Origin: Planctomycetota bacterium
GTDB taxonomy: Bacteria > Planctomycetota > UBA1135 > GCA-002686595
DNA length: 64,000 bases
NCBI GenBank assembly: GCA_014237855.1
Contig: JABACD010000011.1
Coordinates: forward strand, 1 to 64,000
Direction of reading: 5' to 3'
Of this stretch, positions 1 to 64,000 are shown in pieces (position 1 is the first letter of the stretch; every line of letters begins with the position of its first letter). The notes beneath the pieces are model-generated. The model ran no database searches. It was not told the DNA's origin and was given only the letters and a program-made list of their open reading frames with translations. Position numbers and translations under genes: made by a program.

Positions 1-46
1 ATCGACCTACACGACCTCTTGATCAGGCCTGGCGAGGTCAGCCCGG

Positions 47-79
47 AAAAAAAGGCACCCCCGTCCGGCAGGGGTGCCT
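47..79 (-). terminator. Intrinsic terminator of the propeller-protein gene
   Basis: A 9-10 bp stem (AGGCACCCC / GGGGTGCCT, 53-61 with 71-79) is followed, reading the minus strand, by an uninterrupted T run (47-53 on plus is A7). It lies about 50 nt downstream of the stop codon at 127. This is the classic factor-independent form. Confidence 0.85.
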
Positions 80-126
80 GTCACTCAAGAAGTTCTGGTG
101 GGGCGCCAGCTACCGGCGCCTGGCCC

Positions 127-1863
127 TCAGGGCAGGACCGTCAGCTTGGTCCAGTCCCTGGAGAGCGAGCCATCATCCAGGTCGATCGCCTGCATGTAGT
201 AACTCGTGCCTACTGCTACGCCCTGAGGAATGAGGAAAGGCGAGATGGCCAGGTGGCTCCCGTCGGCCGTGGTGAGCGGTAGCTCCACGATGAGTTCAGG
301 ATCGAGATAGAGCTTCCCGGCTCCGTACAGGGAGTCCTCCAGGGGAGTGTCGAGAAGCCCCGTGGAGACCAGTACCTGGCTGCTCGTGCCCTCTCGTACC
401 CGGTGCTCGACGTCGACCGTGGCGCCGACAACCGGAGCTCCGTTGATCGCGACGTCGACCAGCCCGACTCGGTAGAGGGAGACGGACCCGCCACCACCCC
501 AGACGTTGGCATGAACTCCCTTGGAGGCCACGGTGAGATAGTCCCCCGTGCTGGAGAAGTCCATCGAGTTCACGGATCCAGGCAGGTGGTCGGTGAGCAC
601 TGGGAGCATCAGGTCGCGGTCATAGACCAGGACCTCCGGCACCAGGTCATCCTCGTCTCCCCACATCCCGATCGCGAAGCGGCTACCGTCTGCAGAGACC
701 TGGATGTCCTCCACGAGGTTCTGCAGCTGTCCACCACCATCGAGGTCCAGCTGGTAGGAGAGGGCGCCTTGCTCCAGATCAACCACCACGATCCTTGCGT
801 CCATCAGCTGGCCTGCTTTCTGGAAGCCTGCGACCAGGGTAGTGCCGTCGTCCGATAGGGCCGGAGCTCGCAGCATGTGAGCCGAAGGTAGGTCCAGCGC
901 AAGGAGCTCGCTGTAGATCCCCTCACCGTTTCGCTCCATGACGGTCACGAAACCCGGTGTGCCGAAGACCACTCTCGAGCCATCTCCAGAGCTCGAGCTG
1001 CCGCCATATTGAGGCTGCCCGAAGGTGTAGGTCTCGTGAGCGACCTCACCAATCGTGAGGTCGTAGACGAGTTGCTTCAGAGGTGCAGAGACCACGAGGG
1101 TGGAGCCATCCCGCGAGAGGTCGGCTGACTCGACCCCTGCCAGGGTCGTCAGGTACGCCTGGTGGGTCGGGACATTCGAGTCCGGGCCGAAGAGCGAGAG
1201 CTGCGTCTTCCCCTGGGCCTGGTCATAGACGAGGAGGACGATGGCCTCACCATCATCGGACACAGCGCACCAGCTGTGCGCGTGGTTGCTGATGAGTATG
1301 TCGGACTCGTGACTCCAGGAGCTCCCAGCTCCAGCGGAGGAGTACCTGCGAAGAACGGCTCGGCGCTGGAAGAGGGCCGCGTCCGCATAGACCTGATGCA
1401 ACGAGAGGTGCACGTCGGCACTCTTGGAGGACGCCACCTGGCGCTCGAAGTTGAGCATCGCCTGCTGGTCCGACCAGGCAGGACTCGCGTCACCGACCGT
1501 GTGGGAAGAGAGGAGCTCGGCGTGGTTGACGTAGAACCCGTACTCGGTGAAGACCTGGGTTCCTTGATTGCCCAGGCTGACGGTCTCTGCGATCCAGCTC
1601 TCGTCGCTGGTCAGTGACCAGATCAGCTCCGTGCTGCCAGCCAGCATTGACTGCGAGCCTCCGGCTCCAACAGTGTCGGGGGCCGTCTCTGAACTCTCCC
1701 TCCTCAGCTCGAGGCCCCCGCCGTCAGTGGTCACCCAGCGCCGCTGCTGAGGAATCCAGCTCTGACCCTGTGCTGAGCAAAGCCCGCCGAGCGAGGAGCT
1801 CGAGGCCAGGGCGAAGAAGAGCAGGGAGAGGTAGCGCGGGCGAGGGAAGTCGATGGATTTCAC
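127..1863 (-). CDS. Exported beta-propeller-like protein
   Basis: A 578-residue protein with a clear signal peptide when started at the GTG at 1863: a basic n-region (KSIDFPRPR), a hydrophobic core (YLSLLFFALA) and a cleavage site near LCSA. The ORF stays open to an ATG at 1953, but that start would put a second hydrophobic stretch ahead of the signal, so I prefer 1863. The body has repeated blade-like strands of the type 'LSDDGTTLVAG' and 'VSADGSRFAIG' roughly every 45-60 residues, which suggests a WD40/YVTN-like propeller. The last 60 residues form a small beta domain (YYMQAIDLDDG) like the C-terminal tails of secreted planctomycete proteins. No catalytic motif is visible and the function is unknown. 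It is a single-gene unit with its own terminator, divergent from the large gene at 2567. Confidence 0.75.
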   Translation of the reverse strand: MKSIDFPRPRYLSLLFFALASSSSLGGLCSAQGQSWIPQQRRWVTTDGGGLELRRESSETAPDTVGAGGSQSMLAGSTELIWSLTSDESWIAETVSLGNQGTQVFTEYGFYVNHAELLSSHTVGDASPAWSDQQAMLNFERQVASSKSADVHLSLHQVYADAALFQRRAVLRRYSSAGAGSSWSHESDILISNHAHSWCAVSDDGEAIVLLVYDQAQGKTQLSLFGPDSNVPTHQAYLTTLAGVESADLSRDGSTLVVSAPLKQLVYDLTIGEVAHETYTFGQPQYGGSSSSGDGSRVVFGTPGFVTVMERNGEGIYSELLALDLPSAHMLRAPALSDDGTTLVAGFQKAGQLMDARIVVVDLEQGALSYQLDLDGGGQLQNLVEDIQVSADGSRFAIGMWGDEDDLVPEVLVYDRDLMLPVLTDHLPGSVNSMDFSSTGDYLTVASKGVHANVWGGGGSVSLYRVGLVDVAINGAPVVGATVDVEHRVREGTSSQVLVSTGLLDTPLEDSLYGAGKLYLDPELIVELPLTTADGSHLAISPFLIPQGVAVGTSYYMQAIDLDDGSLSRDWTKLTVLP

Positions 1864-2566
1864 GGAGATCACTTTGGGAGTCCCGCCACTGAGGCGAGCC
1901 AGGAGAGAGGCTGATAGCAGGACGGTGATACAGCCCTCGCGTGCCCAGCGCAAGGTTCTGGATGCGGCCCCTCCACCTCAGGAATCCATTTATTCATACG
2001 CAATCTACAAAGGTGCAATCCCCCGGCTGGCACGCCGCGTCGACACGAGCGCGAACGCAATTCGATTTGCGACCTTCTACAGGTGGCCCATTAGCTGCCT
2101 TTCGCGGCAAGAGTCTCGCGAAAGGAGTGCGAATGCGAAATGAACGATCCTAAGCAGGCGATCGGCGAACGAGAAGCCGCTCAACGCCAGAAGCGTGAGC
2201 ACCTAAAATTCTCGAATCAGCGCCAGACGGAGGCTTTCTCGGCCTCCGTCGAGTCTCTACGATTCGTTTGTTCGAGCCCTCGATATGGAGTCGCTCGGAC
2301 GTCACCGCAACACCGACTCGATGCCCGTGATCTCAGCCTTTTGTGGCCAGGGACTCAGGACGCATCGAGCCTTAGATTCCACCAACTCGATTCCATCGCA
2401 CCCTTTCTCGCAGGAGGCGAAGGTGACCAGTCGCAATCAGCCCGCCCCCCTGACCGGGAGCGGCAAATCTTCCTCAATTGCCTCCCAGCGACCTTTTCCT
2501 GGCCTCGCCAGGAAAGCGTCCGCCTGCCGGACCTCGCATTTGATCGCGCCCCCAGGAGGGCCACTC
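1864..2566. other. Divergent intergenic region with two hairpins
   Basis: About 700 nt separate two divergently transcribed exported-protein genes, so promoters for both must lie here. Two hairpins are visible: 2226-2250 (9 bp stem GACGGAGGC, 7 nt loop) and 2494-2516 (9-10 bp stem around TTCCTGGC, 3 nt loop), the second ending about 50 nt before the start codon at 2567. I could not pick out a convincing sigma-70 promoter. Overlapping ORFs in this stretch look like noise. Confidence 0.5.
2554..2559 (+). promoter_or_regulatory. Ribosome binding site AGGAGG deciding the start at 2567
   Basis: AGGAGG lies 7 nt before the ATG at 2567. The same reading frame is open back to 2285, but only the 2567 start is preceded by a Shine-Dalgarno sequence and immediately followed by a signal peptide. 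Confidence 0.8.
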
Positions 2567-5500
2567 ATGTCCAAGTCACTCGGATTCTCTCTCGGTATCG
2601 CTCTGGCCGCTCTCCTTGCAGCCCCATCCTCAAGCGCCCAGTCCGCGCCCGGCACGCAGGCGTCGGTTTCATTCGTGAGCGTCTCGGGAGTTCAGGGGGG
2701 GACAGGCACCTGCCCCGACGGATCCACGCCTCTCGAGCACTCCGAATCGGGCTGCATCCCAGCCAACTGCGGCGCGCTCAAGGTGCTGAACTGGGGAGTC
2801 CCGACACCAGAAGTCGTCAGCATCCCGAAGTTTGACTCGGGCCTTGGAACCCTGCTGCAGGTCGAACTCACGGCCAAGGTACGCCACGCGGGAAACTTCT
2901 GCGTCGACAACACCTCACCAAGCTGTGCTGTCGTCGACTTCACCCCGTCGGTACAGGTCCTCGTTACACCCAATGCCAGCCTACCCGGGGTGCAGCCAAT
3001 CAGTGTGAACCAGGCCGTCACTATCTTCACACCCGGGTTCTTACTGGGAGGCATGGACGGCATTGATGACTGCGCAACCCCAACGGGCCCAATGTCTATG
3101 GGGGACTGCACATCCGGCGAAGACCACTTCATCACCCAGTTCGACGAGAACTACAGCAGTCCACCAACGATCCTGATGACTGCCGCCCAGCTGGCACCTT
3201 GGATCAACACACCCGGAGGACCTGCTGAGTCCGTGCCCTTCGATGCGTGGGCGCAGGGTATAATTACGGGGAGTGGCAGCTCGAATGTGGATATTTCCGT
3301 CAGCGACTTCGCCAGGCTCGAGCTCGAGGCCAAGTACATCTACTGCCCGAACATGGCCCCCGACTGTGTGCCCGCCAACCCCGGCTACACCGTCAGCGAG
3401 AACCCCATCGCGGCGAACAACTCCATCAACATCAACCTGATGGATCTCGTCTCCGACATGGATGGCTGCATCGATTGCAGCACCTTCCAGATCACCCAGC
3501 AGCCGCTGGCCGCCGACGCACCGCTGAGCACCTCCTGCACCGGTCTCGGTGACCTGATCAACCCGAAAGCGGGCTGCACGACCTGCACGACCTGTATCGT
3601 GACCTACACCCCGGGGGTGGGTGCCGATTTCTGTGGCACCGACTCCTTCAAGTTCAAGGTCTCTGACGACAAGGGGGCCGAGCGGGAGTGCGAGGTCTTC
3701 ATCACGGTGAACCCCGTCAATGAGCGTCCCTTCTGTGTGCCCGGGCCCGCGCTCGATCCGATGCTGCAAGGGACCCAGGTGGCCAGGGACTTCCGCCCCT
3801 ACGTGGATGATCCCGACAACGGACCCGATGGAAGTCCGGACCTTCCCAACGAGAACTGTGGCGATCCCATCGACTACTCGACGATGAGCCTGTCCAACAA
3901 CGACGGACTGACCTTCCAGGCCATCCCGAGTGTCCCTGGCGCCTTCCGGATCACGGCCCCGGCAAGCTTCTGCGGCCTGACCGAGATCGAGGTCAACGTC
4001 TGCGACTCCGGCGCGCCCTCACTCTGCATCGATCCGCCCGGGCCGCTCTGTACGGTGACCATCGAGGTCACGGCCATGAACGAGCCTCCGGTCTGTGTGC
4101 AGGGCCCAGCCCTACCCGACGTGGTCGAGGGCCAGGTGGTTCAGGTGGATCTGCGTCCCTACGTCGCGGACCCCGATGACCTGGACGGCTGCGGAGCCGG
4201 CATCGACAACACATCGATCACGGCGACCTCCCAGTGTGGCGGCAGCTTCACTCCTGTGGGCGGCCAGCCGGGCGTGTTCAACTTCACGGCACCGACCGAC
4301 TTCTGCGGACCTTGCCAGATCACGGTCAACGCCTGTGACCTGGGAACACCTCCGCTGTGCATCGATCCTCCGGGTCGGCCCTGTGTTCTCACGATCAACG
4401 TCCTGCCCGAGAATGAACCTCCGGTCTGTGTCAGCGGCCCCCCGCTGCCATCGGTCGAGGAGGGTGACACGGTCCGCATCGACTTCACGAGCTACGTCGC
4501 CGATCCCGATGACGCCGACGGCTGTGGAGACGGCATCGACAACGCGTCGATCACCCCGACCTCCCTTTGCGGAGGCAGCTTTGCTGCTGTTGCCGGCCAG
4601 CCCGGCGTCTGGGACTTCACCGCGCCGACCGACTTCTGCGGAACCTGCGACATCACGCTGACTGCCTGTGACCTGGGAACCCCTCCCCTGTGCATCAGCC
4701 AGCCGTGCATGCTGACGATCACCATCGATCCGGCCAACGAGCCGCCGGTCTGTGTGCCGGGTCCCTCACTCGGAACAGTTGACCAGGGCGTGACGATCGA
4801 GATCGACTTCAATCCCTATGTCGCGGATCCCGACGATACGGACGGCTGTGGCTCGGGCCTCGACGTGGGCTCGATCACTCCGGCCTCCCAGTGCGGCGGG
4901 AGCTTTGCTCCGGTCCAGGGGCAGCCCGGGGTCTTCAACTTCACGGCACCGATGGACCAGTGCGGCCCGTGTCAGATCACGGTGACTGCCTGCGACCTGG
5001 CGAATCCGCCCCTGTGCATCGATCAGCCCTGCGTCCTCTCGATCGAGATCAACGGGATCAACCAGCCTCCGGTCTGCGTGAACGGCCCGGCGCTCGATTG
5101 CATCCTCGAGGACGGCTCGATGGAGATCGACCTGACCCAGTACGTGTCAGACCCCGACGACATCACCCTCTGTGGTGCGCCGCTCGATCCCTCCACCTTC
5201 GTGGTGACCTCCGAGTGCGGTGCTGAGATCCAGCCAGTCGGTGGTCCGACGGGGCGCTTCCTGATCACTCCGCCGGCGAACTTCTGCGGCCCCTGCGACC
5301 TCAGCTTCACCGTCCAGGACACCGAAGGCCTGCCGGTCGAGGGTGGCCCCTGCGTGATCATGCTCGAAGTCTGTCCGGTGAATGACCCTCCGGTAGCCAT
5401 GGACGACTATGGCCAGGTGGTTCCGGGCGAGTCGATCATCATCGATCTCTGCGCCAACGACTCCGACATCGACGATGGGACCGGCTGTGGCTGCCTCCTG

Positions 5501-6658
5501 GATTGCTCCAGCATCGAGATCATCGGCGGTGGGGTCTCCGACTGCGGAACCCTCGAGCGTACGAATCCGGACAACTCCGCCGGTGACTTCACCTGGACCT
5601 TCACGCCGGCGCCGGGATTCGAGAACGACACCTGCTGCTTCGACTATCGGATCTGGGACCGGGACCCGAACACGGGCCTGCTCTGTGACTTCGATGAAGC
5701 CGAGGTGTGCATCTTCGTGAGTGACGACTGCATCGAGACCAGCCTACGACAGCCCTCGAGCCTGCTGCTCTATCCCGAGTTCGACAACCGACCGGGCATG
5801 CTGACGATCCACTCGGTCACGAACACTTCCTTCACCGATTCCATCCGAGTCAAGCTGGAGTACGTGAATGCAGAGGACTGCACAGTGGCCGATAGGAGCC
5901 TGGAACTGACACCCAATGACACCTGCACCTTCGCGACCAATCTGCTCATCGCAGAGCAGGTCCGAGGCTTCGGTTACATGTACGCCCAGTGCGGTCAGAC
6001 CGGGCCGCCGGTGGTCTTCAACCAGCTGATCGGCAACATGCTCGTGATGGATGGCTACGATGCCATCTCGTTTGCCGTCAACGCGGTAGGCTTCCGTGGC
6101 ATTGAGAACCCCGACGCCCCCATCGCTTCATGTGGCCGGCGTGAGACGGACCTCAATGGCAATGGGGTCCGTGACTTCGATGGGATCGAGTACGACCCGG
6201 TACCTGACAGGATTCTCATCCCTCGCTTCCTCGGCCAGACCCCTGATCGGCAGAACGAGCTGATCCTGATCGGCCTCTCGGGCGGACAGAAGTTCACGAC
6301 GACTCTCGAGTTCCTTGTCTACAACGACAACGAGGACGTGTTCAGCAGACAGCACAGCTTCTACTGCTGGGAGCGCTCCCCGCTCCAGGACATCTCCAAC
6401 CTGTTCGAGAACGACTGGCTGGCAACCACCGACAATGATCCCGATGAGGTCCTTGGGGCCACCGCGACCGAGTCCGGCTGGATGAGAATCAACGGCGGGG
6501 TGGCGACCTCTTCGACCACCAGCATCCCCGACCCGGCCTTCTACGCCGTCCTGATCGAGGTCAGCGACATTGGCCACTTGGCCGCAGACCTGCCGTTCGG
6601 AGACTGCTCTCAGGACAACGGAGGTCTGCTGCCGCGGAGCCTGAACGGCGAGTTCTGA
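2567..6658 (+). CDS. Giant secreted protein: choice-of-anchor-E-like region, cadherin-like tandem repeats, YPEFDN C-terminal domain
   Basis: 1363 residues. Signal peptide MSKSLGFSLGIALAALLAAP with cleavage near SSAQ. Residues about 60-260 resemble the choice-of-anchor E fold (IPKFDSGLGTLLQVEL). Residues about 270-1050 hold tandem units of about 110 residues opening with N-x-P-P-V-C-V and containing YVADPDD, FCGPC/FCGTC and PPLCI, similar to bacterial Ig/cadherin-like repeats; conserved Cys pairs suggest disulfides outside the cytoplasm. Residues about 1060-1363 are an unrecognised domain opening SLLLYPEFDN and closing PRSLNGEF, shared with the genes at 9152, 11379 and 18272. No enzyme motif is visible. 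A cell-surface or matrix structural protein is the likely role, by inference. The gene is monocistronic with a strong hairpin after the stop. Confidence 0.85.
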   Translation: MSKSLGFSLGIALAALLAAPSSSAQSAPGTQASVSFVSVSGVQGGTGTCPDGSTPLEHSESGCIPANCGALKVLNWGVPTPEVVSIPKFDSGLGTLLQVELTAKVRHAGNFCVDNTSPSCAVVDFTPSVQVLVTPNASLPGVQPISVNQAVTIFTPGFLLGGMDGIDDCATPTGPMSMGDCTSGEDHFITQFDENYSSPPTILMTAAQLAPWINTPGGPAESVPFDAWAQGIITGSGSSNVDISVSDFARLELEAKYIYCPNMAPDCVPANPGYTVSENPIAANNSININLMDLVSDMDGCIDCSTFQITQQPLAADAPLSTSCTGLGDLINPKAGCTTCTTCIVTYTPGVGADFCGTDSFKFKVSDDKGAERECEVFITVNPVNERPFCVPGPALDPMLQGTQVARDFRPYVDDPDNGPDGSPDLPNENCGDPIDYSTMSLSNNDGLTFQAIPSVPGAFRITAPASFCGLTEIEVNVCDSGAPSLCIDPPGPLCTVTIEVTAMNEPPVCVQGPALPDVVEGQVVQVDLRPYVADPDDLDGCGAGIDNTSITATSQCGGSFTPVGGQPGVFNFTAPTDFCGPCQITVNACDLGTPPLCIDPPGRPCVLTINVLPENEPPVCVSGPPLPSVEEGDTVRIDFTSYVADPDDADGCGDGIDNASITPTSLCGGSFAAVAGQPGVWDFTAPTDFCGTCDITLTACDLGTPPLCISQPCMLTITIDPANEPPVCVPGPSLGTVDQGVTIEIDFNPYVADPDDTDGCGSGLDVGSITPASQCGGSFAPVQGQPGVFNFTAPMDQCGPCQITVTACDLANPPLCIDQPCVLSIEINGINQPPVCVNGPALDCILEDGSMEIDLTQYVSDPDDITLCGAPLDPSTFVVTSECGAEIQPVGGPTGRFLITPPANFCGPCDLSFTVQDTEGLPVEGGPCVIMLEVCPVNDPPVAMDDYGQVVPGESIIIDLCANDSDIDDGTGCGCLLDCSSIEIIGGGVSDCGTLERTNPDNSAGDFTWTFTPAPGFENDTCCFDYRIWDRDPNTGLLCDFDEAEVCIFVSDDCIETSLRQPSSLLLYPEFDNRPGMLTIHSVTNTSFTDSIRVKLEYVNAEDCTVADRSLELTPNDTCTFATNLLIAEQVRGFGYMYAQCGQTGPPVVFNQLIGNMLVMDGYDAISFAVNAVGFRGIENPDAPIASCGRRETDLNGNGVRDFDGIEYDPVPDRILIPRFLGQTPDRQNELILIGLSGGQKFTTTLEFLVYNDNEDVFSRQHSFYCWERSPLQDISNLFENDWLATTDNDPDEVLGATATESGWMRINGGVATSSTTSIPDPAFYAVLIEVSDIGHLAADLPFGDCSQDNGGLLPRSLNGEF
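3718..5740 (+). repeat. Tandem repeat array coding for cadherin/Ig-like units
   Basis: Units of about 320-345 nt start near 3718, 4078, 4414, 4735, 5062 and 5384, each encoding N-[ERQD]-[RP]-P-[FV]. The three units between 4078 and 5060 are clearly the most alike at DNA level (for example repeated GACTTCTGCGGA and CCTCCGGTCTGTGTG words), which points to recent internal duplication. The first and last units are more diverged. Confidence 0.8.
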
Positions 6659-6681
6659 GAAACAGGAGCCATTCACTCACC

Positions 6682-6714
6682 GGGGCCCGCATCGATTCGA
6701 TCGATGCGGGCCCC
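6682..6714 (+). terminator. Hairpin terminator after the giant secreted protein
   Basis: A perfect 14 bp stem (GGGGCCCGCATCGA, 6682-6695, with 6701-6714) and a 5 nt loop, starting 23 nt after the stop codon. There is no long T run after it, so termination may depend on the stem alone or on Rho. Confidence 0.7.
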
Positions 6715-6941
6715 TCACATTGACCGCTGCCGATTTCCTGCGCTCCTGACCCCTCCCCACGAGAGAGGCACTCTTCGGCAGGAGGCCCTGCCCTCGGAGA
6801 TGCCGGGGGTTTGGGCACCATTGGAGACCCAACACCACAGAGCGCCTCACACGGCGGCTGGAGGGCGCTGAAGGAGCGACAGCTCCCGAGGGTCCGGACC
6901 TTACCCCCCGGGGGGGTCGTGAACCGCCCCGGCAACTCCAC

Positions 6942-8684
6942 TCAGGAGCCCTGCTCCAGGCGCTCGATCCTCACCCGCCGGGTGTCAACCGTCCGGCGCT
7001 TCAGGGTGTGGGCATCTTCCACCGTCAGCTTGAGACGTGAGCCCTCTCCGTCCACTCGGACCACCTGGGCCAGCCCTCGTCCCCCGATCCGAACCCAGTC
7101 GCCGCGCTGGAACGCAACCTCCCTGCCCAGCTCCGGGTCCCCGCACTGCTCATCGGGGGTGGTCGCTCCCGATCGATCAGCCGCCTGAGTCACGCTGCGG
7201 GCTCGAAAGGCACCCTCCCGCCAGGCCTGAGCATGCTCGCAGACATCGCAGGCGCCGCAGGGGGCCTCCGCAACCGGTAATCCGAAGTGCCGGTCAATCG
7301 ACTTCCGACGGCACTCCGTGTCACCGGAGGCAAAACGAACCATCATCAACAACCCCTCCAGGTCCGTTCGGAGCTTCTCCTCGCTCCCCACGAACTCCGG
7401 CAGCTCGTCGAGATCGAAGTCCCTGACGAGCGCCAGGTCGTGGGACTCGAAGCTCCCCTCGGTGACCCCGAGGACCTCCAGCCACTTCAGACAGATGGAG
7501 ACTCGATTGTCGGCTCGGTTCTTGATCAGGAGCTCATCTCTCAGATCGTCGAGATCCCTGGCCTGGAGTCGTTCCCCCCATCCCCGGAGACATTCATAGA
7601 CTCCCACCAGGTACTCACGGCTGGGGTTGGCCCAGTTGATGAAGTTCTGCTGGATGGCAACGTCCTCCTCGAAGTAGAGCAACTCGCAGAGCGAGGGCTT
7701 ACCATCTCTGCCTGCGCGACCGACCTCCTGGGCCCAGGCCTCGAGAGTGCGCGGAATCTGAGCGTGGAGGACGAATCGAATGTCAGCCTTGTCCACCCCC
7801 ATCCCGAAGGCATTCGTCGCGAGCACCACATCGCTGGGACTGCTCATGAAGTGCTCCTGCATCTGCCTGCGCTCGCGAGAGGAGAGCTTTCCATGGTAGA
7901 CGAGGCTCTTGATCCCCCGCCTGCGTAGCTCATCGTGCAGGTGCTCGAGATCTCGAATGAGGGTGGAGTAGACGATACCCGCACCCTCGATCGAGGCGAT
8001 GCGATCCGCAAGCAGTGACACCTTTTCTTCCGCCAGGTGGATGCGAGTCGTGGCCAGAAAGAGGTTCTCCCTCTCGATCCCACCGCGATGAATCACGGGC
8101 TCGCGTAAGCCAAGCGAATCGACGATATCCTGCGCCACCTGAGGCGTTGCCGTGGCTGTCAGGGCAATCGTGGGCGGCGACCCAATCTGCTTCCTGTAGA
8201 GGCCAAGCCGATGGTAGTCAGGCCGGAAGTCATGGCCCCAGTGGCTGATGCAGTGCGCCTCGTCGATGGCCAGCCGCGTGATATTGAGTCGAGGAAGAAA
8301 CTCCTCGAAGACCGAGCTTCGAAACCTCTCCGGCGTCACGAAGAGCAGGTCGAGCTCCCCTCGTGCTGCCGCCTCCAGCCTCGCCCTGCGCTCGGGTGGT
8401 GAGACCGAGGAGTTCACCTCGGCCGCCGCTATACCCTTGTCTCGTAGGGCGTCGACCTGATCCTTCATCAGGGCAATCAACGGACTCACGACCAGCGTGA
8501 GCCCATCGAGAAGCACGGAGGGAAGCTGGTAGACGAGTGACTTGCCGCCACCAGTCGGCAAGGTGAACAATACGTCCTTACCTTCAAGAACCGCCCTGAC
8601 CATTGACTCCTGAGGTCCACGGAAGCCCTCGTGACCGAAGCGCCCCTTCAGAGTGCTGAGCAGGACCTCATCTTCTATGTTCAT
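6942..8684 (-). CDS. recQ: RecQ-family ATP-dependent DNA helicase
   Basis: 580 residues. An SF2 helicase core at the N-terminus has Walker A TGGGKS (44-49), the DEAH box followed by the RecQ signature CISHWGHDFRPDY (from about 141), a SAT-like TATATP motif, and the motif VI region QEVGRAGRDG. A zinc-binding stretch CRRKSIDRHFG...CGACDVC follows (about 455-485), as in the RecQ-Ct domain. The last 60 residues look like DUF3553 (GDWVRIGGRGLAQVVRV). No HRDC domain is seen. The protein unwinds 3'-5' at stalled or broken forks, known from the family. It is a single gene on the minus strand, downstream of nothing obviously related. Confidence 0.93.
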   Translation of the reverse strand: MNIEDEVLLSTLKGRFGHEGFRGPQESMVRAVLEGKDVLFTLPTGGGKSLVYQLPSVLLDGLTLVVSPLIALMKDQVDALRDKGIAAAEVNSSVSPPERRARLEAAARGELDLLFVTPERFRSSVFEEFLPRLNITRLAIDEAHCISHWGHDFRPDYHRLGLYRKQIGSPPTIALTATATPQVAQDIVDSLGLREPVIHRGGIERENLFLATTRIHLAEEKVSLLADRIASIEGAGIVYSTLIRDLEHLHDELRRRGIKSLVYHGKLSSRERRQMQEHFMSSPSDVVLATNAFGMGVDKADIRFVLHAQIPRTLEAWAQEVGRAGRDGKPSLCELLYFEEDVAIQQNFINWANPSREYLVGVYECLRGWGERLQARDLDDLRDELLIKNRADNRVSICLKWLEVLGVTEGSFESHDLALVRDFDLDELPEFVGSEEKLRTDLEGLLMMVRFASGDTECRRKSIDRHFGLPVAEAPCGACDVCEHAQAWREGAFRARSVTQAADRSGATTPDEQCGDPELGREVAFQRGDWVRIGGRGLAQVVRVDGEGSRLKLTVEDAHTLKRRTVDTRRVRIERLEQGS

Positions 8685-9151
8685 GGTTCGAAGGTTAGCG
8701 CAAGCTCACCACACTTCGAGGGCTGTCCAGCCGCCGTCCGCGAATTCTCAGCCCCCTGGTTGGCACCCGCCTTCGGGGTGACTGGCAGGCTGTTCAGGGC
8801 ACTCGGGGCCTGCTTGCCATCAGCCACACCACAGGGACGAGATCTCGGAACCCCTCCCCCAGGTGAAGGATGAGTGGCATGGTGACACGAAAACGCCGCT
8901 CCAAGGGGGAACCAAGGAGCGGCTAGCTCACGCGTGGCGACTTCGGCGCCTCCTTCCAAACGTCGAAGAACCGATCAAAGGGGGTCGGGTGCTCCCAGAT
9001 TCAGCCGCACGGTAGCAGTACAGGGTGGGCAGCCACCTGGCTAGGCAATAAGAGCCCGCCACGACATGGGCCTGTGACGAAAAGGGCTGAGACGAGACCC
9101 TCCTCCAGCCAATCCTTGATTGGCTGGAGGAGGTTCTCGAGTCTGGGCAAC
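8685..9151. other. Intergenic region: recQ upstream side and hairpins
   Basis: 467 nt without a credible gene. Besides the strong hairpin at 9101-9131 there is a weaker one at 8895-8923 (8 bp GCCGCTCC stem, 12 nt loop) which, read on the minus strand, is followed by GTTTTC. The recQ promoter should lie near 8690-8760, but I cannot define it. Confidence 0.45.
9101..9131 (-). terminator. Hairpin downstream of the 322-residue YPEFDN protein gene
   Basis: A perfect 13 bp stem (TCCTCCAGCCAAT, 9101-9113, with 9119-9131) and a 5 nt loop, 20 nt past the stop codon at 9152. No T tract follows on the minus strand. Confidence 0.65.
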
Positions 9152-10120
9152 TCAGGAACCGCTGACGACGGCTCGAAGAACGCCGTTGGTGCGGTCGTCC
9201 CCCATCTCGAAGGGCAGATCAGATGCCCCCATATTGCCGACACGCTCGATCAGCACAGCATAGATCGAGGGGTCCGGGTAACTCACCTGGCCATCGCTCC
9301 AGAGGTGCCCTTGGATGTGCATCCAGCCTGACTCAACATGCGGCGCACCAAGAATTTCACCCTTGTCATTATTGGTGAAGTTCGCGAGGAAATTATTGCG
9401 GAACAGGAGGGAGATATTCCTGAGCCTGACTCGATCCCAACAGCGGAAGGTGTACTCGCTGGAGAAGATCTCTTCGTTGTCGTTGAAGATCAGGAAGTCG
9501 ACGATCGTGTGATCGTCCGCGCCACCAGTGAGGGAGATCAGGATCAATTCACTCTGCCTGACTGGCGTCTGCCCCAGGAACCTCGGAATGATGATCTCGC
9601 CGGGGGTCCCGCCATACTCGACACCATCGAGTTGCAGGTTGCCGTCTCCGTTGTCTGCGTTGATTCCCTTGTAAGACACGGGATTGACGCTGAACTCGAA
9701 CTGAGCGTAACCATCAAGCGTGACGACGTTCCCGATCAGGAAGTTGTGCGTGATGGCTTCGCCTGTTTGCGCGTCCTTCGCATACAGGAACGCATAACCT
9801 TGATCGGCATCAGGGTTGTGGTAATTCGTGAGGCACGTGAACGTGTCCGCTGGAGTCAGCGTCTCGGTCCGGTTGAACTCACTACAGCCCAAGTCTGCAT
9901 TGTTCGCGCCGTACCGACCGACATAGACGAACTCAACGTCGATCGAGTCGTTGGTTTCAACAGAGTCGACGTTGGTCACTGTGAGAATCGTGGCCACTCC
10001 GTCTCGGTTGTCGAATTCAGGATAGAGAAGAAGGCTGCCAGGATTGCGGCCATTGGATGCGAGAACCGAACTCGAAAGTCCTGCAAGCATCAGTCCGGTG
10101 ACGACTATGCGGTGAATCAT
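9152..10120 (-). CDS. Secreted stand-alone YPEFDN-family protein (paralogue 1)
   Basis: 322 residues starting at MIHRIVVTGL (ATG at 10120), with a signal peptide cut near VLA (residue about 22). The mature protein is one unrecognised domain: SLLLYPEFDN (about 29-38), a Cys followed by FNRTETLTP, QGYAFLYAKD, NFLIGN, VSYKGI, LQLDGVEYG, IIIPRFLGQ, LILISLTGG, FNDNEE, a Cys-Trp-Asp-Arg motif, ESGWMHI, PDPSIYAVLIE and ADLPFE. It aligns end to end with the gene at 11379 and with the C-termini of those at 2567 and 18272. No active-site pattern is evident; a beta-rich extracellular structural or adhesive role is a guess. The frame extends to 10222, but the upstream part is not signal-like. An AGGAGG sits 23 nt before the ATG, too far to be a normal ribosome site. 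Confidence 0.82.
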   Translation of the reverse strand: MIHRIVVTGLMLAGLSSSVLASNGRNPGSLLLYPEFDNRDGVATILTVTNVDSVETNDSIDVEFVYVGRYGANNADLGCSEFNRTETLTPADTFTCLTNYHNPDADQGYAFLYAKDAQTGEAITHNFLIGNVVTLDGYAQFEFSVNPVSYKGINADNGDGNLQLDGVEYGGTPGEIIIPRFLGQTPVRQSELILISLTGGADDHTIVDFLIFNDNEEIFSSEYTFRCWDRVRLRNISLLFRNNFLANFTNNDKGEILGAPHVESGWMHIQGHLWSDGQVSYPDPSIYAVLIERVGNMGASDLPFEMGDDRTNGVLRAVVSGS

Positions 10121-10150
10121 GTTGTTCTTACCAAGGTGGATACTCCTCCT

Positions 10151-10184
10151 GAGAAACCTGCAGTCCACCCCGTCGCAGGTTCTC
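10151..10184. repeat. Inverted repeat in the leader of YPEFDN paralogue 1
   Basis: GAGAAACCTGC (10151-10161) pairs with GCAGGTTCTC (10175-10184) with one bulged base, 31 nt upstream of the start codon at 10120. It could be an mRNA leader hairpin or a protein-binding site. Confidence 0.4.
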
Positions 10185-10304
10185 TCCGTGACTCGTGCCC
10201 TCCTTCGCGAATTCTCCATCACTCCGGATTGAGTGGCTGCAGGATCCCGGGCCCGTGTTCAACGCCCGACACTGTTGGTCGAGGCCTCTATCAAGCCACG
10301 AAAT

Positions 10305-10331
10305 GCCCCATAAATCAATACTTCTTCCTAG
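10305..10331. promoter_or_regulatory. Element shared with 12749-12771
   Basis: Plus-strand reading GCCCCATAAA then CTTCCTAG, with a 9 nt spacer. The same two blocks with a 5 nt spacer occur at 12749-12771. Here it lies about 185 nt upstream of the minus-strand start at 10120. It could be a promoter or operator common to the paralogous genes; this is inference from two sites. Confidence 0.35.
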
Positions 10332-10499
10332 CTCTCTCTCGAATTACCAGCGACATCGGGCCCACCATAGGAAGTCGCATTTCTATTGTGGCATGTCCCC
10401 ACCCCAGCGGCGAGAAGACCCCAGCTCCTGGGCCGCTGGCCAGCTGATCTGACTCTCCAGGACACATCCCAACAGAGGCCTGCCTTCAACTCCCCCCAC

Positions 10500-10551
10500 C
10501 TCAAGCGCAGCAGGGGCCTGGCGAAATCGCCAGGCCCCTGCTGCGCTTGAG
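10500..10551. terminator. 52-nt perfect hairpin, probable terminator of the 182-residue lipoprotein gene
   Basis: A perfect 25 bp stem: CTCAAGCGCAGCAGGGGCCT and five further bases (10500-10524) pair with 10527-10551, leaving a two-base centre. It begins 27 nt after the stop codon at 10579 on the minus strand. There is no T run on either side. It could terminate in both directions or protect the 3' end of the transcript. Confidence 0.65.
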
Positions 10552-10578
10552 CTCTTGAATATGACCCTCGGGGTCGGA

Positions 10579-11127
10579 TCACTTTCCGCTGTCGGCATCC
10601 TTGGCCCGGAGGCCAGGGTGTTCGGCGTGGAAATCCTCTTGCCTGTCGTTTCCGACGAAGAACCAGTCCCCATCGACCCAGCGCCAGGTCTCCACCATGT
10701 GCAACTCCTGGGTCATGTCTGCCGGCTTGTCCCGGACGGTGGACAGGATCGGGTGATGAGGCTCCCAGAGGACCGCCAACTCGAGATAGGCCAGATCGCC
10801 CTCCGATCCGATCAACTTGGGCTGACTGGGGTTGCGGTACTCATGATGTTCCTTTTGCTGCAGGAACTGGCCAAGTCCAACTATCTCCCTGGTCGCGGGG
10901 TCCGTGAAGTCATAAGCCTGAATCCAGTCGGCGGCGACGATGCTCTTCCAGTACTCGGTGCTACGCTCCGCAACGGTGTCCAGATCAGGTGCCCGGCTGT
11001 CCGCCTCCGTGGCTTCCCCACTGGCTTGCACCGCCGCTGAAGTCGTTTCAGCCGACCCGCCCGTGCAGCCCAAGAGGGTCAAGGTCATCGCGATGCTCAG
11101 AGCGACTGTGATGTTCTGGAGATTCAT
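10579..11127 (-). CDS. Lipoprotein of unknown function
   Basis: 182 residues starting at MNLQNITVALSIAMTLTLLGC, a good lipoprotein signal with lipobox LLGC (Cys about 21). The ORF is open to 11217 but only this ATG gives the signal peptide. The mature part starts with a low-complexity Ser/Thr/Ala/Glu linker. A compact domain of about 130 residues follows (DLDTVAERSTEYWKSIVAADW ends the linker; later MVETWRWVDGDWFFVGN). The Trp-rich WRWVDGDWFF segment resembles NTF2-like/SnoaL-type folds in which a small cone domain ends this way, but I cannot assign a ligand. It sits between the two stand-alone YPEFDN genes, all on the minus strand. Confidence 0.75.
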   Translation of the reverse strand: MNLQNITVALSIAMTLTLLGCTGGSAETTSAAVQASGEATEADSRAPDLDTVAERSTEYWKSIVAADWIQAYDFTDPATREIVGLGQFLQQKEHHEYRNPSQPKLIGSEGDLAYLELAVLWEPHHPILSTVRDKPADMTQELHMVETWRWVDGDWFFVGNDRQEDFHAEHPGLRAKDADSGK

Positions 11128-11378
11128 GTCTGCTTGTGGTCTGTTCAGGGCCCTGACTCCAAAGGGCCGGGGCATGGGCACGGTTGCTGACGTGCTCGGG
11201 GAATCTGCTCTGTCCAAGAAGAATCGGGGAGCCAGGTGGAATCTCCACTTGGCCCCCCGAAATTTATCTTGCCAGGTACCAGCGAGCTTGGTCCGCTCGC
11301 GAATTCTCGTTGAACTAAGCCCGCAAGGAGCGGATCGGTTCTTGGAAACTGGTTACCTGGTAAGCCAGCAAGCGGGAA

Positions 11379-12350
11379 CTAGAAGGTTCCGTCCAGGCTA
11401 CGAGCCAGGAGCTTGCCGTTTGCGTTGCTACCAGCTTCCCAGGGAAGGTCGGCTCCGCCGTAGCTCCCGATCTTGTCGATCAGGACTGCGTAGATAGCGG
11501 GGTCAGCGATCGAGGTCGTCGTCGAGGAGGCGATGGCGCCCGTGATCCTCATCCAGCCGGACTCGATGTGATTGCCCAAGTACTCGCTCGGGTCGTGGTT
11601 CGTACCATTCTCAAGGAAGTCGTTCGTGAACACGTTGCCGATATCAGTCAGTTCGACGCGGTCCCAGCAGTAGAACTCATGCTCGGCCGAGAACACTTCC
11701 TCATTGTCGTTGTAGACAAGGAAGTCAATCGTGGTCTCGAACTTCTGCCCACCGGTGAGGCCGATGAGGACGAGCTCGCTTTCGAACGGTCCGCCCTGAC
11801 CGAAGAAACGGGGGATCTGGATCTCAGCAGCGGTGGTCTCGTACTCGCTACCGTCAAGGTCGCGGAGGCCGTTGCCGTCGTCGGTCGGGTCAATGCCGAG
11901 GTAGGAAACCGCGTTCACGGAGTACTCGACCCGACTAAAACCATCAATGGTCATCGCGTTGCCGATCAGACCATTGTGAAGGACGGGGTTGCCAACGCCT
12001 TCGCGAGCGAAGGTGTAGACATAGCCCTGCTCCATCTGCGGGTTATGATTGTTGGTGAGGAGGGTCAGCGTGTCGTTCGGGGTGAGGGTCTCCTCACGGT
12101 TGAACTCCTCGCAGTAAATCTCTTCATTCGAGCTCTCGCCATAACGGCCGATGTAGACAAACTCGACGGCGACTGAATCGGTGTCGCTGACGTTGGTGAT
12201 AGTCAGGACGGTGACATCGCCATCACGGTTGTCGAATTCGGGGTAAAGAAGCAGGCTGCCCGCGTTGCGGCCGCCAGCGACGGCCTCGGAAGCCATTCCG
12301 AGGCAGGCAATTGCGGTAAGTCCTGAAAGGACGATCTTGTGGAATCTCAT
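11379..12350 (-). CDS. Secreted stand-alone YPEFDN-family protein (paralogue 2)
   Basis: 323 residues from the ATG at 12350: signal peptide MRFHKIVLSGLTAIACLGMA with cleavage near AVA (about 26), then one domain covering the rest of the protein. Blocks in order: SLLLYPEFDN (about 33), VEFVYIGRYG, a Cys then FNREETLTPNDT, GYVYTFA, NGLIGN, EYSVNAVSYLGI, RDLDGSEYE, IQIPRFFGQ, LVLIGLTGG, DFLVYNDNEEVFS, FYCWDRVELTDI, ESGWMRI, TSIADPAIYAVLID, GGADLPWE and ARSLDGTF. It is closest to the 322-residue paralogue at 9152 and to the C-terminus of the 2567 protein. The two conserved Cys (CEEFNR and YCWDR) may form a disulfide. Function unknown. The leader carries an 11 bp inverted repeat. Confidence 0.83.
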   Translation of the reverse strand: MRFHKIVLSGLTAIACLGMASEAVAGGRNAGSLLLYPEFDNRDGDVTVLTITNVSDTDSVAVEFVYIGRYGESSNEEIYCEEFNREETLTPNDTLTLLTNNHNPQMEQGYVYTFAREGVGNPVLHNGLIGNAMTIDGFSRVEYSVNAVSYLGIDPTDDGNGLRDLDGSEYETTAAEIQIPRFFGQGGPFESELVLIGLTGGQKFETTIDFLVYNDNEEVFSAEHEFYCWDRVELTDIGNVFTNDFLENGTNHDPSEYLGNHIESGWMRITGAIASSTTTSIADPAIYAVLIDKIGSYGGADLPWEAGSNANGKLLARSLDGTF

Positions 12351-12395
12351 GTTGCTCTCTCTGGGAAGGAGTTGAAGCCTAGGTAACACTCGTAA

Positions 12396-12423
12396 TCGAT
12401 CAGGCCCGAAATGGTCTGATCGA
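12396..12423. repeat. Inverted repeat in the leader of YPEFDN paralogue 2
   Basis: TCGATCAGGCC (12396-12406) and GGTCTGATCGA (12413-12423) pair over 11 positions with one G/A difference, separated by 6 nt. It lies 46 nt upstream of the start codon at 12350. Confidence 0.45.
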
Positions 12424-12748
12424 AGCACACACAATGTTTAGAAAAGTGGTTGCTTTGACTCTCCCCCTCCCCTCCTTCAGACTCCGGCAGAGAGGCCGAA
12501 ATTATCGGCAAGGGTTGGGACGAGCCCCCAGCATCGCTGGTTTCGAAGGATGATGCATATCATCCCTCGAAGCATTCAGGCAAGACTTTTTTTGAAGAAG
12601 CCCTGCAATCATGGGGTTATCAAAGTACCTGGAAAGCGAGTCCCTGAACAATCAAGCACCCCTTTTCAGGAAGACGCATTTGACCGTCTGCGGCCCAATG
12701 CCGCAAGACCAAACTCCTAGGAATGTGACGGAATTATCTCCTTGAGAG

Positions 12749-12771
12749 GCCCCATAAAAACGTCTTCCTAG
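12749..12771. promoter_or_regulatory. Element shared with 10305-10331
   Basis: Plus-strand reading GCCCCATAAA, 5 nt, CTTCCTAG. It is about 80 nt upstream of the plus-strand gene at 12851 and about 400 nt upstream of the minus-strand gene at 12350, so which gene it serves is not settled. Confidence 0.35.
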
Positions 12772-12850
12772 GCCTTCCATGGGCTACCATGGCCGAGACC
12801 CCACGATGCCCCCTTCGGGCTCGGGGCAAAAGGCCCGATAGACGACTCCA

Positions 12851-14143
12851 ATGGACACCGTTCGAACCCTCAGAGCCGCTTCCTGCGGTGCCCTGCTACT
12901 CTCTACCTCTCTCTCGTGCTCCAATTCTGCCCCTCCCAACGGCCAGCACGAGGGTCCTGGAGCTCCCTCGGAGGCCGTGGCGCCCATGGGTCCCAAGATC
13001 CTGGGTTTCCAGAGCAACTCGGATGGCCTCCCCACCTCTGGTACGTGGAGGGAGCATCCATGCCTCCACGACCTCGATGGCGACGGTCTGGCCGACCTGA
13101 TTGCCTCCAACCGGGAGGAGAACGGCCTCAATGTCTGGAAGTCAAACCCTGGGGCCCCCTGGGAGCCGAAACTGGAGGGCATCGACGACACGCTGATGTA
13201 CGGCGGGAGCGACTGCGCCGACCTTGACGGCGATGGCAAGGTCGACCTGGTGTTCGCCTCCCACAAGCTGGGGCTGAGATACCTGATGAATCAGGGCGAC
13301 ATGAAGTGGATGGAGAATAGCTCTGTCCCCAAGGACACCTTCCTCTCCCTGGACGTCGCCCTGGGAAACCTGAACGGCGACAGCCATCCGGATGCCGCGA
13401 GCATCGCCCAGTTCGTAGAGCGTGGTAAGGGCGCTCTGGGGATCTTCATCGGTCGCGGAGATGGCAGTTTCGACCTGGCTCCGGAGTACCGAAACAACTC
13501 CCTTCCGAGCCGGTTTGGCGTCCAGGTCGAGCTGCAAGACATCACCGGCGATGGCCTCGACGACATCTTCCTCACTGCCGAGAAGGGCTGCCTGCTCCTC
13601 GTGCCGTCCGTCTCCGAGAACGGAGAGCTCACGCTTGAGGATCGCTCGGAGGGCCTGCCCCTGCCCCCCAAGAAGATTGGTAATGCCCTGCGCTCATTCA
13701 TCCCGATCGATGTCGATGGAGATGGAGACTTCGAAGTCGCCTTTGCGGGGCTCGTAGACAACAGCATTGAACTCGAGGAGCGCGACACCCTGGGGGTACG
13801 CCGCTGGAACTCCGAGGACAGCCGATGGGAGAAGCTCGACACAGGCTTGCCGAACGGCAAGGCCTACACCGATGTCCTGACCGCCGACTTCAATGGTGAC
13901 ACCTTCAGTGACCTGGTCGTCATCGGCTCTGGCCTGGGGGCAGTCATCTATCTGGGAGACGGAGAGGGCCATTTCAGTTCAGCAGGGATGCTGGATGGAA
14001 CCCTGGCCGGGGGCCGTGGAGCCGTTGGGGATATCGACGGAGACGGGATGCCCGACGTAGCCGTGATCTGTGGCGCGTCCAAGGCGCGCCCCGATGCCGG
14101 AGCCGTGAGGACCTTCCTGAATCGCAAGAGCGCCTGGGAGTGA
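12851..14143 (+). CDS. VCBS/FG-GAP repeat lipoprotein
   Basis: 430 residues. Signal peptide with a lipobox-like LSTSLSC (Cys about 23), then a short linker. Seven calcium-loop units of the form D-x-[DN]-G-D-x-x-x-D-[LIV] are spaced about 45-65 residues apart (for example DLDGDGLADL, DLDGDGKVDL, DITGDGLDDI, DFNGDTFSDL, DIDGDGMPDV), as in seven-bladed integrin-like propellers. Such proteins are membrane-anchored and usually bind ligands or calcium outside the cell; no catalytic residues are seen. It is a lone plus-strand gene, divergent from the YPEFDN gene at 11379. Confidence 0.85.
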   Translation: MDTVRTLRAASCGALLLSTSLSCSNSAPPNGQHEGPGAPSEAVAPMGPKILGFQSNSDGLPTSGTWREHPCLHDLDGDGLADLIASNREENGLNVWKSNPGAPWEPKLEGIDDTLMYGGSDCADLDGDGKVDLVFASHKLGLRYLMNQGDMKWMENSSVPKDTFLSLDVALGNLNGDSHPDAASIAQFVERGKGALGIFIGRGDGSFDLAPEYRNNSLPSRFGVQVELQDITGDGLDDIFLTAEKGCLLLVPSVSENGELTLEDRSEGLPLPPKKIGNALRSFIPIDVDGDGDFEVAFAGLVDNSIELEERDTLGVRRWNSEDSRWEKLDTGLPNGKAYTDVLTADFNGDTFSDLVVIGSGLGAVIYLGDGEGHFSSAGMLDGTLAGGRGAVGDIDGDGMPDVAVICGASKARPDAGAVRTFLNRKSAWE

Positions 14144-14154
14144 TCTGAGCAGCT

Positions 14155-14173
14155 AGCTCGATGGCTTCGAGCT
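14155..14173 (+). terminator. Short hairpin after the VCBS lipoprotein gene
   Basis: AGCTCGA (14155-14161) pairs perfectly with TCGAGCT (14167-14173) around a 5 nt loop, 12 nt after the stop codon; it is followed by CTCCCCC rather than a T run. Confidence 0.35.
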
Positions 14174-14467
14174 CTCCCCCACAAATCGTCGGGGGACACA
14201 CCACGTGCACCCCTCTGGCCTCGAGACGGCCTCCTCGACCGCGCCCCCTTCTTGACGCATCTGTATGCCAGTGGAGATGAAGGTTTCGAACTGGAACTCG
14301 AAACTGAACCTGAATGGGCACTGACGCACTGACGCACTGACTGGGCGTAGCAGTCGATGCCCCCTGCCTGAGCGTCGATCCAGACGATTCGAGCGCTTTG
14401 CAGGCCTGACCAGCGCGATGCTCGAGCTGACCGGGGTAAGGGCCTTGGGTGGCGATGAGGAGAGCAC

Positions 14468-14795
14468 TCAGAGGTTCTCTTCGAGCTCAGCCACCACCTG
14501 GATGAGCTTGGGAAACTCCGGGCGGACTACCAGCTGCCGCTCGAAGATGATCCAGAGTACGACCGGAGTTTCGTCCTGGGCCTGGGGTCCATTTCCAGTC
14601 CCTCTCACCAAGCCCCCGGCAGATGGCTTCAGGGACAATGACTGTCTCAAGGCTTGCCAGCCCTTGCAGGGGCTGCCAGTCAGGGCTTGCCTCGCGGCCC
14701 ACCAGGACCAGCGAGGATGGCCGGGGCCCCTCTTCCGATCCCCTTCCCGGCGAGCGCGCCTGGGCCTGCCAGGACTCTCCCATGATCCGCAGCAC
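14468..14795 (-). pseudogene. Possible small gene broken by a frameshift
   Basis: Two overlapping minus-strand frames each look protein-like over half of this stretch. The upstream half (from an ATG at 14795) reads SSLVLVGREASPDWQPLQGL and then SLETVIVPEAICRGLGE. The downstream half, in another frame, reads DETPVVLWIIFERQLVVRPE then FPKLIQVVAELEENL before a TGA at 14468. Both keep high third-position GC. A single shift near 14600 would join them into about 110 residues. The plus strand over the same bases also gives protein-like text (about 14473-14585), so this may be chance in GC-rich DNA. No family was recognised. Confidence 0.3.
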
Positions 14796-14824
14796 ATGGC
14801 CTCACGTCGTGGGCGTGGAGAGAA

Positions 14825-14860
14825 GAAAAAAGGCCCGCGGCGCAGAAGCGCCGCGGGCCT
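14825..14860 (-). terminator. Intrinsic terminator of the FG-GAP/IPT lipoprotein gene
   Basis: A perfect 13 bp stem (AGGCCCGCGGCGC, 14831-14843, with 14848-14860), AGAA loop, and a T6-7 run when read on the minus strand. It lies 19 nt past the stop codon at 14879. Confidence 0.88.
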
Positions 14861-14878
14861 TGACTGTGGCTGGCCAGC

Positions 14879-16705
14879 CTACTTCCCGCGAGAGATCGAG
14901 GAGCCAAAGCTAGCCCCCTCGCTCTCGCCGGTAAGCGTCATGTCGTCCAGCTCTGCCCCTTCGTCGAAGAGGGCCTCCTCACCATTGAAGACATAGACAC
15001 GCCCGGAGAGATCAGCGTGACCCGTTGCTGAGGACATGATGTCGGCGATTCCGTCCAGGTTCGAATCAAGAACCTCGATAGCGCTACCGAATCGCTCGCC
15101 CGTGATGGGCTCACCAGACAGGATGGTATCACTGTTATACGCCAGGGAATCAGCGGGCAGCTCCCCGCCAAAGAAGACGAACACCTGGCCATCCCAAGTA
15201 GCACTGGCTGTCGTGAAAGGAGCTCCGACCATGACATCGTCGAATCCATCCCCATTCACGTCTGCAGAGGCCACTTCCGAGCCAAAGCCCGTATTCGTGA
15301 GCTGGCCGGAGTAGATGGCGTCAACACTGTCCTGCGCAATCGAGCTAACGATGCTTGTCCCGCCCAGGAAGAGGTAAACCCGTCCCGATGACGAGGAGAA
15401 CCCGTTGCTAAATGGTGCACCTACGAGCAGGTCTGGCTGGCCATCACCGTTGATGTCTCCGCAAACAACTGACGCTCCAAAACGGTCCCCGTTCTCGTTA
15501 CTTCGGAGGACCACCTCGGCGTCATCAGAGGTTGCTTCGACTTGCCCAGCAGTGGTAAAGCAGGCCACTCGCCCACTGTGGGTGGGTCCGCTGACGAAGA
15601 CGTCAAAGGCTGTCAAGAGGTCCGGGCGGCTGTCTTCGTTCACGTCCATGACGCAGACCTCCGTGCCGAGCTGATCTCCGGCACGAACTCCACTCACGAC
15701 CGCATCAGCGTTGGTTGCGCTTCCAGTGGCGAGGGACGCACCGCCGTGGAACAAGTACGCCCGACCGGCATCCGCCTCCTCATTCGACTGACCGACATTC
15801 AGATCAACGCCGGGGGAGCCGGCCAGGAGATCGAGGATGCCGTCTTGATTGACGTCGCCGAGGGAGAGGGAGGATCCAAACTCGTCGCCCTGAACTCCCC
15901 ACCAGGCCCCGGCCACCGTGCCTTCACCGGACAAGATCACGTCCGCCTGGTTGGCCGATACGATGACCGACTGAGCCAGGGGGCCGAAGAAGACATAAAC
16001 CTGACCGGCATCGGCAACAGGATTGTCCGCTTTTGGCGCACCGACTATCAGGTCGGTGTGACCATCACCATTCAGGTCGCCAGCAACCAAGGCAGTCCCA
16101 AGGCTGTCTCCTTCGCTGATGCCATTGATGGTCACATCAGCATCGCCAGCCATACGGTCACCACTCAGCGAGCTCTCGCCAGTGCCGTAGAACACGAAGA
16201 TCGAACCCGCATCAGATCCACCGGATCCATCCTTCGATGCTGCGATGGCAATGTCGGGGATTCCATCCGAATTGAGATCGGTCAGGATTCCTGCCGTCGA
16301 CAGGTAGTGGTAGCCAGAGAGCAAGGTTCCCTTGCCGTTCTGATTCCTGACAACCACGTCGACCTCAGAATCGTTCGTGAAAGCAGGCGTGATCGCTGTA
16401 ATCGTGCTGTCATCGATGACCACGACGTCGGTCGCCTCGATGCCGGCAAACTTGACAGTCGTCGTGCCTGGAACGTCGAACCCAGTCCCAATCAAGGTCA
16501 CCAAGGTACCTCCCGTGGGAGACCCCGTCGGAGGCAAGACTCCGGAGAGAGCAGGCGCGCTGCCACCGTCAGTGCCTCCGTTGTTGCTGGAGGTTTCTCC
16601 GCAACCTGCCATCAGTGTCAGTGCACCGATTGCAATCATGGAGAGGGTCTTTCCCTGGAGGAGGGGGCGGAGACCTCCTGCTTGTCGAATTGAATTACTA
16701 GCCAT
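14879..16705 (-). CDS. IPT/TIG plus FG-GAP repeat lipoprotein
   Basis: 608 residues. Lipoprotein signal with lipobox LMAGC (Cys about 35), a Ser/Gly linker, then an IPT/TIG-type Ig domain (about 50-130; GVLPPTGSPTGGTLVTLIGT, later TTVKFAGIEAT). Seven FG-GAP units follow, each with a D-x-N-x-D-G calcium loop followed by a hydrophobic strand and AP or SP (DLNGDGHTDLIVGAP, DVNQDGILDLLAGSP, DINGDGQPDLLVGAP and others), which is the blade number of an integrin-alpha-like propeller. Predicted to be a surface-anchored calcium-binding propeller; ligand unknown. It is a single-gene unit with a textbook terminator. Confidence 0.88.
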   Translation of the reverse strand: MASNSIRQAGGLRPLLQGKTLSMIAIGALTLMAGCGETSSNNGGTDGGSAPALSGVLPPTGSPTGGTLVTLIGTGFDVPGTTTVKFAGIEATDVVVIDDSTITAITPAFTNDSEVDVVVRNQNGKGTLLSGYHYLSTAGILTDLNSDGIPDIAIAASKDGSGGSDAGSIFVFYGTGESSLSGDRMAGDADVTINGISEGDSLGTALVAGDLNGDGHTDLIVGAPKADNPVADAGQVYVFFGPLAQSVIVSANQADVILSGEGTVAGAWWGVQGDEFGSSLSLGDVNQDGILDLLAGSPGVDLNVGQSNEEADAGRAYLFHGGASLATGSATNADAVVSGVRAGDQLGTEVCVMDVNEDSRPDLLTAFDVFVSGPTHSGRVACFTTAGQVEATSDDAEVVLRSNENGDRFGASVVCGDINGDGQPDLLVGAPFSNGFSSSSGRVYLFLGGTSIVSSIAQDSVDAIYSGQLTNTGFGSEVASADVNGDGFDDVMVGAPFTTASATWDGQVFVFFGGELPADSLAYNSDTILSGEPITGERFGSAIEVLDSNLDGIADIMSSATGHADLSGRVYVFNGEEALFDEGAELDDMTLTGESEGASFGSSISRGK

Positions 16706-17085
16706 CGGAATGAATAGATTGGTATTTTTTCAATACTAAGAAGTAGGTTGATGAAACGCCCTTTGATGGACCCAGCCTCAAACCTTGAAGTGCGGTTTCC
16801 GGAGTGAATAAGACACTCCAGAGTCAATTGAAAAATTATCTAAGAGGTACAAGAATTATTGTTGATCAAGCATCTCGCAGAGGCGGTCTCTCTCCGCCAC
16901 CCAGCGGGGGCACTCTCCAACAAGGAAAAAGATACCCTTCCAGATCCGGAATATGGGGAACATACCCGTAGGAATTTTTATATACAGCTCAAGGCCCCCT
17001 TTCGCCCTTCGCATGGTCGAGAGAGACGTTTCTGCCCCGCCGGTACCCAATAAATACGTCTATCCGGCCGCTGGCCGAGGTGGTC
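16706..17085. other. AT-rich intergenic region upstream of the FG-GAP/IPT lipoprotein
   Basis: 380 nt, noticeably more AT-rich than the flanking genes between 16710 and 17000 (for example the T6 run near 16725). It must hold the promoter of the 16705 gene. A small CGGCC/GGCCG hairpin at 17065-17077 may end the TPR lipoprotein transcript. CCCAATAAATACGTCTATCC at 17047-17066 resembles the shared element at 12749 loosely. Confidence 0.4.
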
Positions 17086-18111
17086 TCAGGAGCCCTCGCC
17101 TGAGGAGCTGGCGCCCTTCTCGGCTGCCTCACGGCGCGCTTCCCGCCTCCTCTCCTGGGCCCCTGTCGGTAGCCGAGGCCCCGGCTGCCCACTCCCATCA
17201 TCCGTGGAGAACAGGCCCGTGTCCTTGAACTCCTCGCGAAGCCCTAGAGCAGCCTCGCGGTACTTCTCCTCCACGCGAGGTGGATTATTACCAAGCTCCT
17301 TGCTCCCGAACTCGAGGGCACTCGTGTAGTAGGTCTGTGCCGCCAGGTGGTCTCCAGCCAGCAACTCGACATCCGCCAGCAACTCCCAGGCCCGCCAATC
17401 TTCAGGCGAGTCTCCGAGGACCTCGTTGCACAGCGCCCTGATCTCTCCGAGCTCCGAAGTCCCCTCCAGCAGCATGACTCGCGCCAGCTCCCGGCGGATG
17501 GCGGGGTTCTCAGGCTCTGCCTCGAGCAGCCTGACAAAGATCTCCCTGGCGCCAGCGATCTCACCTGTCTCGGTGAGGATCAGGGCCAGGTTGTAGTCGA
17601 TGTCCGCGCCCTTGACGCCAGCCTCTCGCGCCCTCCGGAACTCGCGCTTGGCATCTTCAAGGTTGCCAATGCCTCCATGCGTCAGCGCAATGTCGAGAGC
17701 CAAGAGCTGGTCACTCCCACCTCTCGCCCTTGCTGCGAGTAGGACCTTCAGTGCTTCCTCCCTGAGGCCGATCGAGGAGTAGGCGCCTGCAAGTAGCAGG
17801 CTCGACTCTACAGAGTCCGGGTGCTCCGCAATGGTCTGCTTGAGGATCTTCACCGCCTTGGGAATCTCGTTCTGCATGAGACGAACCTCTGCCAGCAGGC
17901 GAGCATGAACAAGGGAGATCGTGTTCGCATCAAACCTTGGCTGAAGGGCTGCCACAAGACCTTCAAGGTCGCCCTCGCGTGCGAGGGCATCGATGTCAAG
18001 GGGCTGGCGGACCGCAGTGCTATCCCCCTCTCCATGGCTCACGCTCCCCCCATCACCGCAAGCAGTGACGAGATATACAAAAAGCAAAAGCGGTAGCACG
18101 AGGCGACTCAT
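17086..18111 (-). CDS. TPR-repeat lipoprotein
   Basis: 341 residues from the ATG at 18111, chosen because it opens a lipoprotein signal (MSRLVLPLLLFVYLVTAC, lipobox Cys about 18); the frame is open to 18252. The mature protein is helical with about six TPR-like units, e.g. IPKAVKILKQTIAEHPDSVE, then SSLLLAGAYSSIGLREEALK, and REIFVRLLEAEPENPAIRRE. The last 60 residues are charged and low-complexity. TPR proteins act as protein-protein scaffolds; the partner is unknown. It lies between a YPEFDN-domain protein and an FG-GAP protein on the same strand. Confidence 0.85.
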   Translation of the reverse strand: MSRLVLPLLLFVYLVTACGDGGSVSHGEGDSTAVRQPLDIDALAREGDLEGLVAALQPRFDANTISLVHARLLAEVRLMQNEIPKAVKILKQTIAEHPDSVESSLLLAGAYSSIGLREEALKVLLAARARGGSDQLLALDIALTHGGIGNLEDAKREFRRAREAGVKGADIDYNLALILTETGEIAGAREIFVRLLEAEPENPAIRRELARVMLLEGTSELGEIRALCNEVLGDSPEDWRAWELLADVELLAGDHLAAQTYYTSALEFGSKELGNNPPRVEEKYREAALGLREEFKDTGLFSTDDGSGQPGPRLPTGAQERRREARREAAEKGASSSGEGS

Positions 18112-18271
18112 GATCTTGAGGGGAGTGCGGGTCGAGGTGAGGCGAGAGGAGACTGCAGAACAACAAGTGCCCGGTGAAGTATCACCCGACATGGGGGCGT
18201 AGGCCCACAAAAGCGGCCATATTTGGGTACTTTCGGCGCCATCTCTGGGCATTCAGCTGTGGTGTACAGGC

Positions 18272-20893
18272 CTAGTTTCCACTCTGAGAACGAGGCAAGA
18301 GCACTCCGCCAGGCTGACTGCAAAGTTCGAAGGCCAGGTCCGCAGCACCATGATCCCCGATCCTCTCGATGACCACTGCCAGGAACGCAGGGTCCGAGAT
18401 CGAGGTGCTCTGAGAACTGGCCAGCGCACCATTGATACGAATCCACCCGGACTCCAGGTAGGTGGCGCCCATGACCTCAGCGGGGTCCGAGTTGGTGAAA
18501 TTGGCCAGGAACGAATGATCGAACACGCTGGAGATCTCTGCCAGTGAGGTCTTGTCCCAGCACGAGAAGGTGTATTCCAACGAGAAGCCCTCTTCATTGT
18601 CGTTGTAGACCAGGAAATCGAGGGTCGTTTCGAAGTGCACTCCACCGGTCAAGGAGACAAGGATCAGCTCGTTCAGGATGTATGGACCTCCGGGCTCCAT
18701 GTAACCCTGGCCGAAGAACCGAGGCACATGGATCGCATCTGGGGCTTGTTCGTACTCGACGCCATCGAGATCACGCAGGCCGTCAAGGTCCAGGTCAGTG
18801 ACCTGCCCGGTTGCACCGACGCCCTGGAATGACACGGCATTGATTCCGTACTCGATGGCCCCGACTCTGCCCCTGGCCGGAGCATTGGTCTTGCATTCAA
18901 CACAGTCCTTTTCACTCTGAATGATGAATACCTGGCCTATGAGTGAGTTATTGACGATGGGCTCGTTGGTCACCGCATCCTTCGCGAAGGCGTAGACGAA
19001 TCCACGACCCTCGTTCGGATTGTGCTCACTGGTCAGGACGGAGAGTGTGTCATTGGCCGTCAGGTACTCGGTGCGATTGAACTCACTGCAATCGTCCCCG
19101 TCGATATAGACGAACTCAACCGCGATGACGGGAGACCCGGACGCATCAACATTCGTAATCGAGAGCACAGTCGCAGATCCGGAGTCATTGTCGTACTCGG
19201 GGAAGACCAACAAGCTGCCCGCTGCTCGGCGATCGATCTGGATGCAGTCATCGGGACCGATATTCTCCCCATCCACGCTCAGGTCGAAGAGCACAGGCGA
19301 GGCCTGGCTGGCGGAAGAGCGCAAGAAGAGGACCTCTACTTCGAGGAATCTGCCAGTCTGCGCTATTCCCGCCCCGTTTGCTGTCGGAATGAAGGCCTGC
19401 GACTGAAGGCCCAGGATCGACTCCGCTGATCGTACTGACACCTCCAGGGAGGAGCCTGCGGGTACGCTCTCATTCCAGGCTGTGTTCGTCCAGCTGGTGC
19501 CACGCTGGCCACCATCGCTCACCACCGTCCAGCTTCCTTCGAGGCTGATCACCTCGACGATCTTGGGGCCGATCATGTCGCTGGGGTTGTAGGGTTGAGA
19601 GCCGGGGCGCAGGGCAACCGTCATGTCGACCATGTTGCTCGTGGGGTCGATTCTCATCGCATCATCAGACCCCTGGTTCACGACCCACATCATTCCATTC
19701 TTGTCCATTGCGAGACCTCGCGGCTGGCTGCCCGCTGTGATCGTTGCAATCGGATTGGCTGAGCTGTCCAGCCGCAAGACCTGGTTGTTACCAGAAGAGG
19801 CGACCCAGATCTCACCCGTGAGCTGATCGATGAAGATGTCGTGGAGCTGCGATGCTCCCGCCAGATTGAACAGCTGTACCTGGACGCCATCCGGGCTGAC
19901 GCGTGCCAGCTGAGTGCCTCCTGCAGTCCAGATGAACCCATCCGGTGCCACCGAGATCCCGCGCACGTTGCTCTGAACATTCGTACAGGTGGCCGCAGCC
20001 CCCCCCGGCACGTCGAGTCGGTACACCTGGCCCTCGAATTCCGAGGTAGACCACATCACACCGCTACCATCGAAGAGTCCTGCATAGCCCCCACACCCAG
20101 GGGGAATGGCGGGTGTGTTGGAGAGAATTGCCCCGGTAGCCCCGTCAATTTGATCGAAGGAGGTTGGAAAGGTCGGATAACCCCCAGCCCAGAGGTTCTT
20201 GCTGGAATCGATGGCCAGGTGTCGAATTCGCTGCGGTTGAGTCCGTTGAAAGATCAGGGTGCACTCATCCACTGCGTCCTGCACGAGGCCATTGGGACCA
20301 CCCAGACCATCCGTGACATTCGGCCAGGCGAGTACGTCTCCGAGTCCCCTGGAGGTCCGAATCAGGCCATCACCGTCGCGATCCACACAGGTGTTGCAGG
20401 CGAAGGGTCCCTTCAGATACTCACCCATGGGATTGGGCGTGCCATCGGCGTCGACTCGGGTTCCCCCGGCAATCAACCCGAACTTGGCGACCGATCCGAA
20501 GACCTCGCCCCGCTGACCGCCCTCGAGGCGATTACCGATCCAGACATCTCCATCGACCACACTCGTCGCACGGGACGGATCTCCGGCCATGCCCGCTGGC
20601 ATGCTGCGCTGCTCCGAGAGCACCTCACCGGTTTCCGTGTTGATCCGTACCACGGTGTTCAGACCACCACAGGCAACGCTCAGCACCGAGAATGGCTCCT
20701 GCTCATCCAGCTGAAGCTGATCCGTGTTGGGAGCATCGTGGTTGACCTGGACCAGCACTCCGAGATCGAAGTCTGCGTCGGTCGTGTAGGTACGGGATTG
20801 AGAGTAGGCAGCGGTGCCCAGGGTCAGGATGCAAGCAACCTGCGCCAGGCCGGCCCGCCCCACCATGCGGGTCGAATTGGATTGTCGATTCAT
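18272..20893 (-). CDS. Secreted propeller protein with YPEFDN-family C-terminal domain (paralogue 4)
   Basis: 873 residues from the ATG at 20893 (GGAGGA 12 nt upstream); signal peptide ends near AAYSQ (about 32). Residues about 35-480 form an NHL/SMP-30/streptogramin-lyase-like propeller with blades such as ISVAPDGFIWTAGGTQLARV, IFIDQLTGEIWVASSGNNQV and LAMDKNGMMWVVNQGSDDAM; streptogramin lyases have such blades but here I see only the fold. Residues about 480-555 are a small beta domain. From about 560 (SLLVFPEYDN) to the end (PRSQSGN) is the same domain as in the genes at 2567, 9152 and 11379, with an extra Cys pair insertion (KDCVECKTN). Extracellular; function unknown. Confidence 0.83.
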   Translation of the reverse strand: MNRQSNSTRMVGRAGLAQVACILTLGTAAYSQSRTYTTDADFDLGVLVQVNHDAPNTDQLQLDEQEPFSVLSVACGGLNTVVRINTETGEVLSEQRSMPAGMAGDPSRATSVVDGDVWIGNRLEGGQRGEVFGSVAKFGLIAGGTRVDADGTPNPMGEYLKGPFACNTCVDRDGDGLIRTSRGLGDVLAWPNVTDGLGGPNGLVQDAVDECTLIFQRTQPQRIRHLAIDSSKNLWAGGYPTFPTSFDQIDGATGAILSNTPAIPPGCGGYAGLFDGSGVMWSTSEFEGQVYRLDVPGGAAATCTNVQSNVRGISVAPDGFIWTAGGTQLARVSPDGVQVQLFNLAGASQLHDIFIDQLTGEIWVASSGNNQVLRLDSSANPIATITAGSQPRGLAMDKNGMMWVVNQGSDDAMRIDPTSNMVDMTVALRPGSQPYNPSDMIGPKIVEVISLEGSWTVVSDGGQRGTSWTNTAWNESVPAGSSLEVSVRSAESILGLQSQAFIPTANGAGIAQTGRFLEVEVLFLRSSASQASPVLFDLSVDGENIGPDDCIQIDRRAAGSLLVFPEYDNDSGSATVLSITNVDASGSPVIAVEFVYIDGDDCSEFNRTEYLTANDTLSVLTSEHNPNEGRGFVYAFAKDAVTNEPIVNNSLIGQVFIIQSEKDCVECKTNAPARGRVGAIEYGINAVSFQGVGATGQVTDLDLDGLRDLDGVEYEQAPDAIHVPRFFGQGYMEPGGPYILNELILVSLTGGVHFETTLDFLVYNDNEEGFSLEYTFSCWDKTSLAEISSVFDHSFLANFTNSDPAEVMGATYLESGWIRINGALASSQSTSISDPAFLAVVIERIGDHGAADLAFELCSQPGGVLLPRSQSGN

Positions 20894-21540
20894 CGGTCTC
20901 TGGTGTCCTCCAAACCAGGAATTGATCCCCCGTGGATCCCCCCTCTCGAGACACCAGGACGACGCCAATCAGAGCTCCAACCGGCCCCCATGGGGCCTGG
21001 AACGGGCGATCGCCCTCCTCCCAGTACGCGTCGAAACGACTCGCAAGCTGCTGCTCTCTCGGTGTCGCCCCCCTTTGACGGTCTCTCGATCGCAAGGAAA
21101 ATACGGGGACGAAACGCCCGCACTAAAGGCGGTCGCTAGGATATTGCATTGAGGAGCTAGAATTCTGTCAAGGCCCAAACCGACCTTCTCACCACCAAAA
21201 CACTACGAAGTCCTAATTAGATGCCCTCCTCGGCACGGTTGATTACAAGAGCAACGCGAGGATCTCGTGAGCGGCGAGGCGTGCTTCTCGGAGGATTCAG
21301 CGAACACTCACTAGGTCCCCACACCCGGCTCTCCCCCCCCGAGCTAGAATCCAGCCACTCCCGCAGGAGTGCGGTGTGCTTTTCCCAGATCACACCGGGC
21401 AAACCTCAATTCCAGGGCCGCCGTCAGCTCGGCGCCTCGGATCCCTATTTTTCTCATGCGGATGACGGTGTACAGACGCCCCCATCCGCCCCCCCTAAAG
21501 AAACCCTTCCGACTTCCCGTCTCCCCAGACAGGCTTCTCC
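20894..21540. other. Divergent intergenic region
   Basis: 647 nt between two divergent exported-protein genes. CTGGTGTC (20900-20907) and GACACCAG (20950-20957) form an inverted repeat with a long loop next to the 20893 start. CCCCCCTAAAG...CCTTCC near 21490-21510 loosely resembles the shared element at 10305 and 12749 and is about 40 nt from the 21541 start. The ORFs here show no sensible protein. Confidence 0.45.
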
Positions 21541-24003
21541 ATGAATTACCAGCACTTGAAAGCCCTGCCCTTCGCCCTGGGTGCTCTGGCCCTCACAGGA
21601 TCCAGCTCTGCGCAAGACAGCACGTCTCTACTGAACACCTTGCCAGGTGACTCTCTAGACCCCACAAGCACCACAGAGCAAGTCAACGACTACATCGTGG
21701 ATGTAACAGCCTTCAAGTCCTCCGATGGTCGGGTGTATGGCGTCGCCCCCATCTCCAAGGCTGGCTGGGATTTCTTCGCCCCGAACTTCTTCACGGCATC
21801 GATCAGCTCGCAGTCAATCAGTCGGCGCACGAAGACGGGCGTGCCCTTTGCACGTAGCAGCTACAGTTCCTGGAACGCTCCCGGCACAGGAGTGAATGGT
21901 GATGCCACCCGTAATAACCCCGGTACACCCGTCTCCACAGCCGGCCTCAACGGAAACCAGTTCGGGTACGCCTTTTCGCAGTTCAGTTCCGATGATCCGA
22001 ATAGCCCTTCGATTAACTTCAACAGTATCGTCGGCGGCGTCGTCAACTACGAGATCGATACACCCTCACGTCTTTACGTCTCCCGCGTCATGGGAGCCGG
22101 CAACGACGGCAACTGGCAGTGCAACGTCTCCCAGTTTGGATTCGGTGCAGTCGATGCCGACGGATGGGTCTCGGTACGCGCAGACGGCTTCGGTTCGGGC
22201 AACTGTGGCGGCTTCACGGCCTTCACAGGGAACAACTACTTCATCATTGATCTTCTGAGCCGTAACGCGGGAGTCGTCAACATCCTCAGCCAATCTGGCG
22301 CTGCGGACACAGGCGTCCACGCCCTGGTGGAGAGCACCACCACCCACGGTCCTCCCACCATGATCCCCAGCGCAGTCACGAGTGGCACGCCGATCCTCCT
22401 CGGCGCAAACTTCAGTGCCCAGCAGGTTTACGGCTCAGGGCCCATGACAGCCACCAGCGCCCACTTCTCGGGCGGCGTCGCTGATCATCGCGGCCAGGTC
22501 AGCTACTGCGAGAACAACTTCAGCAGCATCTTCGGTGCCTCCGCGACCAATGGCTCCGCCGCCATGCTCGGCAAGCCTGGCGGCACCACGGCCCTGCTCG
22601 TCTGGGGCCTGGCCTCAAGCGGGGCACCCGTTGGCTCGATCGCGCTCAACTACCCCGGCAATGCATCGATCATGGATCCCGAGACTGGCTGGCAGCCGGC
22701 AGCGGGCACCGCGAGCTTTGCCAACTACTACTCCTCGGTCCCCTTCCGGGGAGGCACCGGTCAGGTAGCCGTTGGAAGCGATCAGGCAGGGCGCATGCTC
22801 GTCGCCGCTCAGGCTCACCATGCTGACTTCGTCTCCACCTCCAACCCCGACAACATGATCGCGGTGGCGAGGACCAACGGCACAAGCACCGAGTGGGTCG
22901 TCGCCGCCTACACCATCGGGAACGATGGCAAGCCTGTCTACGGTAGCTTCGGCACAAACCTTGTCGGCAAGCTCGTCGCCAACGAGGCGGGCGCCACGTC
23001 TCCTGCAGGCCCCTCGATCTCCTCGCCGATGATCGATTCGGTTGGAAACATCTACTTCAACGCTCGCGTCGAGATGAACGGCGAGGCTTTCTACAGAGAC
23101 AGTCTGGTCCGCGCGATCTACGACGCAGACAACTTCGAGTATCGCCTCGAGTTGGTCATGAGCGAGGGAGATGTCTTCCAGGGTGCAAACTCGACGAAGA
23201 ACTACCAGGTGAACTTCCTCTCGGTCTCCGGCAACTCGGGCAGCTCTCCCAGCGCGCCCTGGTCGCAGAACATCAACCAGCATGCTTACAACGGGCTGGA
23301 TCCCGCCACGCTTGACCCCGCCAGCACGGAGACCCTCGGCGGTCTCGTGATTCAGGCCACGATCGTCTACGACATCAACGACGATGGCATGTACGAGCGC
23401 CAGTCCGTGAACCCTGCGTCGCCCGACCAGGACTACCAGACACTGCTCTACATCACCAGCGCTGAGGACTGCAACAACAACGGTGTCCCCGACGATCTCG
23501 ACCTGGCCAACGGCACCAGCACCGACCTGGACATGGATGGGATTCCGGACGAGTGCGGGGCTGGCTCCGCCTACTGCTTCGGAACCTTCGGCACCTGCCC
23601 CTGCGGCAACGGCGCAGGCCTGGACGAGGGCTGCCAGAACTCCTCTGGCCTTGGGGCCCAGGTCTTCTCCAACGGCACCGCGAGCATTGGAGCCGACAAC
23701 CTCGGCTTCGACGCCTCTCAGGTACCTGGAGGCAAGCCCTGCCTGCTCTTCTCAGGTGACCTCTCTGTCAACCTGCTCTTCGGCGACGGTATCCGCTGCG
23801 TCGGGGGTGCCATCAAGCGCCTCGGTGTGAGGATCTCCAGTGGCTCGGGAACCGCCTCCTGGGCGCCCAGTCTGCAGGCTGACGGAGGCTGGGGTAGCGG
23901 AGACACCCGCTACTTCCAGGTCTGGTTCCGTGACCCCACCGGCGCTCCCTGCGGCTCTGGCTTCAACGTGAGCAGCGCACTGCAGGTCGACTTCACCCCC
24001 TAG
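21541..24003 (+). CDS. Large secreted protein with dockerin-like calcium loop and Cys-rich planctomycete tail domain
   Basis: 820 residues with a signal peptide (MNYQHLKALPFALGALALTG, cleavage near SSAQ). Residues about 30-640 form a beta-rich region without a recognised family; it includes VSRVMGAGNDGNWQCNVSQF and many Ser/Asn/Gly turns. Residues about 643-675 hold two calcium-loop motifs (DCNNNGVPDDLDL and DLDMDGIPDECG) like dockerin/thrombospondin type-3 repeats. The last 145 residues start AYCFG then CPCGN and GCQNSSGLGA and end in a beta-rich tail, a C-terminal domain I know from many secreted Saltatorellus-type planctomycete proteins. Probably cell-surface or secreted; function unknown. 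Single gene with a terminator. Confidence 0.83.
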   Translation: MNYQHLKALPFALGALALTGSSSAQDSTSLLNTLPGDSLDPTSTTEQVNDYIVDVTAFKSSDGRVYGVAPISKAGWDFFAPNFFTASISSQSISRRTKTGVPFARSSYSSWNAPGTGVNGDATRNNPGTPVSTAGLNGNQFGYAFSQFSSDDPNSPSINFNSIVGGVVNYEIDTPSRLYVSRVMGAGNDGNWQCNVSQFGFGAVDADGWVSVRADGFGSGNCGGFTAFTGNNYFIIDLLSRNAGVVNILSQSGAADTGVHALVESTTTHGPPTMIPSAVTSGTPILLGANFSAQQVYGSGPMTATSAHFSGGVADHRGQVSYCENNFSSIFGASATNGSAAMLGKPGGTTALLVWGLASSGAPVGSIALNYPGNASIMDPETGWQPAAGTASFANYYSSVPFRGGTGQVAVGSDQAGRMLVAAQAHHADFVSTSNPDNMIAVARTNGTSTEWVVAAYTIGNDGKPVYGSFGTNLVGKLVANEAGATSPAGPSISSPMIDSVGNIYFNARVEMNGEAFYRDSLVRAIYDADNFEYRLELVMSEGDVFQGANSTKNYQVNFLSVSGNSGSSPSAPWSQNINQHAYNGLDPATLDPASTETLGGLVIQATIVYDINDDGMYERQSVNPASPDQDYQTLLYITSAEDCNNNGVPDDLDLANGTSTDLDMDGIPDECGAGSAYCFGTFGTCPCGNGAGLDEGCQNSSGLGAQVFSNGTASIGADNLGFDASQVPGGKPCLLFSGDLSVNLLFGDGIRCVGGAIKRLGVRISSGSGTASWAPSLQADGGWGSGDTRYFQVWFRDPTGAPCGSGFNVSSALQVDFTP

Positions 24004-24052
24004 GTCGCCCAGCGTCCCGCTCCCCGGACTCCGTCCGAGGAGCCCAAGCCCA

Positions 24053-24093
24053 GGGAGGGGCCCGCCTCAACGCGGGCCCCTCCCTTCTTCTCT
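24053..24093 (+). terminator. Intrinsic terminator of the 820-residue secreted protein gene
   Basis: A perfect 13 bp stem (GGGAGGGGCCCGC, 24053-24065, with 24072-24084), a 6 nt loop and a following TTCTTCTCT pyrimidine run, 50 nt past the stop. Confidence 0.82.
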
Positions 24094-24207
24094 GGTCAGG
24101 TACCTCCTGGAAGGCGGCGCGGCCGGATCGAGACTTGATGCTCGACCCGGCCGCTGCCATTACCCCCCCGACCGGATTCCACAACGGCCTGGGAGTGTCT
24201 TCGTGTT

Positions 24208-24519
24208 TCAGTCTCGTTGCGTCCTACGCGCAAGACTCCGTGCGCCGATGTCGATGTAGCGCGTCTCGCTGACTGCGGGCCTCGACGGATGCTGGGTGCT
24301 CTCGAGCTGCCAGCTGTAGGGTGCTGGCATGTAGCCATCTGACGGCATGAGCTGTTCGCAGGCCCCCAGATCCAGGTAGTGATCGACTGGAACCTCACAG
24401 CCCGCATGAACAGGGATCTCCAGTCGAGCTGCAGGTGCATGGACGCTCGCGGGACGGGCCAAGGTCACGCCGCAGACCAGGGCTGCCAGCAAGGTGAAGC
24501 TGCTCCTGTTTCTCGTCAC
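24208..24519 (-). CDS. Small secreted protein coupled to the CARDB lipoprotein gene
   Basis: 103 residues with a signal peptide (SSFTLLAALVCGVTLARPAS) cut near VHA. The mature part of about 75 residues has two Cys (AGCEVP and GACEQL) and no recognised family. Its ATG overlaps the TGA stop of the upstream CARDB gene (ATGA, 24516-24519), so it is probably translated by coupling from the same mRNA and may be exported alongside the CARDB protein. It could be a fortuitous ORF, but the clean signal peptide and the overlap argue for a real gene. Confidence 0.6.
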   Translation of the reverse strand: MTRNRSSFTLLAALVCGVTLARPASVHAPAARLEIPVHAGCEVPVDHYLDLGACEQLMPSDGYMPAPYSWQLESTQHPSRPAVSETRYIDIGARSLARRTQRD

Positions 24520-26915
24520 AGGGTCACCTCCAGGGTGGTCGAGGCGGAGAGGTCATCGTTCGACAGGTTCGAATCGGCGGTCCCCGTGAGAATCGAGACG
24601 ATGCCCCCCACGTACCAGGTACCGACCGTCACTTCAGCCGGTAGGTCGATCTGTGATGATGAGGGTGCCTCGTCGCCGATGGCCAGCGAGGGTGCCGTCA
24701 GACCACTACCCGCCAGGAAGTCGTCGCTGGTGATCTCGGAATCGAGCGAGATGTAGTAGTCCACCCGGTAGCTCTCTGCGTCGAGGTTGCCAACGTTTCG
24801 AACCGTGTGTGAGACCTGGAACTGCCCCCCCAGGGAGACGCTGGCCGGATCAAAACTCAGATCCACCAGGGTCAGGTCGGGCGCCGGCGGAGGTGGAACG
24901 AAGATCTCGATCAGTCCAGGAAGGACCTCGACATTGTTGTCCTCATCCGACTCGAGGATCACGTTCGGGTCGTCGCAGATCGCTCCAAAGTAATAATCGC
25001 CCAACGGCAGCGAAGCATCGAGTGTGTAGGGAAAGCTCTGGGCTGACCCGCTATCGATCCCAAGCTGGAAGATCGTTCGTACGCCGACCAGGAAGTCAGT
25101 GCTCTCGATGACGGAATCCTGAGAGAGATAGAAGCGCACATGAAACTGCGATGCGCTGAGGTCTCCCTCGTTCCTGATGTTGCTCTGGATCGTGAGCACT
25201 CCCCCGGAGAGCACCGAACTCGGCGAGGCCTGCAGGCTACCGACCAGCAGGTCCGCCTGGGGATCGGGGCTTCCAGTAACGTCCAGATGCCCCGCAGCCA
25301 CCAGCAGGTTATTGCCCTCGTCGGGCTCCAGGATCCCCGCCACGTCATCGGCGATGACCCCCACGGTCCATGATCCGATGGGGACACCCGCGGGGACCAC
25401 GAACTCGTTCAGAGCCTCGTCGACGTCTCCCACCCCGAGGCTGCTGATCACTCGTGTCCCGAGCAAGACATCCGAGGTCGTGACCACCTCGTTGTTCGAG
25501 ATGTATGTTCCGACCCTCACGTTTACCGCCGGAACCGTTCCGCTGTTTCGCACGCGCTCGATCACCGTGACCGCCTCCCCTGACTCCACGACGCTTGGGC
25601 CGAAGGACACCGCGGTGGTCTCGAGGTCTGGCATTGGTGGTACCTGTACGACCAGGGTACCCAGCGCAATCACCGTGTTGTTCTCCTCGTTGGATTCGAG
25701 AATGCTCTCCTCGTGGTCTGCCACAGCAGCCACGTGGAAGGTTCCTCCACCCACAACTGCCGGCACAACCAGGGGTGCCGATGTTGAAGAGCCCTCCCCG
25801 ATCGAGAGTCCCGCCAGGGAGCGGAAACCGATCAGGTGGTCTTCCCCATCAATGGTCTCATCCGAGGAGAGGAAGATCCCTACTCGAAAAGGGTCCGCCG
25901 GCATGAGGCCCTGATTGATCACCGTCTCCGAGACTGTCAGTGATTGACCAGCATCCAAGGCGTTGGGGCTGAAGGTGAGCTCCGTCATGCGCAGATCCGG
26001 ACGGGGAGGAGCTGTCACGGTCAGCGGCTGAGCGGCCAGCCCCGTGTTGTTGAACTCGTCGGACTCATTTTGAATCCCACCTACATCCGCCAGAGCACCC
26101 ACGAACCAGGTTCCAGGAGTGGTCGCAGCTGGCACGGTGAGCTGCCCTGACAGCTGGGTGATCTCCCCGGCTCCCAGGAATGGAACGCTTCGCAGCCCAA
26201 GCAGGACATCGCCAGGAGTGATGGTCGCATCCAGTGAGAGGTAGATTCCAATCTGGAATGAAGTCGCGTCCCCTACCCCGACGTTCTGAGTGGTGTCACT
26301 GACCTCTACAAGCTGTCCAGCCTCGACCTGAGACACATTCACGGTGACCAGGTTCACGCTCAGGTCAGGGGCCGGCACCGTGGAGACCTCCAGGGTCTGA
26401 AAGGCGACCTGGACGTTATCCGCTTCGTTTCCTTCCGCCACCTCCCCGGCTCTGTCCACGATGACCCCCAGATACCAGAGCCCCTCACTCAGGGTGGGAG
26501 GCAGCGTCAGGAAGCCCCCGCCAACCGAGGTCTCACCCGGATTCAGGCCGGCGATCGAGCGCATGCCAATCAAGGTGTCAGCGCTTGTGATGAACGGATC
26601 GAGGGAGAGGTAGATCTCGACATCGAATCCTGCCGCAGTCCCCGCGCCGTCATTCTTGATGATGTCGACGGCGTAGATCGTCTCCCCGATGTTCGCTTGC
26701 GAGGGGGAGAAGGTGACGGACTCGATCAGGAGCTCAGGGTCGCCCGAGGAAGTCGAGCCCGAGGAGCCCCCGGATCCACCACCTCCTCCTCCGCAGGAAG
26801 CAAGCGCGAGAATTGACAGGCCTGTCGTGAAGAGCGGTGTCCTGACTCGGGACCCGCGCCCCCTACTCCTTACCGTAGGGGGCTGTGCGCACTTCTCCTG
26901 TCTCTGTCCTCGCAT
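24516..26915 (-). CDS. CARDB-repeat lipoprotein
   Basis: 799 residues. A basic N-terminus (RSRGRGSRVR) leads into a hydrophobic segment and lipobox LALASC (Cys about 41), followed by a Gly/Ser linker. Six CARDB units of about 120 residues make up the rest, each with a PDL or ADL opening, S-x-x-x-x-x-G, a middle strand such as FDVEIYLSLDP, and an ending like GTWYVGAIADxxxxxxE-x-[DN]-E-x-N-N. CARDB domains are extracellular Ig-like adhesion modules of bacteria. The repeat is typical of long cell-surface stalks; the ligand is unknown. The start is the first ATG; no better internal start exists (the internal Val codons are GTC and GTA). Confidence 0.88.
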   Translation of the reverse strand: MRGQRQEKCAQPPTVRSRGRGSRVRTPLFTTGLSILALASCGGGGGGSGGSSGSTSSGDPELLIESVTFSPSQANIGETIYAVDIIKNDGAGTAAGFDVEIYLSLDPFITSADTLIGMRSIAGLNPGETSVGGGFLTLPPTLSEGLWYLGVIVDRAGEVAEGNEADNVQVAFQTLEVSTVPAPDLSVNLVTVNVSQVEAGQLVEVSDTTQNVGVGDATSFQIGIYLSLDATITPGDVLLGLRSVPFLGAGEITQLSGQLTVPAATTPGTWFVGALADVGGIQNESDEFNNTGLAAQPLTVTAPPRPDLRMTELTFSPNALDAGQSLTVSETVINQGLMPADPFRVGIFLSSDETIDGEDHLIGFRSLAGLSIGEGSSTSAPLVVPAVVGGGTFHVAAVADHEESILESNEENNTVIALGTLVVQVPPMPDLETTAVSFGPSVVESGEAVTVIERVRNSGTVPAVNVRVGTYISNNEVVTTSDVLLGTRVISSLGVGDVDEALNEFVVPAGVPIGSWTVGVIADDVAGILEPDEGNNLLVAAGHLDVTGSPDPQADLLVGSLQASPSSVLSGGVLTIQSNIRNEGDLSASQFHVRFYLSQDSVIESTDFLVGVRTIFQLGIDSGSAQSFPYTLDASLPLGDYYFGAICDDPNVILESDEDNNVEVLPGLIEIFVPPPPAPDLTLVDLSFDPASVSLGGQFQVSHTVRNVGNLDAESYRVDYYISLDSEITSDDFLAGSGLTAPSLAIGDEAPSSSQIDLPAEVTVGTWYVGGIVSILTGTADSNLSNDDLSASTTLEVTL

Positions 26916-27041
26916 GATGCTGCGATCCCCAGCTGCAAGGGGATCGGGAGCACATCCGAGTCATGCGAACTGACGGGGGCAGATATTGCCCAAGAAACCA
27001 GGCAGGCCCTACGCCTCACCCCGCCGAGGGCGCCCCCTGCC

Positions 27042-28907
27042 TCACTCCTCCTCGGAGTCCTCCTCAGCGGCGGCTTCCTCAGCGGCGGCTTCCTCAGCGG
27101 CGGCTTCCTCCGCGGCGGCTTCCTCGGCACGGCGTATCCGCCATGCGGAGCGCTCCTTTTCGAGCGGGTCATCGGTGAAGTCGAGGACCGTCTCGATTTG
27201 CTCCTCCCCTCGGGCGAGGACAACGGACTTCTTCGGACCACCCTCCTGGAGTGAGGAGGTGATCTGGCGACGATTCTTCATCTCGACTCCATCCATGGAG
27301 ATGATCTCGTCTCCCTGCTGCCAACCGGCCTTCTCTGCCAGAGAACCGCCCATCACCCGCTCGAGGAATCGACCACGCTCCCCCCCCAGATAGACCCCCA
27401 TGCGTCGTGGGTCGGGCTCTCGCATGAAGCTGCGATCAACCTTGTGGTCGAGATCAGCAAAACCAACCGCAGCCATTGCGACAACCAGTGCCGAGTGACG
27501 CTGGTCCTCATGGTTCACCTCTGCCAGCGTATCGAATTGAGTGTGATGCAAGCGGCGGTAGCCATCCCTCGACTGATCCCAGTGGAAAGCGGGCACCCCC
27601 GCCTCCACGAAGGGCCCATGGTCGCTGGGACCGGGGCGCAGGCCCTGGACCTCCCAAATCTCGAAGGGGCGCGTAGGGTCCAGTCGTTGAATGGGTGCGA
27701 AGACCGTCTGAAAGTCCTCGAGCATGGCCGCTGTGACGCCGATCCCGCGCAGGTAGTTCGTACCGTTGTCATGATTGAAGACAACGCTGATGTTCTCCAG
27801 CTCCTCCACATGCTTCTCGACATAGCCCTTCGACCCGTGGAGACCTTGCTCCTCGCCACTGTAGAGCACGAAGCGAATGGATCGCCGGGGAACGATGTCA
27901 GCGAACATGATCAGGCGCGCCGCCTCGAGTGTGGTCGCCACCCCGGTCCCATTGTCACAGGCACCCTCGGCGCCGTCCCAGGCATCGATGTGACCCTGGA
28001 CAATGACGAACTCGTCGGGGAACTCGCTACCGGTGATCTCAGCCACGACGTTGTGCTGGGGAATCGGGCCGTGCAGGAACTGGTCCTGAATATCAAACTC
28101 GAGGCGTACCGGGTCGGCCCCCGTCTCAGCTGCAGCCTGGGCCTCGGTTGCCAGGGCTTCAAACTCCTCGAAGAGCAGTTTGATCTCCACCAGCCGTGGG
28201 AGGTTCTCCCACTCGATGTCCCAGCTTCCTCCGGTGCTCAGGCGACCGTCGCGAATGCCGGGGCGAATCCTGCCGAGTGCTCCGACCTCCAGGAACAGCT
28301 CCTCGTACTCGTCCCGCTCGCTGCGCTCGGCCTTTGGATGACGCAAGACCCAGGCACCCTTGAAGTCGTCCTTGCGCTCCTGGAGCTCTTCCAGGCTGGC
28401 GGGCTCCCTGAGCGCAGGACCCTCCTGGGCACCGGCGGTCCCGGGTGACCAGCAAGGAGTGACGAATGTCAGCGACCGCTCCTCCGGTGAGACAACTCGC
28501 CCACTCTTCGGACCCCGATCGAAGCCAACCTCGACCTCTCCCCAGGGCTCCAGGCTGGCCGGGATGCCCCAGTCCTCAAAGGTCCCCACAGCCCAACCCT
28601 GAGCTAGCTGGAGCTGGGAGCAACCGGTCAATCGGTTCGGAAAGTGAGATGTGATGACCTCGATGTGCCGCCGCGCGCCGTCAAGGTCACGGCTCAACTG
28701 GATCAGCCTCGCCAGCTGGGGGTCATCGGTGATCTCCTCGATGGCTCGTGCCTGAACGGCCTCCTCCTGCGAGGGCTCCTGATCAGATACAGGCTCCTCC
28801 TGTGCGCCCGCGGTGAGCGGTACCAGGAGGGCCAGGGACAGGAAGCACCCGGCACTCCAGGACTGGAGAGCACGAACGGGGAGGAGTAATCGAGGCTGGA
28901 GGCTCAT
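27042..28907 (-). CDS. Exported M28-family zinc aminopeptidase with PDZ domain and Glu/Ala tail
   Basis: 621 residues. Signal peptide ending near TAGAQ (about 36). An M28 peptidase domain (about 60-480) has the expected two-zinc ligands: His306 and Asp318 (QGHIDAWDG...CDNGTG), catalytic Glu352 with Glu353 (YSGEEQGLHGS), Asp380 (FNHDNG) and His455 (LHHTQFDT). An insertion at 130-230 fits a protease-associated-like region. A PDZ domain follows (about 500-580; LGGERGRFLERVMGGSLAEK). The tail is tandem EEAAA repeats encoded by a 15 nt tandem repeat. Likely cleaves N-terminal residues of peptides in the periplasm, by family. Monocistronic. Confidence 0.92.
   Translation of the reverse strand: MSLQPRLLLPVRALQSWSAGCFLSLALLVPLTAGAQEEPVSDQEPSQEEAVQARAIEEITDDPQLARLIQLSRDLDGARRHIEVITSHFPNRLTGCSQLQLAQGWAVGTFEDWGIPASLEPWGEVEVGFDRGPKSGRVVSPEERSLTFVTPCWSPGTAGAQEGPALREPASLEELQERKDDFKGAWVLRHPKAERSERDEYEELFLEVGALGRIRPGIRDGRLSTGGSWDIEWENLPRLVEIKLLFEEFEALATEAQAAAETGADPVRLEFDIQDQFLHGPIPQHNVVAEITGSEFPDEFVIVQGHIDAWDGAEGACDNGTGVATTLEAARLIMFADIVPRRSIRFVLYSGEEQGLHGSKGYVEKHVEELENISVVFNHDNGTNYLRGIGVTAAMLEDFQTVFAPIQRLDPTRPFEIWEVQGLRPGPSDHGPFVEAGVPAFHWDQSRDGYRRLHHTQFDTLAEVNHEDQRHSALVVAMAAVGFADLDHKVDRSFMREPDPRRMGVYLGGERGRFLERVMGGSLAEKAGWQQGDEIISMDGVEMKNRRQITSSLQEGGPKKSVVLARGEEQIETVLDFTDDPLEKERSAWRIRRAEEAAAEEAAAEEAAAEEAAAEEDSEEE
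27061..27120 (-). repeat. Four tandem 15-bp units coding for the EEAAA tail
   Basis: Plus-strand unit TCCTCAGCGGCGGCT at 27061, 27076 and 27091 is identical, with one substitution in the copy at 27106. It encodes four EEAAA units at the very C-terminus of the M28 peptidase. Such an array is prone to slippage, so tail length may vary between strains. Confidence 0.9.
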
Positions 28908-29039
28908 GGGCGGGATTCTTCTCGGGCGGCGAGGTGGCCGTGACGCAGGGGGGCCAGGCAGCAGATTAGCAGATCCGCCGTGCGGGCACTGTCAGAAGCC
29001 GGCTTGCCAAGCCCCCAAACGGGTACGACACTTGACCCC

Positions 29040-29714
29040 ATGTCAGCTCCCCATGGCTCCCCGACGCTCCTCCTCGTCCCCACCCAGCTGGAATTGCTCC
29101 GCCTTCGCGACCTGGGGGGATTCGAGGCTGGCCTCTGCCTCACGAAGCTGTGTGGGTTCGGCCCGGTGGCAGCAGCGGCTCGTACGAGCCAGCTCATCAC
29201 CCAGCTTCATCCCGGGCGCGTGCTGCTGCTCGGAATCGCGGGTACCTACGCCCCTGAATCAAACCCGGTTGGTGAAGCCGCCGAGTTCGGAGAGGTTGCC
29301 CTGCACGGCGTCGGTGCCGGTGAGTCGGAGAACTTCCAGGGCCCCCCAGCTCTGGGGTTTCCCCAGTGGCCTGGCTCTCCGGGAACCACGCCCCACCCGG
29401 TCGTCGACTCGCTGCCACTGGCCACGAAGGCACGAGCTGAGCTCGGAACCCTTCTCACGACCTGCTCGGCTTCGAGTAACCAGCAGGAGAGCTCGCGCCG
29501 CCGGGAACTGTTTCCCGGGGCCATCGCCGAGGACATGGAGGGCTTCGCCGTGGCCATGGCCTGCGCCCTCTGCGATACCCCGCTGCGAATTGTCCGTGGC
29601 TTCTCGAACGTCGTCGGTGATCGAGATGCCTCTCAGTGGCGTATTCCCGCGGCCCTTGCCGCAGCTCGTGACCGTGCCCAGCAGATCCTGGCGAACGATG
29701 GTCTCTGGGACTAG
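29040..29714 (+). CDS. mqnB: Futalosine hydrolase
   Basis: 224 residues of the nucleoside phosphorylase/hydrolase fold: LLLVPTQLELL opening, GFGPVAAAA, VLLLGIAGTY near residue 67, and the substrate-binding AEDMEGFAVAMA motif with FSNVVGDRD near the C-terminus. MqnB removes hypoxanthine from futalosine to give dehypoxanthine futalosine in the futalosine route to menaquinone. The assignment rests on the direct junction with mqnD, since the fold alone would also fit MTA/SAH nucleosidase. The start chosen (ATG 29040) begins the first strand; the frame is open to 28980. Stop and next start are adjacent, indicating one transcript. Confidence 0.85.
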   Translation: MSAPHGSPTLLLVPTQLELLRLRDLGGFEAGLCLTKLCGFGPVAAAARTSQLITQLHPGRVLLLGIAGTYAPESNPVGEAAEFGEVALHGVGAGESENFQGPPALGFPQWPGSPGTTPHPVVDSLPLATKARAELGTLLTTCSASSNQQESSRRRELFPGAIAEDMEGFAVAMACALCDTPLRIVRGFSNVVGDRDASQWRIPAALAAARDRAQQILANDGLWD

Positions 29715-30557
29715 GTGGTGAGCTCCCCCATCAGACTGGGCATCTCGACCTGCCCGAACGACACCTTTGCCTTTCATGCACTCCTCACAGGGGCGGTCGC
29801 TCCCCGGAGCTTCGAGATCGAGTTCGAGCTCCTGGATGTCCAGGAGCTGAATGAGGCCCTCGCTGCAGGCCGCTTCGATGCGGCCAAAGGTAGCTTCCAC
29901 GCTGCCTTCAAGCTCGCCAACGAGCTCTGCGTGCTGCGGCCTGGCTCAGCGCTCGGCTTCGGCAACGGGCCCCTCCTGCTGGCCCCGGGACGACCACGCG
30001 AGTTCGACGCTCCCCGGCGGGTCCTGGGCCCTGGCCGGCTGACCACAGCTCAGCTCCTGATGCAGCTCTACCACCCGGAGGAAAGGGAGATCGAGCACAT
30101 GATCTTCTCCGGGATCATGCCCGCGCTCGAGGAGGGAGAGGCCGATCTCGGCGTTTGTATCCACGAGGGTCGCTTCACCTGGGAGCAGAGAGGGCTGCAG
30201 TTCGTGGAGGACCTCGGACAGACCTGGCAGCAACACACGAGCACGCCCCTGCCCCTCGGAGGCATCTTCGCGCGTAAGGCACTTGATCGAGCCCTCATCG
30301 CGGAACTCGAGGGAGTCATATCCGCATCGATCTCCTACGCCCGTGCTCATCCCGAAGAGGCTCTCATCTCCATGCGCCGCCACGCCCAGGAGCAGAGTGA
30401 CGAGGTTCTCGCTGCCCATGTCGAGCTCTACGTCAACGAGCACACCAGCGACCTGGGTCCGAGTGGTCGAGCCGCCATCGGCAGACTACAAGCAGAGGCT
30501 CGCCTCGCAGGCGTCCTACCAGCCGATGGACAGGACCTCGAGGTCTTCGGGGACTGA
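29715..30557 (+). CDS. mqnD: 1,4-dihydroxy-6-naphthoate synthase
   Basis: 280 residues, GTG start directly after the mqnB stop (a second GTG follows at 29718). The opening IRLGISTCPNDTFAFHALL is the MqnD signature, and the protein keeps a periplasmic-binding-protein-like fold with GNGPLLL (about 75-80) and LGVCIHEGRFTW (about 144-155). MqnD cleaves cyclic dehypoxanthine futalosine to 1,4-dihydroxy-6-naphthoate. Together with mqnB it shows that this organism makes menaquinone by the futalosine rather than the classical Men route. The other pathway genes (mqnA, C, E) are not in the window. Confidence 0.94.
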   Translation: MVSSPIRLGISTCPNDTFAFHALLTGAVAPRSFEIEFELLDVQELNEALAAGRFDAAKGSFHAAFKLANELCVLRPGSALGFGNGPLLLAPGRPREFDAPRRVLGPGRLTTAQLLMQLYHPEEREIEHMIFSGIMPALEEGEADLGVCIHEGRFTWEQRGLQFVEDLGQTWQQHTSTPLPLGGIFARKALDRALIAELEGVISASISYARAHPEEALISMRRHAQEQSDEVLAAHVELYVNEHTSDLGPSGRAAIGRLQAEARLAGVLPADGQDLEVFGD

Positions 30558-30643
30558 GGAGCTGTCTGATCCACAGCGCTCCAAGAGGTCCAGGGTCACG
30601 CCATGGCTCAGGCCCGGCAGCAAGAGCCGGTCAGCGATCATGA

Positions 30644-31273
30644 TCAGTGTGCCGAGGGCTCACCGTAGCGCAGCTCGTAGCCACTCACGAAGTCGAAGCC
30701 GCCCTGCTGCTTCGGTAGCAGAGCCAGGCAGTAGAGCCTGTCGTAGGCATCTTCGGGAATCACCCGCCCGTACTTCGAGTCTTCCAGCCCCTCTCCATCT
30801 CCAGCTCCCAGGGCCGCGTAGAGCGAGGGTGTGGTATTCGAGTGCCCGCAGACGACCGCTGTCGACCCTGGAGGGAGCTGCTTCAAGGCCTCCAGAGGCC
30901 TGCGCGGATCGTAAGTCACGATCTCGATTCCGCTGGCCGTGGCCAGAGGAGCGAGGGTCTGAAGCGTGCGCTTGTAGTTCGTTGAGAGCAGGTGTGTTAC
31001 CCCGCTAGCTTCGAGCAACCGCGCCAGCTCGCTTGCACGTCGCTGACCAGCCGTGCTGAGCGAGGGATTGCGAGGGTCATCGTCCCCTTTCTCCGCATGG
31101 CGCAGCAGGAAGACCGTAACGGCGTCTCCCGCCACGAGCTCCCGGTCAATCGTCGGGTCCGCGGGGATGGATGGGGCACCTGCTCCCTGCACAAACCCCC
31201 AGCAAAGCAGGGCCAGGGGCAGAACCCATCCAAGAAGAGCACGGACGCGAGGGATCTCTCGTACTGAGGTCAT
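30644..31273 (-). CDS. Exported histidine phosphatase (phosphoglycerate-mutase-like)
   Basis: 209 residues from the ATG at 31273, which starts a signal or anchor sequence (VRALLGWVLPLALLCWGFVQ); the frame is open to 31495 but the longer N-terminus overlaps the terminator of the upstream gene. The phosphatase core has LLRHAEK (catalytic His), TNYKRTLQT, and CGHSNTTPS (second His). This is the branch-2-like small histidine phosphatase type; SixA-like and phytase-like substrates are possible. Predicted to act outside the cytoplasm. Its 5' end lies just downstream of the HC1-like gene's terminator, so read-through may feed it. Confidence 0.85.
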   Translation of the reverse strand: MTSVREIPRVRALLGWVLPLALLCWGFVQGAGAPSIPADPTIDRELVAGDAVTVFLLRHAEKGDDDPRNPSLSTAGQRRASELARLLEASGVTHLLSTNYKRTLQTLAPLATASGIEIVTYDPRRPLEALKQLPPGSTAVVCGHSNTTPSLYAALGAGDGEGLEDSKYGRVIPEDAYDRLYCLALLPKQQGGFDFVSGYELRYGEPSAH

Positions 31274-31296
31274 GGGGAGCTGCTTGCATCTAGGGC

Positions 31297-31339
31297 AAAA
31301 AAAGAAGTCACCGCACTCCGCATCGCGGAAGGCGGTGAC
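31297..31339 (-). terminator. Intrinsic terminator of the HC1-like gene
   Basis: GTCACCGC (31307-31314) pairs with GCGGTGAC (31332-31339), with a smaller nested stem TCCGC/GCGGA (31317-31329), followed on the minus strand by CTTC and a T7 run (A7 at 31297-31303 on plus). It starts 22 nt past the stop at 31362. Confidence 0.85.
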
Positions 31340-31361
31340 CTTGGCTCGATTGCGGTACTGG

Positions 31362-31544
31362 CTACTTGCCGCCGGCGTCGCGTAGTTCCAGCATTTCCTT
31401 GCGGACGTCCTGGGCGGCTGCCTTGAGCTCTTGCATGGCCTTGCGCACGCGGGAGGTTGCGGCCTTGTTGCCACCTTCGGCCTTCTCCACGTCATCGCGG
31501 GCCGCGTCTAGAATGGAGATAAGCTTGTCGAAATTGTCGCTCAT
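31362..31544 (-). CDS. HC1-like mini-histone (DNA-associated protein)
   Basis: 60 residues, wholly helical by inspection, matching the N-terminal domain of chlamydial histone H1-like Hc1: EKAEGGNKAATSRVRKAM corresponds to the Hc1 stretch with GNKAAAQRVR, followed by a KAAAQDVRKEMLELR helix. The Lys-rich DNA-binding tail of Hc1 is missing; the protein ends DAGGK. Small HC1-like proteins are common in Chlamydiae and Planctomycetes and are thought to act in nucleoid compaction or oligomerisation; without the basic tail, direct DNA binding here is doubtful. Own long leader and a strong terminator suggest an abundant monocistronic mRNA. Confidence 0.82.
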   Translation of the reverse strand: MSDNFDKLISILDAARDDVEKAEGGNKAATSRVRKAMQELKAAAQDVRKEMLELRDAGGK

Positions 31545-31864
31545 GATCTGTGTCTTGATCCTTTGGTAGGGCTTGACCCCTAGCTGACTTCGGAGCTGTG
31601 TAGGTTGCTTCTGGGCCTGGAGGAGAGCCTCCTGGAGGCTCTGTTAGGCCACGATCAGGCCTTTCGATCAAGCTCGCCCCCCCCCTAAAGGGCCAAAAAA
31701 GGGCCTTCCCGAATCCGGGGCAATCCAAGACGCGACCGCCAGGGATCCATAAACCAATTCCCTATATGGGCTTATGCCCACATCGCCCCTTGAGCCCCCC
31801 CCCTCCCTCCTCACCCTACGAAGTGCAGATTCGGGCCTGGTACTGCGGAACTGGGGACCAGGAA
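31545..31864. other. Leader region of the HC1-like gene
   Basis: 320 nt without a gene. It contains a perfect palindrome AGAGCCTCC/GGAGGCTCT (31626-31644), C9 and C8 runs near 31677 and 31796, and CCATAAACCAATTCC at 31747-31761, which loosely recalls the shared element at 10305. The HC1-like promoter should lie here; the C-terminal end of the 31865 gene's transcript also runs into it. Confidence 0.45.
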
Positions 31865-32839
31865 CTAGGCCAGATCCGAGTCCGCCAGGGTGTACCACCA
31901 GTGCGCCCTGAGCCAATCGACGTCAAACCGCCTGTCATAGGTCCGCACCACTGACTGGTAGGGAACGGGCTTCACACGCCAGTTGGATTCCTGGAATCGA
32001 CTGAAGGCCGAGGAGCTGTCAGGGAGGAGCGTGACCAGGGATTGCGCCCCCCACTGCCGAGCTTGAGAGCATATCCCCTGCTCGAGCAGTCGGGCGATCT
32101 CCGGCTCATCATCGGGCACCATCCAGTCGCAGAGAGGCACGGCACCGTCCCAGTCCCATCTCGTGCGACGCAGGACAGCCAGCCCCCGCAAGCAATCCCT
32201 GTCGCGGACTCCGAGCAAGAGGTACTCGCAACGGGGCCGCTCCAGGAAGCGCCAGCGGGCCCAGGCCGCATCTCGAATGGTGGCTGCTCCCCAGTCACGT
32301 GCGCATCGATCCCAGAGCCAGCGCAGGTCGGGACCGAGTTCAGCCACCTCGGTCACCTCTTGAGGCCGGTCCATGGGCGCGGTGTCCAATTCACGAAAGA
32401 GGCACAGCTCTTCACGGAGAAACTCGTAGCTCACGAGCTTCTGACCACTGAGCCTCGCCGCCTCGACCGGCCAGCCGTAGTGGAATACATCACCTCCCTC
32501 GATGCCGTAGAGGTCGATGAAGGCCTCCGCCAGTTCGAGGTAGAGGCCATTCTCGCTCGATCCTCGCCGATGATCCGGGTGCACCATCAAGTCAACCGGT
32601 TGCACACACACCCGTTCCTCTCCTCCGATCCAGGTCGTCTGCGAGATCCCCAGATAAGCGCCGATGACCTGGCCCTCCTCCACGGCTACAAGACCTCGAG
32701 GCTCGAATCCCGGTCGTCTGAAGGCCCACTCCCACTCAGCTCTGGACTTGGCTCGGTCCGGGCCGAAGCTCACACGAGCACAGGCAAGCAGGCTCTCAAT
32801 GTCTGCATCGCAAACCAGGCGAATTCTCGGTGATCCCAT
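31865..32839 (-). CDS. GNAT-type acyltransferase-like protein (tandem copy 2)
   Basis: 324 residues from the ATG at 32839, four bases after the stop of the upstream paralogue; the frame extends to 33157 but that part overlaps the paralogue. A GNAT-like domain covers about 1-150: GLVAVEEGQVIGAYLGISQT, VDLMVHPDHRRGSS (the acetyl-CoA pyrophosphate loop is in the R-R-G-S region), then a second half with WARWRFLERP and a C-terminal WWYTLADSDLA. Substrate unknown. It is a diverged duplicate of 32844-33872, with the same WRFLE-P and YTL-D-DL motifs. Confidence 0.75.
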   Translation of the reverse strand: MGSPRIRLVCDADIESLLACARVSFGPDRAKSRAEWEWAFRRPGFEPRGLVAVEEGQVIGAYLGISQTTWIGGEERVCVQPVDLMVHPDHRRGSSENGLYLELAEAFIDLYGIEGGDVFHYGWPVEAARLSGQKLVSYEFLREELCLFRELDTAPMDRPQEVTEVAELGPDLRWLWDRCARDWGAATIRDAAWARWRFLERPRCEYLLLGVRDRDCLRGLAVLRRTRWDWDGAVPLCDWMVPDDEPEIARLLEQGICSQARQWGAQSLVTLLPDSSSAFSRFQESNWRVKPVPYQSVVRTYDRRFDVDWLRAHWWYTLADSDLA

Positions 32840-32843
32840 GACT

Positions 32844-33872
32844 CTAGACCAGATCGGTATCTCCAAGAGTGTAGTACCAGTGCTGCGACCAGAATCTGGT
32901 CGGATAAGCAGCGTCAAACCCATGCCCCACCAGGAGCAGCGAACTGGGACACACCCGAAACCCGAGCTCTTGCAGGTTCGCGAAGCTCTCGCAGGCAGGA
33001 GGCAGCAAGTGCACGATACGATCGACACCCTCCTCCTCGGCCCGAGCGACCGCCCAGCGCACCAGGTCCCCCTCCGCATCCGGGTGGGCCAGCCAGTCAC
33101 ATAGAAGCCCCACGCGCCGCCCTTCCCAGGTGCCCGTACGCCAGACTGCGAGGCCACGCAACTCTGAGGAGCTCGAGCGAGACACTCCCAGGCGGTAGGA
33201 ACGTGTAGGGTGCCTCATGAACCGCCAGTCGAGGGCACTGGCCTGCCGATCCGCCAGGACCCAGGGACCAGCGGCTCGGGCCAGGAACAGCTGCTGAAGC
33301 TCGTGAGCGTGGGCATGCAGCGAAGGACCACTCAGTTCCTCGGCTGATTCACCAGCTGGAACTCGGGAGAATCTGTCCAGCACGAGCAGTGGCTGGGAGC
33401 GCAGGGGCACGTAGTCGAGCAGGCGCTCCCCGACACGACGGGCCAGGGGGACGGGAAAGCCCCACATCCAGGGGTCTCCCTCACCGACCAGGCCACCGTA
33501 GCGCTCTGCAAAGAACCGTCCGGTACGGGCGAAGGTCCCCCGGTGGCCAAGACCGCGCGCCGCGGGAACCGAGAAGGAATCGATCCCCTGCGTCACCTCG
33601 ACCCATACCCCATCGAGACGCAAGCGCTGGGGAGAACCAGCGTACTGGGCCAGCACCGAGCCCAGCTCGTCGAAGGCCAGAGCGATCCGTCGCCCAGCTG
33701 GATTTTCCAGGAAGCGCCAGCGCCACTCCTCGAGACTCCGCTGGCGGAAGCCAGCATCCACCCCCGCGTTCACCAGATTGAAGGCGCGCAGGATGGCCTG
33801 CTCGTCCCCGGCCTCGTACTCGCGTACCAAGACCTCGGGGGTCCTTGCGGAGCCTGGAAGCTGCTGCGACAT
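32844..33872 (-). CDS. GNAT-type acyltransferase-like protein (tandem copy 1)
   Basis: 342 residues. N-terminal REYEAGDEQAILRAFNLVN is the usual first strand-helix of GNAT proteins, followed by EEWRWRFLENPAG, a middle strand region (VTQGIDSFSVPAARGLGHRG, where other GNATs bind acetyl-CoA), and a second lobe ending in HWYYTLGDTDLV. The family resembles the GNAT proteins that sit in polysaccharide and surface-modification loci, but the acceptor is unknown. It forms a two-gene unit with the downstream copy and starts about 90 nt past the tRNA-Sec 3' end on the same strand. Confidence 0.77.
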   Translation of the reverse strand: MSQQLPGSARTPEVLVREYEAGDEQAILRAFNLVNAGVDAGFRQRSLEEWRWRFLENPAGRRIALAFDELGSVLAQYAGSPQRLRLDGVWVEVTQGIDSFSVPAARGLGHRGTFARTGRFFAERYGGLVGEGDPWMWGFPVPLARRVGERLLDYVPLRSQPLLVLDRFSRVPAGESAEELSGPSLHAHAHELQQLFLARAAGPWVLADRQASALDWRFMRHPTRSYRLGVSRSSSSELRGLAVWRTGTWEGRRVGLLCDWLAHPDAEGDLVRWAVARAEEEGVDRIVHLLPPACESFANLQELGFRVCPSSLLLVGHGFDAAYPTRFWSQHWYYTLGDTDLV

Positions 33873-33964
33873 GGGCGGAGTCTAGCCTGCGGATTGCCCC
33901 CTTGCACGGTGAGGACTGCTTCCAAGGCGACGGTCGCCCTCCCTGCTTCTCATCGAGGGCTGGA

Positions 33965-34062
33965 TGGCGGGAGTGCATGGGAATCGAACCCACCGGCCCC
34001 GCTGTTCACGGAGCCCAACCGGCTTTGAAGGCCGGGCCGCACACCAGCACGGATCCACTCCC
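33965..34062 (-). tRNA. selC: tRNA-Sec, anticodon UCA, CCA encoded
   Basis: 98 nt reading GGGAGTGGATCC at the 5' end and CACTCCCGCCA at the 3' end. Features specific to selenocysteine tRNA: a 6-bp D stem (CCGTGC/GTGCGG) closed by a 4 nt TGGT loop; anticodon stem CCGGC/GCCGG with loop CTTCAAA, giving UCA; a long variable arm with a 7 bp stem (GGCTCCG/CGGGGCC) and 7 nt loop; and a T stem GTGGG/CCCAT with loop TTCGATT. The acceptor has seven Watson-Crick pairs; the eighth position of the long acceptor stem faces G with G. CCA is in the gene. It reads UGA as selenocysteine with SelB. It lies two genes from selD on the same strand; selA and selB are not in the window. Confidence 0.95.
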
Positions 34063-34119
34063 TTCGATGAGGGGCAGAGAGTAGCGGCAGCCGGCGGTGT
34101 TGGGAAGCAAGGCTTGCCC

Positions 34120-35634
34120 CTAGCCCCAATGCCTGGAGAACAACCTCCCGCTGCCTCCCGTCCCCGGATCGGCCGGGAGTCCACCGCTCCAGCGCCGCAA
34201 CTGCACGGATCCAGAATCGCCACGGCCATAGAATCCGCAGGTGAAGTCGACCCCCGCCTCGAGGGAGTCAAAGCCCTCAGGAAGCGCGATCTGCAGCCCT
34301 CGACTGCCGAGGCGCGTCTGTCCATCGAGCCGAGCAACTGCCTGGACATCCTTCAGGTCCCCGGGATTCTCGACCTGCACCGCCAGCTTCGCGCCCTGTC
34401 GACGGAGGGTCATCGAGGCCCGAGGTTGCGCCGGACTCTCCCGCAACATCTCCAGACGCTGGGTGATGACATCTGCCACGGCACTTCGCTGCCGACGTAG
34501 GGATTGGTCGAGCAGCAGTCGGCCTGCGCGCCTACCTTCGTCGGCATCCCACTCGTAGAGCGCTGCCAGAATGGGATCTCCACCAGGACTCCAGGATCCA
34601 CCACGAATCGAGATGTGCAGGGTCTCCCTTTCCCCAGCGGCCAGCTCCAGCACACGTGGCACCCCCTCGGTTTCGAAGACACCCCTGCGGACGTAGACCT
34701 GCACGGTCACCCGGCAGGCAAAGTCGAAGGGGTTCTTGATGAAGAGCCGGGGTGTCCAGTCGCCGCGCCACTCCCCCGTGGCCACGCCCTCACTGGAGGT
34801 CAGCACAGCCAGAGCATCCGCTCCAATGGGGTGCTCCTCGCTGCCATTGCCTGTCAGCTGAGTGAGAGCGCGCAACGCCAGGGCCCTGCGACCCTCACTG
34901 GTACTGATGCCATGCACCCCCGCTCTCATGACCTCGAAGAGCTCTCCGGCCTCGGAGAGCCCCAGGGACCAGCGCTCGCAAGGCCAGCTCTCCCGGCCGG
35001 CCTCGCCGCACCAGCCCCTTGGCCTCGTCACTCCCAGGCCATCGATTCTCTCGTCACGAACGAAGGCCAGGTCATCGTGCCCTGCGCTCTCCGCGATCAG
35101 AACGGTTCCCAGCCCCAGATCGCGGAGCTCGAGACAATCCGTGCGGCTTGTGCTCGCGACTCTCAAGGAGAGCGGCGGATGAATCGATCCCACCGCCCGC
35201 ACCAGCTCCGGAATCAGGCTGGAATCGTGCAGCTCGATCAGGTGTAGAGGTGCGTTGGCATGTGAAGAGCCGAGTTCGAGAACGTCATCGAAGTGCGGCA
35301 CTGGCTCACCAGCGAAGGACTTCCCGAACCAGCCGCCCGCATCCAGGCCGAAGAGCTCCGCGAGCCCCTGGTCCGAGACCAGGCCCTGGCCGTCGGTGGT
35401 GCGCTCCAGCGACGGGTCCCTCAGGACGACCGGGTCGCCCCCAGAGCACGAGCGGAGATCGTAGTGAAGGCCGTCCAGGCCAGCCTCCAGCGCGCACAAG
35501 AAGCTGGCCACGGTGTTCTCGGGTGCCTCCAGCGGTGCTCCCCTCCATCCGAGGATCCAGGGCGGCCCCTCGCAGGCGATTCCAGGGGCGCCAACCCCCG
35601 ATAGCTCGGCAGGAACGGGACGGGTGCGGCCCAC
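34120..35634 (-). CDS. Glycerophosphodiester-phosphodiesterase-like protein with altered catalytic residues
   Basis: 504 residues, GTG start 9 nt after the selD stop. Residues about 25-240 follow the GDPD TIM-barrel pattern (GWRGAPLEAPENTVASFLCA, then GGDPVVLRDPSLERTTDGQG). The usual HRG is WRG, the E-x-D pair reads HYD, and the second catalytic H-D is RD, so both catalytic histidines are replaced. Conserved PENT and LERTTDG remain. Residues about 270-500 are a beta-rich region with RLFIKNPFDFACRVTVQVYV, possibly an Ig-like module. No signal peptide is apparent. Probably a non-catalytic or repurposed GDPD; a role with selenium is only suggested by position between selD and tRNA-Sec. Confidence 0.72.
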   Translation of the reverse strand: MGRTRPVPAELSGVGAPGIACEGPPWILGWRGAPLEAPENTVASFLCALEAGLDGLHYDLRSCSGGDPVVLRDPSLERTTDGQGLVSDQGLAELFGLDAGGWFGKSFAGEPVPHFDDVLELGSSHANAPLHLIELHDSSLIPELVRAVGSIHPPLSLRVASTSRTDCLELRDLGLGTVLIAESAGHDDLAFVRDERIDGLGVTRPRGWCGEAGRESWPCERWSLGLSEAGELFEVMRAGVHGISTSEGRRALALRALTQLTGNGSEEHPIGADALAVLTSSEGVATGEWRGDWTPRLFIKNPFDFACRVTVQVYVRRGVFETEGVPRVLELAAGERETLHISIRGGSWSPGGDPILAALYEWDADEGRRAGRLLLDQSLRRQRSAVADVITQRLEMLRESPAQPRASMTLRRQGAKLAVQVENPGDLKDVQAVARLDGQTRLGSRGLQIALPEGFDSLEAGVDFTCGFYGRGDSGSVQLRRWSGGLPADPGTGGSGRLFSRHWG

Positions 35635-35643
35635 TGCCGCCTG

Positions 35644-36711
35644 CTAGACCAGCTCGACCGTGAAGTCGCTGCCGGGCCTGACCTCGCCGATGCAAGCCAC
35701 CAGCTGATCGCGCTCGGCGAGTTCCGCCTCCAGAGCCGCCGAGACGCTCTCGGGAACAGCGATCATGAGTCCCCCCGAGGTCTCAGCATCAAAGGCCAGA
35801 TTCGTCAGAGCATCGTCGAGGCCATCAGCCAGGGAGACGAACTCCGCCAGGCCTGCCCGGCCGCGTCGGGCACCTCCCGAGAGGTTTCCCGCCCGAGCCA
35901 GGGGCAGGACACCCGGGAAGAGCGGGACGCGCTCGAGTTCGATTCGCAGGGTGACTCCGCTGGCCTTGCCAATGTTGTGAGAGTGGCCCGCGAGGCCAAA
36001 GCCCGTGATGTCAGTACAGGCGTGTACAGCCACGGCATTCATGGCAGCAGCAGCTCGATCATTGAGCATCGCCATCTGCCTTGCAGCCGGCTCCAGCTGG
36101 GCCCACTCGATCTTGCCGAACTTCGCGGACGTGGTCATGGTGCCCATGCCGATCGGCTTGGTCAGGTACAGCCGGTCACCAACCTGGGCTCCGGCGTTCG
36201 TGCTGAGACGTGAGCGTTCGACGATCCCGGTGACCGCAAAACCAAACTGCGCCTCTGTCGACTGCACAGTATGGCCACCGGCAACGATCGCTCCCGACTC
36301 AGCTACCTTGTCGAAGCCTCCCCGGAAGATCTCGGTGATCCAGTCCTTGGGGAAGTCCTTGGGGAAGCCCGCCAGGTTCAGGACGCTGAAAGCACGGCCG
36401 CCCATGGCATAGACATCGGAGAGAGAGTTGGCAGCGGCAATGGCCCCGTAGAGGTAGGGATCGTCAACCACCGGCGGGAAGTAGTCCACGGTCTGCACCA
36501 GGGCGACACTCGAGCCACCTGGAAGACCCTCGCGCTCTCCGAGCAAGACGACCCCTGCGTCGTCGACCGAGCTTGGACCGACGATCAACCGCTCATCAGC
36601 GGGCTTCAGTACGCCGCGCAAGACCTGCGCGAGCTCCCCTTGGGGCATCTTGGCCGCTCAGCCGGCGCAATCCGCGTAGTCGGTGAGCTTCTTCTCGGGT
36701 TGAGAGTTCAT
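35644..36711 (-). CDS. selD: Selenophosphate synthetase, itself a selenoprotein (UGA at codon 18)
   Basis: 355 residues if the in-frame TGA at 36658-36660 is read as selenocysteine. Start ATG 36709-36711: the N-terminus reads MNSQPEKKLTDYADCAG, then Sec18, then AAKMPQG, matching the SelD active-site loop (usually G-[CU]-[GA]-x-K) with Sec18 and Lys21 at the catalytic positions. The rest is typical SelD: VDYFPPVVDDPYLYGAIAAA, NSLSDVYAMGG, AGGHTVQS and TGFGLAGHSHN. Automatic callers would start at the internal ATG 36648 and lose the active site. SelD makes selenophosphate from selenide and ATP for tRNA-Sec charging. It lies upstream of the GDPD-like gene (9 nt) and tRNA-Sec, the natural partner. 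Confidence 0.93.
36613..36634 (-). promoter_or_regulatory. Bacterial SECIS element within selD
   Basis: In mRNA sense: GC, a bulged U, CGCGC, loop AGGUCUU, GCGCG, GC. The loop is 31 nt past the UGA at 36658-36660. The AGGUCU loop and the single bulged U on the 5' side match the SelB-binding hairpin of Escherichia coli fdhF, though here five rather than two pairs separate bulge and loop. It lies inside the coding sequence (reading LAQVLRG), as bacterial SECIS elements do. Confidence 0.8.
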
Positions 36712-36884
36712 GGGGGAAGTCTCGCTTTGCGCCCGGGGAGTTTCCATCAGTTTCTGTGGTCAAACAAGCACCAGCGTCCGTACGGACTCGACCCTGCCCA
36801 GGTCCGTCCGTCACAGGCGTCACCTCGCAGCGTTGTGAAGCCCGCTTGCGGGCCGCATTGGACTCCCTCAAGTCCAGACCTCGA

Positions 36885-37976
36885 CTACTGCTCGTGCTCC
36901 TCCAGCCAGCGCCGCTGTTCCGCGCGGCTGAAGCGTAGGATCGCCTCGAACACGTCCATCACGGCCCCTGGATCGAGATCCAGAGAGCTGGCGAGCTCGC
37001 TGCGGCGCTCGAGCAATTCCTCCTCTCGCCTGGGGTCCTGAACATCTCGCCCTTCCCTCAGCTTGGCGCGTGCCGCGCGTAGGGAGAGCTGGGTACGCCT
37101 CGCCAGCAGCTCAATGAGCTCCACATCGAGTGCGTCGATAGACGCGCGAGCCTCGCCGAGTTCCTGGGGTGTCGAGGTCAGCGGAGGGATGGCCAGAGAC
37201 CTGGATCCAGCGTCCGGCCGCATCAAGTCTGGCCGTAACCTCGCTTCCGCCAGCTCCCGATGGATCCGGCTCAGAGCCTCCAGCAATCGCTCGCGCGAAC
37301 CTGCTGCGAACGGGTTGGCGTGCTGGATCGGAAAGAAGAGATGGCCTGCATCCGAACGAACAGAGTCAATCGTCCCGGCCATCGCGCGAAATGAGGGCGG
37401 CACGATCTTCTCGTCACCAATCCCCAGGTCCAGCATGCCCTTGGCGACGAAGAAGGCCAGGGCATGGGTGTCTGCCATCGTCCTGTCATGCTCCTCGCTA
37501 GACTGCTCGAAGAGGGTGCACCCCAGTCGACGGTAGAAGTCGCGTACACCTCCGAGAGCTTCCTGGTGCGGAGTATCGGGACACACCACCACTCGTAGAG
37601 GATGCTCCCCCATGGCGATACTGGTTGGCCCAAAGAGCGGGTGGGTTGAGACCCAGGGCACCGAGCTGCCGCAGATCTCCTCCATCGAGGCCCGGGCATC
37701 ACTCTTCACGCTACAGACATCGACAACCGTGTGCCCTGCCCCAAGCCATGGCCTGATCGACGCCAGGATTGCCTCGAAGCGCGAGATGGGCACAGCCAGC
37801 ATGACCAGGCCATCCTCCTGCAAGAGGTCCGACTCACTGGTCGCACACCAGGGCTCAGGAACAGCCCTCTCCGGATCAAATGCGCGGACACGAATGCCTG
37901 ACTCCGTGGCCAGCTCAGCCAGAGATTCGCCGAAGCGACCGAAGCCCATCAGGAGTAGCGGGTGCGCGCTGCTCAT
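36885..37976 (-). CDS. tyrA: Prephenate dehydrogenase with C-terminal chorismate mutase
   Basis: 363 residues. N-terminal Rossmann motif GFGRFG (11-16), VVDVCSVKS, and the prephenate dehydrogenase block STHPLFGPTS (110-119, with the substrate-region His112), then helices with HDRTMADTHALAFF (163-176). Residues about 275-360 are an AroQ-type chorismate mutase (RASIDALDVELIELLARRTQ, then DVQDPRREEELLERR). Together these convert chorismate to prephenate and then 4-hydroxyphenylpyruvate in tyrosine synthesis. In E. coli TyrA the mutase comes first; here the order is reversed. Genes on both sides are unrelated; two hairpins without T runs (36840-36853 and nearby) lie after the stop. Confidence 0.93.
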   Translation of the reverse strand: MSSAHPLLLMGFGRFGESLAELATESGIRVRAFDPERAVPEPWCATSESDLLQEDGLVMLAVPISRFEAILASIRPWLGAGHTVVDVCSVKSDARASMEEICGSSVPWVSTHPLFGPTSIAMGEHPLRVVVCPDTPHQEALGGVRDFYRRLGCTLFEQSSEEHDRTMADTHALAFFVAKGMLDLGIGDEKIVPPSFRAMAGTIDSVRSDAGHLFFPIQHANPFAAGSRERLLEALSRIHRELAEARLRPDLMRPDAGSRSLAIPPLTSTPQELGEARASIDALDVELIELLARRTQLSLRAARAKLREGRDVQDPRREEELLERRSELASSLDLDPGAVMDVFEAILRFSRAEQRRWLEEHEQ

Positions 37977-38034
37977 GGGCCCAGGATGCCAGCCGAAGAG
38001 CCCCCACGCCCGTTACTTTCCATTCTCTCGTGAA

Positions 38035-39396
38035 TCACCGGCTGGTCGCCAGGCGCCCTCGGCGAGCTTCGAGCCAGGCACTCAGGAGGGGACCGGCACT
38101 CTCAGCGGGCAGCGTGTCGAGCACGAAGGCCCCCGAACGGCGCAGGCTCTGGAGGGCCTGGGCCCGCTCCTCTGCCAGGGCAAAGGCCACGGCACGTTCT
38201 CCCGCCGTGGCCTCCCCGTCCCCATCCTCGATAGCCCGCAGGGAGGGATCATCGAGGGTCGCCATCACCAGACCATGACGCTTCGAGCCGGAGTTGAGCG
38301 CCTGCCGCTGGTGATTGACGGAGAGGGGATCCGCAACGTCCGACAGGATCACGAGGAGTGCCCGACGCCGGTGCAGCACCGAGAGCTCTCGCAAGGCACG
38401 GCCCAGGTCCGACTCGAGCCCGGATGGCAACTCTGCAAAAACCGCCTCCTTGATGCGTCCCAGCTGGCGACTGCCCTTGACCGGTGGGACGTAGACTCGC
38501 AGGCGTCGATCGAAGACCGCAAAGCCAACACGATCACCGGCCTGCAGCGCCACTGCAGCGAGTTCGAGCCCTGTATCCAGCGCGTGGTCAAGCTTGGTCC
38601 AGACCCCCCCCTCGCCACTCGTCGCGGCGGATCCCATGCGACGCCCCCCGTCGATCACCACGATCAGCTCCTGGCCACGCTCCTCCTGATACTCGCGTAC
38701 GATCGGGAAGCCTCTTCTGGCAAAGGCCTTCCAATCCACCAGGTTCAGATCATCTCCCTGCACGTATTCACGAAGGGACTCGAACTCGGTCAGGCCCCCT
38801 CGGCGGCGAAGTCGCCGAACACCCAGATCGTGCCAGCGCTCGCTGGCAGCTAACCGCAGGATGCGATCCAGGCCAGCCAGGGGGGGCTCGATCGAGATCT
38901 GCTGCGAGCCGTGCAAGCGCGCCTGTCGATAGGTCAGACCGAGGGCACCGCGAACTCTCAGCCTGATGTCTCCAAGCTTTTGATTGCCACGAGAGCGCGA
39001 GCGGTAGCCGCGCTCGAACAGGAGGGTGCCCTCAGCCATCACTCCCACGTCGGGACCTCCCGTTGGGTCTCCCACGAGAGCGGAGGCCTTCAAATCGCCA
39101 TACAGGCTGCGTGTGACCACATCGAAGTTCGGACTGAAGTCCTCGCGCACTTCAACCTCCAGGCCGACTGCTGCCGGACAACGCAGCTGAATCACCCTCA
39201 TGAACTTCGCCGAGAGGCCAGCTCGTTCCGGAAGATTTCGCGATACCTCAATGCCCTTGGGTGCAGGAGTACGAAACCAGTCAACGAGCACTGAGAACAG
39301 CAGCATGCCGTCCAAGATCCAGATTATCGGGAGCAGCCCCTCGAAGGCGGCCCCCACGACGGAGAGCCCGCAAAGCCCCAGGATCAGGAAGTACAA
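38035..39396 (-). CDS. DUF58-domain protein of the MoxR operon
   Basis: 453 residues, TTG start 14 nt after the MoxR stop. Two N-terminal membrane helices (MYFLILGLCGLSVVGAAF and LLPIIWILDGMLLFSVLVDW) precede a beta region and then the DUF58 signature (FESLREYVQGDDLNLVDWKA, about 210-229). After it comes a von-Willebrand-A-like strand ELIVVIDGGRRM (DxG rather than DxSxS) with LLVILSDVAD. DUF58 proteins always travel with MoxR ATPases; the pair is thought to act in protein maturation or envelope stress, known only in a general way. It is the last gene of the operon. Confidence 0.88.
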   Translation of the reverse strand: MYFLILGLCGLSVVGAAFEGLLPIIWILDGMLLFSVLVDWFRTPAPKGIEVSRNLPERAGLSAKFMRVIQLRCPAAVGLEVEVREDFSPNFDVVTRSLYGDLKASALVGDPTGGPDVGVMAEGTLLFERGYRSRSRGNQKLGDIRLRVRGALGLTYRQARLHGSQQISIEPPLAGLDRILRLAASERWHDLGVRRLRRRGGLTEFESLREYVQGDDLNLVDWKAFARRGFPIVREYQEERGQELIVVIDGGRRMGSAATSGEGGVWTKLDHALDTGLELAAVALQAGDRVGFAVFDRRLRVYVPPVKGSRQLGRIKEAVFAELPSGLESDLGRALRELSVLHRRRALLVILSDVADPLSVNHQRQALNSGSKRHGLVMATLDDPSLRAIEDGDGEATAGERAVAFALAEERAQALQSLRRSGAFVLDTLPAESAGPLLSAWLEARRGRLATSR

Positions 39397-39410
39397 CCGG
39401 CGTGTGGGGA

Positions 39411-40397
39411 TCAGCGCGGGACCTCCACTCGATCAAGCACTTGCTGCAAGACGTGATCGGTCGTACCTCCTTCGATCTCCTCGGCAGGGTCGAGCATCAC
39501 CCGGTGGCGCATGGTCATCAGGAAGATCTCCTTGATGTCGTCGGGCAGAACGTAGTCTCGACCATGCTGCGCTGCAGTAGCCTTCGCAGCTCGCAAGAGC
39601 ATCACCCCAGCTCGAGGACTTGCACCCAGAATCAACTGCGGAGCACGCCTCGTGGCAGTAAGCAATCGCACCACATAGGCTGGAAGGTCCTCACGCACGT
39701 CGATCCGCGCCACGGCCTGGGCAAAGCTCAGCAGGTCTGAAATCTCGACCACCGCCCCGGTGCCCAGATCTGACGGAGCTGCACTCACCGGCCTCGAGTG
39801 CACCTCGGAGAGCAGGCGCGTCTCGGTCTCTTCCGAGGGGTAGTCCACCAGCACCTTGAAGAGAAAGCGGTCGAGCTGCGCTTCGGGCAGCGGGTAAGTT
39901 CCCTCGTGCTCGAGTGGGTTCTGCGTGGCGAAGACAACGAATGGTCCAGGCAGCGGGTGAGACACCCCATCCACCGTGGCCGATTGTTCCTGCATGGCCT
40001 CGAGCAGGGCTGCCTGGGTCTTGGCAGGTGCGCGGTTTATCTCGTCACACAGCAGGAAGTTCGCGAAGATCGGTCCCGGCTGAAAACGGAACTCCCCCTC
40101 ATTCGGTCGAAAGATACTCGTTCCGGTCACGTCCGATGGCATCAGGTCAGGAGTGAACTGGATCCGGCTGTAGGTCCCTCCGAGGGCTGCTGCAAGGGCG
40201 CGGACAAGCAGCGTCTTGGCGACCCCCGGAGGGCCCTCCAGCAGCACGTGCCCGCCGGCGAGAACAGCGGCCAGACAAGAGCGTAGCTCCTTTTCCATCC
40301 CCACCACGCTGTGGGAAACTGCATCGCTGGCACGCTCGCTGAAGTCCGCAATCATTCCGCTCGCACTTGCGCTCGGCTCGGGTCTCTCGTCTGACAT
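39411..40397 (-). CDS. MoxR-family AAA+ ATPase
   Basis: 328 residues from the ATG at 40397, preferred because AGAGGA lies 5 nt before it; another in-frame ATG is at 40412. Walker A is GPPGVAKT, Walker B is LLCDEINRAPAKTQ, with ATQNP (sensor 1) and the RFLFK region typical of MoxR. The AAA+ domain and C-terminal lid fill the protein. MoxR ATPases are chaperone-like and work with von-Willebrand-type partners, here DUF58 directly downstream. Five genes of this operon overlap or lie within 20 nt of each other. Confidence 0.93.
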   Translation of the reverse strand: MSDERPEPSASASGMIADFSERASDAVSHSVVGMEKELRSCLAAVLAGGHVLLEGPPGVAKTLLVRALAAALGGTYSRIQFTPDLMPSDVTGTSIFRPNEGEFRFQPGPIFANFLLCDEINRAPAKTQAALLEAMQEQSATVDGVSHPLPGPFVVFATQNPLEHEGTYPLPEAQLDRFLFKVLVDYPSEETETRLLSEVHSRPVSAAPSDLGTGAVVEISDLLSFAQAVARIDVREDLPAYVVRLLTATRRAPQLILGASPRAGVMLLRAAKATAAQHGRDYVLPDDIKEIFLMTMRHRVMLDPAEEIEGGTTDHVLQQVLDRVEVPR

Positions 40398-40432
40398 CTG
40401 ATCCTCTAACATTCTAGTTCATCTCCAAACGG

Positions 40433-41725
40433 TCAGGCGCCGCTCCTGCGCCCAGTGTTGGTTTGACGTAGCTCCCTGGCGATGCTTTTCTCCAGGTCGT
40501 TCAAATTCCGTCCCAGCTCTTCCAATTCTCTTGCACCACGGACTGGATCCGAACGGAAGACCCGATTCCAGACCTCGAAGTGCTTCTGGTGGACAGCAGT
40601 CCCCAGCTGCCTGGCGTACTGTTCCAGCTCCTCAGGCGAAGTGTCCTCTCGAAGAGCGCCTGCCCTTGGGGCCAGGCCCGCACGCATCGCGATTCGACGC
40701 AGGCCGCCCAACCGCAGCTCATGCCCCAGGATGTCATGGCGCTTCGCTCGCTCGAGCAAACGAGAGTGAGAGGCCACCCGTAGCCGCGGATCGAGTGCCG
40801 CATGAACCGGATCGCGAGGGAACTCCCTGACCCAGGCTTGCAGGAGAACGAAGACCAGGAGTGCCAGCAGCAAGTGATAGGTGATCTCGAAGACTCCCGG
40901 AAGGAGCAGCAATTCCACCTTGCTGGTGGGTAGCCACAGGCCCAGGGAATACTCGTCGAACATGAGGTCCCCCCCACGCTCCAGCGCCTCGAGAAGCCGG
41001 ACGGTGAACAGGCCATTGTTGGCTTCACCAACCGTCTCATTGCCCATGAAGCCATCGTCTGCGAGCAAGACAACCCTTCCATGACCCAGCGAGACCCAGG
41101 CGGCAAAGGGATGGCCATCGGTCCCCGTGGCCAGGTCATGCCAGCCCGCCAGGTCATGTTCCTCGGAGTCCCAGTCAGCGAGCCCCTCGAAGGCCTGGGC
41201 CTGGGCTCCATCCTCTTCCAATTGCAGCCCGAGCACCTCCCCGGAGTCAAGCTCGACCATGAGTGAGCCCGAGCCCCACTCGCAGGGCTCCCAATCGGGA
41301 ACAGCCAGCCCACACTCCTCGCGCAGCCACAGGAGGCCTTCCTCACTACCGGGAATCACCAGGGTCCCTCCGCCGCGGACGAACTCTCCGTAACCGGCTG
41401 GATGGCGAGGGTCCTCGAGGATCGTACCCACCTCACGGGCTGCCTCCTCATCCTCGACCACGTCAAGCCTCAGTGGTGGGTTGGACATCCACAATAGGTG
41501 CTCGCCAGCGGGCAAGGAGATGGGCGCCTGTCTCCAGGCCTGAGGTTCGAACCCCAGCTCCTCCAGCAACAGGAAGAGAGCGCGACGCCCATCCCCGAGA
41601 CTCGACCTCACACTGTTCCCCATCTCCGGTGACTCCCCGCCGACCATCGAGAAGAAGAGCCCCATGAGAAACAAGGCGCCGATCAACCCGACAATGAGAT
41701 GGTTCACCACTCTCGCGCCTCTCAT
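40433..41725 (-). CDS. DUF4350-domain membrane protein
   Basis: 430 residues. An N-terminal membrane helix (LIVGLIGALFLMGLFFSMVG), then a DUF4350-like region: SSLGDGRRALFLLLEELGFE, and VIPGSEEGLLWLREECGL, with FDEYSLGLW near residue 250. A second membrane helix (LLLALLVFVLLQAWV, about 285-299) leads to a charged cytoplasmic helical C-terminus. The family sits in MoxR operons beside DUF4129 and DUF58; its function is not known. The ATG overlaps the TGA of the preceding gene (ATGA), so translation is coupled. Confidence 0.85.
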   Translation of the reverse strand: MRGARVVNHLIVGLIGALFLMGLFFSMVGGESPEMGNSVRSSLGDGRRALFLLLEELGFEPQAWRQAPISLPAGEHLLWMSNPPLRLDVVEDEEAAREVGTILEDPRHPAGYGEFVRGGGTLVIPGSEEGLLWLREECGLAVPDWEPCEWGSGSLMVELDSGEVLGLQLEEDGAQAQAFEGLADWDSEEHDLAGWHDLATGTDGHPFAAWVSLGHGRVVLLADDGFMGNETVGEANNGLFTVRLLEALERGGDLMFDEYSLGLWLPTSKVELLLLPGVFEITYHLLLALLVFVLLQAWVREFPRDPVHAALDPRLRVASHSRLLERAKRHDILGHELRLGGLRRIAMRAGLAPRAGALREDTSPEELEQYARQLGTAVHQKHFEVWNRVFRSDPVRGARELEELGRNLNDLEKSIARELRQTNTGRRSGA

Positions 41726-42369
41726 GCCACGCCCTCCCCGAGCAAGTCCTCGCAGAGCTCTGCAAAGACCTTCACCTCAGAGGCCTTTGTGGGGCGCTGA
41801 CCAAAGCTGTGCTCATCCAGCTCGGTGACGAGTGGTCGGAGGAGCTTCGCTATCGACGCATCGGGCTCACCCCGTTCCAGTAGCTCACGGTTCGTCCAGG
41901 CATCGCTGTACTCAAGCTCGCCACGCTCACCGAGCCCCACCACCAGCGCAAAGAAATACAGTCTCAATGCACGGGTCAGATCGCCCCTCTCCTGTGCAGC
42001 CTGGGCCTCCTTGCGAAGCTTGGAGACCCGCCGAGCCACAGCCTCCGGAAGTTGGGCCGTCTCCTTCTCTCGCTGTGCACTTCGAGACCGAAAAATGACA
42101 ATCAAGAACCAGATCAATCCGACTCCAGAGCTGATCGCCACGATGACCCCCAGGGTGCGGGTCCAGGCCTCAACCCCAGCGTCCCCCATGCCCACCCCGA
42201 GACCGTCCAGGAACTCTCCCAGCCACAAGAAGAAGTCGCTCAAGAGCTCCTCCAAGTAGCTGCCCTGCTGCTCGAACTCCGGCCGAGCCAGGATTTCGTC
42301 CAGCGTCTCGACCACACGCCTCTCCGACACCTGGGAACCCGACTGACCTAGGCCCCCTGCCACCATCAA
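41722..42369 (-). CDS. DUF4129-domain membrane protein
   Basis: 215 residues. One membrane helix (TLGVIVAISSGVGLIWFLIV, about 90-110) separates an N-terminal stretch from a cytoplasmic C-terminal DUF4129 region (GDLTRALRLYFFALVVGLGE, then TNRELLERG). DUF4129 usually occurs with MoxR, DUF58 and transglutaminase-like proteins; no transglutaminase domain is seen in this operon. It overlaps its neighbours by ATGA at both ends, so its stoichiometry is probably tied to them. Confidence 0.85.
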   Translation of the reverse strand: MMVAGGLGQSGSQVSERRVVETLDEILARPEFEQQGSYLEELLSDFFLWLGEFLDGLGVGMGDAGVEAWTRTLGVIVAISSGVGLIWFLIVIFRSRSAQREKETAQLPEAVARRVSKLRKEAQAAQERGDLTRALRLYFFALVVGLGERGELEYSDAWTNRELLERGEPDASIAKLLRPLVTELDEHSFGQRPTKASEVKVFAELCEDLLGEGVA

Positions 42370-43334
42370 GAATTACTCTCCGTCACCGCCACCTCACTCC
42401 GCCGAGTGCGTAGACGATCGAGGCGCATCTCCAGATCCAGACCTTCTCTGCGAATCCGAGTATCCAGGTAGAAGGACGTGTAAGCCGCTGAGGTGAACGC
42501 CGTGGCGATCCCGGCGAACACCGCTGAAACTCCCACGAAGACCACGTTGAACAGCATGCTGGAGATGCCGGTTGACTCCAGCAACCAATCGCGCAGTTCA
42601 ATATTGTCACCGACCTGCAGCCCCATGCCCAAACCAACCACCAGGGACTGAGCCAGGAAGACCACGCCAAGCCAGCGAAAGAAGCTCTTCTCGGTCAGTT
42701 TCCAGCTCCGACGGAGGGCCTGTCCCACACCAAGCCCCTCGAGCACCAATGCCGAGGGTGCCACCGAGAGCTTCCACGTCAGGTAAAGGTAGACAAAGAG
42801 CGTCAGGATGAAGAAGGGTGGACAGAACACCGAGAGCAGACCCAATGCACCAACGCTGAGACCGATGGCCATCAAGTTGCAGAGAAAGACCCCGAGCAGC
42901 GCAAAGGCCCGCCGCAAGGTCCGGCGAAACGCCTCGACTCCAGAGAGCGGCCGACCAACGAGCTGAAAGTACACGATCACCGTCACCGCGGTCGTCCCGA
43001 TCACCGCCGCCAGCATCTGTGCACTGCTCATTGCCAGCATCCCCAGCACGAAGAGCACCAGCTCCTTCTCGTTGCTGGCTCCCGCTGCGGGATCCAGAGA
43101 AAACTGGTTCAGGAACCAGGGCATCATGGCCCTCAGTGGAAACCAGATCAGCGTGCAGATACCGATACAGGCCATCAGACGGGAGACAACGACCTCCACG
43201 CCCAGGTCCAGTAATTGAGGCGCACTGCGTGGGCGCAGTAGAAGCGCTGCGTCCTGATTGAACTCCTCGCTGATGGTCAGCTCGCCCCTTTCGGGACTCA
43301 GTTCAACCCACTGATCCTGGGGCTGTCCTCTCAT
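42366..43334 (-). CDS. Multi-pass membrane protein of the MoxR operon
   Basis: 322 residues with about six membrane helices: around 50-72, 88-122, 145-190 and 215-275. The end reads AYTSFYLDTRIRREGLDLEM, the hallmark ending of membrane proteins annotated as 'glycerophosphoryl diester phosphodiesterase membrane domain' or related DUFs that sit beside DUF4129 genes. No enzyme domain is present. It starts 15 nt after the patatin-ferredoxin stop and overlaps the DUF4129 start, placing all six genes in one transcript. Confidence 0.8.
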   Translation of the reverse strand: MRGQPQDQWVELSPERGELTISEEFNQDAALLLRPRSAPQLLDLGVEVVVSRLMACIGICTLIWFPLRAMMPWFLNQFSLDPAAGASNEKELVLFVLGMLAMSSAQMLAAVIGTTAVTVIVYFQLVGRPLSGVEAFRRTLRRAFALLGVFLCNLMAIGLSVGALGLLSVFCPPFFILTLFVYLYLTWKLSVAPSALVLEGLGVGQALRRSWKLTEKSFFRWLGVVFLAQSLVVGLGMGLQVGDNIELRDWLLESTGISSMLFNVVFVGVSAVFAGIATAFTSAAYTSFYLDTRIRREGLDLEMRLDRLRTRRSEVAVTESNS

Positions 43335-43349
43335 GACGAAGGGAGATAG

Positions 43350-44477
43350 TTAGAGGTTTCCGAGACTGATGGCGCTGGTGGGACAGTTTCGAGAGCAAGC
43401 ATGATCTCGAGTGCACTCATAGTTCGAGAGCTTCCGAACAGAGGCCTTATCTGCACCCGTGAAGAAGGCGTCAGTCTCACAGACCATCTCACACATGCCA
43501 CAGCCGATGCAGAGGAAAGGGTCAATGCGAACGCCCACGTAGTCTCGCGGACGTATCGGACAGCTGAGTCCATCAATGACCTCGTCCGAAGGGACAAGAT
43601 TGCGGGTCGCGGCATGGGAGGTCAGGACTCGCAGGGATTCCTCTTCCCCGATCTTGACCACCCCGGCTACATCATCAAAATCGAAGCGCGCGAGGTGACC
43701 GACCTTCGGCTGAATCAAGACCGTGCGATAGTCCATCTGCATGTGCAGCGAGTGCTCGACGAGAACCTCCTCGACGATCTCGTAGGACCGGTAGAGCGTC
43801 GAGAGCACACGGCTCTTGTAGTTCGGAGTCTTGTGCGTCGACTTGATCGACAGGTCGACAGCAATGATCAGTTCTGGTCGCAGGGTGTTGGCGAAGCGCA
43901 GTGGAACGGAGTCCACGATGCCTCCATCCATGTAATTGAAGCCGTCCAGCTCGTAGGGCTCGAAGACTCCTGGAAGTGCACAAGACGCATAGACCGCATC
44001 GACCAGGGAGACCTTGTCGAACCCCGGCGTCCCGAAGAACACGCTGCCGCCGGTCTCCAGCCGAACCGCATTGCAGTAGAAGGGCACACTCAGATCAGAG
44101 AAGCCTTTCTCGGGGAGCAGCTCGGTCAGGCGCTCGCGAAAGGTATCGCCCCGGAACATGGAGGGCGCCCGGGTTCCCTTTGTGAGAAATTTCAGGAAGT
44201 TGAGCCTGAAGTAGTCTCCTTTCTGTACGCGGGTGACGGTCTCTTCCATCTGCTCAATGGAGTACCCACCCGCTGCCATGGCACCCACCAGAGAGCCGAT
44301 ACTCGTACCGACAATGGCGTCATAGCCGATCCCCAGTGTTTGCAGGGACTTGAGGACGCCGATGTGAGCCATGCCTCGCATACCCCCACCCCCGAGAACG
44401 AGAACGGTGCGTGGACGTCGACCCCGCCCTTCACCGGGCAAGTTCAGGGGGACATTGGAACGGGGGATGAGATCCAA
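43350..44477 (-). CDS. Patatin-like phospholipase fused to a C-terminal ferredoxin-like domain
   Basis: 375 residues. Patatin domain (about 22-290): oxyanion loop GGGGMRGMAHIG (29-40), nucleophile elbow GTSIG with Ser59, and the catalytic DGG at Asp184. Both dyad residues are present, so lipase or acylhydrolase activity is expected. The C-terminus (about 320-370) has CIGCGMCEMVC (Cys 323, 326, 329, 333), a standard [4Fe-4S] motif, then Cys 355, 361 and 365 with Pro366; the second set has only three Cys, so the second cluster may be incomplete or use another ligand. No signal peptide. It is the first gene of the MoxR operon. Confidence 0.88.
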   Translation of the reverse strand: MDLIPRSNVPLNLPGEGRGRRPRTVLVLGGGGMRGMAHIGVLKSLQTLGIGYDAIVGTSIGSLVGAMAAGGYSIEQMEETVTRVQKGDYFRLNFLKFLTKGTRAPSMFRGDTFRERLTELLPEKGFSDLSVPFYCNAVRLETGGSVFFGTPGFDKVSLVDAVYASCALPGVFEPYELDGFNYMDGGIVDSVPLRFANTLRPELIIAVDLSIKSTHKTPNYKSRVLSTLYRSYEIVEEVLVEHSLHMQMDYRTVLIQPKVGHLARFDFDDVAGVVKIGEEESLRVLTSHAATRNLVPSDEVIDGLSCPIRPRDYVGVRIDPFLCIGCGMCEMVCETDAFFTGADKASVRKLSNYECTRDHACSRNCPTSAISLGNL

Positions 44478-44685
44478 GGAGAGCCTCGTTCGGGTACGTG
44501 CTACGGGAATGAGAGTCGGTCGATGATGGGATATTCAATGCCTTCTCTGTGGACTTGTCCACGACAACGGACGAGCATCATGTCCCCCAGCGCCCGCTGG
44601 CCCTCGCGGCCGGCTCAGCCACGGGCCCGGAAGTGCCCGGGAAGCTCCACCCACGCTGACGCGGATCACTGCGACCGTCACCCTC

Positions 44686-46029
44686 ATGACCACCTACAAC
44701 TACGAATCTGGCAGCACGGAGATCGTCCTGGCAGCCGGCCTCCGGACGCCGCAGATGAAGGCCGGAGGTCAGTTCAGCAAGGAAGACCCTGGACATCTGG
44801 GGTCGGCCCTCGTGCGGGAACTCCTCGCTCGAACCGGGCTGGACGGAAGCGAATTCGATGAGGTCGTGCTGGGCTGTGTCGGCCAGCCCTCGACCCAGGC
44901 CAACGTGGCCCGGGTCATCGCCCTCCGCGCCGGCATCCCGGAGACAGTGCCCGCGCGTACGATTGCCCGGAACTGCGCCAGTGGAATGGAGTCGGTCACT
45001 GCCGCCATGTCCTCGATCCTCGCTGGTGAGGGAAGCGCTTACCTCTGCGGAGGGGTCGAGGTCATGAGCTCGTACCCCCTGATCATGGGGCCTCGACTGA
45101 CCAAGCTGTTCTCGAGGCTCTCCAGGGCTCGGAACATGGGTCAGGCTCTCTCGACCTGGACCAGCTTTCGTCCCAAGGACCTGACTCCAAGAGTCGCCTT
45201 GCTCGAAGGCCTGACGGATCCGGTCAGCGGCATGCTGATGGGCGAGACGGCCGAGCTGCTGGCGCGAGACTTTGGTATCTCCAGGGAGGAAGCGGATCAC
45301 TTCGCATGCCAGAGTCACAACCGTGCAGAAGCGGCCAGGGATGCGGGGCGCTTCGAGAACGAGATCGTCCCCTGGATGCCACTGGGCGCAAGCGACGGGA
45401 CGAGCTCTCTCAAGCACGACGACGGGATCCGTGATGGACAGTCCGATGCCGCACTCTCAAAGCTACGCCCCTACTTCGTCAAGCCGGACGGAACGGTCAC
45501 TGTGGGCAACTCCTGTGGGATCACCGATGGCGCCTGCATGCTGATCGTGGCCACGGCCGAACGGGCCCGTCAGCTGGGACTCACCCCCCTCGCCAGGATT
45601 CGCGCCAGCGCCTGGGCTGGACTCGACCCCAGGCGAATGGGGCTGGGCCCCGTCTACGCCACTGCCCGAGTGCTGGATGGGAGTGGCTGCAAGCTCGACG
45701 ACTTTGACACCATCGAGCTCAACGAGGCCTTTGCTGCTCAGGTCCTGGCCTGTGAACGGGCCTTCGCCAGCCGCGAGTTCTCCGAGCGCAAGCTCAATCG
45801 CTTCGATGCGATTGGAGAGCTCGATCCTGAGAGACTCAATCCCAAAGGAGGGGCGATTGCTCTTGGACATCCTGTGGGTGCGACGGGGGCCAGGCTGCTC
45901 CTGACCACCGCCCACGAACTCCACGACCGCGATGGCGAGCTCGGACTCGCAACCCTCTGCATCGGCGGAGGACAGGGAGGCGCGGTGATTCTCGAGCGCA
46001 TCTCGTCTTCGGCGAGGACCGAATCATGA
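44686..46029 (+). CDS. fadI: Acetyl-CoA acyltransferase (3-ketoacyl-CoA thiolase)
   Basis: 447 residues of the thiolase fold. The acylated cysteine lies in ARNCASGMES (about 101), the second catalytic block is IELNEAFAAQ (about 343-352), the active-site His is in ALGHPVGATGAR (about 389-400), and the second Cys in TLCIGGGQGGA (about 427-437). It cleaves 3-ketoacyl-CoA to acetyl-CoA and a shortened acyl-CoA. The ATG overlap with the downstream gene (ATGA) makes this the thiolase partner of the multifunctional protein, so FadI/FadA-type degradation rather than biosynthesis is likely. Confidence 0.93.
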   Translation: MTTYNYESGSTEIVLAAGLRTPQMKAGGQFSKEDPGHLGSALVRELLARTGLDGSEFDEVVLGCVGQPSTQANVARVIALRAGIPETVPARTIARNCASGMESVTAAMSSILAGEGSAYLCGGVEVMSSYPLIMGPRLTKLFSRLSRARNMGQALSTWTSFRPKDLTPRVALLEGLTDPVSGMLMGETAELLARDFGISREEADHFACQSHNRAEAARDAGRFENEIVPWMPLGASDGTSSLKHDDGIRDGQSDAALSKLRPYFVKPDGTVTVGNSCGITDGACMLIVATAERARQLGLTPLARIRASAWAGLDPRRMGLGPVYATARVLDGSGCKLDDFDTIELNEAFAAQVLACERAFASREFSERKLNRFDAIGELDPERLNPKGGAIALGHPVGATGARLLLTTAHELHDRDGELGLATLCIGGGQGGAVILERISSSARTES

Positions 46030-48236
46030 TCGACATCTCAGGCCTCCCCATCCCCGAAAACGCCCCCGCCCCGGGCTCCTGCATTCGGATCGAGACACCC
46101 GAGCCCGGGCTGGCCGTGGTCATCCTCGACCCGCCTCACCGCAGCCTGGCCGTGCTCGACCTGCCGCTGATGCGGGACCTCTCTACGGCCATCGACGAGC
46201 TCGCCACCACACCTGACCTGCGTGGCGTGGTCATCACCGGGCGCGATCCAATGGCCTTCGCCGCCGGGGCGGACATCGACGCCATCGAGAGCCTTCGCGA
46301 CCCGGCCCTGACCCAGCGCATGATCAGCGTCGGACAGGATCTCTTCAACCGAATAGCCCAGCTGGGACAGCGTGGAGTTCACACGGTTGCTGCCGTCGGC
46401 GGCTCCGTTCCCGGAGGTGCCTACGAGCTCTCGCTGGCCTGCCGCACGATCATCATCGCGGATGACCCGAAGAGTCGTATTGGTCTTCCGGAAACCCAGC
46501 TAGGGATCTTGCCTGCCTGGGGAGGATGCCAGCGACTGCCGCGCCGCATCGGCGTGCCGGCAGCACTCGACGCCATCCTCAAGGGTCGCCTGCTGCCCGC
46601 CAAGACCGCTCACAGGAAGGGCCTGGTGGACAGGCTGACACCCCCTGAATACCTTGTGCGCGTGGCCTGCGATGTCGCGATGGGCCGCACCCGCGTCAGG
46701 CGCAAGTCCCGTGGGATCTGGAAGTGGCTCGTGGACAGGAACCCCCTGGCCCTGGGCGTCATCGGGGTTCAAGTTCAGAAGACCATCCAGAAGCAAACTC
46801 GAGGCAACTATCCCGCAGCCCCGGCAGCTGCGCGACTGGTGACCTGGGCTCCCTTGCGCCCGCTCAAGAGCGGATTGGCCAGCGAGGGTTTCGAGGGCGC
46901 CCGCCTTGGCTCCGGAGATGTCTGCAAGAACCTCGTACGCATCTTCAAGATGATGGAGGGGGCCAAGCGCCTCGGAAAGACAGCCGACGGGGCTTCGCCA
47001 GCAAGGATAGAGCGCGGCGCAGTCCTCGGCGCAGGTGTGATGGGAGGCGAGATCGCCAGCCTGATGGCAGAAAAAGGCATCGCCACGCGTCTCTTCGACA
47101 TCTCCCCGGCCGGTCTGGATGCGGCCCTCATCCAGCACCGGACTGACATTGCCAAGAAGCTCAAGCGAAGGCGCCTGCTCCCCTACCAGCACGATGAAGC
47201 CCTCGATCGCCTCGATGTGAGTGGAGAACTGGTCGGCTTCGGGCGTACCCAGTTCGCCATCGAGGCCGTGGCAGAGCGGATCGAAGTCAAGCGCAAGGTG
47301 TTCGGCGAGCTGGCATCGCTCGTCTCATCGGACACCATTCTTGCCACGAACACCTCCTCGCTCTCCGTGACCGCAATCGCCGAGGGTCTACCGAATCCAG
47401 AACGGGTAGTTGGCGTGCACTTCTTCAACCCGGTCAAGCGGATGCCTCTGGTCGAAATCGTGCGAGGAGAGCACACGTCCGAAGCCGCTGTTACAGCTGC
47501 GGCGACCTATGCCTTGCGACTTGGAAAGACCCCTGTCGTCGTCGCCGATGTTGCCGGTTTTCTGGTCAACCGCCTTCTTGGCCCCTACCTCGACGAAGCC
47601 CTACGACTCTACGACTCCGGAGTTTCGCCGCGGCGTATCGAGCAGCTTGCCCGACGCTTTGGCATGCCCATGGGGCCGTTCCGCCTCCTGGATGAGGTCG
47701 GTCTCGACATCGCTGCCCATGCGGCTGCATCACTGCAAGCAGCCTACGGCGAACGCATGACACCCTCCACCGTCATCCAGCCCCTCCTCGATGCTGGGCA
47801 CCTGGGCAAGAAGACTGGCGACGGTTTCTACGTGCACCTCTCCTTCAAGCCTCACGTCAGCAAGGAGTTCTCCAGCGACCTTGGACGTCTTGCGCGGCCG
47901 CACAGCGCCCAGGAGGAGTTCCTCTCTGACCAGGAGATCACCGACCGCATGATGCTCGCCATGCTTGGCGAGGCCGCTCGGTGTGTCGAGGAAGACGTGG
48001 TGGCGAGCCCCAGCGACCTGGATCTGGCCACGATCTTCGGCATGGGCTTTCCACCGTTCCGCGGCGGACTCCTGCGCTGGGCTGACTCGCTGGGTGCCAA
48101 GGAGGTGATTCGTCGCATGGAGCATTGCGCCTCGGCCATCGAGTCCCTCCCCAGTCCAGAGCGGCGCGAGCGATTCGTGGTTCCCGAGATCTTCAGGACG
48201 CTCGATCGCGAGGGCCGGGGCTTCCACGACTCCTGA
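46026..48236 (+). CDS. fadJ: Multifunctional enoyl-CoA hydratase / 3-hydroxyacyl-CoA dehydrogenase
   Basis: 736 residues. N-terminal crotonase domain (about 15-200; DPMAFAAGADIDAIES, then GGSVPGGAYELSLACRTIII and GLPETQLGILPAWGG) and C-terminal dehydrogenase (NAD-binding GAGVMGGEIAS near 338, later GVHFFNPVKRMPLVEIV and the C-terminal helical half with LLDEVGLDI). Hydratase Glu residues fall in the expected E-x-x-L-G-I-L-P block. It catalyses the two middle steps of beta-oxidation and pairs with the thiolase just upstream through the ATGA overlap, as in fadIJ. Confidence 0.93.
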   Translation: MIDISGLPIPENAPAPGSCIRIETPEPGLAVVILDPPHRSLAVLDLPLMRDLSTAIDELATTPDLRGVVITGRDPMAFAAGADIDAIESLRDPALTQRMISVGQDLFNRIAQLGQRGVHTVAAVGGSVPGGAYELSLACRTIIIADDPKSRIGLPETQLGILPAWGGCQRLPRRIGVPAALDAILKGRLLPAKTAHRKGLVDRLTPPEYLVRVACDVAMGRTRVRRKSRGIWKWLVDRNPLALGVIGVQVQKTIQKQTRGNYPAAPAAARLVTWAPLRPLKSGLASEGFEGARLGSGDVCKNLVRIFKMMEGAKRLGKTADGASPARIERGAVLGAGVMGGEIASLMAEKGIATRLFDISPAGLDAALIQHRTDIAKKLKRRRLLPYQHDEALDRLDVSGELVGFGRTQFAIEAVAERIEVKRKVFGELASLVSSDTILATNTSSLSVTAIAEGLPNPERVVGVHFFNPVKRMPLVEIVRGEHTSEAAVTAAATYALRLGKTPVVVADVAGFLVNRLLGPYLDEALRLYDSGVSPRRIEQLARRFGMPMGPFRLLDEVGLDIAAHAAASLQAAYGERMTPSTVIQPLLDAGHLGKKTGDGFYVHLSFKPHVSKEFSSDLGRLARPHSAQEEFLSDQEITDRMMLAMLGEAARCVEEDVVASPSDLDLATIFGMGFPPFRGGLLRWADSLGAKEVIRRMEHCASAIESLPSPERRERFVVPEIFRTLDREGRGFHDS

Positions 48237-48238
48237 GC

Positions 48239-48262
48239 CACGCGGCTGGGCCCCCAGGCGTG
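48239..48262 (+). terminator. Hairpin after fadJ
   Basis: CACGC (48239) pairs with GCGTG (48258-48262) and inside it CTGGG with CCCAG, starting 3 nt past the stop codon. No T run follows. Confidence 0.4.
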
Positions 48263-48470
48263 ATCCGGGTGGTCGAGCCCTCGGGAGGGCAGTCGTGGCC
48301 AGGAAATGTGGCTCAGCCCGCGAACCAGGTGCCCAGGAGAGGGCCGTCGGGCGGGTGTGGCGTGAGATATCCGCGGATTGAGTCCATCTGGCGGGCACTC
48401 CTCGACGATGAGCAGTGCACCCGCGCTTTCCCCCAGAAGGCATCCGTAGCGATATCAGGAGCTCCATCCG

Positions 48471-50192
48471 TTGAGTCAGTCCACCCATCCCAGCAGACCC
48501 TGCATCACTCTTGGCCAGCAACTGGTCGCCACGGGAGTGCTCAGTAGCAACCAACTAGAGCAGGCTCTTGAGTACCGACGGCAACACGGCATCCGGCTGG
48601 GTCAGGCCCTGGTCAAGCTCAAGCTCGTGACCTCACATCAGCTGGCCGAGGCCTTGCGACAGCAGGGTAAGGTCTCCTGCATCAACCTCTCTCCGAAGAT
48701 CGTGAACAGTGAGGTTGCCCAGCTGCTGGGTGAAGAGTCTTCCCGGAAGCTTGGGGCGGTCGCGATCAACTCGATCGCCGGGGTGACGACGGTCGCCATG
48801 GATGACCCGGCCGACGTGTACGTCCTCGATGAACTCTCTCGCACCCTTAACTCAAAGGTCCTCTCGGTCTACAGCGAACCCGAACAGATCGAGGAGTGTC
48901 TCAATGAGATCTTCAACCAGCCCTCAGAGACAACGACCTCCAAGAACAGCCTGGATGACATCGTCTCAATCGCTCAGCAGAGCGAGATCGACATCGAAGC
49001 TGGTCAACCGAACAAGCAGGAGGAGTCCGAGGAAGACCTCGACGGTCCGGTAGTCAGCATCATTCAGGCGATCTTCAAGGAAGCCTTCGAGGCCAAGGCG
49101 AGCGACATCCACCTGGAGCCCCGGGAGTCGACCTTCGTCGTGCGCTTTCGCGTCGATGGCACGCTCTACGACAGGATGACCCTCAAGAAGGTCTGGGCCC
49201 GTCCCTGTCTGGCGCGTATCAAGGTGCTGTCATCACTCGACATTGCGCAACGCCGCCTCCCCCAGGACGGCCGAACTCAGATTGCCGTGCAGGGCAGGAA
49301 GGTAGACCTGCGGGTCTCAACCATGCCCACGCTGCTGGGAGAAGGAGCTGTGATCCGAATCCTGGACGGCGGCCGGGGTGTCTCTTCACTCTCTGATCTT
49401 GGCCTGCGCCCTGAGCAGGAAGAGCGAATGAAGGCCATGGTCATGACCAGTGATGGAATCGTGTTGGCTGTGGGCCCCACCGGAAGTGGCAAGACGACGA
49501 CCCTCTACGCACTGCTTGCCGAGCGTGACGCGCCCGACACCAAGATCATCACTCTCGAGGATCCAGTGGAGAACCAGCTCGAATCCGTCTGCCAGATCAA
49601 CTGTGACGTGAAGGCCGGCCTGACCTTCTCCAGAGGGCTTCGTTCCATCCTCCGACAGGATCCAGACGTGATCCTGGTCGGTGAGATTCGAGACCTGGAG
49701 ACCGCCGAAATCACGGTCTCCGCAGCACTGACGGGCCATGTCGTGCTCTCCACGCTTCACACGATCGGATCCGCCGAGACGATCACGCGAATGCGAGAGA
49801 TGGGGGTCGAACACTACCTGCTCTCGGACACCCTTCGAGGGATCGTGGCCCAGCGCCTGGTGCGTCTCATCTGTCCTGTCTGCAAGGTAGAGGACGAGCT
49901 CGATCCCGGACTGAGGAAGCACCTCCAGCTCGGGGACACGACCTTCTACAAGGGCGCTGGTTGCACGACATGTAACCAGACCGGCTACCAGGGCCGCAGA
50001 GGGCTCTACGAGATCATGCGCATGACACCAGTATTCCGCGACGCACTACGCGAGGGAGCAGACGCGGACGAGCTGAGGCGACTGGCCGTCAATGACGGCA
50101 TGACCACGATGCGTGATGAAGGTCTGAGATTAGCCAGCATGGGGCTCACCAGTATTACAGAGGTCCTTGCGATCACTCCCCGCACGAACTGA
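48471..50192 (+). CDS. Type II secretion / type IV pilus assembly ATPase (PilB/GspE type)
   Basis: 573 residues, TTG start with AGGAG 9 nt upstream; no ATG fits better. N-terminal MshEN-type domain (about 10-150; GQQLVATGVLSSNQLEQAL and GQALVKLKLVT). Then ASDIHLEP (about 210-217), Walker A GPTGSGKT (335-342), the Walker B region VILVGEIRDLETA (400-412) with LSTLHT (His box), and a four-Cys zinc site (Cys 468, 471, 498, 501) as in GspE/PilB. Hexameric motor that drives pilus or pseudopilus assembly. The pilin-like genes at 54.3-56.8 kb are the likely nearby substrates; no pilC or pilD is in the window. Confidence 0.92.
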   Translation: MSQSTHPSRPCITLGQQLVATGVLSSNQLEQALEYRRQHGIRLGQALVKLKLVTSHQLAEALRQQGKVSCINLSPKIVNSEVAQLLGEESSRKLGAVAINSIAGVTTVAMDDPADVYVLDELSRTLNSKVLSVYSEPEQIEECLNEIFNQPSETTTSKNSLDDIVSIAQQSEIDIEAGQPNKQEESEEDLDGPVVSIIQAIFKEAFEAKASDIHLEPRESTFVVRFRVDGTLYDRMTLKKVWARPCLARIKVLSSLDIAQRRLPQDGRTQIAVQGRKVDLRVSTMPTLLGEGAVIRILDGGRGVSSLSDLGLRPEQEERMKAMVMTSDGIVLAVGPTGSGKTTTLYALLAERDAPDTKIITLEDPVENQLESVCQINCDVKAGLTFSRGLRSILRQDPDVILVGEIRDLETAEITVSAALTGHVVLSTLHTIGSAETITRMREMGVEHYLLSDTLRGIVAQRLVRLICPVCKVEDELDPGLRKHLQLGDTTFYKGAGCTTCNQTGYQGRRGLYEIMRMTPVFRDALREGADADELRRLAVNDGMTTMRDEGLRLASMGLTSITEVLAITPRTN

Positions 50193-50194
50193 GC

Positions 50195-50590
50195 ATGAAG
50201 CACATCTACTACGTCCACGACGACCAGGGAAACCACAAGTCCAGAAAGGACTACATGGAACTCGCAGGTTACAAGGTCACCGTCTTCGAGGATGCTCGAC
50301 GCTGCCTGTCGATGATCAAGAACGAGAAGCCAGACCTGCTTGTCGCCGACATCTTGCTGGAGGGAATGCACGGGTTTGACCTCTGTGAGCAGACTCGGCA
50401 GCTCTTCGGCGCCTTCCAGCTGCCGGTCATCCTCTGCTCGACCATTTATCGCGGTGCCGCCTACGTCCAGGAGGCCGAACGAGTTGGTGCCCAGGAGTAC
50501 TTGATCCGTCCCTTGGACTTGAATGACTTCATCGACCACGTCAACAAGCTCCTCAAGGCGACCGATCCCGACAGCTCAGCAGCAGCCTGA
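50195..50590 (+). CDS. Single-domain response regulator receiver protein
   Basis: 131 residues, only a CheY-like receiver domain, 2 nt after the ATPase stop. Acidic pair Asp9/Asp10, phospho-acceptor Asp52 (LLVADILLEG) and a Ser/Thr pair at 82-83 are in place. The normally invariant Lys of the last loop is Arg105 (EYLIRPLDL), so phosphorylation signalling may be altered. Stand-alone receivers next to PilB-type ATPases often regulate pilus motors; no sensor kinase is in the window. A short Ser/Ala tail ends the protein. Confidence 0.88.
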   Translation: MKHIYYVHDDQGNHKSRKDYMELAGYKVTVFEDARRCLSMIKNEKPDLLVADILLEGMHGFDLCEQTRQLFGAFQLPVILCSTIYRGAAYVQEAERVGAQEYLIRPLDLNDFIDHVNKLLKATDPDSSAAA

Positions 50591-50676
50591 ACACCTGCCA
50601 GGCGTCCAGGCAGCTCACTCAGATCAGCCTCAGTGGAGTTGGTGAGCTATCTGATCCAACCAGCAGGTGAGTGCTC

Positions 50677-51129
50677 TCAGCTGCCCTTGCTGAAGTACTG
50701 CCAGAGCAGGATGGCCAGGATCACCAGGAAGATCATTCCCCCGGCCAGGAATGGCAGGAGCGCCCGCAAGTCGCTCCCCGGTACCTGATCCATTTCGACC
50801 CAGTTGAACATCATGCGGACGCCACCTTCGAGCTTGGCGCCGCAGTGAGGGCAGCTCTCCGGGGCTTCGGCCTCCACGCTCGCCCTGGAGTCGTATGCCA
50901 GGGGAATGACCCCATTGCACTCCATGCAGTAGTGGTTGCGGAGCCCTCCCCCCTCAGCGACTCCCGGTGCCCGGGACTTCTCACGCAGGAATTCGATCTC
51001 CTCCTGGTGAAGGTCACCGCGTGCCTTCGCCCAGTGCCGCTCATCATCGACACCAAAACTCTTCTCGGTCCGGACCCGCTTCGGGTCATAGGACTTTCGC
51101 GAGCGCCCGGACTCCTCACCCTCCGTCAT
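50677..51129 (-). CDS. Zinc-ribbon membrane protein translationally coupled to dapD
   Basis: 150 residues from the ATG at 51129, overlapping the dapD stop by one base (TGATG). A charged N-terminus leads to a treble-clef-like zinc motif CMEC...CPHC (about 83-86 and 110-113) and a C-terminal membrane helix (LLPFLAGGMIFLVILAILLW) with a short basic end. No family was recognised; tail-anchored zinc-ribbon proteins of this kind are common small membrane proteins. The coupling to dapD suggests expression with the lysine/diaminopimelate genes rather than a direct role. Confidence 0.75.
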   Translation of the reverse strand: MTEGEESGRSRKSYDPKRVRTEKSFGVDDERHWAKARGDLHQEEIEFLREKSRAPGVAEGGGLRNHYCMECNGVIPLAYDSRASVEAEAPESCPHCGAKLEGGVRMMFNWVEMDQVPGSDLRALLPFLAGGMIFLVILAILLWQYFSKGS

Positions 51130-51947
51130 CAGCGCAGGGCCTCCTCCAGGGCCGTGGCGACCGCTGTACGCTCGTCGCGATACTTGGTGATCACCGCGCA
51201 CCCAAGGGCCAGGGAGCGCTCCCTTGCCCACTCACCCGCGGCAGGCCGGGTTCCAGGCACCACCACTGCTCCGGCCGGAATCTCGAGGGGCTCATCTCGT
51301 GTTCCAACCAGCTCCTGCTGCTTCACCAGATCAAAGACCCGGGTCGTTGCTGTCAGAACCACCCCAGCTGCGATGACCGCTCCGGTCCGTATGAGCACGC
51401 CCTCGTAGAGTCCAGTGTTGCCACCGACAAAGGCTCCCTCCTCGACGATCACCGGTCGAGCGCCTGGGGGTTCCAAGACACCACCAATCTGGGCCGCCGC
51501 CGAGATGTGAACGCCCTCGCCGATCTGGGCACAGGAGCCGACAAGCGCATGGCTGTCTATCATGCTGCGCGCTCCCACGAAGGCCCCGATGTTCACGTAC
51601 ATGGGTGGCATACACACAACCCCCGGCCCCAGGTAGGCGCCGCGGCGCACGGCTGAACCGCCTGGAACAAGCCTGACGTCATCACGCTTGTTGAACTGTC
51701 GCACCCTCAGGAGGTCCTTATCACGAAACGGGGGGCCCTGAAGATCCATGCCCTGGTAGCTCTCGCGCGTCAGCTCATTTCCCATGGCGATGACCTCGCT
51801 TGTGCGGAAGAGGTCCAGTATCGCCTCCTTGACTCTCGCGTTCACCACCCATCTACCATCATGGTCGCGGTCTGCAACCCGAAGCTCGGCAGTCTCAAGG
51901 GCCTCGAGAAGTGCTGCCCCGCGCGGAACGTCTTGAGGATCAGCCAC
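51129..51947 (-). CDS. dapD: 2,3,4,5-tetrahydropyridine-2,6-dicarboxylate N-succinyltransferase
   Basis: 272 residues, GTG start inside the end of dapE (8 nt overlap). The left-handed beta-helix repeats are clear from about 100 to 210: GSAVRRGAYLGPGVVCMPPM, YVNIGAFVGARSMIDSHALV, then GSCAQIGEGVHISAAAQIGG, as in DapD. A helical N-terminus (VKEAILDLFRTSEV) and the C-terminal VVPGTRPAAG block also fit. It succinylates tetrahydrodipicolinate in the succinylase branch of diaminopimelate and lysine synthesis. Its neighbour dapE is the next step in that branch but one, which supports the call. Confidence 0.93.
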   Translation of the reverse strand: MADPQDVPRGAALLEALETAELRVADRDHDGRWVVNARVKEAILDLFRTSEVIAMGNELTRESYQGMDLQGPPFRDKDLLRVRQFNKRDDVRLVPGGSAVRRGAYLGPGVVCMPPMYVNIGAFVGARSMIDSHALVGSCAQIGEGVHISAAAQIGGVLEPPGARPVIVEEGAFVGGNTGLYEGVLIRTGAVIAAGVVLTATTRVFDLVKQQELVGTRDEPLEIPAGAVVVPGTRPAAGEWARERSLALGCAVITKYRDERTAVATALEEALR

Positions 51948-52959
51948 TCGCAGCCTCCGCGATAATGAGCTGTTCTACCGTAGCCACGTAGCAGGCGACT
52001 GCCTCTCGAAGCTCCTGCTTCCCGACCTTCTCGTGATCCGTGTGCGCGTCGAGAATCGAGCCCGGACCACAGAGTAATGCGGGTCCCCAGCGTCTCATGT
52101 GAGGTGCGTCCGTACCAAAAGCCACAACCTCTGCCTCCTGCCCGTCCGGCACCACGAACTCCACGGGGCCGTAGCTCTTGAATTCCCCGATGATCTTCAC
52201 GTTGTCATTGAGACAGGACTCGATCCGGTTCATGACGACCTCGGGCTCCTCAACGCTTCGAATCAAGACCTCCGCACTGGCCCGGTCAGCCACAACGTTT
52301 GCGGCCACGCCACCCTGAATCTGGCCAACGTTCAGGGTTCCCTCACCAAAGACGGGGTGATGTCCCCACTGGTTGGACAGAAGTTGATGAGTGCAGCTGA
52401 CCAGCTCGTGCACCGCCGAGGGCCCACCCTTCTGGGAGGAGTGGCCAGCAACACCATGCGCTTCCAGGCTGACCTTGACGATTCCCTTGTGCCCGCGCAC
52501 GAAGCGGTTCCCCGTGGGCTCACCGATCAAGACGTGGTGAGGAGCCCAGGGTTCAGCCAGGAGCTCATTGGCCAGGCGTGCACCAGCGCTGTCTGTCTCC
52601 TCGCTGGCCGTGAACAGGAAGCCTATATCCGTCACGCCCCGGGCCAGCAGCTGCCGCCCCGCCTCCACCATTGCTGCGGCCTGCCCCTTGGCGTCGCAGG
52701 AGCCCCGTCCAAAGATGAAGTCCCCTTCAACCCGAGACCCGAAGTACGGTGGAACCGTATCCAGGTGAGTGCACAAGACCACTCGCGGCCGTCCGGCCCG
52801 AGCAAGGAGATTGAAGCGGCCCGGGGCCAGGTCCTGGTGCTCGCAGTCGAAGCCCAGGGACTCCAGCCTGCGAGCCAGGGCATCGCCATAGTCCCCTTCG
52901 TTACCGGTGACGGACGGGATCTCGATCCAGTCCACGAGGTCATCAATGAGTCGTTCCAC
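51940..52959 (-). CDS. dapE: M20 amidohydrolase, probable succinyl-diaminopimelate desuccinylase
   Basis: 339 residues, GTG start. M20 metal ligands: His65 and Asp67 (CTHLDTVPP), bridging Asp89 (GRGSCDAKG), catalytic Glu120/121 (SEETDSAGA), Glu147 (IGEPTGN) and a C-terminal His in HTDHEKVG. The inner dimerisation domain starts at GIVKVSLEAHGVAGHSS. Other M20 enzymes (ArgE, LysK) share this pattern; the overlap with dapD makes DapE most likely. It releases succinate from N-succinyl-LL-diaminopimelate. First gene of the three-gene unit with dapD and the zinc-ribbon protein. Confidence 0.85.
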   Translation of the reverse strand: MERLIDDLVDWIEIPSVTGNEGDYGDALARRLESLGFDCEHQDLAPGRFNLLARAGRPRVVLCTHLDTVPPYFGSRVEGDFIFGRGSCDAKGQAAAMVEAGRQLLARGVTDIGFLFTASEETDSAGARLANELLAEPWAPHHVLIGEPTGNRFVRGHKGIVKVSLEAHGVAGHSSQKGGPSAVHELVSCTHQLLSNQWGHHPVFGEGTLNVGQIQGGVAANVVADRASAEVLIRSVEEPEVVMNRIESCLNDNVKIIGEFKSYGPVEFVVPDGQEAEVVAFGTDAPHMRRWGPALLCGPGSILDAHTDHEKVGKQELREAVACYVATVEQLIIAEAASG

Positions 52960-53067
52960 CCCCGGAGCTTACGCTCTAGTCCGCCGGCGACTACACTTCG
53001 CCTTGGGATCGGCCCGGTAGGTCGACTCCCCCCCCTTGCCCAATCATCACCCCAGCGCCCCAGAGCC

Positions 53068-53898
53068 ATGTTCCTGACCAGCCTCCTGCTCACCCTGACC
53101 CCAGCTTCTACTCCCGCAGTCTCCATCCAGGACAGCCGCCGCGAGAAGGTCACAGCCCAATACGAGGCTCTCTGCGAGGCACGGGACGAGGCAGCGCTCG
53201 GTAAGCTCTGGAACGAGAACGTGGGGCTGGTCCTCCAGATCATCGACGCGGATCTCGAGGGCAGCCTGGCGCTCTGGGAGAAGTCCAAGTCTGATCCGCC
53301 CCAGGACGACATCGCCAGGCTACAAGCCCGAGCCCTCTACGGGGCCAGGATCGCCAGCAGCGCCTTGAGTCAGCCGATCTTCATCGACTACGCCTCCTCC
53401 TTCGTCGGCTGGAACGATGATCAGAAGGCAGCATTTCGTTCCGGTCAGGCGGTCTACGGCCGTGCAATGCAGGAGCTCAAGGGCGGCAACCACGAGGTTG
53501 CCTTCGAGGCAGGCAAGGAAACCGTCGAGCGTGCAAGTGCCCTCGGTGACTGGTGGGGTATGGCCATGGGCTACGGTGCCGAGGCGGAAGCCGCGCGACA
53601 GCTCGGCTGGTTCGAGGACTCCCTGCGAGCCTTTGCTCTTGCCCGACAGATCAACCACGATCTGGGCCTGCAGCACAGCGAGTACAAGAACCTGCAGGGT
53701 ATGCTGGCCGTTGCCCGCGCGGATGAGCGCTTTCTTCGCGCCTACATGACAACGGAGCCCATCATCGAATACGCGAAGGCCTTCAAGGATAGCGACACTC
53801 TGAGTTCAACCCTGAAGGCCAAGCTGGAACTCGAGAAGACTCTTGATCTCCAGGATGCTGCAGCAGAAACCAAGAGGCAGCTGGATGCTCTGAATTGA
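53068..53898 (+). CDS. Secreted helical (TPR-like) protein
   Basis: 276 residues from the ATG at 53068. A weak signal peptide (MFLTSLLLTLTPASTPAVS) would be cut near VSIQ. The remainder is almost entirely helical, with paired helices such as RALYGARIASSALSQPIFID and EAEAARQLGWFEDSLRAFAL, consistent with a TPR-like solenoid. The frame is open far upstream, but that stretch is the antisense of dapE. Function unknown. Confidence 0.72.
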   Translation: MFLTSLLLTLTPASTPAVSIQDSRREKVTAQYEALCEARDEAALGKLWNENVGLVLQIIDADLEGSLALWEKSKSDPPQDDIARLQARALYGARIASSALSQPIFIDYASSFVGWNDDQKAAFRSGQAVYGRAMQELKGGNHEVAFEAGKETVERASALGDWWGMAMGYGAEAEAARQLGWFEDSLRAFALARQINHDLGLQHSEYKNLQGMLAVARADERFLRAYMTTEPIIEYAKAFKDSDTLSSTLKAKLELEKTLDLQDAAAETKRQLDALN

Positions 53899-54270
53899 GC
53901 GCTGGCGGTTCAACCGCTCTGTTCGAAGTATGACGGCCCCTGCCCACATTGGCGCCATTCAGGCCCTTCGCCCGAAATTGAGAGAGCCCATCTGGAGCCA
54001 GCTCCCAAGGGGGCAGTTCTGGGCCAGGCCAAGCGCCGGCTGGGCAGGTCTCAGCACCACTGATACCGTCTGAGAGGCAGTCAGCGAGGTCCGAGGATTC
54101 TCTACCGCCTCTACCCAGGTCGCCCCCTCTGGGGCAGGCGCCACGGGGCCCCGTATCCGGGGTCGCCAGGCGCGTGGGTACAGCTCGAGAAGCGGGTCCT
54201 TGTCAGCTTTCTGGAGGAATAACTCTTATCTCGATTGAGAATGGAGGCCTCCCAATCCGACTGAGTAAGG
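53899..54270. other. Intergenic region before the minor-pilin cluster
   Basis: 372 nt with no credible gene. GGCGCC-rich short inverted repeats lie near 54136-54170. TGGAGGAATAACTC at 54213 looks like a Shine-Dalgarno sequence but no ORF with a sensible product starts there. The promoter of the pilin-like cluster must be in this stretch. Confidence 0.4.
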
Positions 54271-54867
54271 ATGCTTCCTAGCTCCCAGCCCACGAGCTTG
54301 CCCCCTGGTGAACCTGGTGTTCGACGCACCAGGATCACGTCAGGCCTGACCCTCATCGAGATATCGATCTCACTGGGCATCCTGCTCACGATTCTCCTTG
54401 GCTTCTCCACGGCTCTCATGAAGTCCATGAGGGCCTCGCAAGCCAATAGAGAGCGCATGCTCGCTACCAATGCTGCCCGTCAGATGTTGGAGACGATGCA
54501 GGCCTCCGAATTCTCGAACATCTTCCGCAACTACAACTCGGTCGAAGGTGACGACTTACCCGGAGCCCCGCTCCATCTCTCAGCCTTCAGTGTCGAAGGA
54601 CTCGATCCTCGCTCTGGAGACGCGGATGGGCTCTGTGGAGAGATCATATTTCCGGAACTCGTGACCGGGACTGGTGTATCCCAGCTCCGTGAGAACAGCA
54701 CCAACTCCAACCTGGGAATGCCACGGGATCTCAATGGCGATGGAAACATAGACTCACTCAACCACTCCGGTGACTACCGGATCCTGCCCGTCGCCATACG
54801 TGTTGATTGGCGAGGGCAAGCTGGAAATGGTCAAGTTCAGTTCAGGACCTTCCTCTTCGACTTCTGA
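54271..54867 (+). CDS. Minor pilin / pseudopilin with type IV prepilin signal
   Basis: 198 residues. Prepilin peptidase site SG-LTLIEISIS at about 24/25 with Glu at +5, then a hydrophobic helix (LGILLTILLGFSTALM) and an N-methylated-pilin-like amphipathic helix (ANRERMLATNAARQMLETMQ). The C-terminal half contains a calcium-loop-like DLNGDGNID. The leader of about 24 residues is longer than in major pilins. Predicted to be assembled by a PilB/GspE-type machine, probably at the tip as a PilV/GspI-like minor subunit. It overlaps the next gene by one base (TGATG). Confidence 0.85.
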   Translation: MLPSSQPTSLPPGEPGVRRTRITSGLTLIEISISLGILLTILLGFSTALMKSMRASQANRERMLATNAARQMLETMQASEFSNIFRNYNSVEGDDLPGAPLHLSAFSVEGLDPRSGDADGLCGEIIFPELVTGTGVSQLRENSTNSNLGMPRDLNGDGNIDSLNHSGDYRILPVAIRVDWRGQAGNGQVQFRTFLFDF

Positions 54868-55538
54868 TGAAGCTCCATGACGAGCAACAAGGCCAGTGGA
54901 GCAACCGCACAGGCTCCACTCTCCTGGAGGTTTCGATCAGCATTGCGATGGTCAGCATTGTGCTTGGAGTTGCCGCCATGGTCGGCATTGCCGGTCGAAA
55001 GGCGTTCGTCACGGCTAATAAACAGGCGCAGCTCGACTCGCAGCTGAAGATCGCTCTCGATCGAATCTCCGCTGAATTGGGCTCCGCGATCAGCAGCAGC
55101 CTCGATCCACAGCTAACGGGCATGGTCACTGACACCGACGAGATCAGCCTCGCGCAGGTTCTCGGGATCGTGGATGGAGTGCCAGTCCCTTCACCTGACT
55201 TGATCAGCTTCAGCTTCGAGGACGACCCCAACGACCCGGTTGATGGCCTGGATAACGACAATGATGGAGTTGTCGACGAAGCACGAGTGGTCTTCGTGCG
55301 AGGCAGTGGCGGTACCAGCCCCAGCGCGATCACCATCTGCAAGAACGTACGGCGCCACCTCCAAGGTGAGGAAGAAGGAGGTGGCGACGAGAACGGGAAC
55401 GGATTGATAGATGAGTCGGGATTTCTGATTCAGCGGGATGGAAACCTGCTGAGTATCAAAATCACGGTTCAGGGCACAAACGCCAACGGGGAAAGCGTAA
55501 CGAAGACCTCTTCGGCGTCCATTGTACTTAGGAACTAG
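54867..55538 (+). CDS. Minor pilin / pseudopilin (PilW/GspJ-like)
   Basis: 223 residues from the ATG overlapping the preceding TGA. Prepilin site TG-STLLEVSISIAM (about 16/17, Glu at +5) then VSIVLGVAAMVGIAG. The globular part carries an acidic calcium-loop-like segment (DGLDNDNDGVVDEARV) and a second one (DENGNGLIDESG), both typical of PilW/GspJ-type minor pilins in GC-rich bacteria. Translationally coupled to the upstream pilin, so the two probably act in the same pilus-tip complex. Confidence 0.83.
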   Translation: MKLHDEQQGQWSNRTGSTLLEVSISIAMVSIVLGVAAMVGIAGRKAFVTANKQAQLDSQLKIALDRISAELGSAISSSLDPQLTGMVTDTDEISLAQVLGIVDGVPVPSPDLISFSFEDDPNDPVDGLDNDNDGVVDEARVVFVRGSGGTSPSAITICKNVRRHLQGEEEGGGDENGNGLIDESGFLIQRDGNLLSIKITVQGTNANGESVTKTSSASIVLRN

Positions 55539-55548
55539 GGAGTCACCA

Positions 55549-56826
55549 TTGAAGCTACACAGCAAAGAGAATCGAACAGGGGCGGAGAGCCAGGGGGCCT
55601 CACTATTCGCCGTCACCATATTGATGGTGGGACTGGCCATCCTCTCACTTGCACTCTTCACGACGGTCAGGTCGAGCAGGAAGGCTCAAAAGGGTACCTA
55701 CGATCAAGCCAACGCAAGGTACGTGGCGGAGGCAGGCATGGCCGTTGCCATGATGAATCTGGCCGAGGGCGCTCCCGTGGAAATGGTAGCTCAGGGCTCA
55801 GAAGGAGCTCAGATCGACTTTGGCGGCGCAACCTACTGGGTAAGTGCAACCAGTATTCCCCAGTCAAATCTCTTCGAGCTGACTGCAACCGGTCTGGAGA
55901 ATGGAGTGGGCTCTCGCTTGACTGCCGTGCTGCGTGAAGTCTCCGACAACACCTTTGTCTGGGCCGCCTTCGGTGATGAGGGAGTGTCCATGGACAGCAA
56001 TGCGATGGTCGATAGCTACAATTCCAACTTGGGGTCCTACGACGATCAGGATGTCAACGGCAATGGCAGTGGCCGTTACGCACTCAGCAGTGGAAATATC
56101 GGGTCGAACGGCAGCATATCGGCGGACTCAAACGTTGAGGTCCATGGAGACGCCACCCCAGGACCTGGCGCTACAGCCAGCTTCAACGGAAACTCCACTG
56201 TCTCTGGGTCAACGACTCCGGCGACAAGCCTTATCGAAATTCCCGAGATCATTCTCCCCGACCTCACCTCTCTAGGAAACAAGAACTTCAATGGTTCCGG
56301 TAGCGGCGCATTCAATGACTTTATCCCCACCGGGGAGTACCGCTGGAACCAAGGCGTCGTCGACATGAGTCTTGAGGTCATCGGCCCGGCCACCCTCGTC
56401 TTCAGCTCACTCACCATTGACTCCAATTCCCAGATAATCGTGGATGCGACGAATGGCCCGGTCGAGATCTACGTTGAGGGAGATTTTGTCCTGAACAGCA
56501 ATGCGATAATTGCTTCGACGGCCTACAACCCATCTGACATCACGCTGAACCTGCTGTCAGACAATGTGATCGATCCGAACGTGGATGTTGACCTCGACGA
56601 AGTCGATTTCGATTCCAACGCGCAGTTGTACGGCACGCTACTTGCCCCTAACGCCTCAATCGAGATCAACAGCAACTTCGAACTCTTCGGATCCCTGGTG
56701 GCACGCCGTGTACATCTGGATAGCAACAGCAAGATCCACTTTGATGAGGCTCTTCTCGGGGCCACCAGCAATGGTGAGCGTACGCTTCAGCCAGTCGCCT
56801 GGCACCACATGCCCTATCACCAGTAA
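55549..56826 (+). CDS. PilX-like minor pilin-type protein with DUF7305-like adhesive domain
   Basis: 425 residues from a TTG at 55549, chosen because GGGAG lies just upstream, 10 nt after the previous stop; the frame is open to 55522. The N-terminal AESQGASLFAVTILMVGLAI and following helix are PilX-like (Gly then Ala/Ser at the processing site, lacking the usual Glu at +5). Residues about 150-425 are a repetitive, Asn/Ser-rich beta region (IDSNSQIIVD, VLNSNAIIAS, DFDSNAQLYGTLLAPNASIE) like DUF7305, found in pilus-associated adhesins. Possibly the tip adhesin of the pilus encoded here, by inference. Confidence 0.78.
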   Translation: MKLHSKENRTGAESQGASLFAVTILMVGLAILSLALFTTVRSSRKAQKGTYDQANARYVAEAGMAVAMMNLAEGAPVEMVAQGSEGAQIDFGGATYWVSATSIPQSNLFELTATGLENGVGSRLTAVLREVSDNTFVWAAFGDEGVSMDSNAMVDSYNSNLGSYDDQDVNGNGSGRYALSSGNIGSNGSISADSNVEVHGDATPGPGATASFNGNSTVSGSTTPATSLIEIPEIILPDLTSLGNKNFNGSGSGAFNDFIPTGEYRWNQGVVDMSLEVIGPATLVFSSLTIDSNSQIIVDATNGPVEIYVEGDFVLNSNAIIASTAYNPSDITLNLLSDNVIDPNVDVDLDEVDFDSNAQLYGTLLAPNASIEINSNFELFGSLVARRVHLDSNSKIHFDEALLGATSNGERTLQPVAWHHMPYHQ

Positions 56827-56850
56827 GACACCACCAACTCTGTCCTGGCG

Positions 56851-58203
56851 ATGTGGAGTTCAATCGGAATTACCGGCGCAGTCCTGCTTACGATCACCTT
56901 GAAGCTCACTTGTGCCCAGGAGATTCCCAGCACAGCGACTGGCGAAACACAGGCCACTCCAGTTGAGTCAAGGACCTGGCAACTGCTTCGAACGCTCAGG
57001 GATCCAGAGGGGCCTACTCCCGAGGCTGTGGGACTCCAGTTGAGGACTCTGGGGACAGGGGTACTCGACCCCCTGATGGCGGTCTTGCAGGAACGGCAAG
57101 TCCCCGCCCCTGAGCAGGAAGGAGGACCACTCCAGGTCCTGAGCGAGGCTCAAACTGAGGCCGTGCTGCTGGCTCTGGCTGGCTTCGAGCGCCGGGTCGC
57201 CATGCCCTACTGGACAAGCAGGTTCGGGAATTCCATTGATACCGATGCCTGTGAACCAGCCTTGCTTGCTCTTGGCGGCTTCGGACGCGCAGAGGACCTC
57301 AAGCTCATCTGGACCTTGGCTCTTGGTAAGGAGAATGAAGAGTATTCCAAGGCATTGAGGATCAACTTTCGGGAGGCGACTGCTTCGATCTTGCGCCGGG
57401 ACCCCCGCGGCTTTGCAAGAATCCTGCACTCCTGGCCAAAGCTCTCGGAGACACTCCTCGATGACGTCATCCTGGCGATCGGGCAGAGTGGTGACTCTCG
57501 TGGTCTGAAGACTCTTTCAGATGTACTGATGTGGTCTCCACAGCACGCGCGGCTGATAGCCTCCCAGATCCCATTGATTGGCCCTGCCAACAAGGAAGGT
57601 CCAAACCAGGCAATCGCGATAGCGCTGGCACCCAACCTTGCTTCGGAGGCCAAGGAGGACATCCAGGCTGTGGCCCTTGCGCTTGCGGTCCTCGAGAGCT
57701 TTGAGCCAGTACCTGAGCTGATAAGACTTCTCGAAGACCCGCGTCCGGGCATCAATGATTCGGCGCACTTCGCGCTTGTCTCCCTGACGGGTAACGAGCT
57801 AGCCGGAAGGAAAGATCTCTGGGAGAACTGGTATGCTCGGGAACTCAGCTGGAGTCGCAATGATCGCGCCATGACGATCAGACGACTGAGGTCCGGCACA
57901 AACGCGGATCTTCACAACACCCTGCGTGAAATCTCGAAGTACCGTCTACATCGACACGAACTAGCCCAGTCGATTTCCCCTCTGCTCGCTCACCCCAGCG
58001 AGAGTGTCCGTCTGACGACTGCCCGCGTGCTCGCCGATCTCGGCTCTCGCTGGGTGGGGAACAAGCTGGTCCTGGCGCTCTCGGACCATTCAGAGGCCGT
58101 CAGAGCAGCAGCTCATGCCGCCCTGATGAAGATCACAGGCCTCGAAATGGGAGAGGAGCCGGACAGCTGGCTCGAGATCGAGTTCCCTGGTGACTTCATC
58201 TGA
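56851..58203 (+). CDS. Exported HEAT-repeat protein
   Basis: 450 residues. An N-terminal hydrophobic segment (IGITGAVLLTITLKLTCAQE) is a signal peptide or anchor. The body has HEAT/Armadillo-like helix pairs: VGLQLRTLGTGVLDPLMAVL, ALAGFERRVAMPYWTSRFGN, and SVRLTTARVLADLGSRWVGN near the end followed by SEAVRAAAHAALMKITG. HEAT proteins are scaffolds. It starts 25 nt after the pilus protein's stop and is probably in that transcript, but a link to pilus function is not shown. A hairpin follows at 58234. Confidence 0.85.
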   Translation: MWSSIGITGAVLLTITLKLTCAQEIPSTATGETQATPVESRTWQLLRTLRDPEGPTPEAVGLQLRTLGTGVLDPLMAVLQERQVPAPEQEGGPLQVLSEAQTEAVLLALAGFERRVAMPYWTSRFGNSIDTDACEPALLALGGFGRAEDLKLIWTLALGKENEEYSKALRINFREATASILRRDPRGFARILHSWPKLSETLLDDVILAIGQSGDSRGLKTLSDVLMWSPQHARLIASQIPLIGPANKEGPNQAIAIALAPNLASEAKEDIQAVALALAVLESFEPVPELIRLLEDPRPGINDSAHFALVSLTGNELAGRKDLWENWYARELSWSRNDRAMTIRRLRSGTNADLHNTLREISKYRLHRHELAQSISPLLAHPSESVRLTTARVLADLGSRWVGNKLVLALSDHSEAVRAAAHAALMKITGLEMGEEPDSWLEIEFPGDFI

Positions 58204-58233
58204 GCCAGGGGAGCCGAAGACCCGCCCATAAAA

Positions 58234-58272
58234 GACTCACACCCACTAGCCGAAACTAGAGGGTGTGAAGTC
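58234..58272. terminator. Bidirectional-type hairpin terminator after the HEAT-repeat gene
   Basis: GACTCACACCC (58234-58244) pairs with GGGTGTGAAGTC (58261-58272) with one bulge, and CTAG inside pairs with CTAG. It lies 31 nt past the stop at 58203. On the minus strand it is followed by TTTTATGG, so it may also stop read-through from the carboxylase operon. Confidence 0.6.
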
Positions 58273-58456
58273 GGATCCCCAGCGCAGCTCTCAGCTGCGG
58301 AAAAGGAAGCCGGAGGGCTCTACCTTCCGAACGCCAGCCACGATTTTTTTTCCAGGCACTCGCTCAATCCGGGTTCAAGCAGAGAGCTGGCCACCGCAGG
58401 ACAGGCCCCATGGCCTCGTCAGCGGTCCCTGCCACCCTCCGGGACCACAGGGTTGC

Positions 58457-58975
58457 TCAGGAATCCGCCTCCCCGGCATCGATGGAGACCAGCTTGGCCC
58501 CTGCCCCCACCGCCTGGCCCTGGAGGGCATGCACCTCCTTCACCGTGCCAGATACGGGAGAGCTGATCTCATTCTGCATCTTCATCGCCTCCAGGACGAG
58601 CAAGGGCTGCCCCACCTCCACATGGTCCCCAGGGGCCACCAGGATGTCGATGACCACCCCGGGCATGACGCTCTTGACCAGACCACCGGATCTCGCCTCG
58701 GCCCTCTCGGCGGCATTGGCGGCCCGCTCACGCTCATCTTCGATCCGGACGTCATAGAGGTGTCCGGCGATGGTGATGTCGATCTCACTCGTTTCACCCT
58801 CGACCGAGACGCCGTAGCTCCATCCGCCAGAGAGGACCAGGAGCTGGCCTCGGTCATCGATGCTCTCATAGGAGAGCTCCACAGGAACACCATCAACAGT
58901 CGTCGTGAGCTTGCCAAGGCGCTCCACTAGCTCCACCAGCCGCTCCCTTCCGTTCACCTGCACGAAGTACTTCAT
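58457..58975 (-). CDS. Biotin carboxyl carrier protein of an acyl-CoA carboxylase
   Basis: 172 residues. The C-terminal 75 residues are a biotinyl domain with EAMKMQNEISSP, the biotinylated Lys at 132, and PGVVIDILVAPGDHVEVGQP. The N-terminal half (about 1-95) is a beta-rich region like the linking domain of propionyl-CoA carboxylase alpha chains. In bacteria such as Myxococcus and planctomycetes this carrier is often a separate gene next to the biotin carboxylase, as here (ATGA overlap with accC). It carries CO2 from the carboxylase to the carboxyltransferase. Confidence 0.9.
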   Translation of the reverse strand: MKYFVQVNGRERLVELVERLGKLTTTVDGVPVELSYESIDDRGQLLVLSGGWSYGVSVEGETSEIDITIAGHLYDVRIEDERERAANAAERAEARSGGLVKSVMPGVVIDILVAPGDHVEVGQPLLVLEAMKMQNEISSPVSGTVKEVHALQGQAVGAGAKLVSIDAGEADS

Positions 58976-60489
58976 TGTGCGTCTCCGTGGCGCCCGGCCC
59001 GGCGGCGGTGATCACTCATGCTCTCTCGGCTTCGATGCAACCAGCCGGCACGATCATCCCCGTTGACGCTGATGGCCCGCTGACGAGAACGGTGATAGCG
59101 GTGAACTGCAGCCAGGGCTGCCACCAGATCCTCCTCGTTACCGAGCGGGCTGGAGAGGTCCAGACTCTCCAGAAAGTGCGTGTCGTAATCGCCGTCCATG
59201 AAGCGCTTCTCCGCCAGAACTGCGAGCGCCGCCGTTGCACTGGTTCGGACGCCTCCAATATTCAGCTCCTCCAGAGCACGTCGCATTCGCGCGATCGCGG
59301 TCCCTCGATCAGGCCCCCAGACGATGATCTTGGCCAGCATCGGGTCATAGTTGAGCCCGACCTCCAGACCGTCGTACATGCAAGAGTCGACTCGCACCCA
59401 GGGACCACCGGGCAGACGAAGGTTCTGCACTGTGCCTGTGGCCGGCAGGAATCCCGCGGGTACGTCCTCTGCATTGATGCGAACCTCGATCGAGTGGCCG
59501 TTCATGACCACGTCCGATTGGGAGAGTTCGAGTGGCTCACCTGCGGCTGCCAGCAACTGCTCGCGTACCAGGTCGATCCCGGTGACTAACTCGGTGATCG
59601 GATGCTCTACTTGCAACCGCGTGTTCATTTCCAGGAAGAAGAACTCATCCTTTGAGAAGAGGAACTCCACCGTTCCGACGCCCTGGTATCCAACGGCATG
59701 ACTGGCTCGCAGGGCAACCTCGCCCATTCGAGCGCGTAACTCGTCGGTCAGGACGACTGCCGGACACTCCTCCAGGAGCTTCTGGTGCCTGCGCTGAATC
59801 GAGCACTCTCGTTCACCCAGGTGGATCCCATTGCCATGTTGGTCGAAGAGCACCTGGATCTCGACATGGCGTGGGTTGTCGATGTACCTCTCCACGTACA
59901 AACGACCATCACCAAAGGCGCTCTGCGCCTCTCCGGAGGCCGTGCGGAAGGCTGACTCGACCTCTCCCAGGTCCCGGACAATTCGAATGCCCTTGCCACC
60001 GCCACCTGCAGCAGCCTTGAGCGCCACCGGGAGACCGATCTCCTCCGCTGCCGCCCTGGCTGCCTCCGGAGTCTCGCAGGGATCGGTCATACCTGGAACC
60101 AGCGGGACCTCGGCCGCCAGCATGGCTCGCCGGCTCTCGATCTTGTCCCCCATGACCTCGATGGCTGCCGGAGGCGGACCAATCCAGGCCAGGCCGGCCT
60201 CGGTAACCGACCGGGCAAAGCCAGCATTCTCCGAGAGGAAGCCATAGCCGGGATGAATCGCCTCAGCACCGGTTGCCTTGGCCGCGGCCAGGACCTTCTC
60301 CCCAACCAGGTAAGTCTCTGCCGGAAGATTTCCGTCAAGCGGCACGGCCACGTGCCCCATGCGAGTGTGCAGTGCCTGCCGGTCAAAATCAGAGAAGACC
60401 GTCACACACTCGATGCCCATCTCACGCGCAGTGCGGATAACACGCAGAGCGATTTCTCCGCGATTGGCGATCAGGATTCGCTTGAACAT
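58972..60489 (-). CDS. accC: Biotin carboxylase subunit of an acyl-CoA carboxylase
   Basis: 505 residues from the ATG at 60489 (MFKRILIANRGEIALRVIRT); the frame extends to 60564 without a better start. ATP-grasp core with the Gly-rich loop AAGGGGKGIRIV (about 155-166), metal-binding FFLEMNTRLQVEHPITE (about 279-295), then ELVTGIDLV and RINAEDV as usual for AccC/PccA. It carboxylates biotin with bicarbonate and ATP. It stands 4 nt after the carboxyltransferase and overlaps the carrier gene, so the three act as one complex. Confidence 0.92.
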   Translation of the reverse strand: MFKRILIANRGEIALRVIRTAREMGIECVTVFSDFDRQALHTRMGHVAVPLDGNLPAETYLVGEKVLAAAKATGAEAIHPGYGFLSENAGFARSVTEAGLAWIGPPPAAIEVMGDKIESRRAMLAAEVPLVPGMTDPCETPEAARAAAEEIGLPVALKAAAGGGGKGIRIVRDLGEVESAFRTASGEAQSAFGDGRLYVERYIDNPRHVEIQVLFDQHGNGIHLGERECSIQRRHQKLLEECPAVVLTDELRARMGEVALRASHAVGYQGVGTVEFLFSKDEFFFLEMNTRLQVEHPITELVTGIDLVREQLLAAAGEPLELSQSDVVMNGHSIEVRINAEDVPAGFLPATGTVQNLRLPGGPWVRVDSCMYDGLEVGLNYDPMLAKIIVWGPDRGTAIARMRRALEELNIGGVRTSATAALAVLAEKRFMDGDYDTHFLESLDLSSPLGNEEDLVAALAAVHRYHRSRQRAISVNGDDRAGWLHRSRESMSDHRRRAGRHGDAQ

Positions 60490-60493
60490 CGGA

Positions 60494-62044
60494 TTAGAGC
60501 GGGATGTTTCCGTGCTTTCGTGTCGGCCGATCCTCGTGCTTGGTCTTGAACAGCTCCAGCGCACGAATCAGCTGTGGCCGGGTCTTGTGCGCCTCGATCA
60601 CATCATCAATGAATCCGCGGGCAGCTGCCATGTACGGATTATTGAAGCGCTCCTCGTAGCTTGCCGTGTGCTCGGCCTCAGCCGTCGCAGGATCATCAGC
60701 GGCCATGATCTCGCGGCGATGAATGATCTTCGTGGCCCCCGCCGCCCCCATGACCGCCACCATTGCCCCTGGCCAGGCCAGGTTCAGGTCGGCGCGGATG
60801 TGCTTGGACCCCATGACGTCATAGGCTCCTCCATAGGCCTTCCGAGTGATCACCGTCAGCTTCGGCACGGTTGCCTCGCAGTAGGCATAGAGCAGCTTTG
60901 CGCCGTGTCGAATGATACCGCCGTGCTCCTGAGCTGTACCGGGCAAGAAGCCTGGCACATCCTCAAAGGTCACGATCGGAATGTTGAAGGCGTCACAGAA
61001 GCGAATGAAGCGCCCGGCCTTGACCGAAGCATCGATATCGAGGCAACCGGCGAGGACCGCGGGTTGGTTGGCCACCACCCCGACGGAGTGGCCTCCTAGC
61101 CGCGCAAAGCCGCACAAGATGTTCTGAGCGTAGGCCTGGTGAACCTCGAGCCAGCTGCCCTCGTCGATGACCCTCTCGATCACCCCGTGCATGTCGTAGG
61201 GCTTCTGTGGATCCTCGGGTACCAAGGTGTCCAGCTCCAGGTCGCAGCGGTCGGCTGGGTCATCAGTTGGAACAAAGGGCGGTGACTCCGCGTTGTTCAG
61301 GGGAAGGTAGGAGAGCAGTCCACGAAGGAGCGCCATCTGTGCGCGCCCATCTGGCGAGGTGAAGTGCGCCACCCCCGAGGTCCCAGCGTGGGTAGAGGCT
61401 CCGCCCAGATCCTCGCTCGTTACCTCCTCGTGGGTGACCGTCTTGACAACGTCCGGCCCGGTGATGTGCATGTACGAGGTGCCCTCGACCATGCAGACGA
61501 AGTCCGTGATCGCCGGGCTGTAGACAGCACCACCCGCACAAGGACCGACGATGGCGGAGATCTGTGGAATGACGCCAGAGGCCTGAGTGTTGCGCCAGAA
61601 GATCTCGGCGTAGCCGCCCAAGCTCTTGACGCCTTCCTGAATTCGCGCACCGCCGGAGTCGTTCAACCCGATCAGCGGCACTCCGACCTTCATGGCCGCG
61701 TCCATCACCTTGCAGATCTTCTCTGCATGCGTCTCCGAGAGAGAGCCCCCGAAGACGGTGAAGTCCTGGCTGAAGAGGTAGACCGGTCTACCGTCGACCC
61801 TCGCGTGCCCGGTGACCACTCCGTCTCCCAGAATCTGCTGATCCTGCATTCCGAAGTCGTGGCAACGATGTGTCACGAAGCGGTCGAGTTCCACGAAGGA
61901 GCCCTCGTCAACGAAAAGGGCAATTCGTTCGCGGGCAGTCAGCTTGCCCTTCTTGTGCTGCGCATCGATGCGCTTCTGGCCCCCCCCGATCAGGGAGGCC
62001 TCGCGCTTCTCGTGAAGGCGCTGAAGCGGGGAATTGGAGGTCAT
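60494..62044 (-). CDS. pccB: Acyl-CoA carboxylase, carboxyltransferase (probably propionyl-CoA carboxylase beta)
   Basis: 516 residues. Crotonase-fold halves: [20 protein letters not shown] near the N-terminus, HEKICK-type AHAEK followed by [16 protein letters not shown] (about 124-139), [16 protein letters not shown] (about 167-182), and [20 protein letters not shown] (about 374-393), then [13 protein letters not shown]. This is the PccB/MmdA family; length and the single-chain layout favour propionyl-CoA carboxylase over AccD. It carboxylates propionyl-CoA to methylmalonyl-CoA. First gene of the minus-strand carboxylase operon, divergent from the sulfatase-like gene. Confidence 0.92.
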
Positions 62045-62119
62045 GGAGCTCTAGGCAGGAGGTTTTCGGGCGCGAGATTCTATCGTGGAGGCTAGTATCA
62101 CGACCACTCGATACTAACC

Positions 62120-63661
62120 GTGCGTCGATCCCTCCCGCTCCTGTTGTCTTTTGCCGCAGTTTGGGCTGCCTGCGCGAAGCAGACTCCCAGGCCAAACGTC
62201 CTGCTTGTTGTCGTGGACACCTGGCGGGCGGATCGCCTCGGGGCTCCCGGTTTGACCCCTGAACTGGACGCATTCGCCACCGAGTGCGTCGTTTTTGAAC
62301 GCGCCCAGAGCCCTCGAGCCAAGACGACTCCAGCGGTCACGAGCCTGATGACAGGGCTCTACCCCCACGATCACGGGGTCCGGGACCTGACAACCCCCCT
62401 GACCGCCGACATTCCAGTCATCGCGGAGACGATGCAGACTGGCGGGTACAGGACCGGCGCCCTGATCGGCAACTACGTGCTCAGGAGCGAGCTGTCCGGG
62501 CTCGATCGCGGTTTTGATCTCTGGGTCGAAGATCTCCCCGAGTTGGGCGGAGTGCCCCCCGCAGACGTCCCCCTGCGGGGCGCAGCTTCCTTGACCGATG
62601 GAGCGCTCTGCGCTCTCGATCTGGGCCCGGGCTCGGCGGACGGTGCGGGCCCGGACACGCCCCTGGTCCGCGAGGGAGTCCCCTGGTTCATGTGGGTCCA
62701 CTACATGGACCCCCACGGTCTCTACGCACCACCGGAGCCCTATCGAAGCCGTGCGCTGGAGGCTGATGCAGCTGACATCGAGCGCATCCCTCCCCCGGAC
62801 CGTCCGGGGCGTACGGCCATCTCTCCGCAGTGGGTCGCCGAGTACAACGTACCCGATTCCGCCCGTCTGGCCGATGGCGGCGTGGACGCCAGCCGGGTGC
62901 GCGCACTCTACGATGGCGAGATCCGCTACGTGGATGCACAGATCGGGCGCTTGCTCTCGGCCCTGAGAGAGAGCGGAGCGCTCGAGAACACGCTCGTGAT
63001 CATCACCTCCGACCACGGAGAGAGCCTGGGGGAGCACGACTACTGGTTCGAACATGGCCGGCATGCCTACGAGGCCACCTGCCGTGTTCCCTTGATGATC
63101 CGCTTCCCCGAATCCATGGTGGATCGCCCCGAGCCTGGTCGACGCGAGGGAGATATATCCCTGGTCGACATCTTCCCTACCCTTGGCGAGCTCCTGCTGC
63201 CTGTCATGCCCAGGCCACTGGGCGCGGTCTCTGATGTCCGCGGCAAGTCTCGGGCCTCCCTGATCATGGAGGACCGCGACACGGGGGATGCGGTCTTCTG
63301 CGAGAAGGTCGAGCGCTCGGAAAAGGCTCGAGCCATCCAGGCGAAGGCTGTGAGGCTCGGAGACTGGAAGCTAATTCGGCGCTACACACACCTCGCCGGT
63401 CAGCCCGGGGAATCTGGTCGCAGATTGGTCGTCTTGAGCGAGGAGCTCTACGACCTCGCCCAGGATCCTGGTGAGGAGGAGAACCTCATCGCTGCCCCGC
63501 CTGCGGGTGCTCCACTCGAGAGGCTGTCCAGTGAGCTACTCGAGTTCTCCCGGGCCGATCGCCACTTCGCAGAACTTGCACGGCTCCTCCAGCGGCGCCG
63601 CGAGGAGCTCGGTCGAACGGACCCGGAGACCCTTCGAGCCCTGAAGGCTCTCGGCTACTGA
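62120..63661 (+). CDS. Sulfatase-fold lipoprotein lacking the formylglycine motif
   Basis: 513 residues, GTG start, lipoprotein signal with lipobox AVWAAC (Cys18). Alkaline-phosphatase-superfamily sulfatase core: NVLLVVVDTWRADRL (26-40; the first metal Asp33 is present), SSDHG-type TSDHGESLGEHDYWFEHG (about 296-313), and VPLMIRFPES (about 323-332). The catalytic motif, normally C/S-x-P-x-R, reads T69-T70-P71-A72-V73 with S-L-M-T-G after it: both the formylglycine-forming Cys/Ser and the Arg are absent. It may be a phosphatase, phosphonate or phosphodiester hydrolase, or a Thr-using enzyme, rather than a sulfatase. It is membrane-anchored and single-gene. Confidence 0.88.
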   Translation: MRRSLPLLLSFAAVWAACAKQTPRPNVLLVVVDTWRADRLGAPGLTPELDAFATECVVFERAQSPRAKTTPAVTSLMTGLYPHDHGVRDLTTPLTADIPVIAETMQTGGYRTGALIGNYVLRSELSGLDRGFDLWVEDLPELGGVPPADVPLRGAASLTDGALCALDLGPGSADGAGPDTPLVREGVPWFMWVHYMDPHGLYAPPEPYRSRALEADAADIERIPPPDRPGRTAISPQWVAEYNVPDSARLADGGVDASRVRALYDGEIRYVDAQIGRLLSALRESGALENTLVIITSDHGESLGEHDYWFEHGRHAYEATCRVPLMIRFPESMVDRPEPGRREGDISLVDIFPTLGELLLPVMPRPLGAVSDVRGKSRASLIMEDRDTGDAVFCEKVERSEKARAIQAKAVRLGDWKLIRRYTHLAGQPGESGRRLVVLSEELYDLAQDPGEEENLIAAPPAGAPLERLSSELLEFSRADRHFAELARLLQRRREELGRTDPETLRALKALGY

Positions 63662-63681
63662 GCCTGCGCTGAAGACGACTG

Positions 63682-63706
63682 GCTCCTGCCCCTCTGTAGC
63701 GGGAGC
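63682..63706. terminator. Hairpin between convergent genes
   Basis: GCTCCTGC (63682-63689) pairs with GCGGGAGC (63699-63706) over 8 bp including one G-U pair, 21 nt after the sulfatase-like stop and 12 nt after the stop of the convergent gene at 63718. No T run. Confidence 0.4.
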
Positions 63707-63717
63707 TGGAGCCCCTC

Positions 63718-64000
63718 CTACTCCTTCTCTGGCAGCGAGAGCGAGACCTCCAGTCCCCAGTCGCTGTCCTCTGAGATCAGGCTGATCGAACAGCCAGTGA
63801 TGACCGCTCCGCCGGAGGATCTGATCGGTCGCCAGCTGTCCGCAGAAGGTCGATCACAAACCAGTCCCTCGGAGAGCCCCTGGCTGAAGAGCTGCTCACA
63901 GATTGAGGAGGTACTGGCCAGCAAGTCTGCGTCCACGCGGAGCAGAGTCTTGCCGGGCTTCTTCGTGTGCTCCTGCCATGTGGACGTACTGACCGCGATG
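63718..64000 (-). CDS. C-terminal part of an unidentified protein (runs off the right edge)
   Basis: The minus-strand frame is open from the stop at 63718 to the end of the window (94 codons seen) with no stop, so the start lies beyond 64000. The visible part reads TKKPGKTLLRVDADLLAST near its start and ends ISLISEDSDWGLEVSLSLPEKE; it alternates acidic and beta-strand-like segments. There is one Cys in SSICEQL and one in GLVCDRP. No family can be named from this fragment. A GTG at 63936 would give a 72-residue protein, but the open frame upstream argues against it. Confidence 0.55.
   Translation of the reverse strand, partial: IAVSTSTWQEHTKKPGKTLLRVDADLLASTSSICEQLFSQGLSEGLVCDRPSADSWRPIRSSGGAVITGCSISLISEDSDWGLEVSLSLPEKE

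Follow-up and report, generated by a model that had tools for sequence, protein, structure and literature searches.

Predicted selenocysteine at an in-frame UGA of selD, with a conserved SECIS-like hairpin and a nearby tRNA-Sec, in a planctomycete

The window analysed here, a stretch of 64,000 nucleotides from a Planctomycetota bacterium, contains a selD gene (selenide water dikinase, minus strand, 35644-36711) whose reading frame is interrupted once, which raises the question of whether the interruption ends translation or encodes an amino acid. The frame runs from an ATG at 36711 to a TAG at 35646-35644 and comprises 355 residues including position 18, and its single internal stop is the TGA of codon 18 (36660-36658), set in the context LTDYADCAG-U-AAKMPQG. 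A first, sequence-only reading had described the frame as continuing upstream of an internal ATG at 36648 through this one TGA into DYADCAG, and both its coordinates and its residues were correct. It had also predicted that an ORF caller would truncate the gene, and mechanical ORF calling indeed returned 36648-35644 only. The resulting product of 334 amino acids starts at the internal ATG, 3′ of the TGA and the following AAK, and therefore misses residue 18 and Lys21 (36651-36649). In our judgement, with a probability of about 97%, the selD of this planctomycete encodes a selenocysteine (Sec)-containing selenophosphate synthetase, with the UGA read as Sec via SelB and a hairpin in the mRNA.

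The read-through product is homologous to SelD over its full length, scoring 327 bits against the TIGR00476 profile (cut-off 125) and reaching an E value of 7.5e-57 in a phmmer comparison with E. coli SelD (3u0o). Residues 6-347 align continuously with that structure, across the TGA, and the alignment places U18 on E. coli Cys17 and Lys21, three residues further on, on Lys20. We take Cys17 and Lys20 of the E. coli enzyme to be essential active-site residues. The claim that the TGA sits at the catalytic Cys/Sec position was thus borne out by the E. coli alignment as well as by the relatives described below, and by homology Sec18 would have the catalytic role. Three residues before it lies Cys15 (36669-36667), forming a CxxU motif; most relatives keep this Cys, while a few carry Ser or Gly. 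Cys15 could possibly serve as a resolving thiol.

For comparison, 61 whole genomes were considered, comprising the genome of the window itself and others from its genus, family and order, and 59 of these gave a selD match. A single in-frame TGA was present in 57 of the 59, own genome included, and Cys took its place in the remaining two (G052 and G038). In one genome (G014), the N-terminal piece bearing the TGA was located on a separate contig. The named loci belong to Planctomycetota MAGs and to the isolate Planctomycetes bacterium Poly30, whose selD (locus L067) has a UGA within the same motif. The TGA fell into the identical column in every TGA-containing selD extracted from the loci, with Cys in the same column in the two exceptions, and neither a frameshift nor a different local frame, either of which might have overturned the initial reading, was seen among the relatives. 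Since the frame 5′ of the TGA keeps its homology in the relatives and the same single TGA recurs in 57 of 59 genomes, its presence in selD is more than chance. The selD of G052 (locus L093) carries TGT for TGA, still has a hairpin of similar sequence downstream (GGACAGGTGCTGTCT), and its genome retains selB and tRNA-Sec. This gene probably represents a recent Sec-to-Cys change with a remnant SECIS, and such remnants have been described before (PMC1794560).

Downstream of the UGA, at 36632-36614 on the minus strand, a hairpin (UCGCGCAGGUCUUGCGCGG) is predicted with a stem of 7 bp, an apical loop of 5 nt (GGUCU, containing GGU) at a spacing of 32 nt from the UGA and an energy of −9.5 kcal/mol. 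Published limits for bacterial SECIS elements allow a loop of 3-9 nt, an upper stem of 4-16 bp, a G within the first two loop positions, a UGA-to-loop distance of 16-37 nt and an energy of at most −7.5 kcal/mol (PMC13188914), and the hairpin of the window lies inside all of them. It is common to 43 distinct relatives, with a GGU loop (alignment A1, columns 32-39 paired with 43-50), and the same stem was recovered by RNAalifold. When the structure was supplied manually, 97.4% of the helix cells were paired, and compensatory changes, as looked for in a SECIS, were found in four of the eight pairs, counts that come from coding sequence of related genomes and hence from events that are not independent. 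The covariation measures for the whole structure, scored as the SECIS helix plus a weaker helix of five pairs, were reached by none of 500 shuffles, and slid controls were far lower. Within selD, synonymous codon diversity is at its minimum near codons 8-34; at codons 27-29, which lie in the 5′ arm of the hairpin, it is only 0.15-0.19 of the expected value. As codons 19-35, when simply compared with the remainder of selD, differed at only P = 0.024, we regard the low synonymous variation as supporting evidence and not as proof. Taken as a predicted SECIS, the hairpin fits these observations and may be bound by SelB. A second conserved hairpin directly before the SECIS (columns 17-21 with 25-29) was considered and rejected, with three of its pairs broken in 8-9 of the 43 sequences; the window's own copy contains a G-G mismatch, and the element is therefore not claimed.

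The machinery that would be required for such decoding is present. The initial reading had named selA and selB elsewhere in the genome as a check, and one copy of each was found over curated cut-offs (selA 476 bits, cut-off 268; selB 339 bits, cut-off 242), both on contigs other than the one holding selD. The tRNA-Sec gene selC, which that reading did not mention, lies within the window itself at 33969-34062 on the minus strand. It has the anticodon UCA, scores 74.7 bits against Rfam RF01852 (gathering score 47) in agreement with ARAGORN, and is the sole match over the cut-off in the genome. Consequently, selA, selB, selC and selD all occur in one genome, the gene set by which the bacterial Sec-decoding trait is recognised. 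The tRNA-Sec is encoded on the same strand as selD, 1.6 kb downstream, and this linkage extends to the relatives: in 32 genomes both genes are found on a single contig within 6 kb of each other, with the same orientation in 30 of them, and ARAGORN runs on the flanks of the named loci agree. In family f5, the tRNA-Sec begins only about 40-120 nt past selD. Over the 61 genomes, selB was found over the cut-off in 58 and tRNA-Sec in 59. No selB over the cut-off was found in G024, G026 and G030, which carry a UGA selD and are all fragmented drafts, and no tRNA-Sec was found in G024 or in G038, the latter having a Cys selD.

From these elements, the following course of events can be proposed. A ribosome translating selD would reach the UGA at codon 18, where SelB, positioned on the hairpin at 36632-36614, would deliver Sec-tRNA-Sec, so that Sec would be inserted and translation would continue to a SelD of 355 residues with Sec18 and Lys21 in its mobile N-terminal active-site loop. 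This enzyme would convert selenide and ATP into selenophosphate, which SelA would in turn use for making Sec-tRNA-Sec. As selenophosphate would feed SelA and the Sec-tRNA-Sec pool, SelD would need its own product for its own synthesis.

In-frame UGA codons are not confined to selD in this genome. Two families were sampled, FdhA and AhpC/TSA. The FdhA gene (L113, G000:C35:86194-88221) has its UGA within AATUHAPTV at the active-site Cys position, and five genes of the AhpC/TSA family contain one in-frame TGA each. Four of them were inspected (L105 and L106 at G000:C89:116226-116594 and C89:80028-80405; L109 and L111 at G000:C30:29290-29640 and C28:73033-73380) and carry the TGA at the active site, in the motifs TPGUT and TPTUS of peroxiredoxin-like and twice WUGPC of thioredoxin-like proteins; the further match is located at G000:C46:254848-255195. 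In one of the WUGPC genes no hairpin was found under a simple SECIS model, and the hairpin of one peroxiredoxin-like gene, at −3.8 kcal/mol, misses the SECIS energy limit. Judged by its sequence, the genome appears to be fairly rich in selenoproteins.

Three other explanations of the UGA in selD have to be weighed. Were it a true stop, a sequencing error or part of a pseudogene, only the protein starting at ATG 36648 would be made, which is what a standard ORF caller gives. However, the same TGA recurs in numerous genera, flanked on either side by homologous sequence, its place is taken by Cys in G052 and G038, and the short product would be left without Sec18 and Lys21. We consider this explanation highly improbable, and a frameshift, error or pseudogene was rejected on the 57 of 59 genomes that share the TGA. 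Even less credible is a genome-wide reassignment under which UGA would encode an amino acid other than Sec, for example Trp or Gly. A lone in-frame UGA would fit it too, but TGA terminates 21 of the 31 long ORFs of the window, where it is the commonest stop, so that UGA keeps its stop meaning and reassignment is ruled out by stop usage; moreover, all five in-frame UGAs inspected elsewhere (FdhA and four of the AhpC/TSA family) lie at active-site Cys positions, and tRNA-Sec, selA and selB are present.

The UGA might also be decoded partly or wholly as Cys or another residue, for instance under scarce selenium. The exchange of Sec and Cys at this site among relatives implies that Cys would be tolerated, yet the conserved hairpin and the full Sec machinery favour Sec as the normal reading, and we see only a slight chance of such decoding, if a somewhat better one than for the other two. 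Read-through with Sec is the preferred explanation, and the initial view of selD as a selenoprotein gene is supported, position 18 of the 355-residue product corresponding to Cys in E. coli SelD and to UGA or Cys in the relatives.

Compared with known Sec-containing SelD proteins (TIGR00476; structures 3u0o, 2yye and 2zau), the protein belongs to the same fold family and has the same Sec/Cys-x-x-Lys motif, and as in other bacterial genes of this kind, the UGA is followed by a SECIS, here a predicted one. Differences are restricted to lineage-specific sequence (355 amino acids, DYADCAGUAAK), with CxxU in most family members and CxxC seen in cyanobacterial relatives. Among bacterial selenoproteins, SelD and FdhA are the two with the widest distribution (PMC1794560, PMC13188914). 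Sec-decoding Planctomycetes have been reported as well, namely P1 and P2 from Porphyra, Gemmata obscuriglobus and Isosphaera pallida, with fdhA among six putative selenoproteins of P1 (PMC4807772). Sec-containing SelD is long known and common in bacteria, and there are published cases of Planctomycetes that use Sec; the find is therefore not novel. The four Planctomycetes named above share the full Sec-insertion gene set with the organism studied here, whereas the window comes from a different planctomycete lineage, near Poly30, and has tRNA-Sec near selD with selA and selB on other contigs. A partial literature search found no papers on selenoproteins of this lineage. We give roughly even odds to the view that the lineage has a selenoprotein-rich redox proteome (SelD, FdhA and several peroxiredoxin- or thioredoxin-like proteins) and a conserved selD-tRNA-Sec linkage that are undescribed for the clade. 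In practical terms, the gene model is corrected, as automatic annotation drops the predicted catalytic residue here and in dozens of related Planctomycetota. A little-studied clade of this phylum would also be one that decodes Sec in several redox selenoproteins, with no new mechanism added.

When the window was scanned by codon usage for more in-frame UGA genes, only two weak, chance-like candidates emerged, at 18830 on the plus and 13696 on the minus strand. Its cut-offs were strict and selD itself was missed, so the window may hold further such genes. Between selD and tRNA-Sec lies a syntenic ORF (34120-35634, minus strand) of 504 amino acids whose start adjoins the selD stop. It contains a partial glycerophosphodiester phosphodiesterase domain (Pfam GDPD, residues 31-121, 63.9 bits), with no family found outside these residues. 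Upstream of selD, 36885-37976 encodes a prephenate dehydrogenase fused to a C-terminal chorismate mutase.
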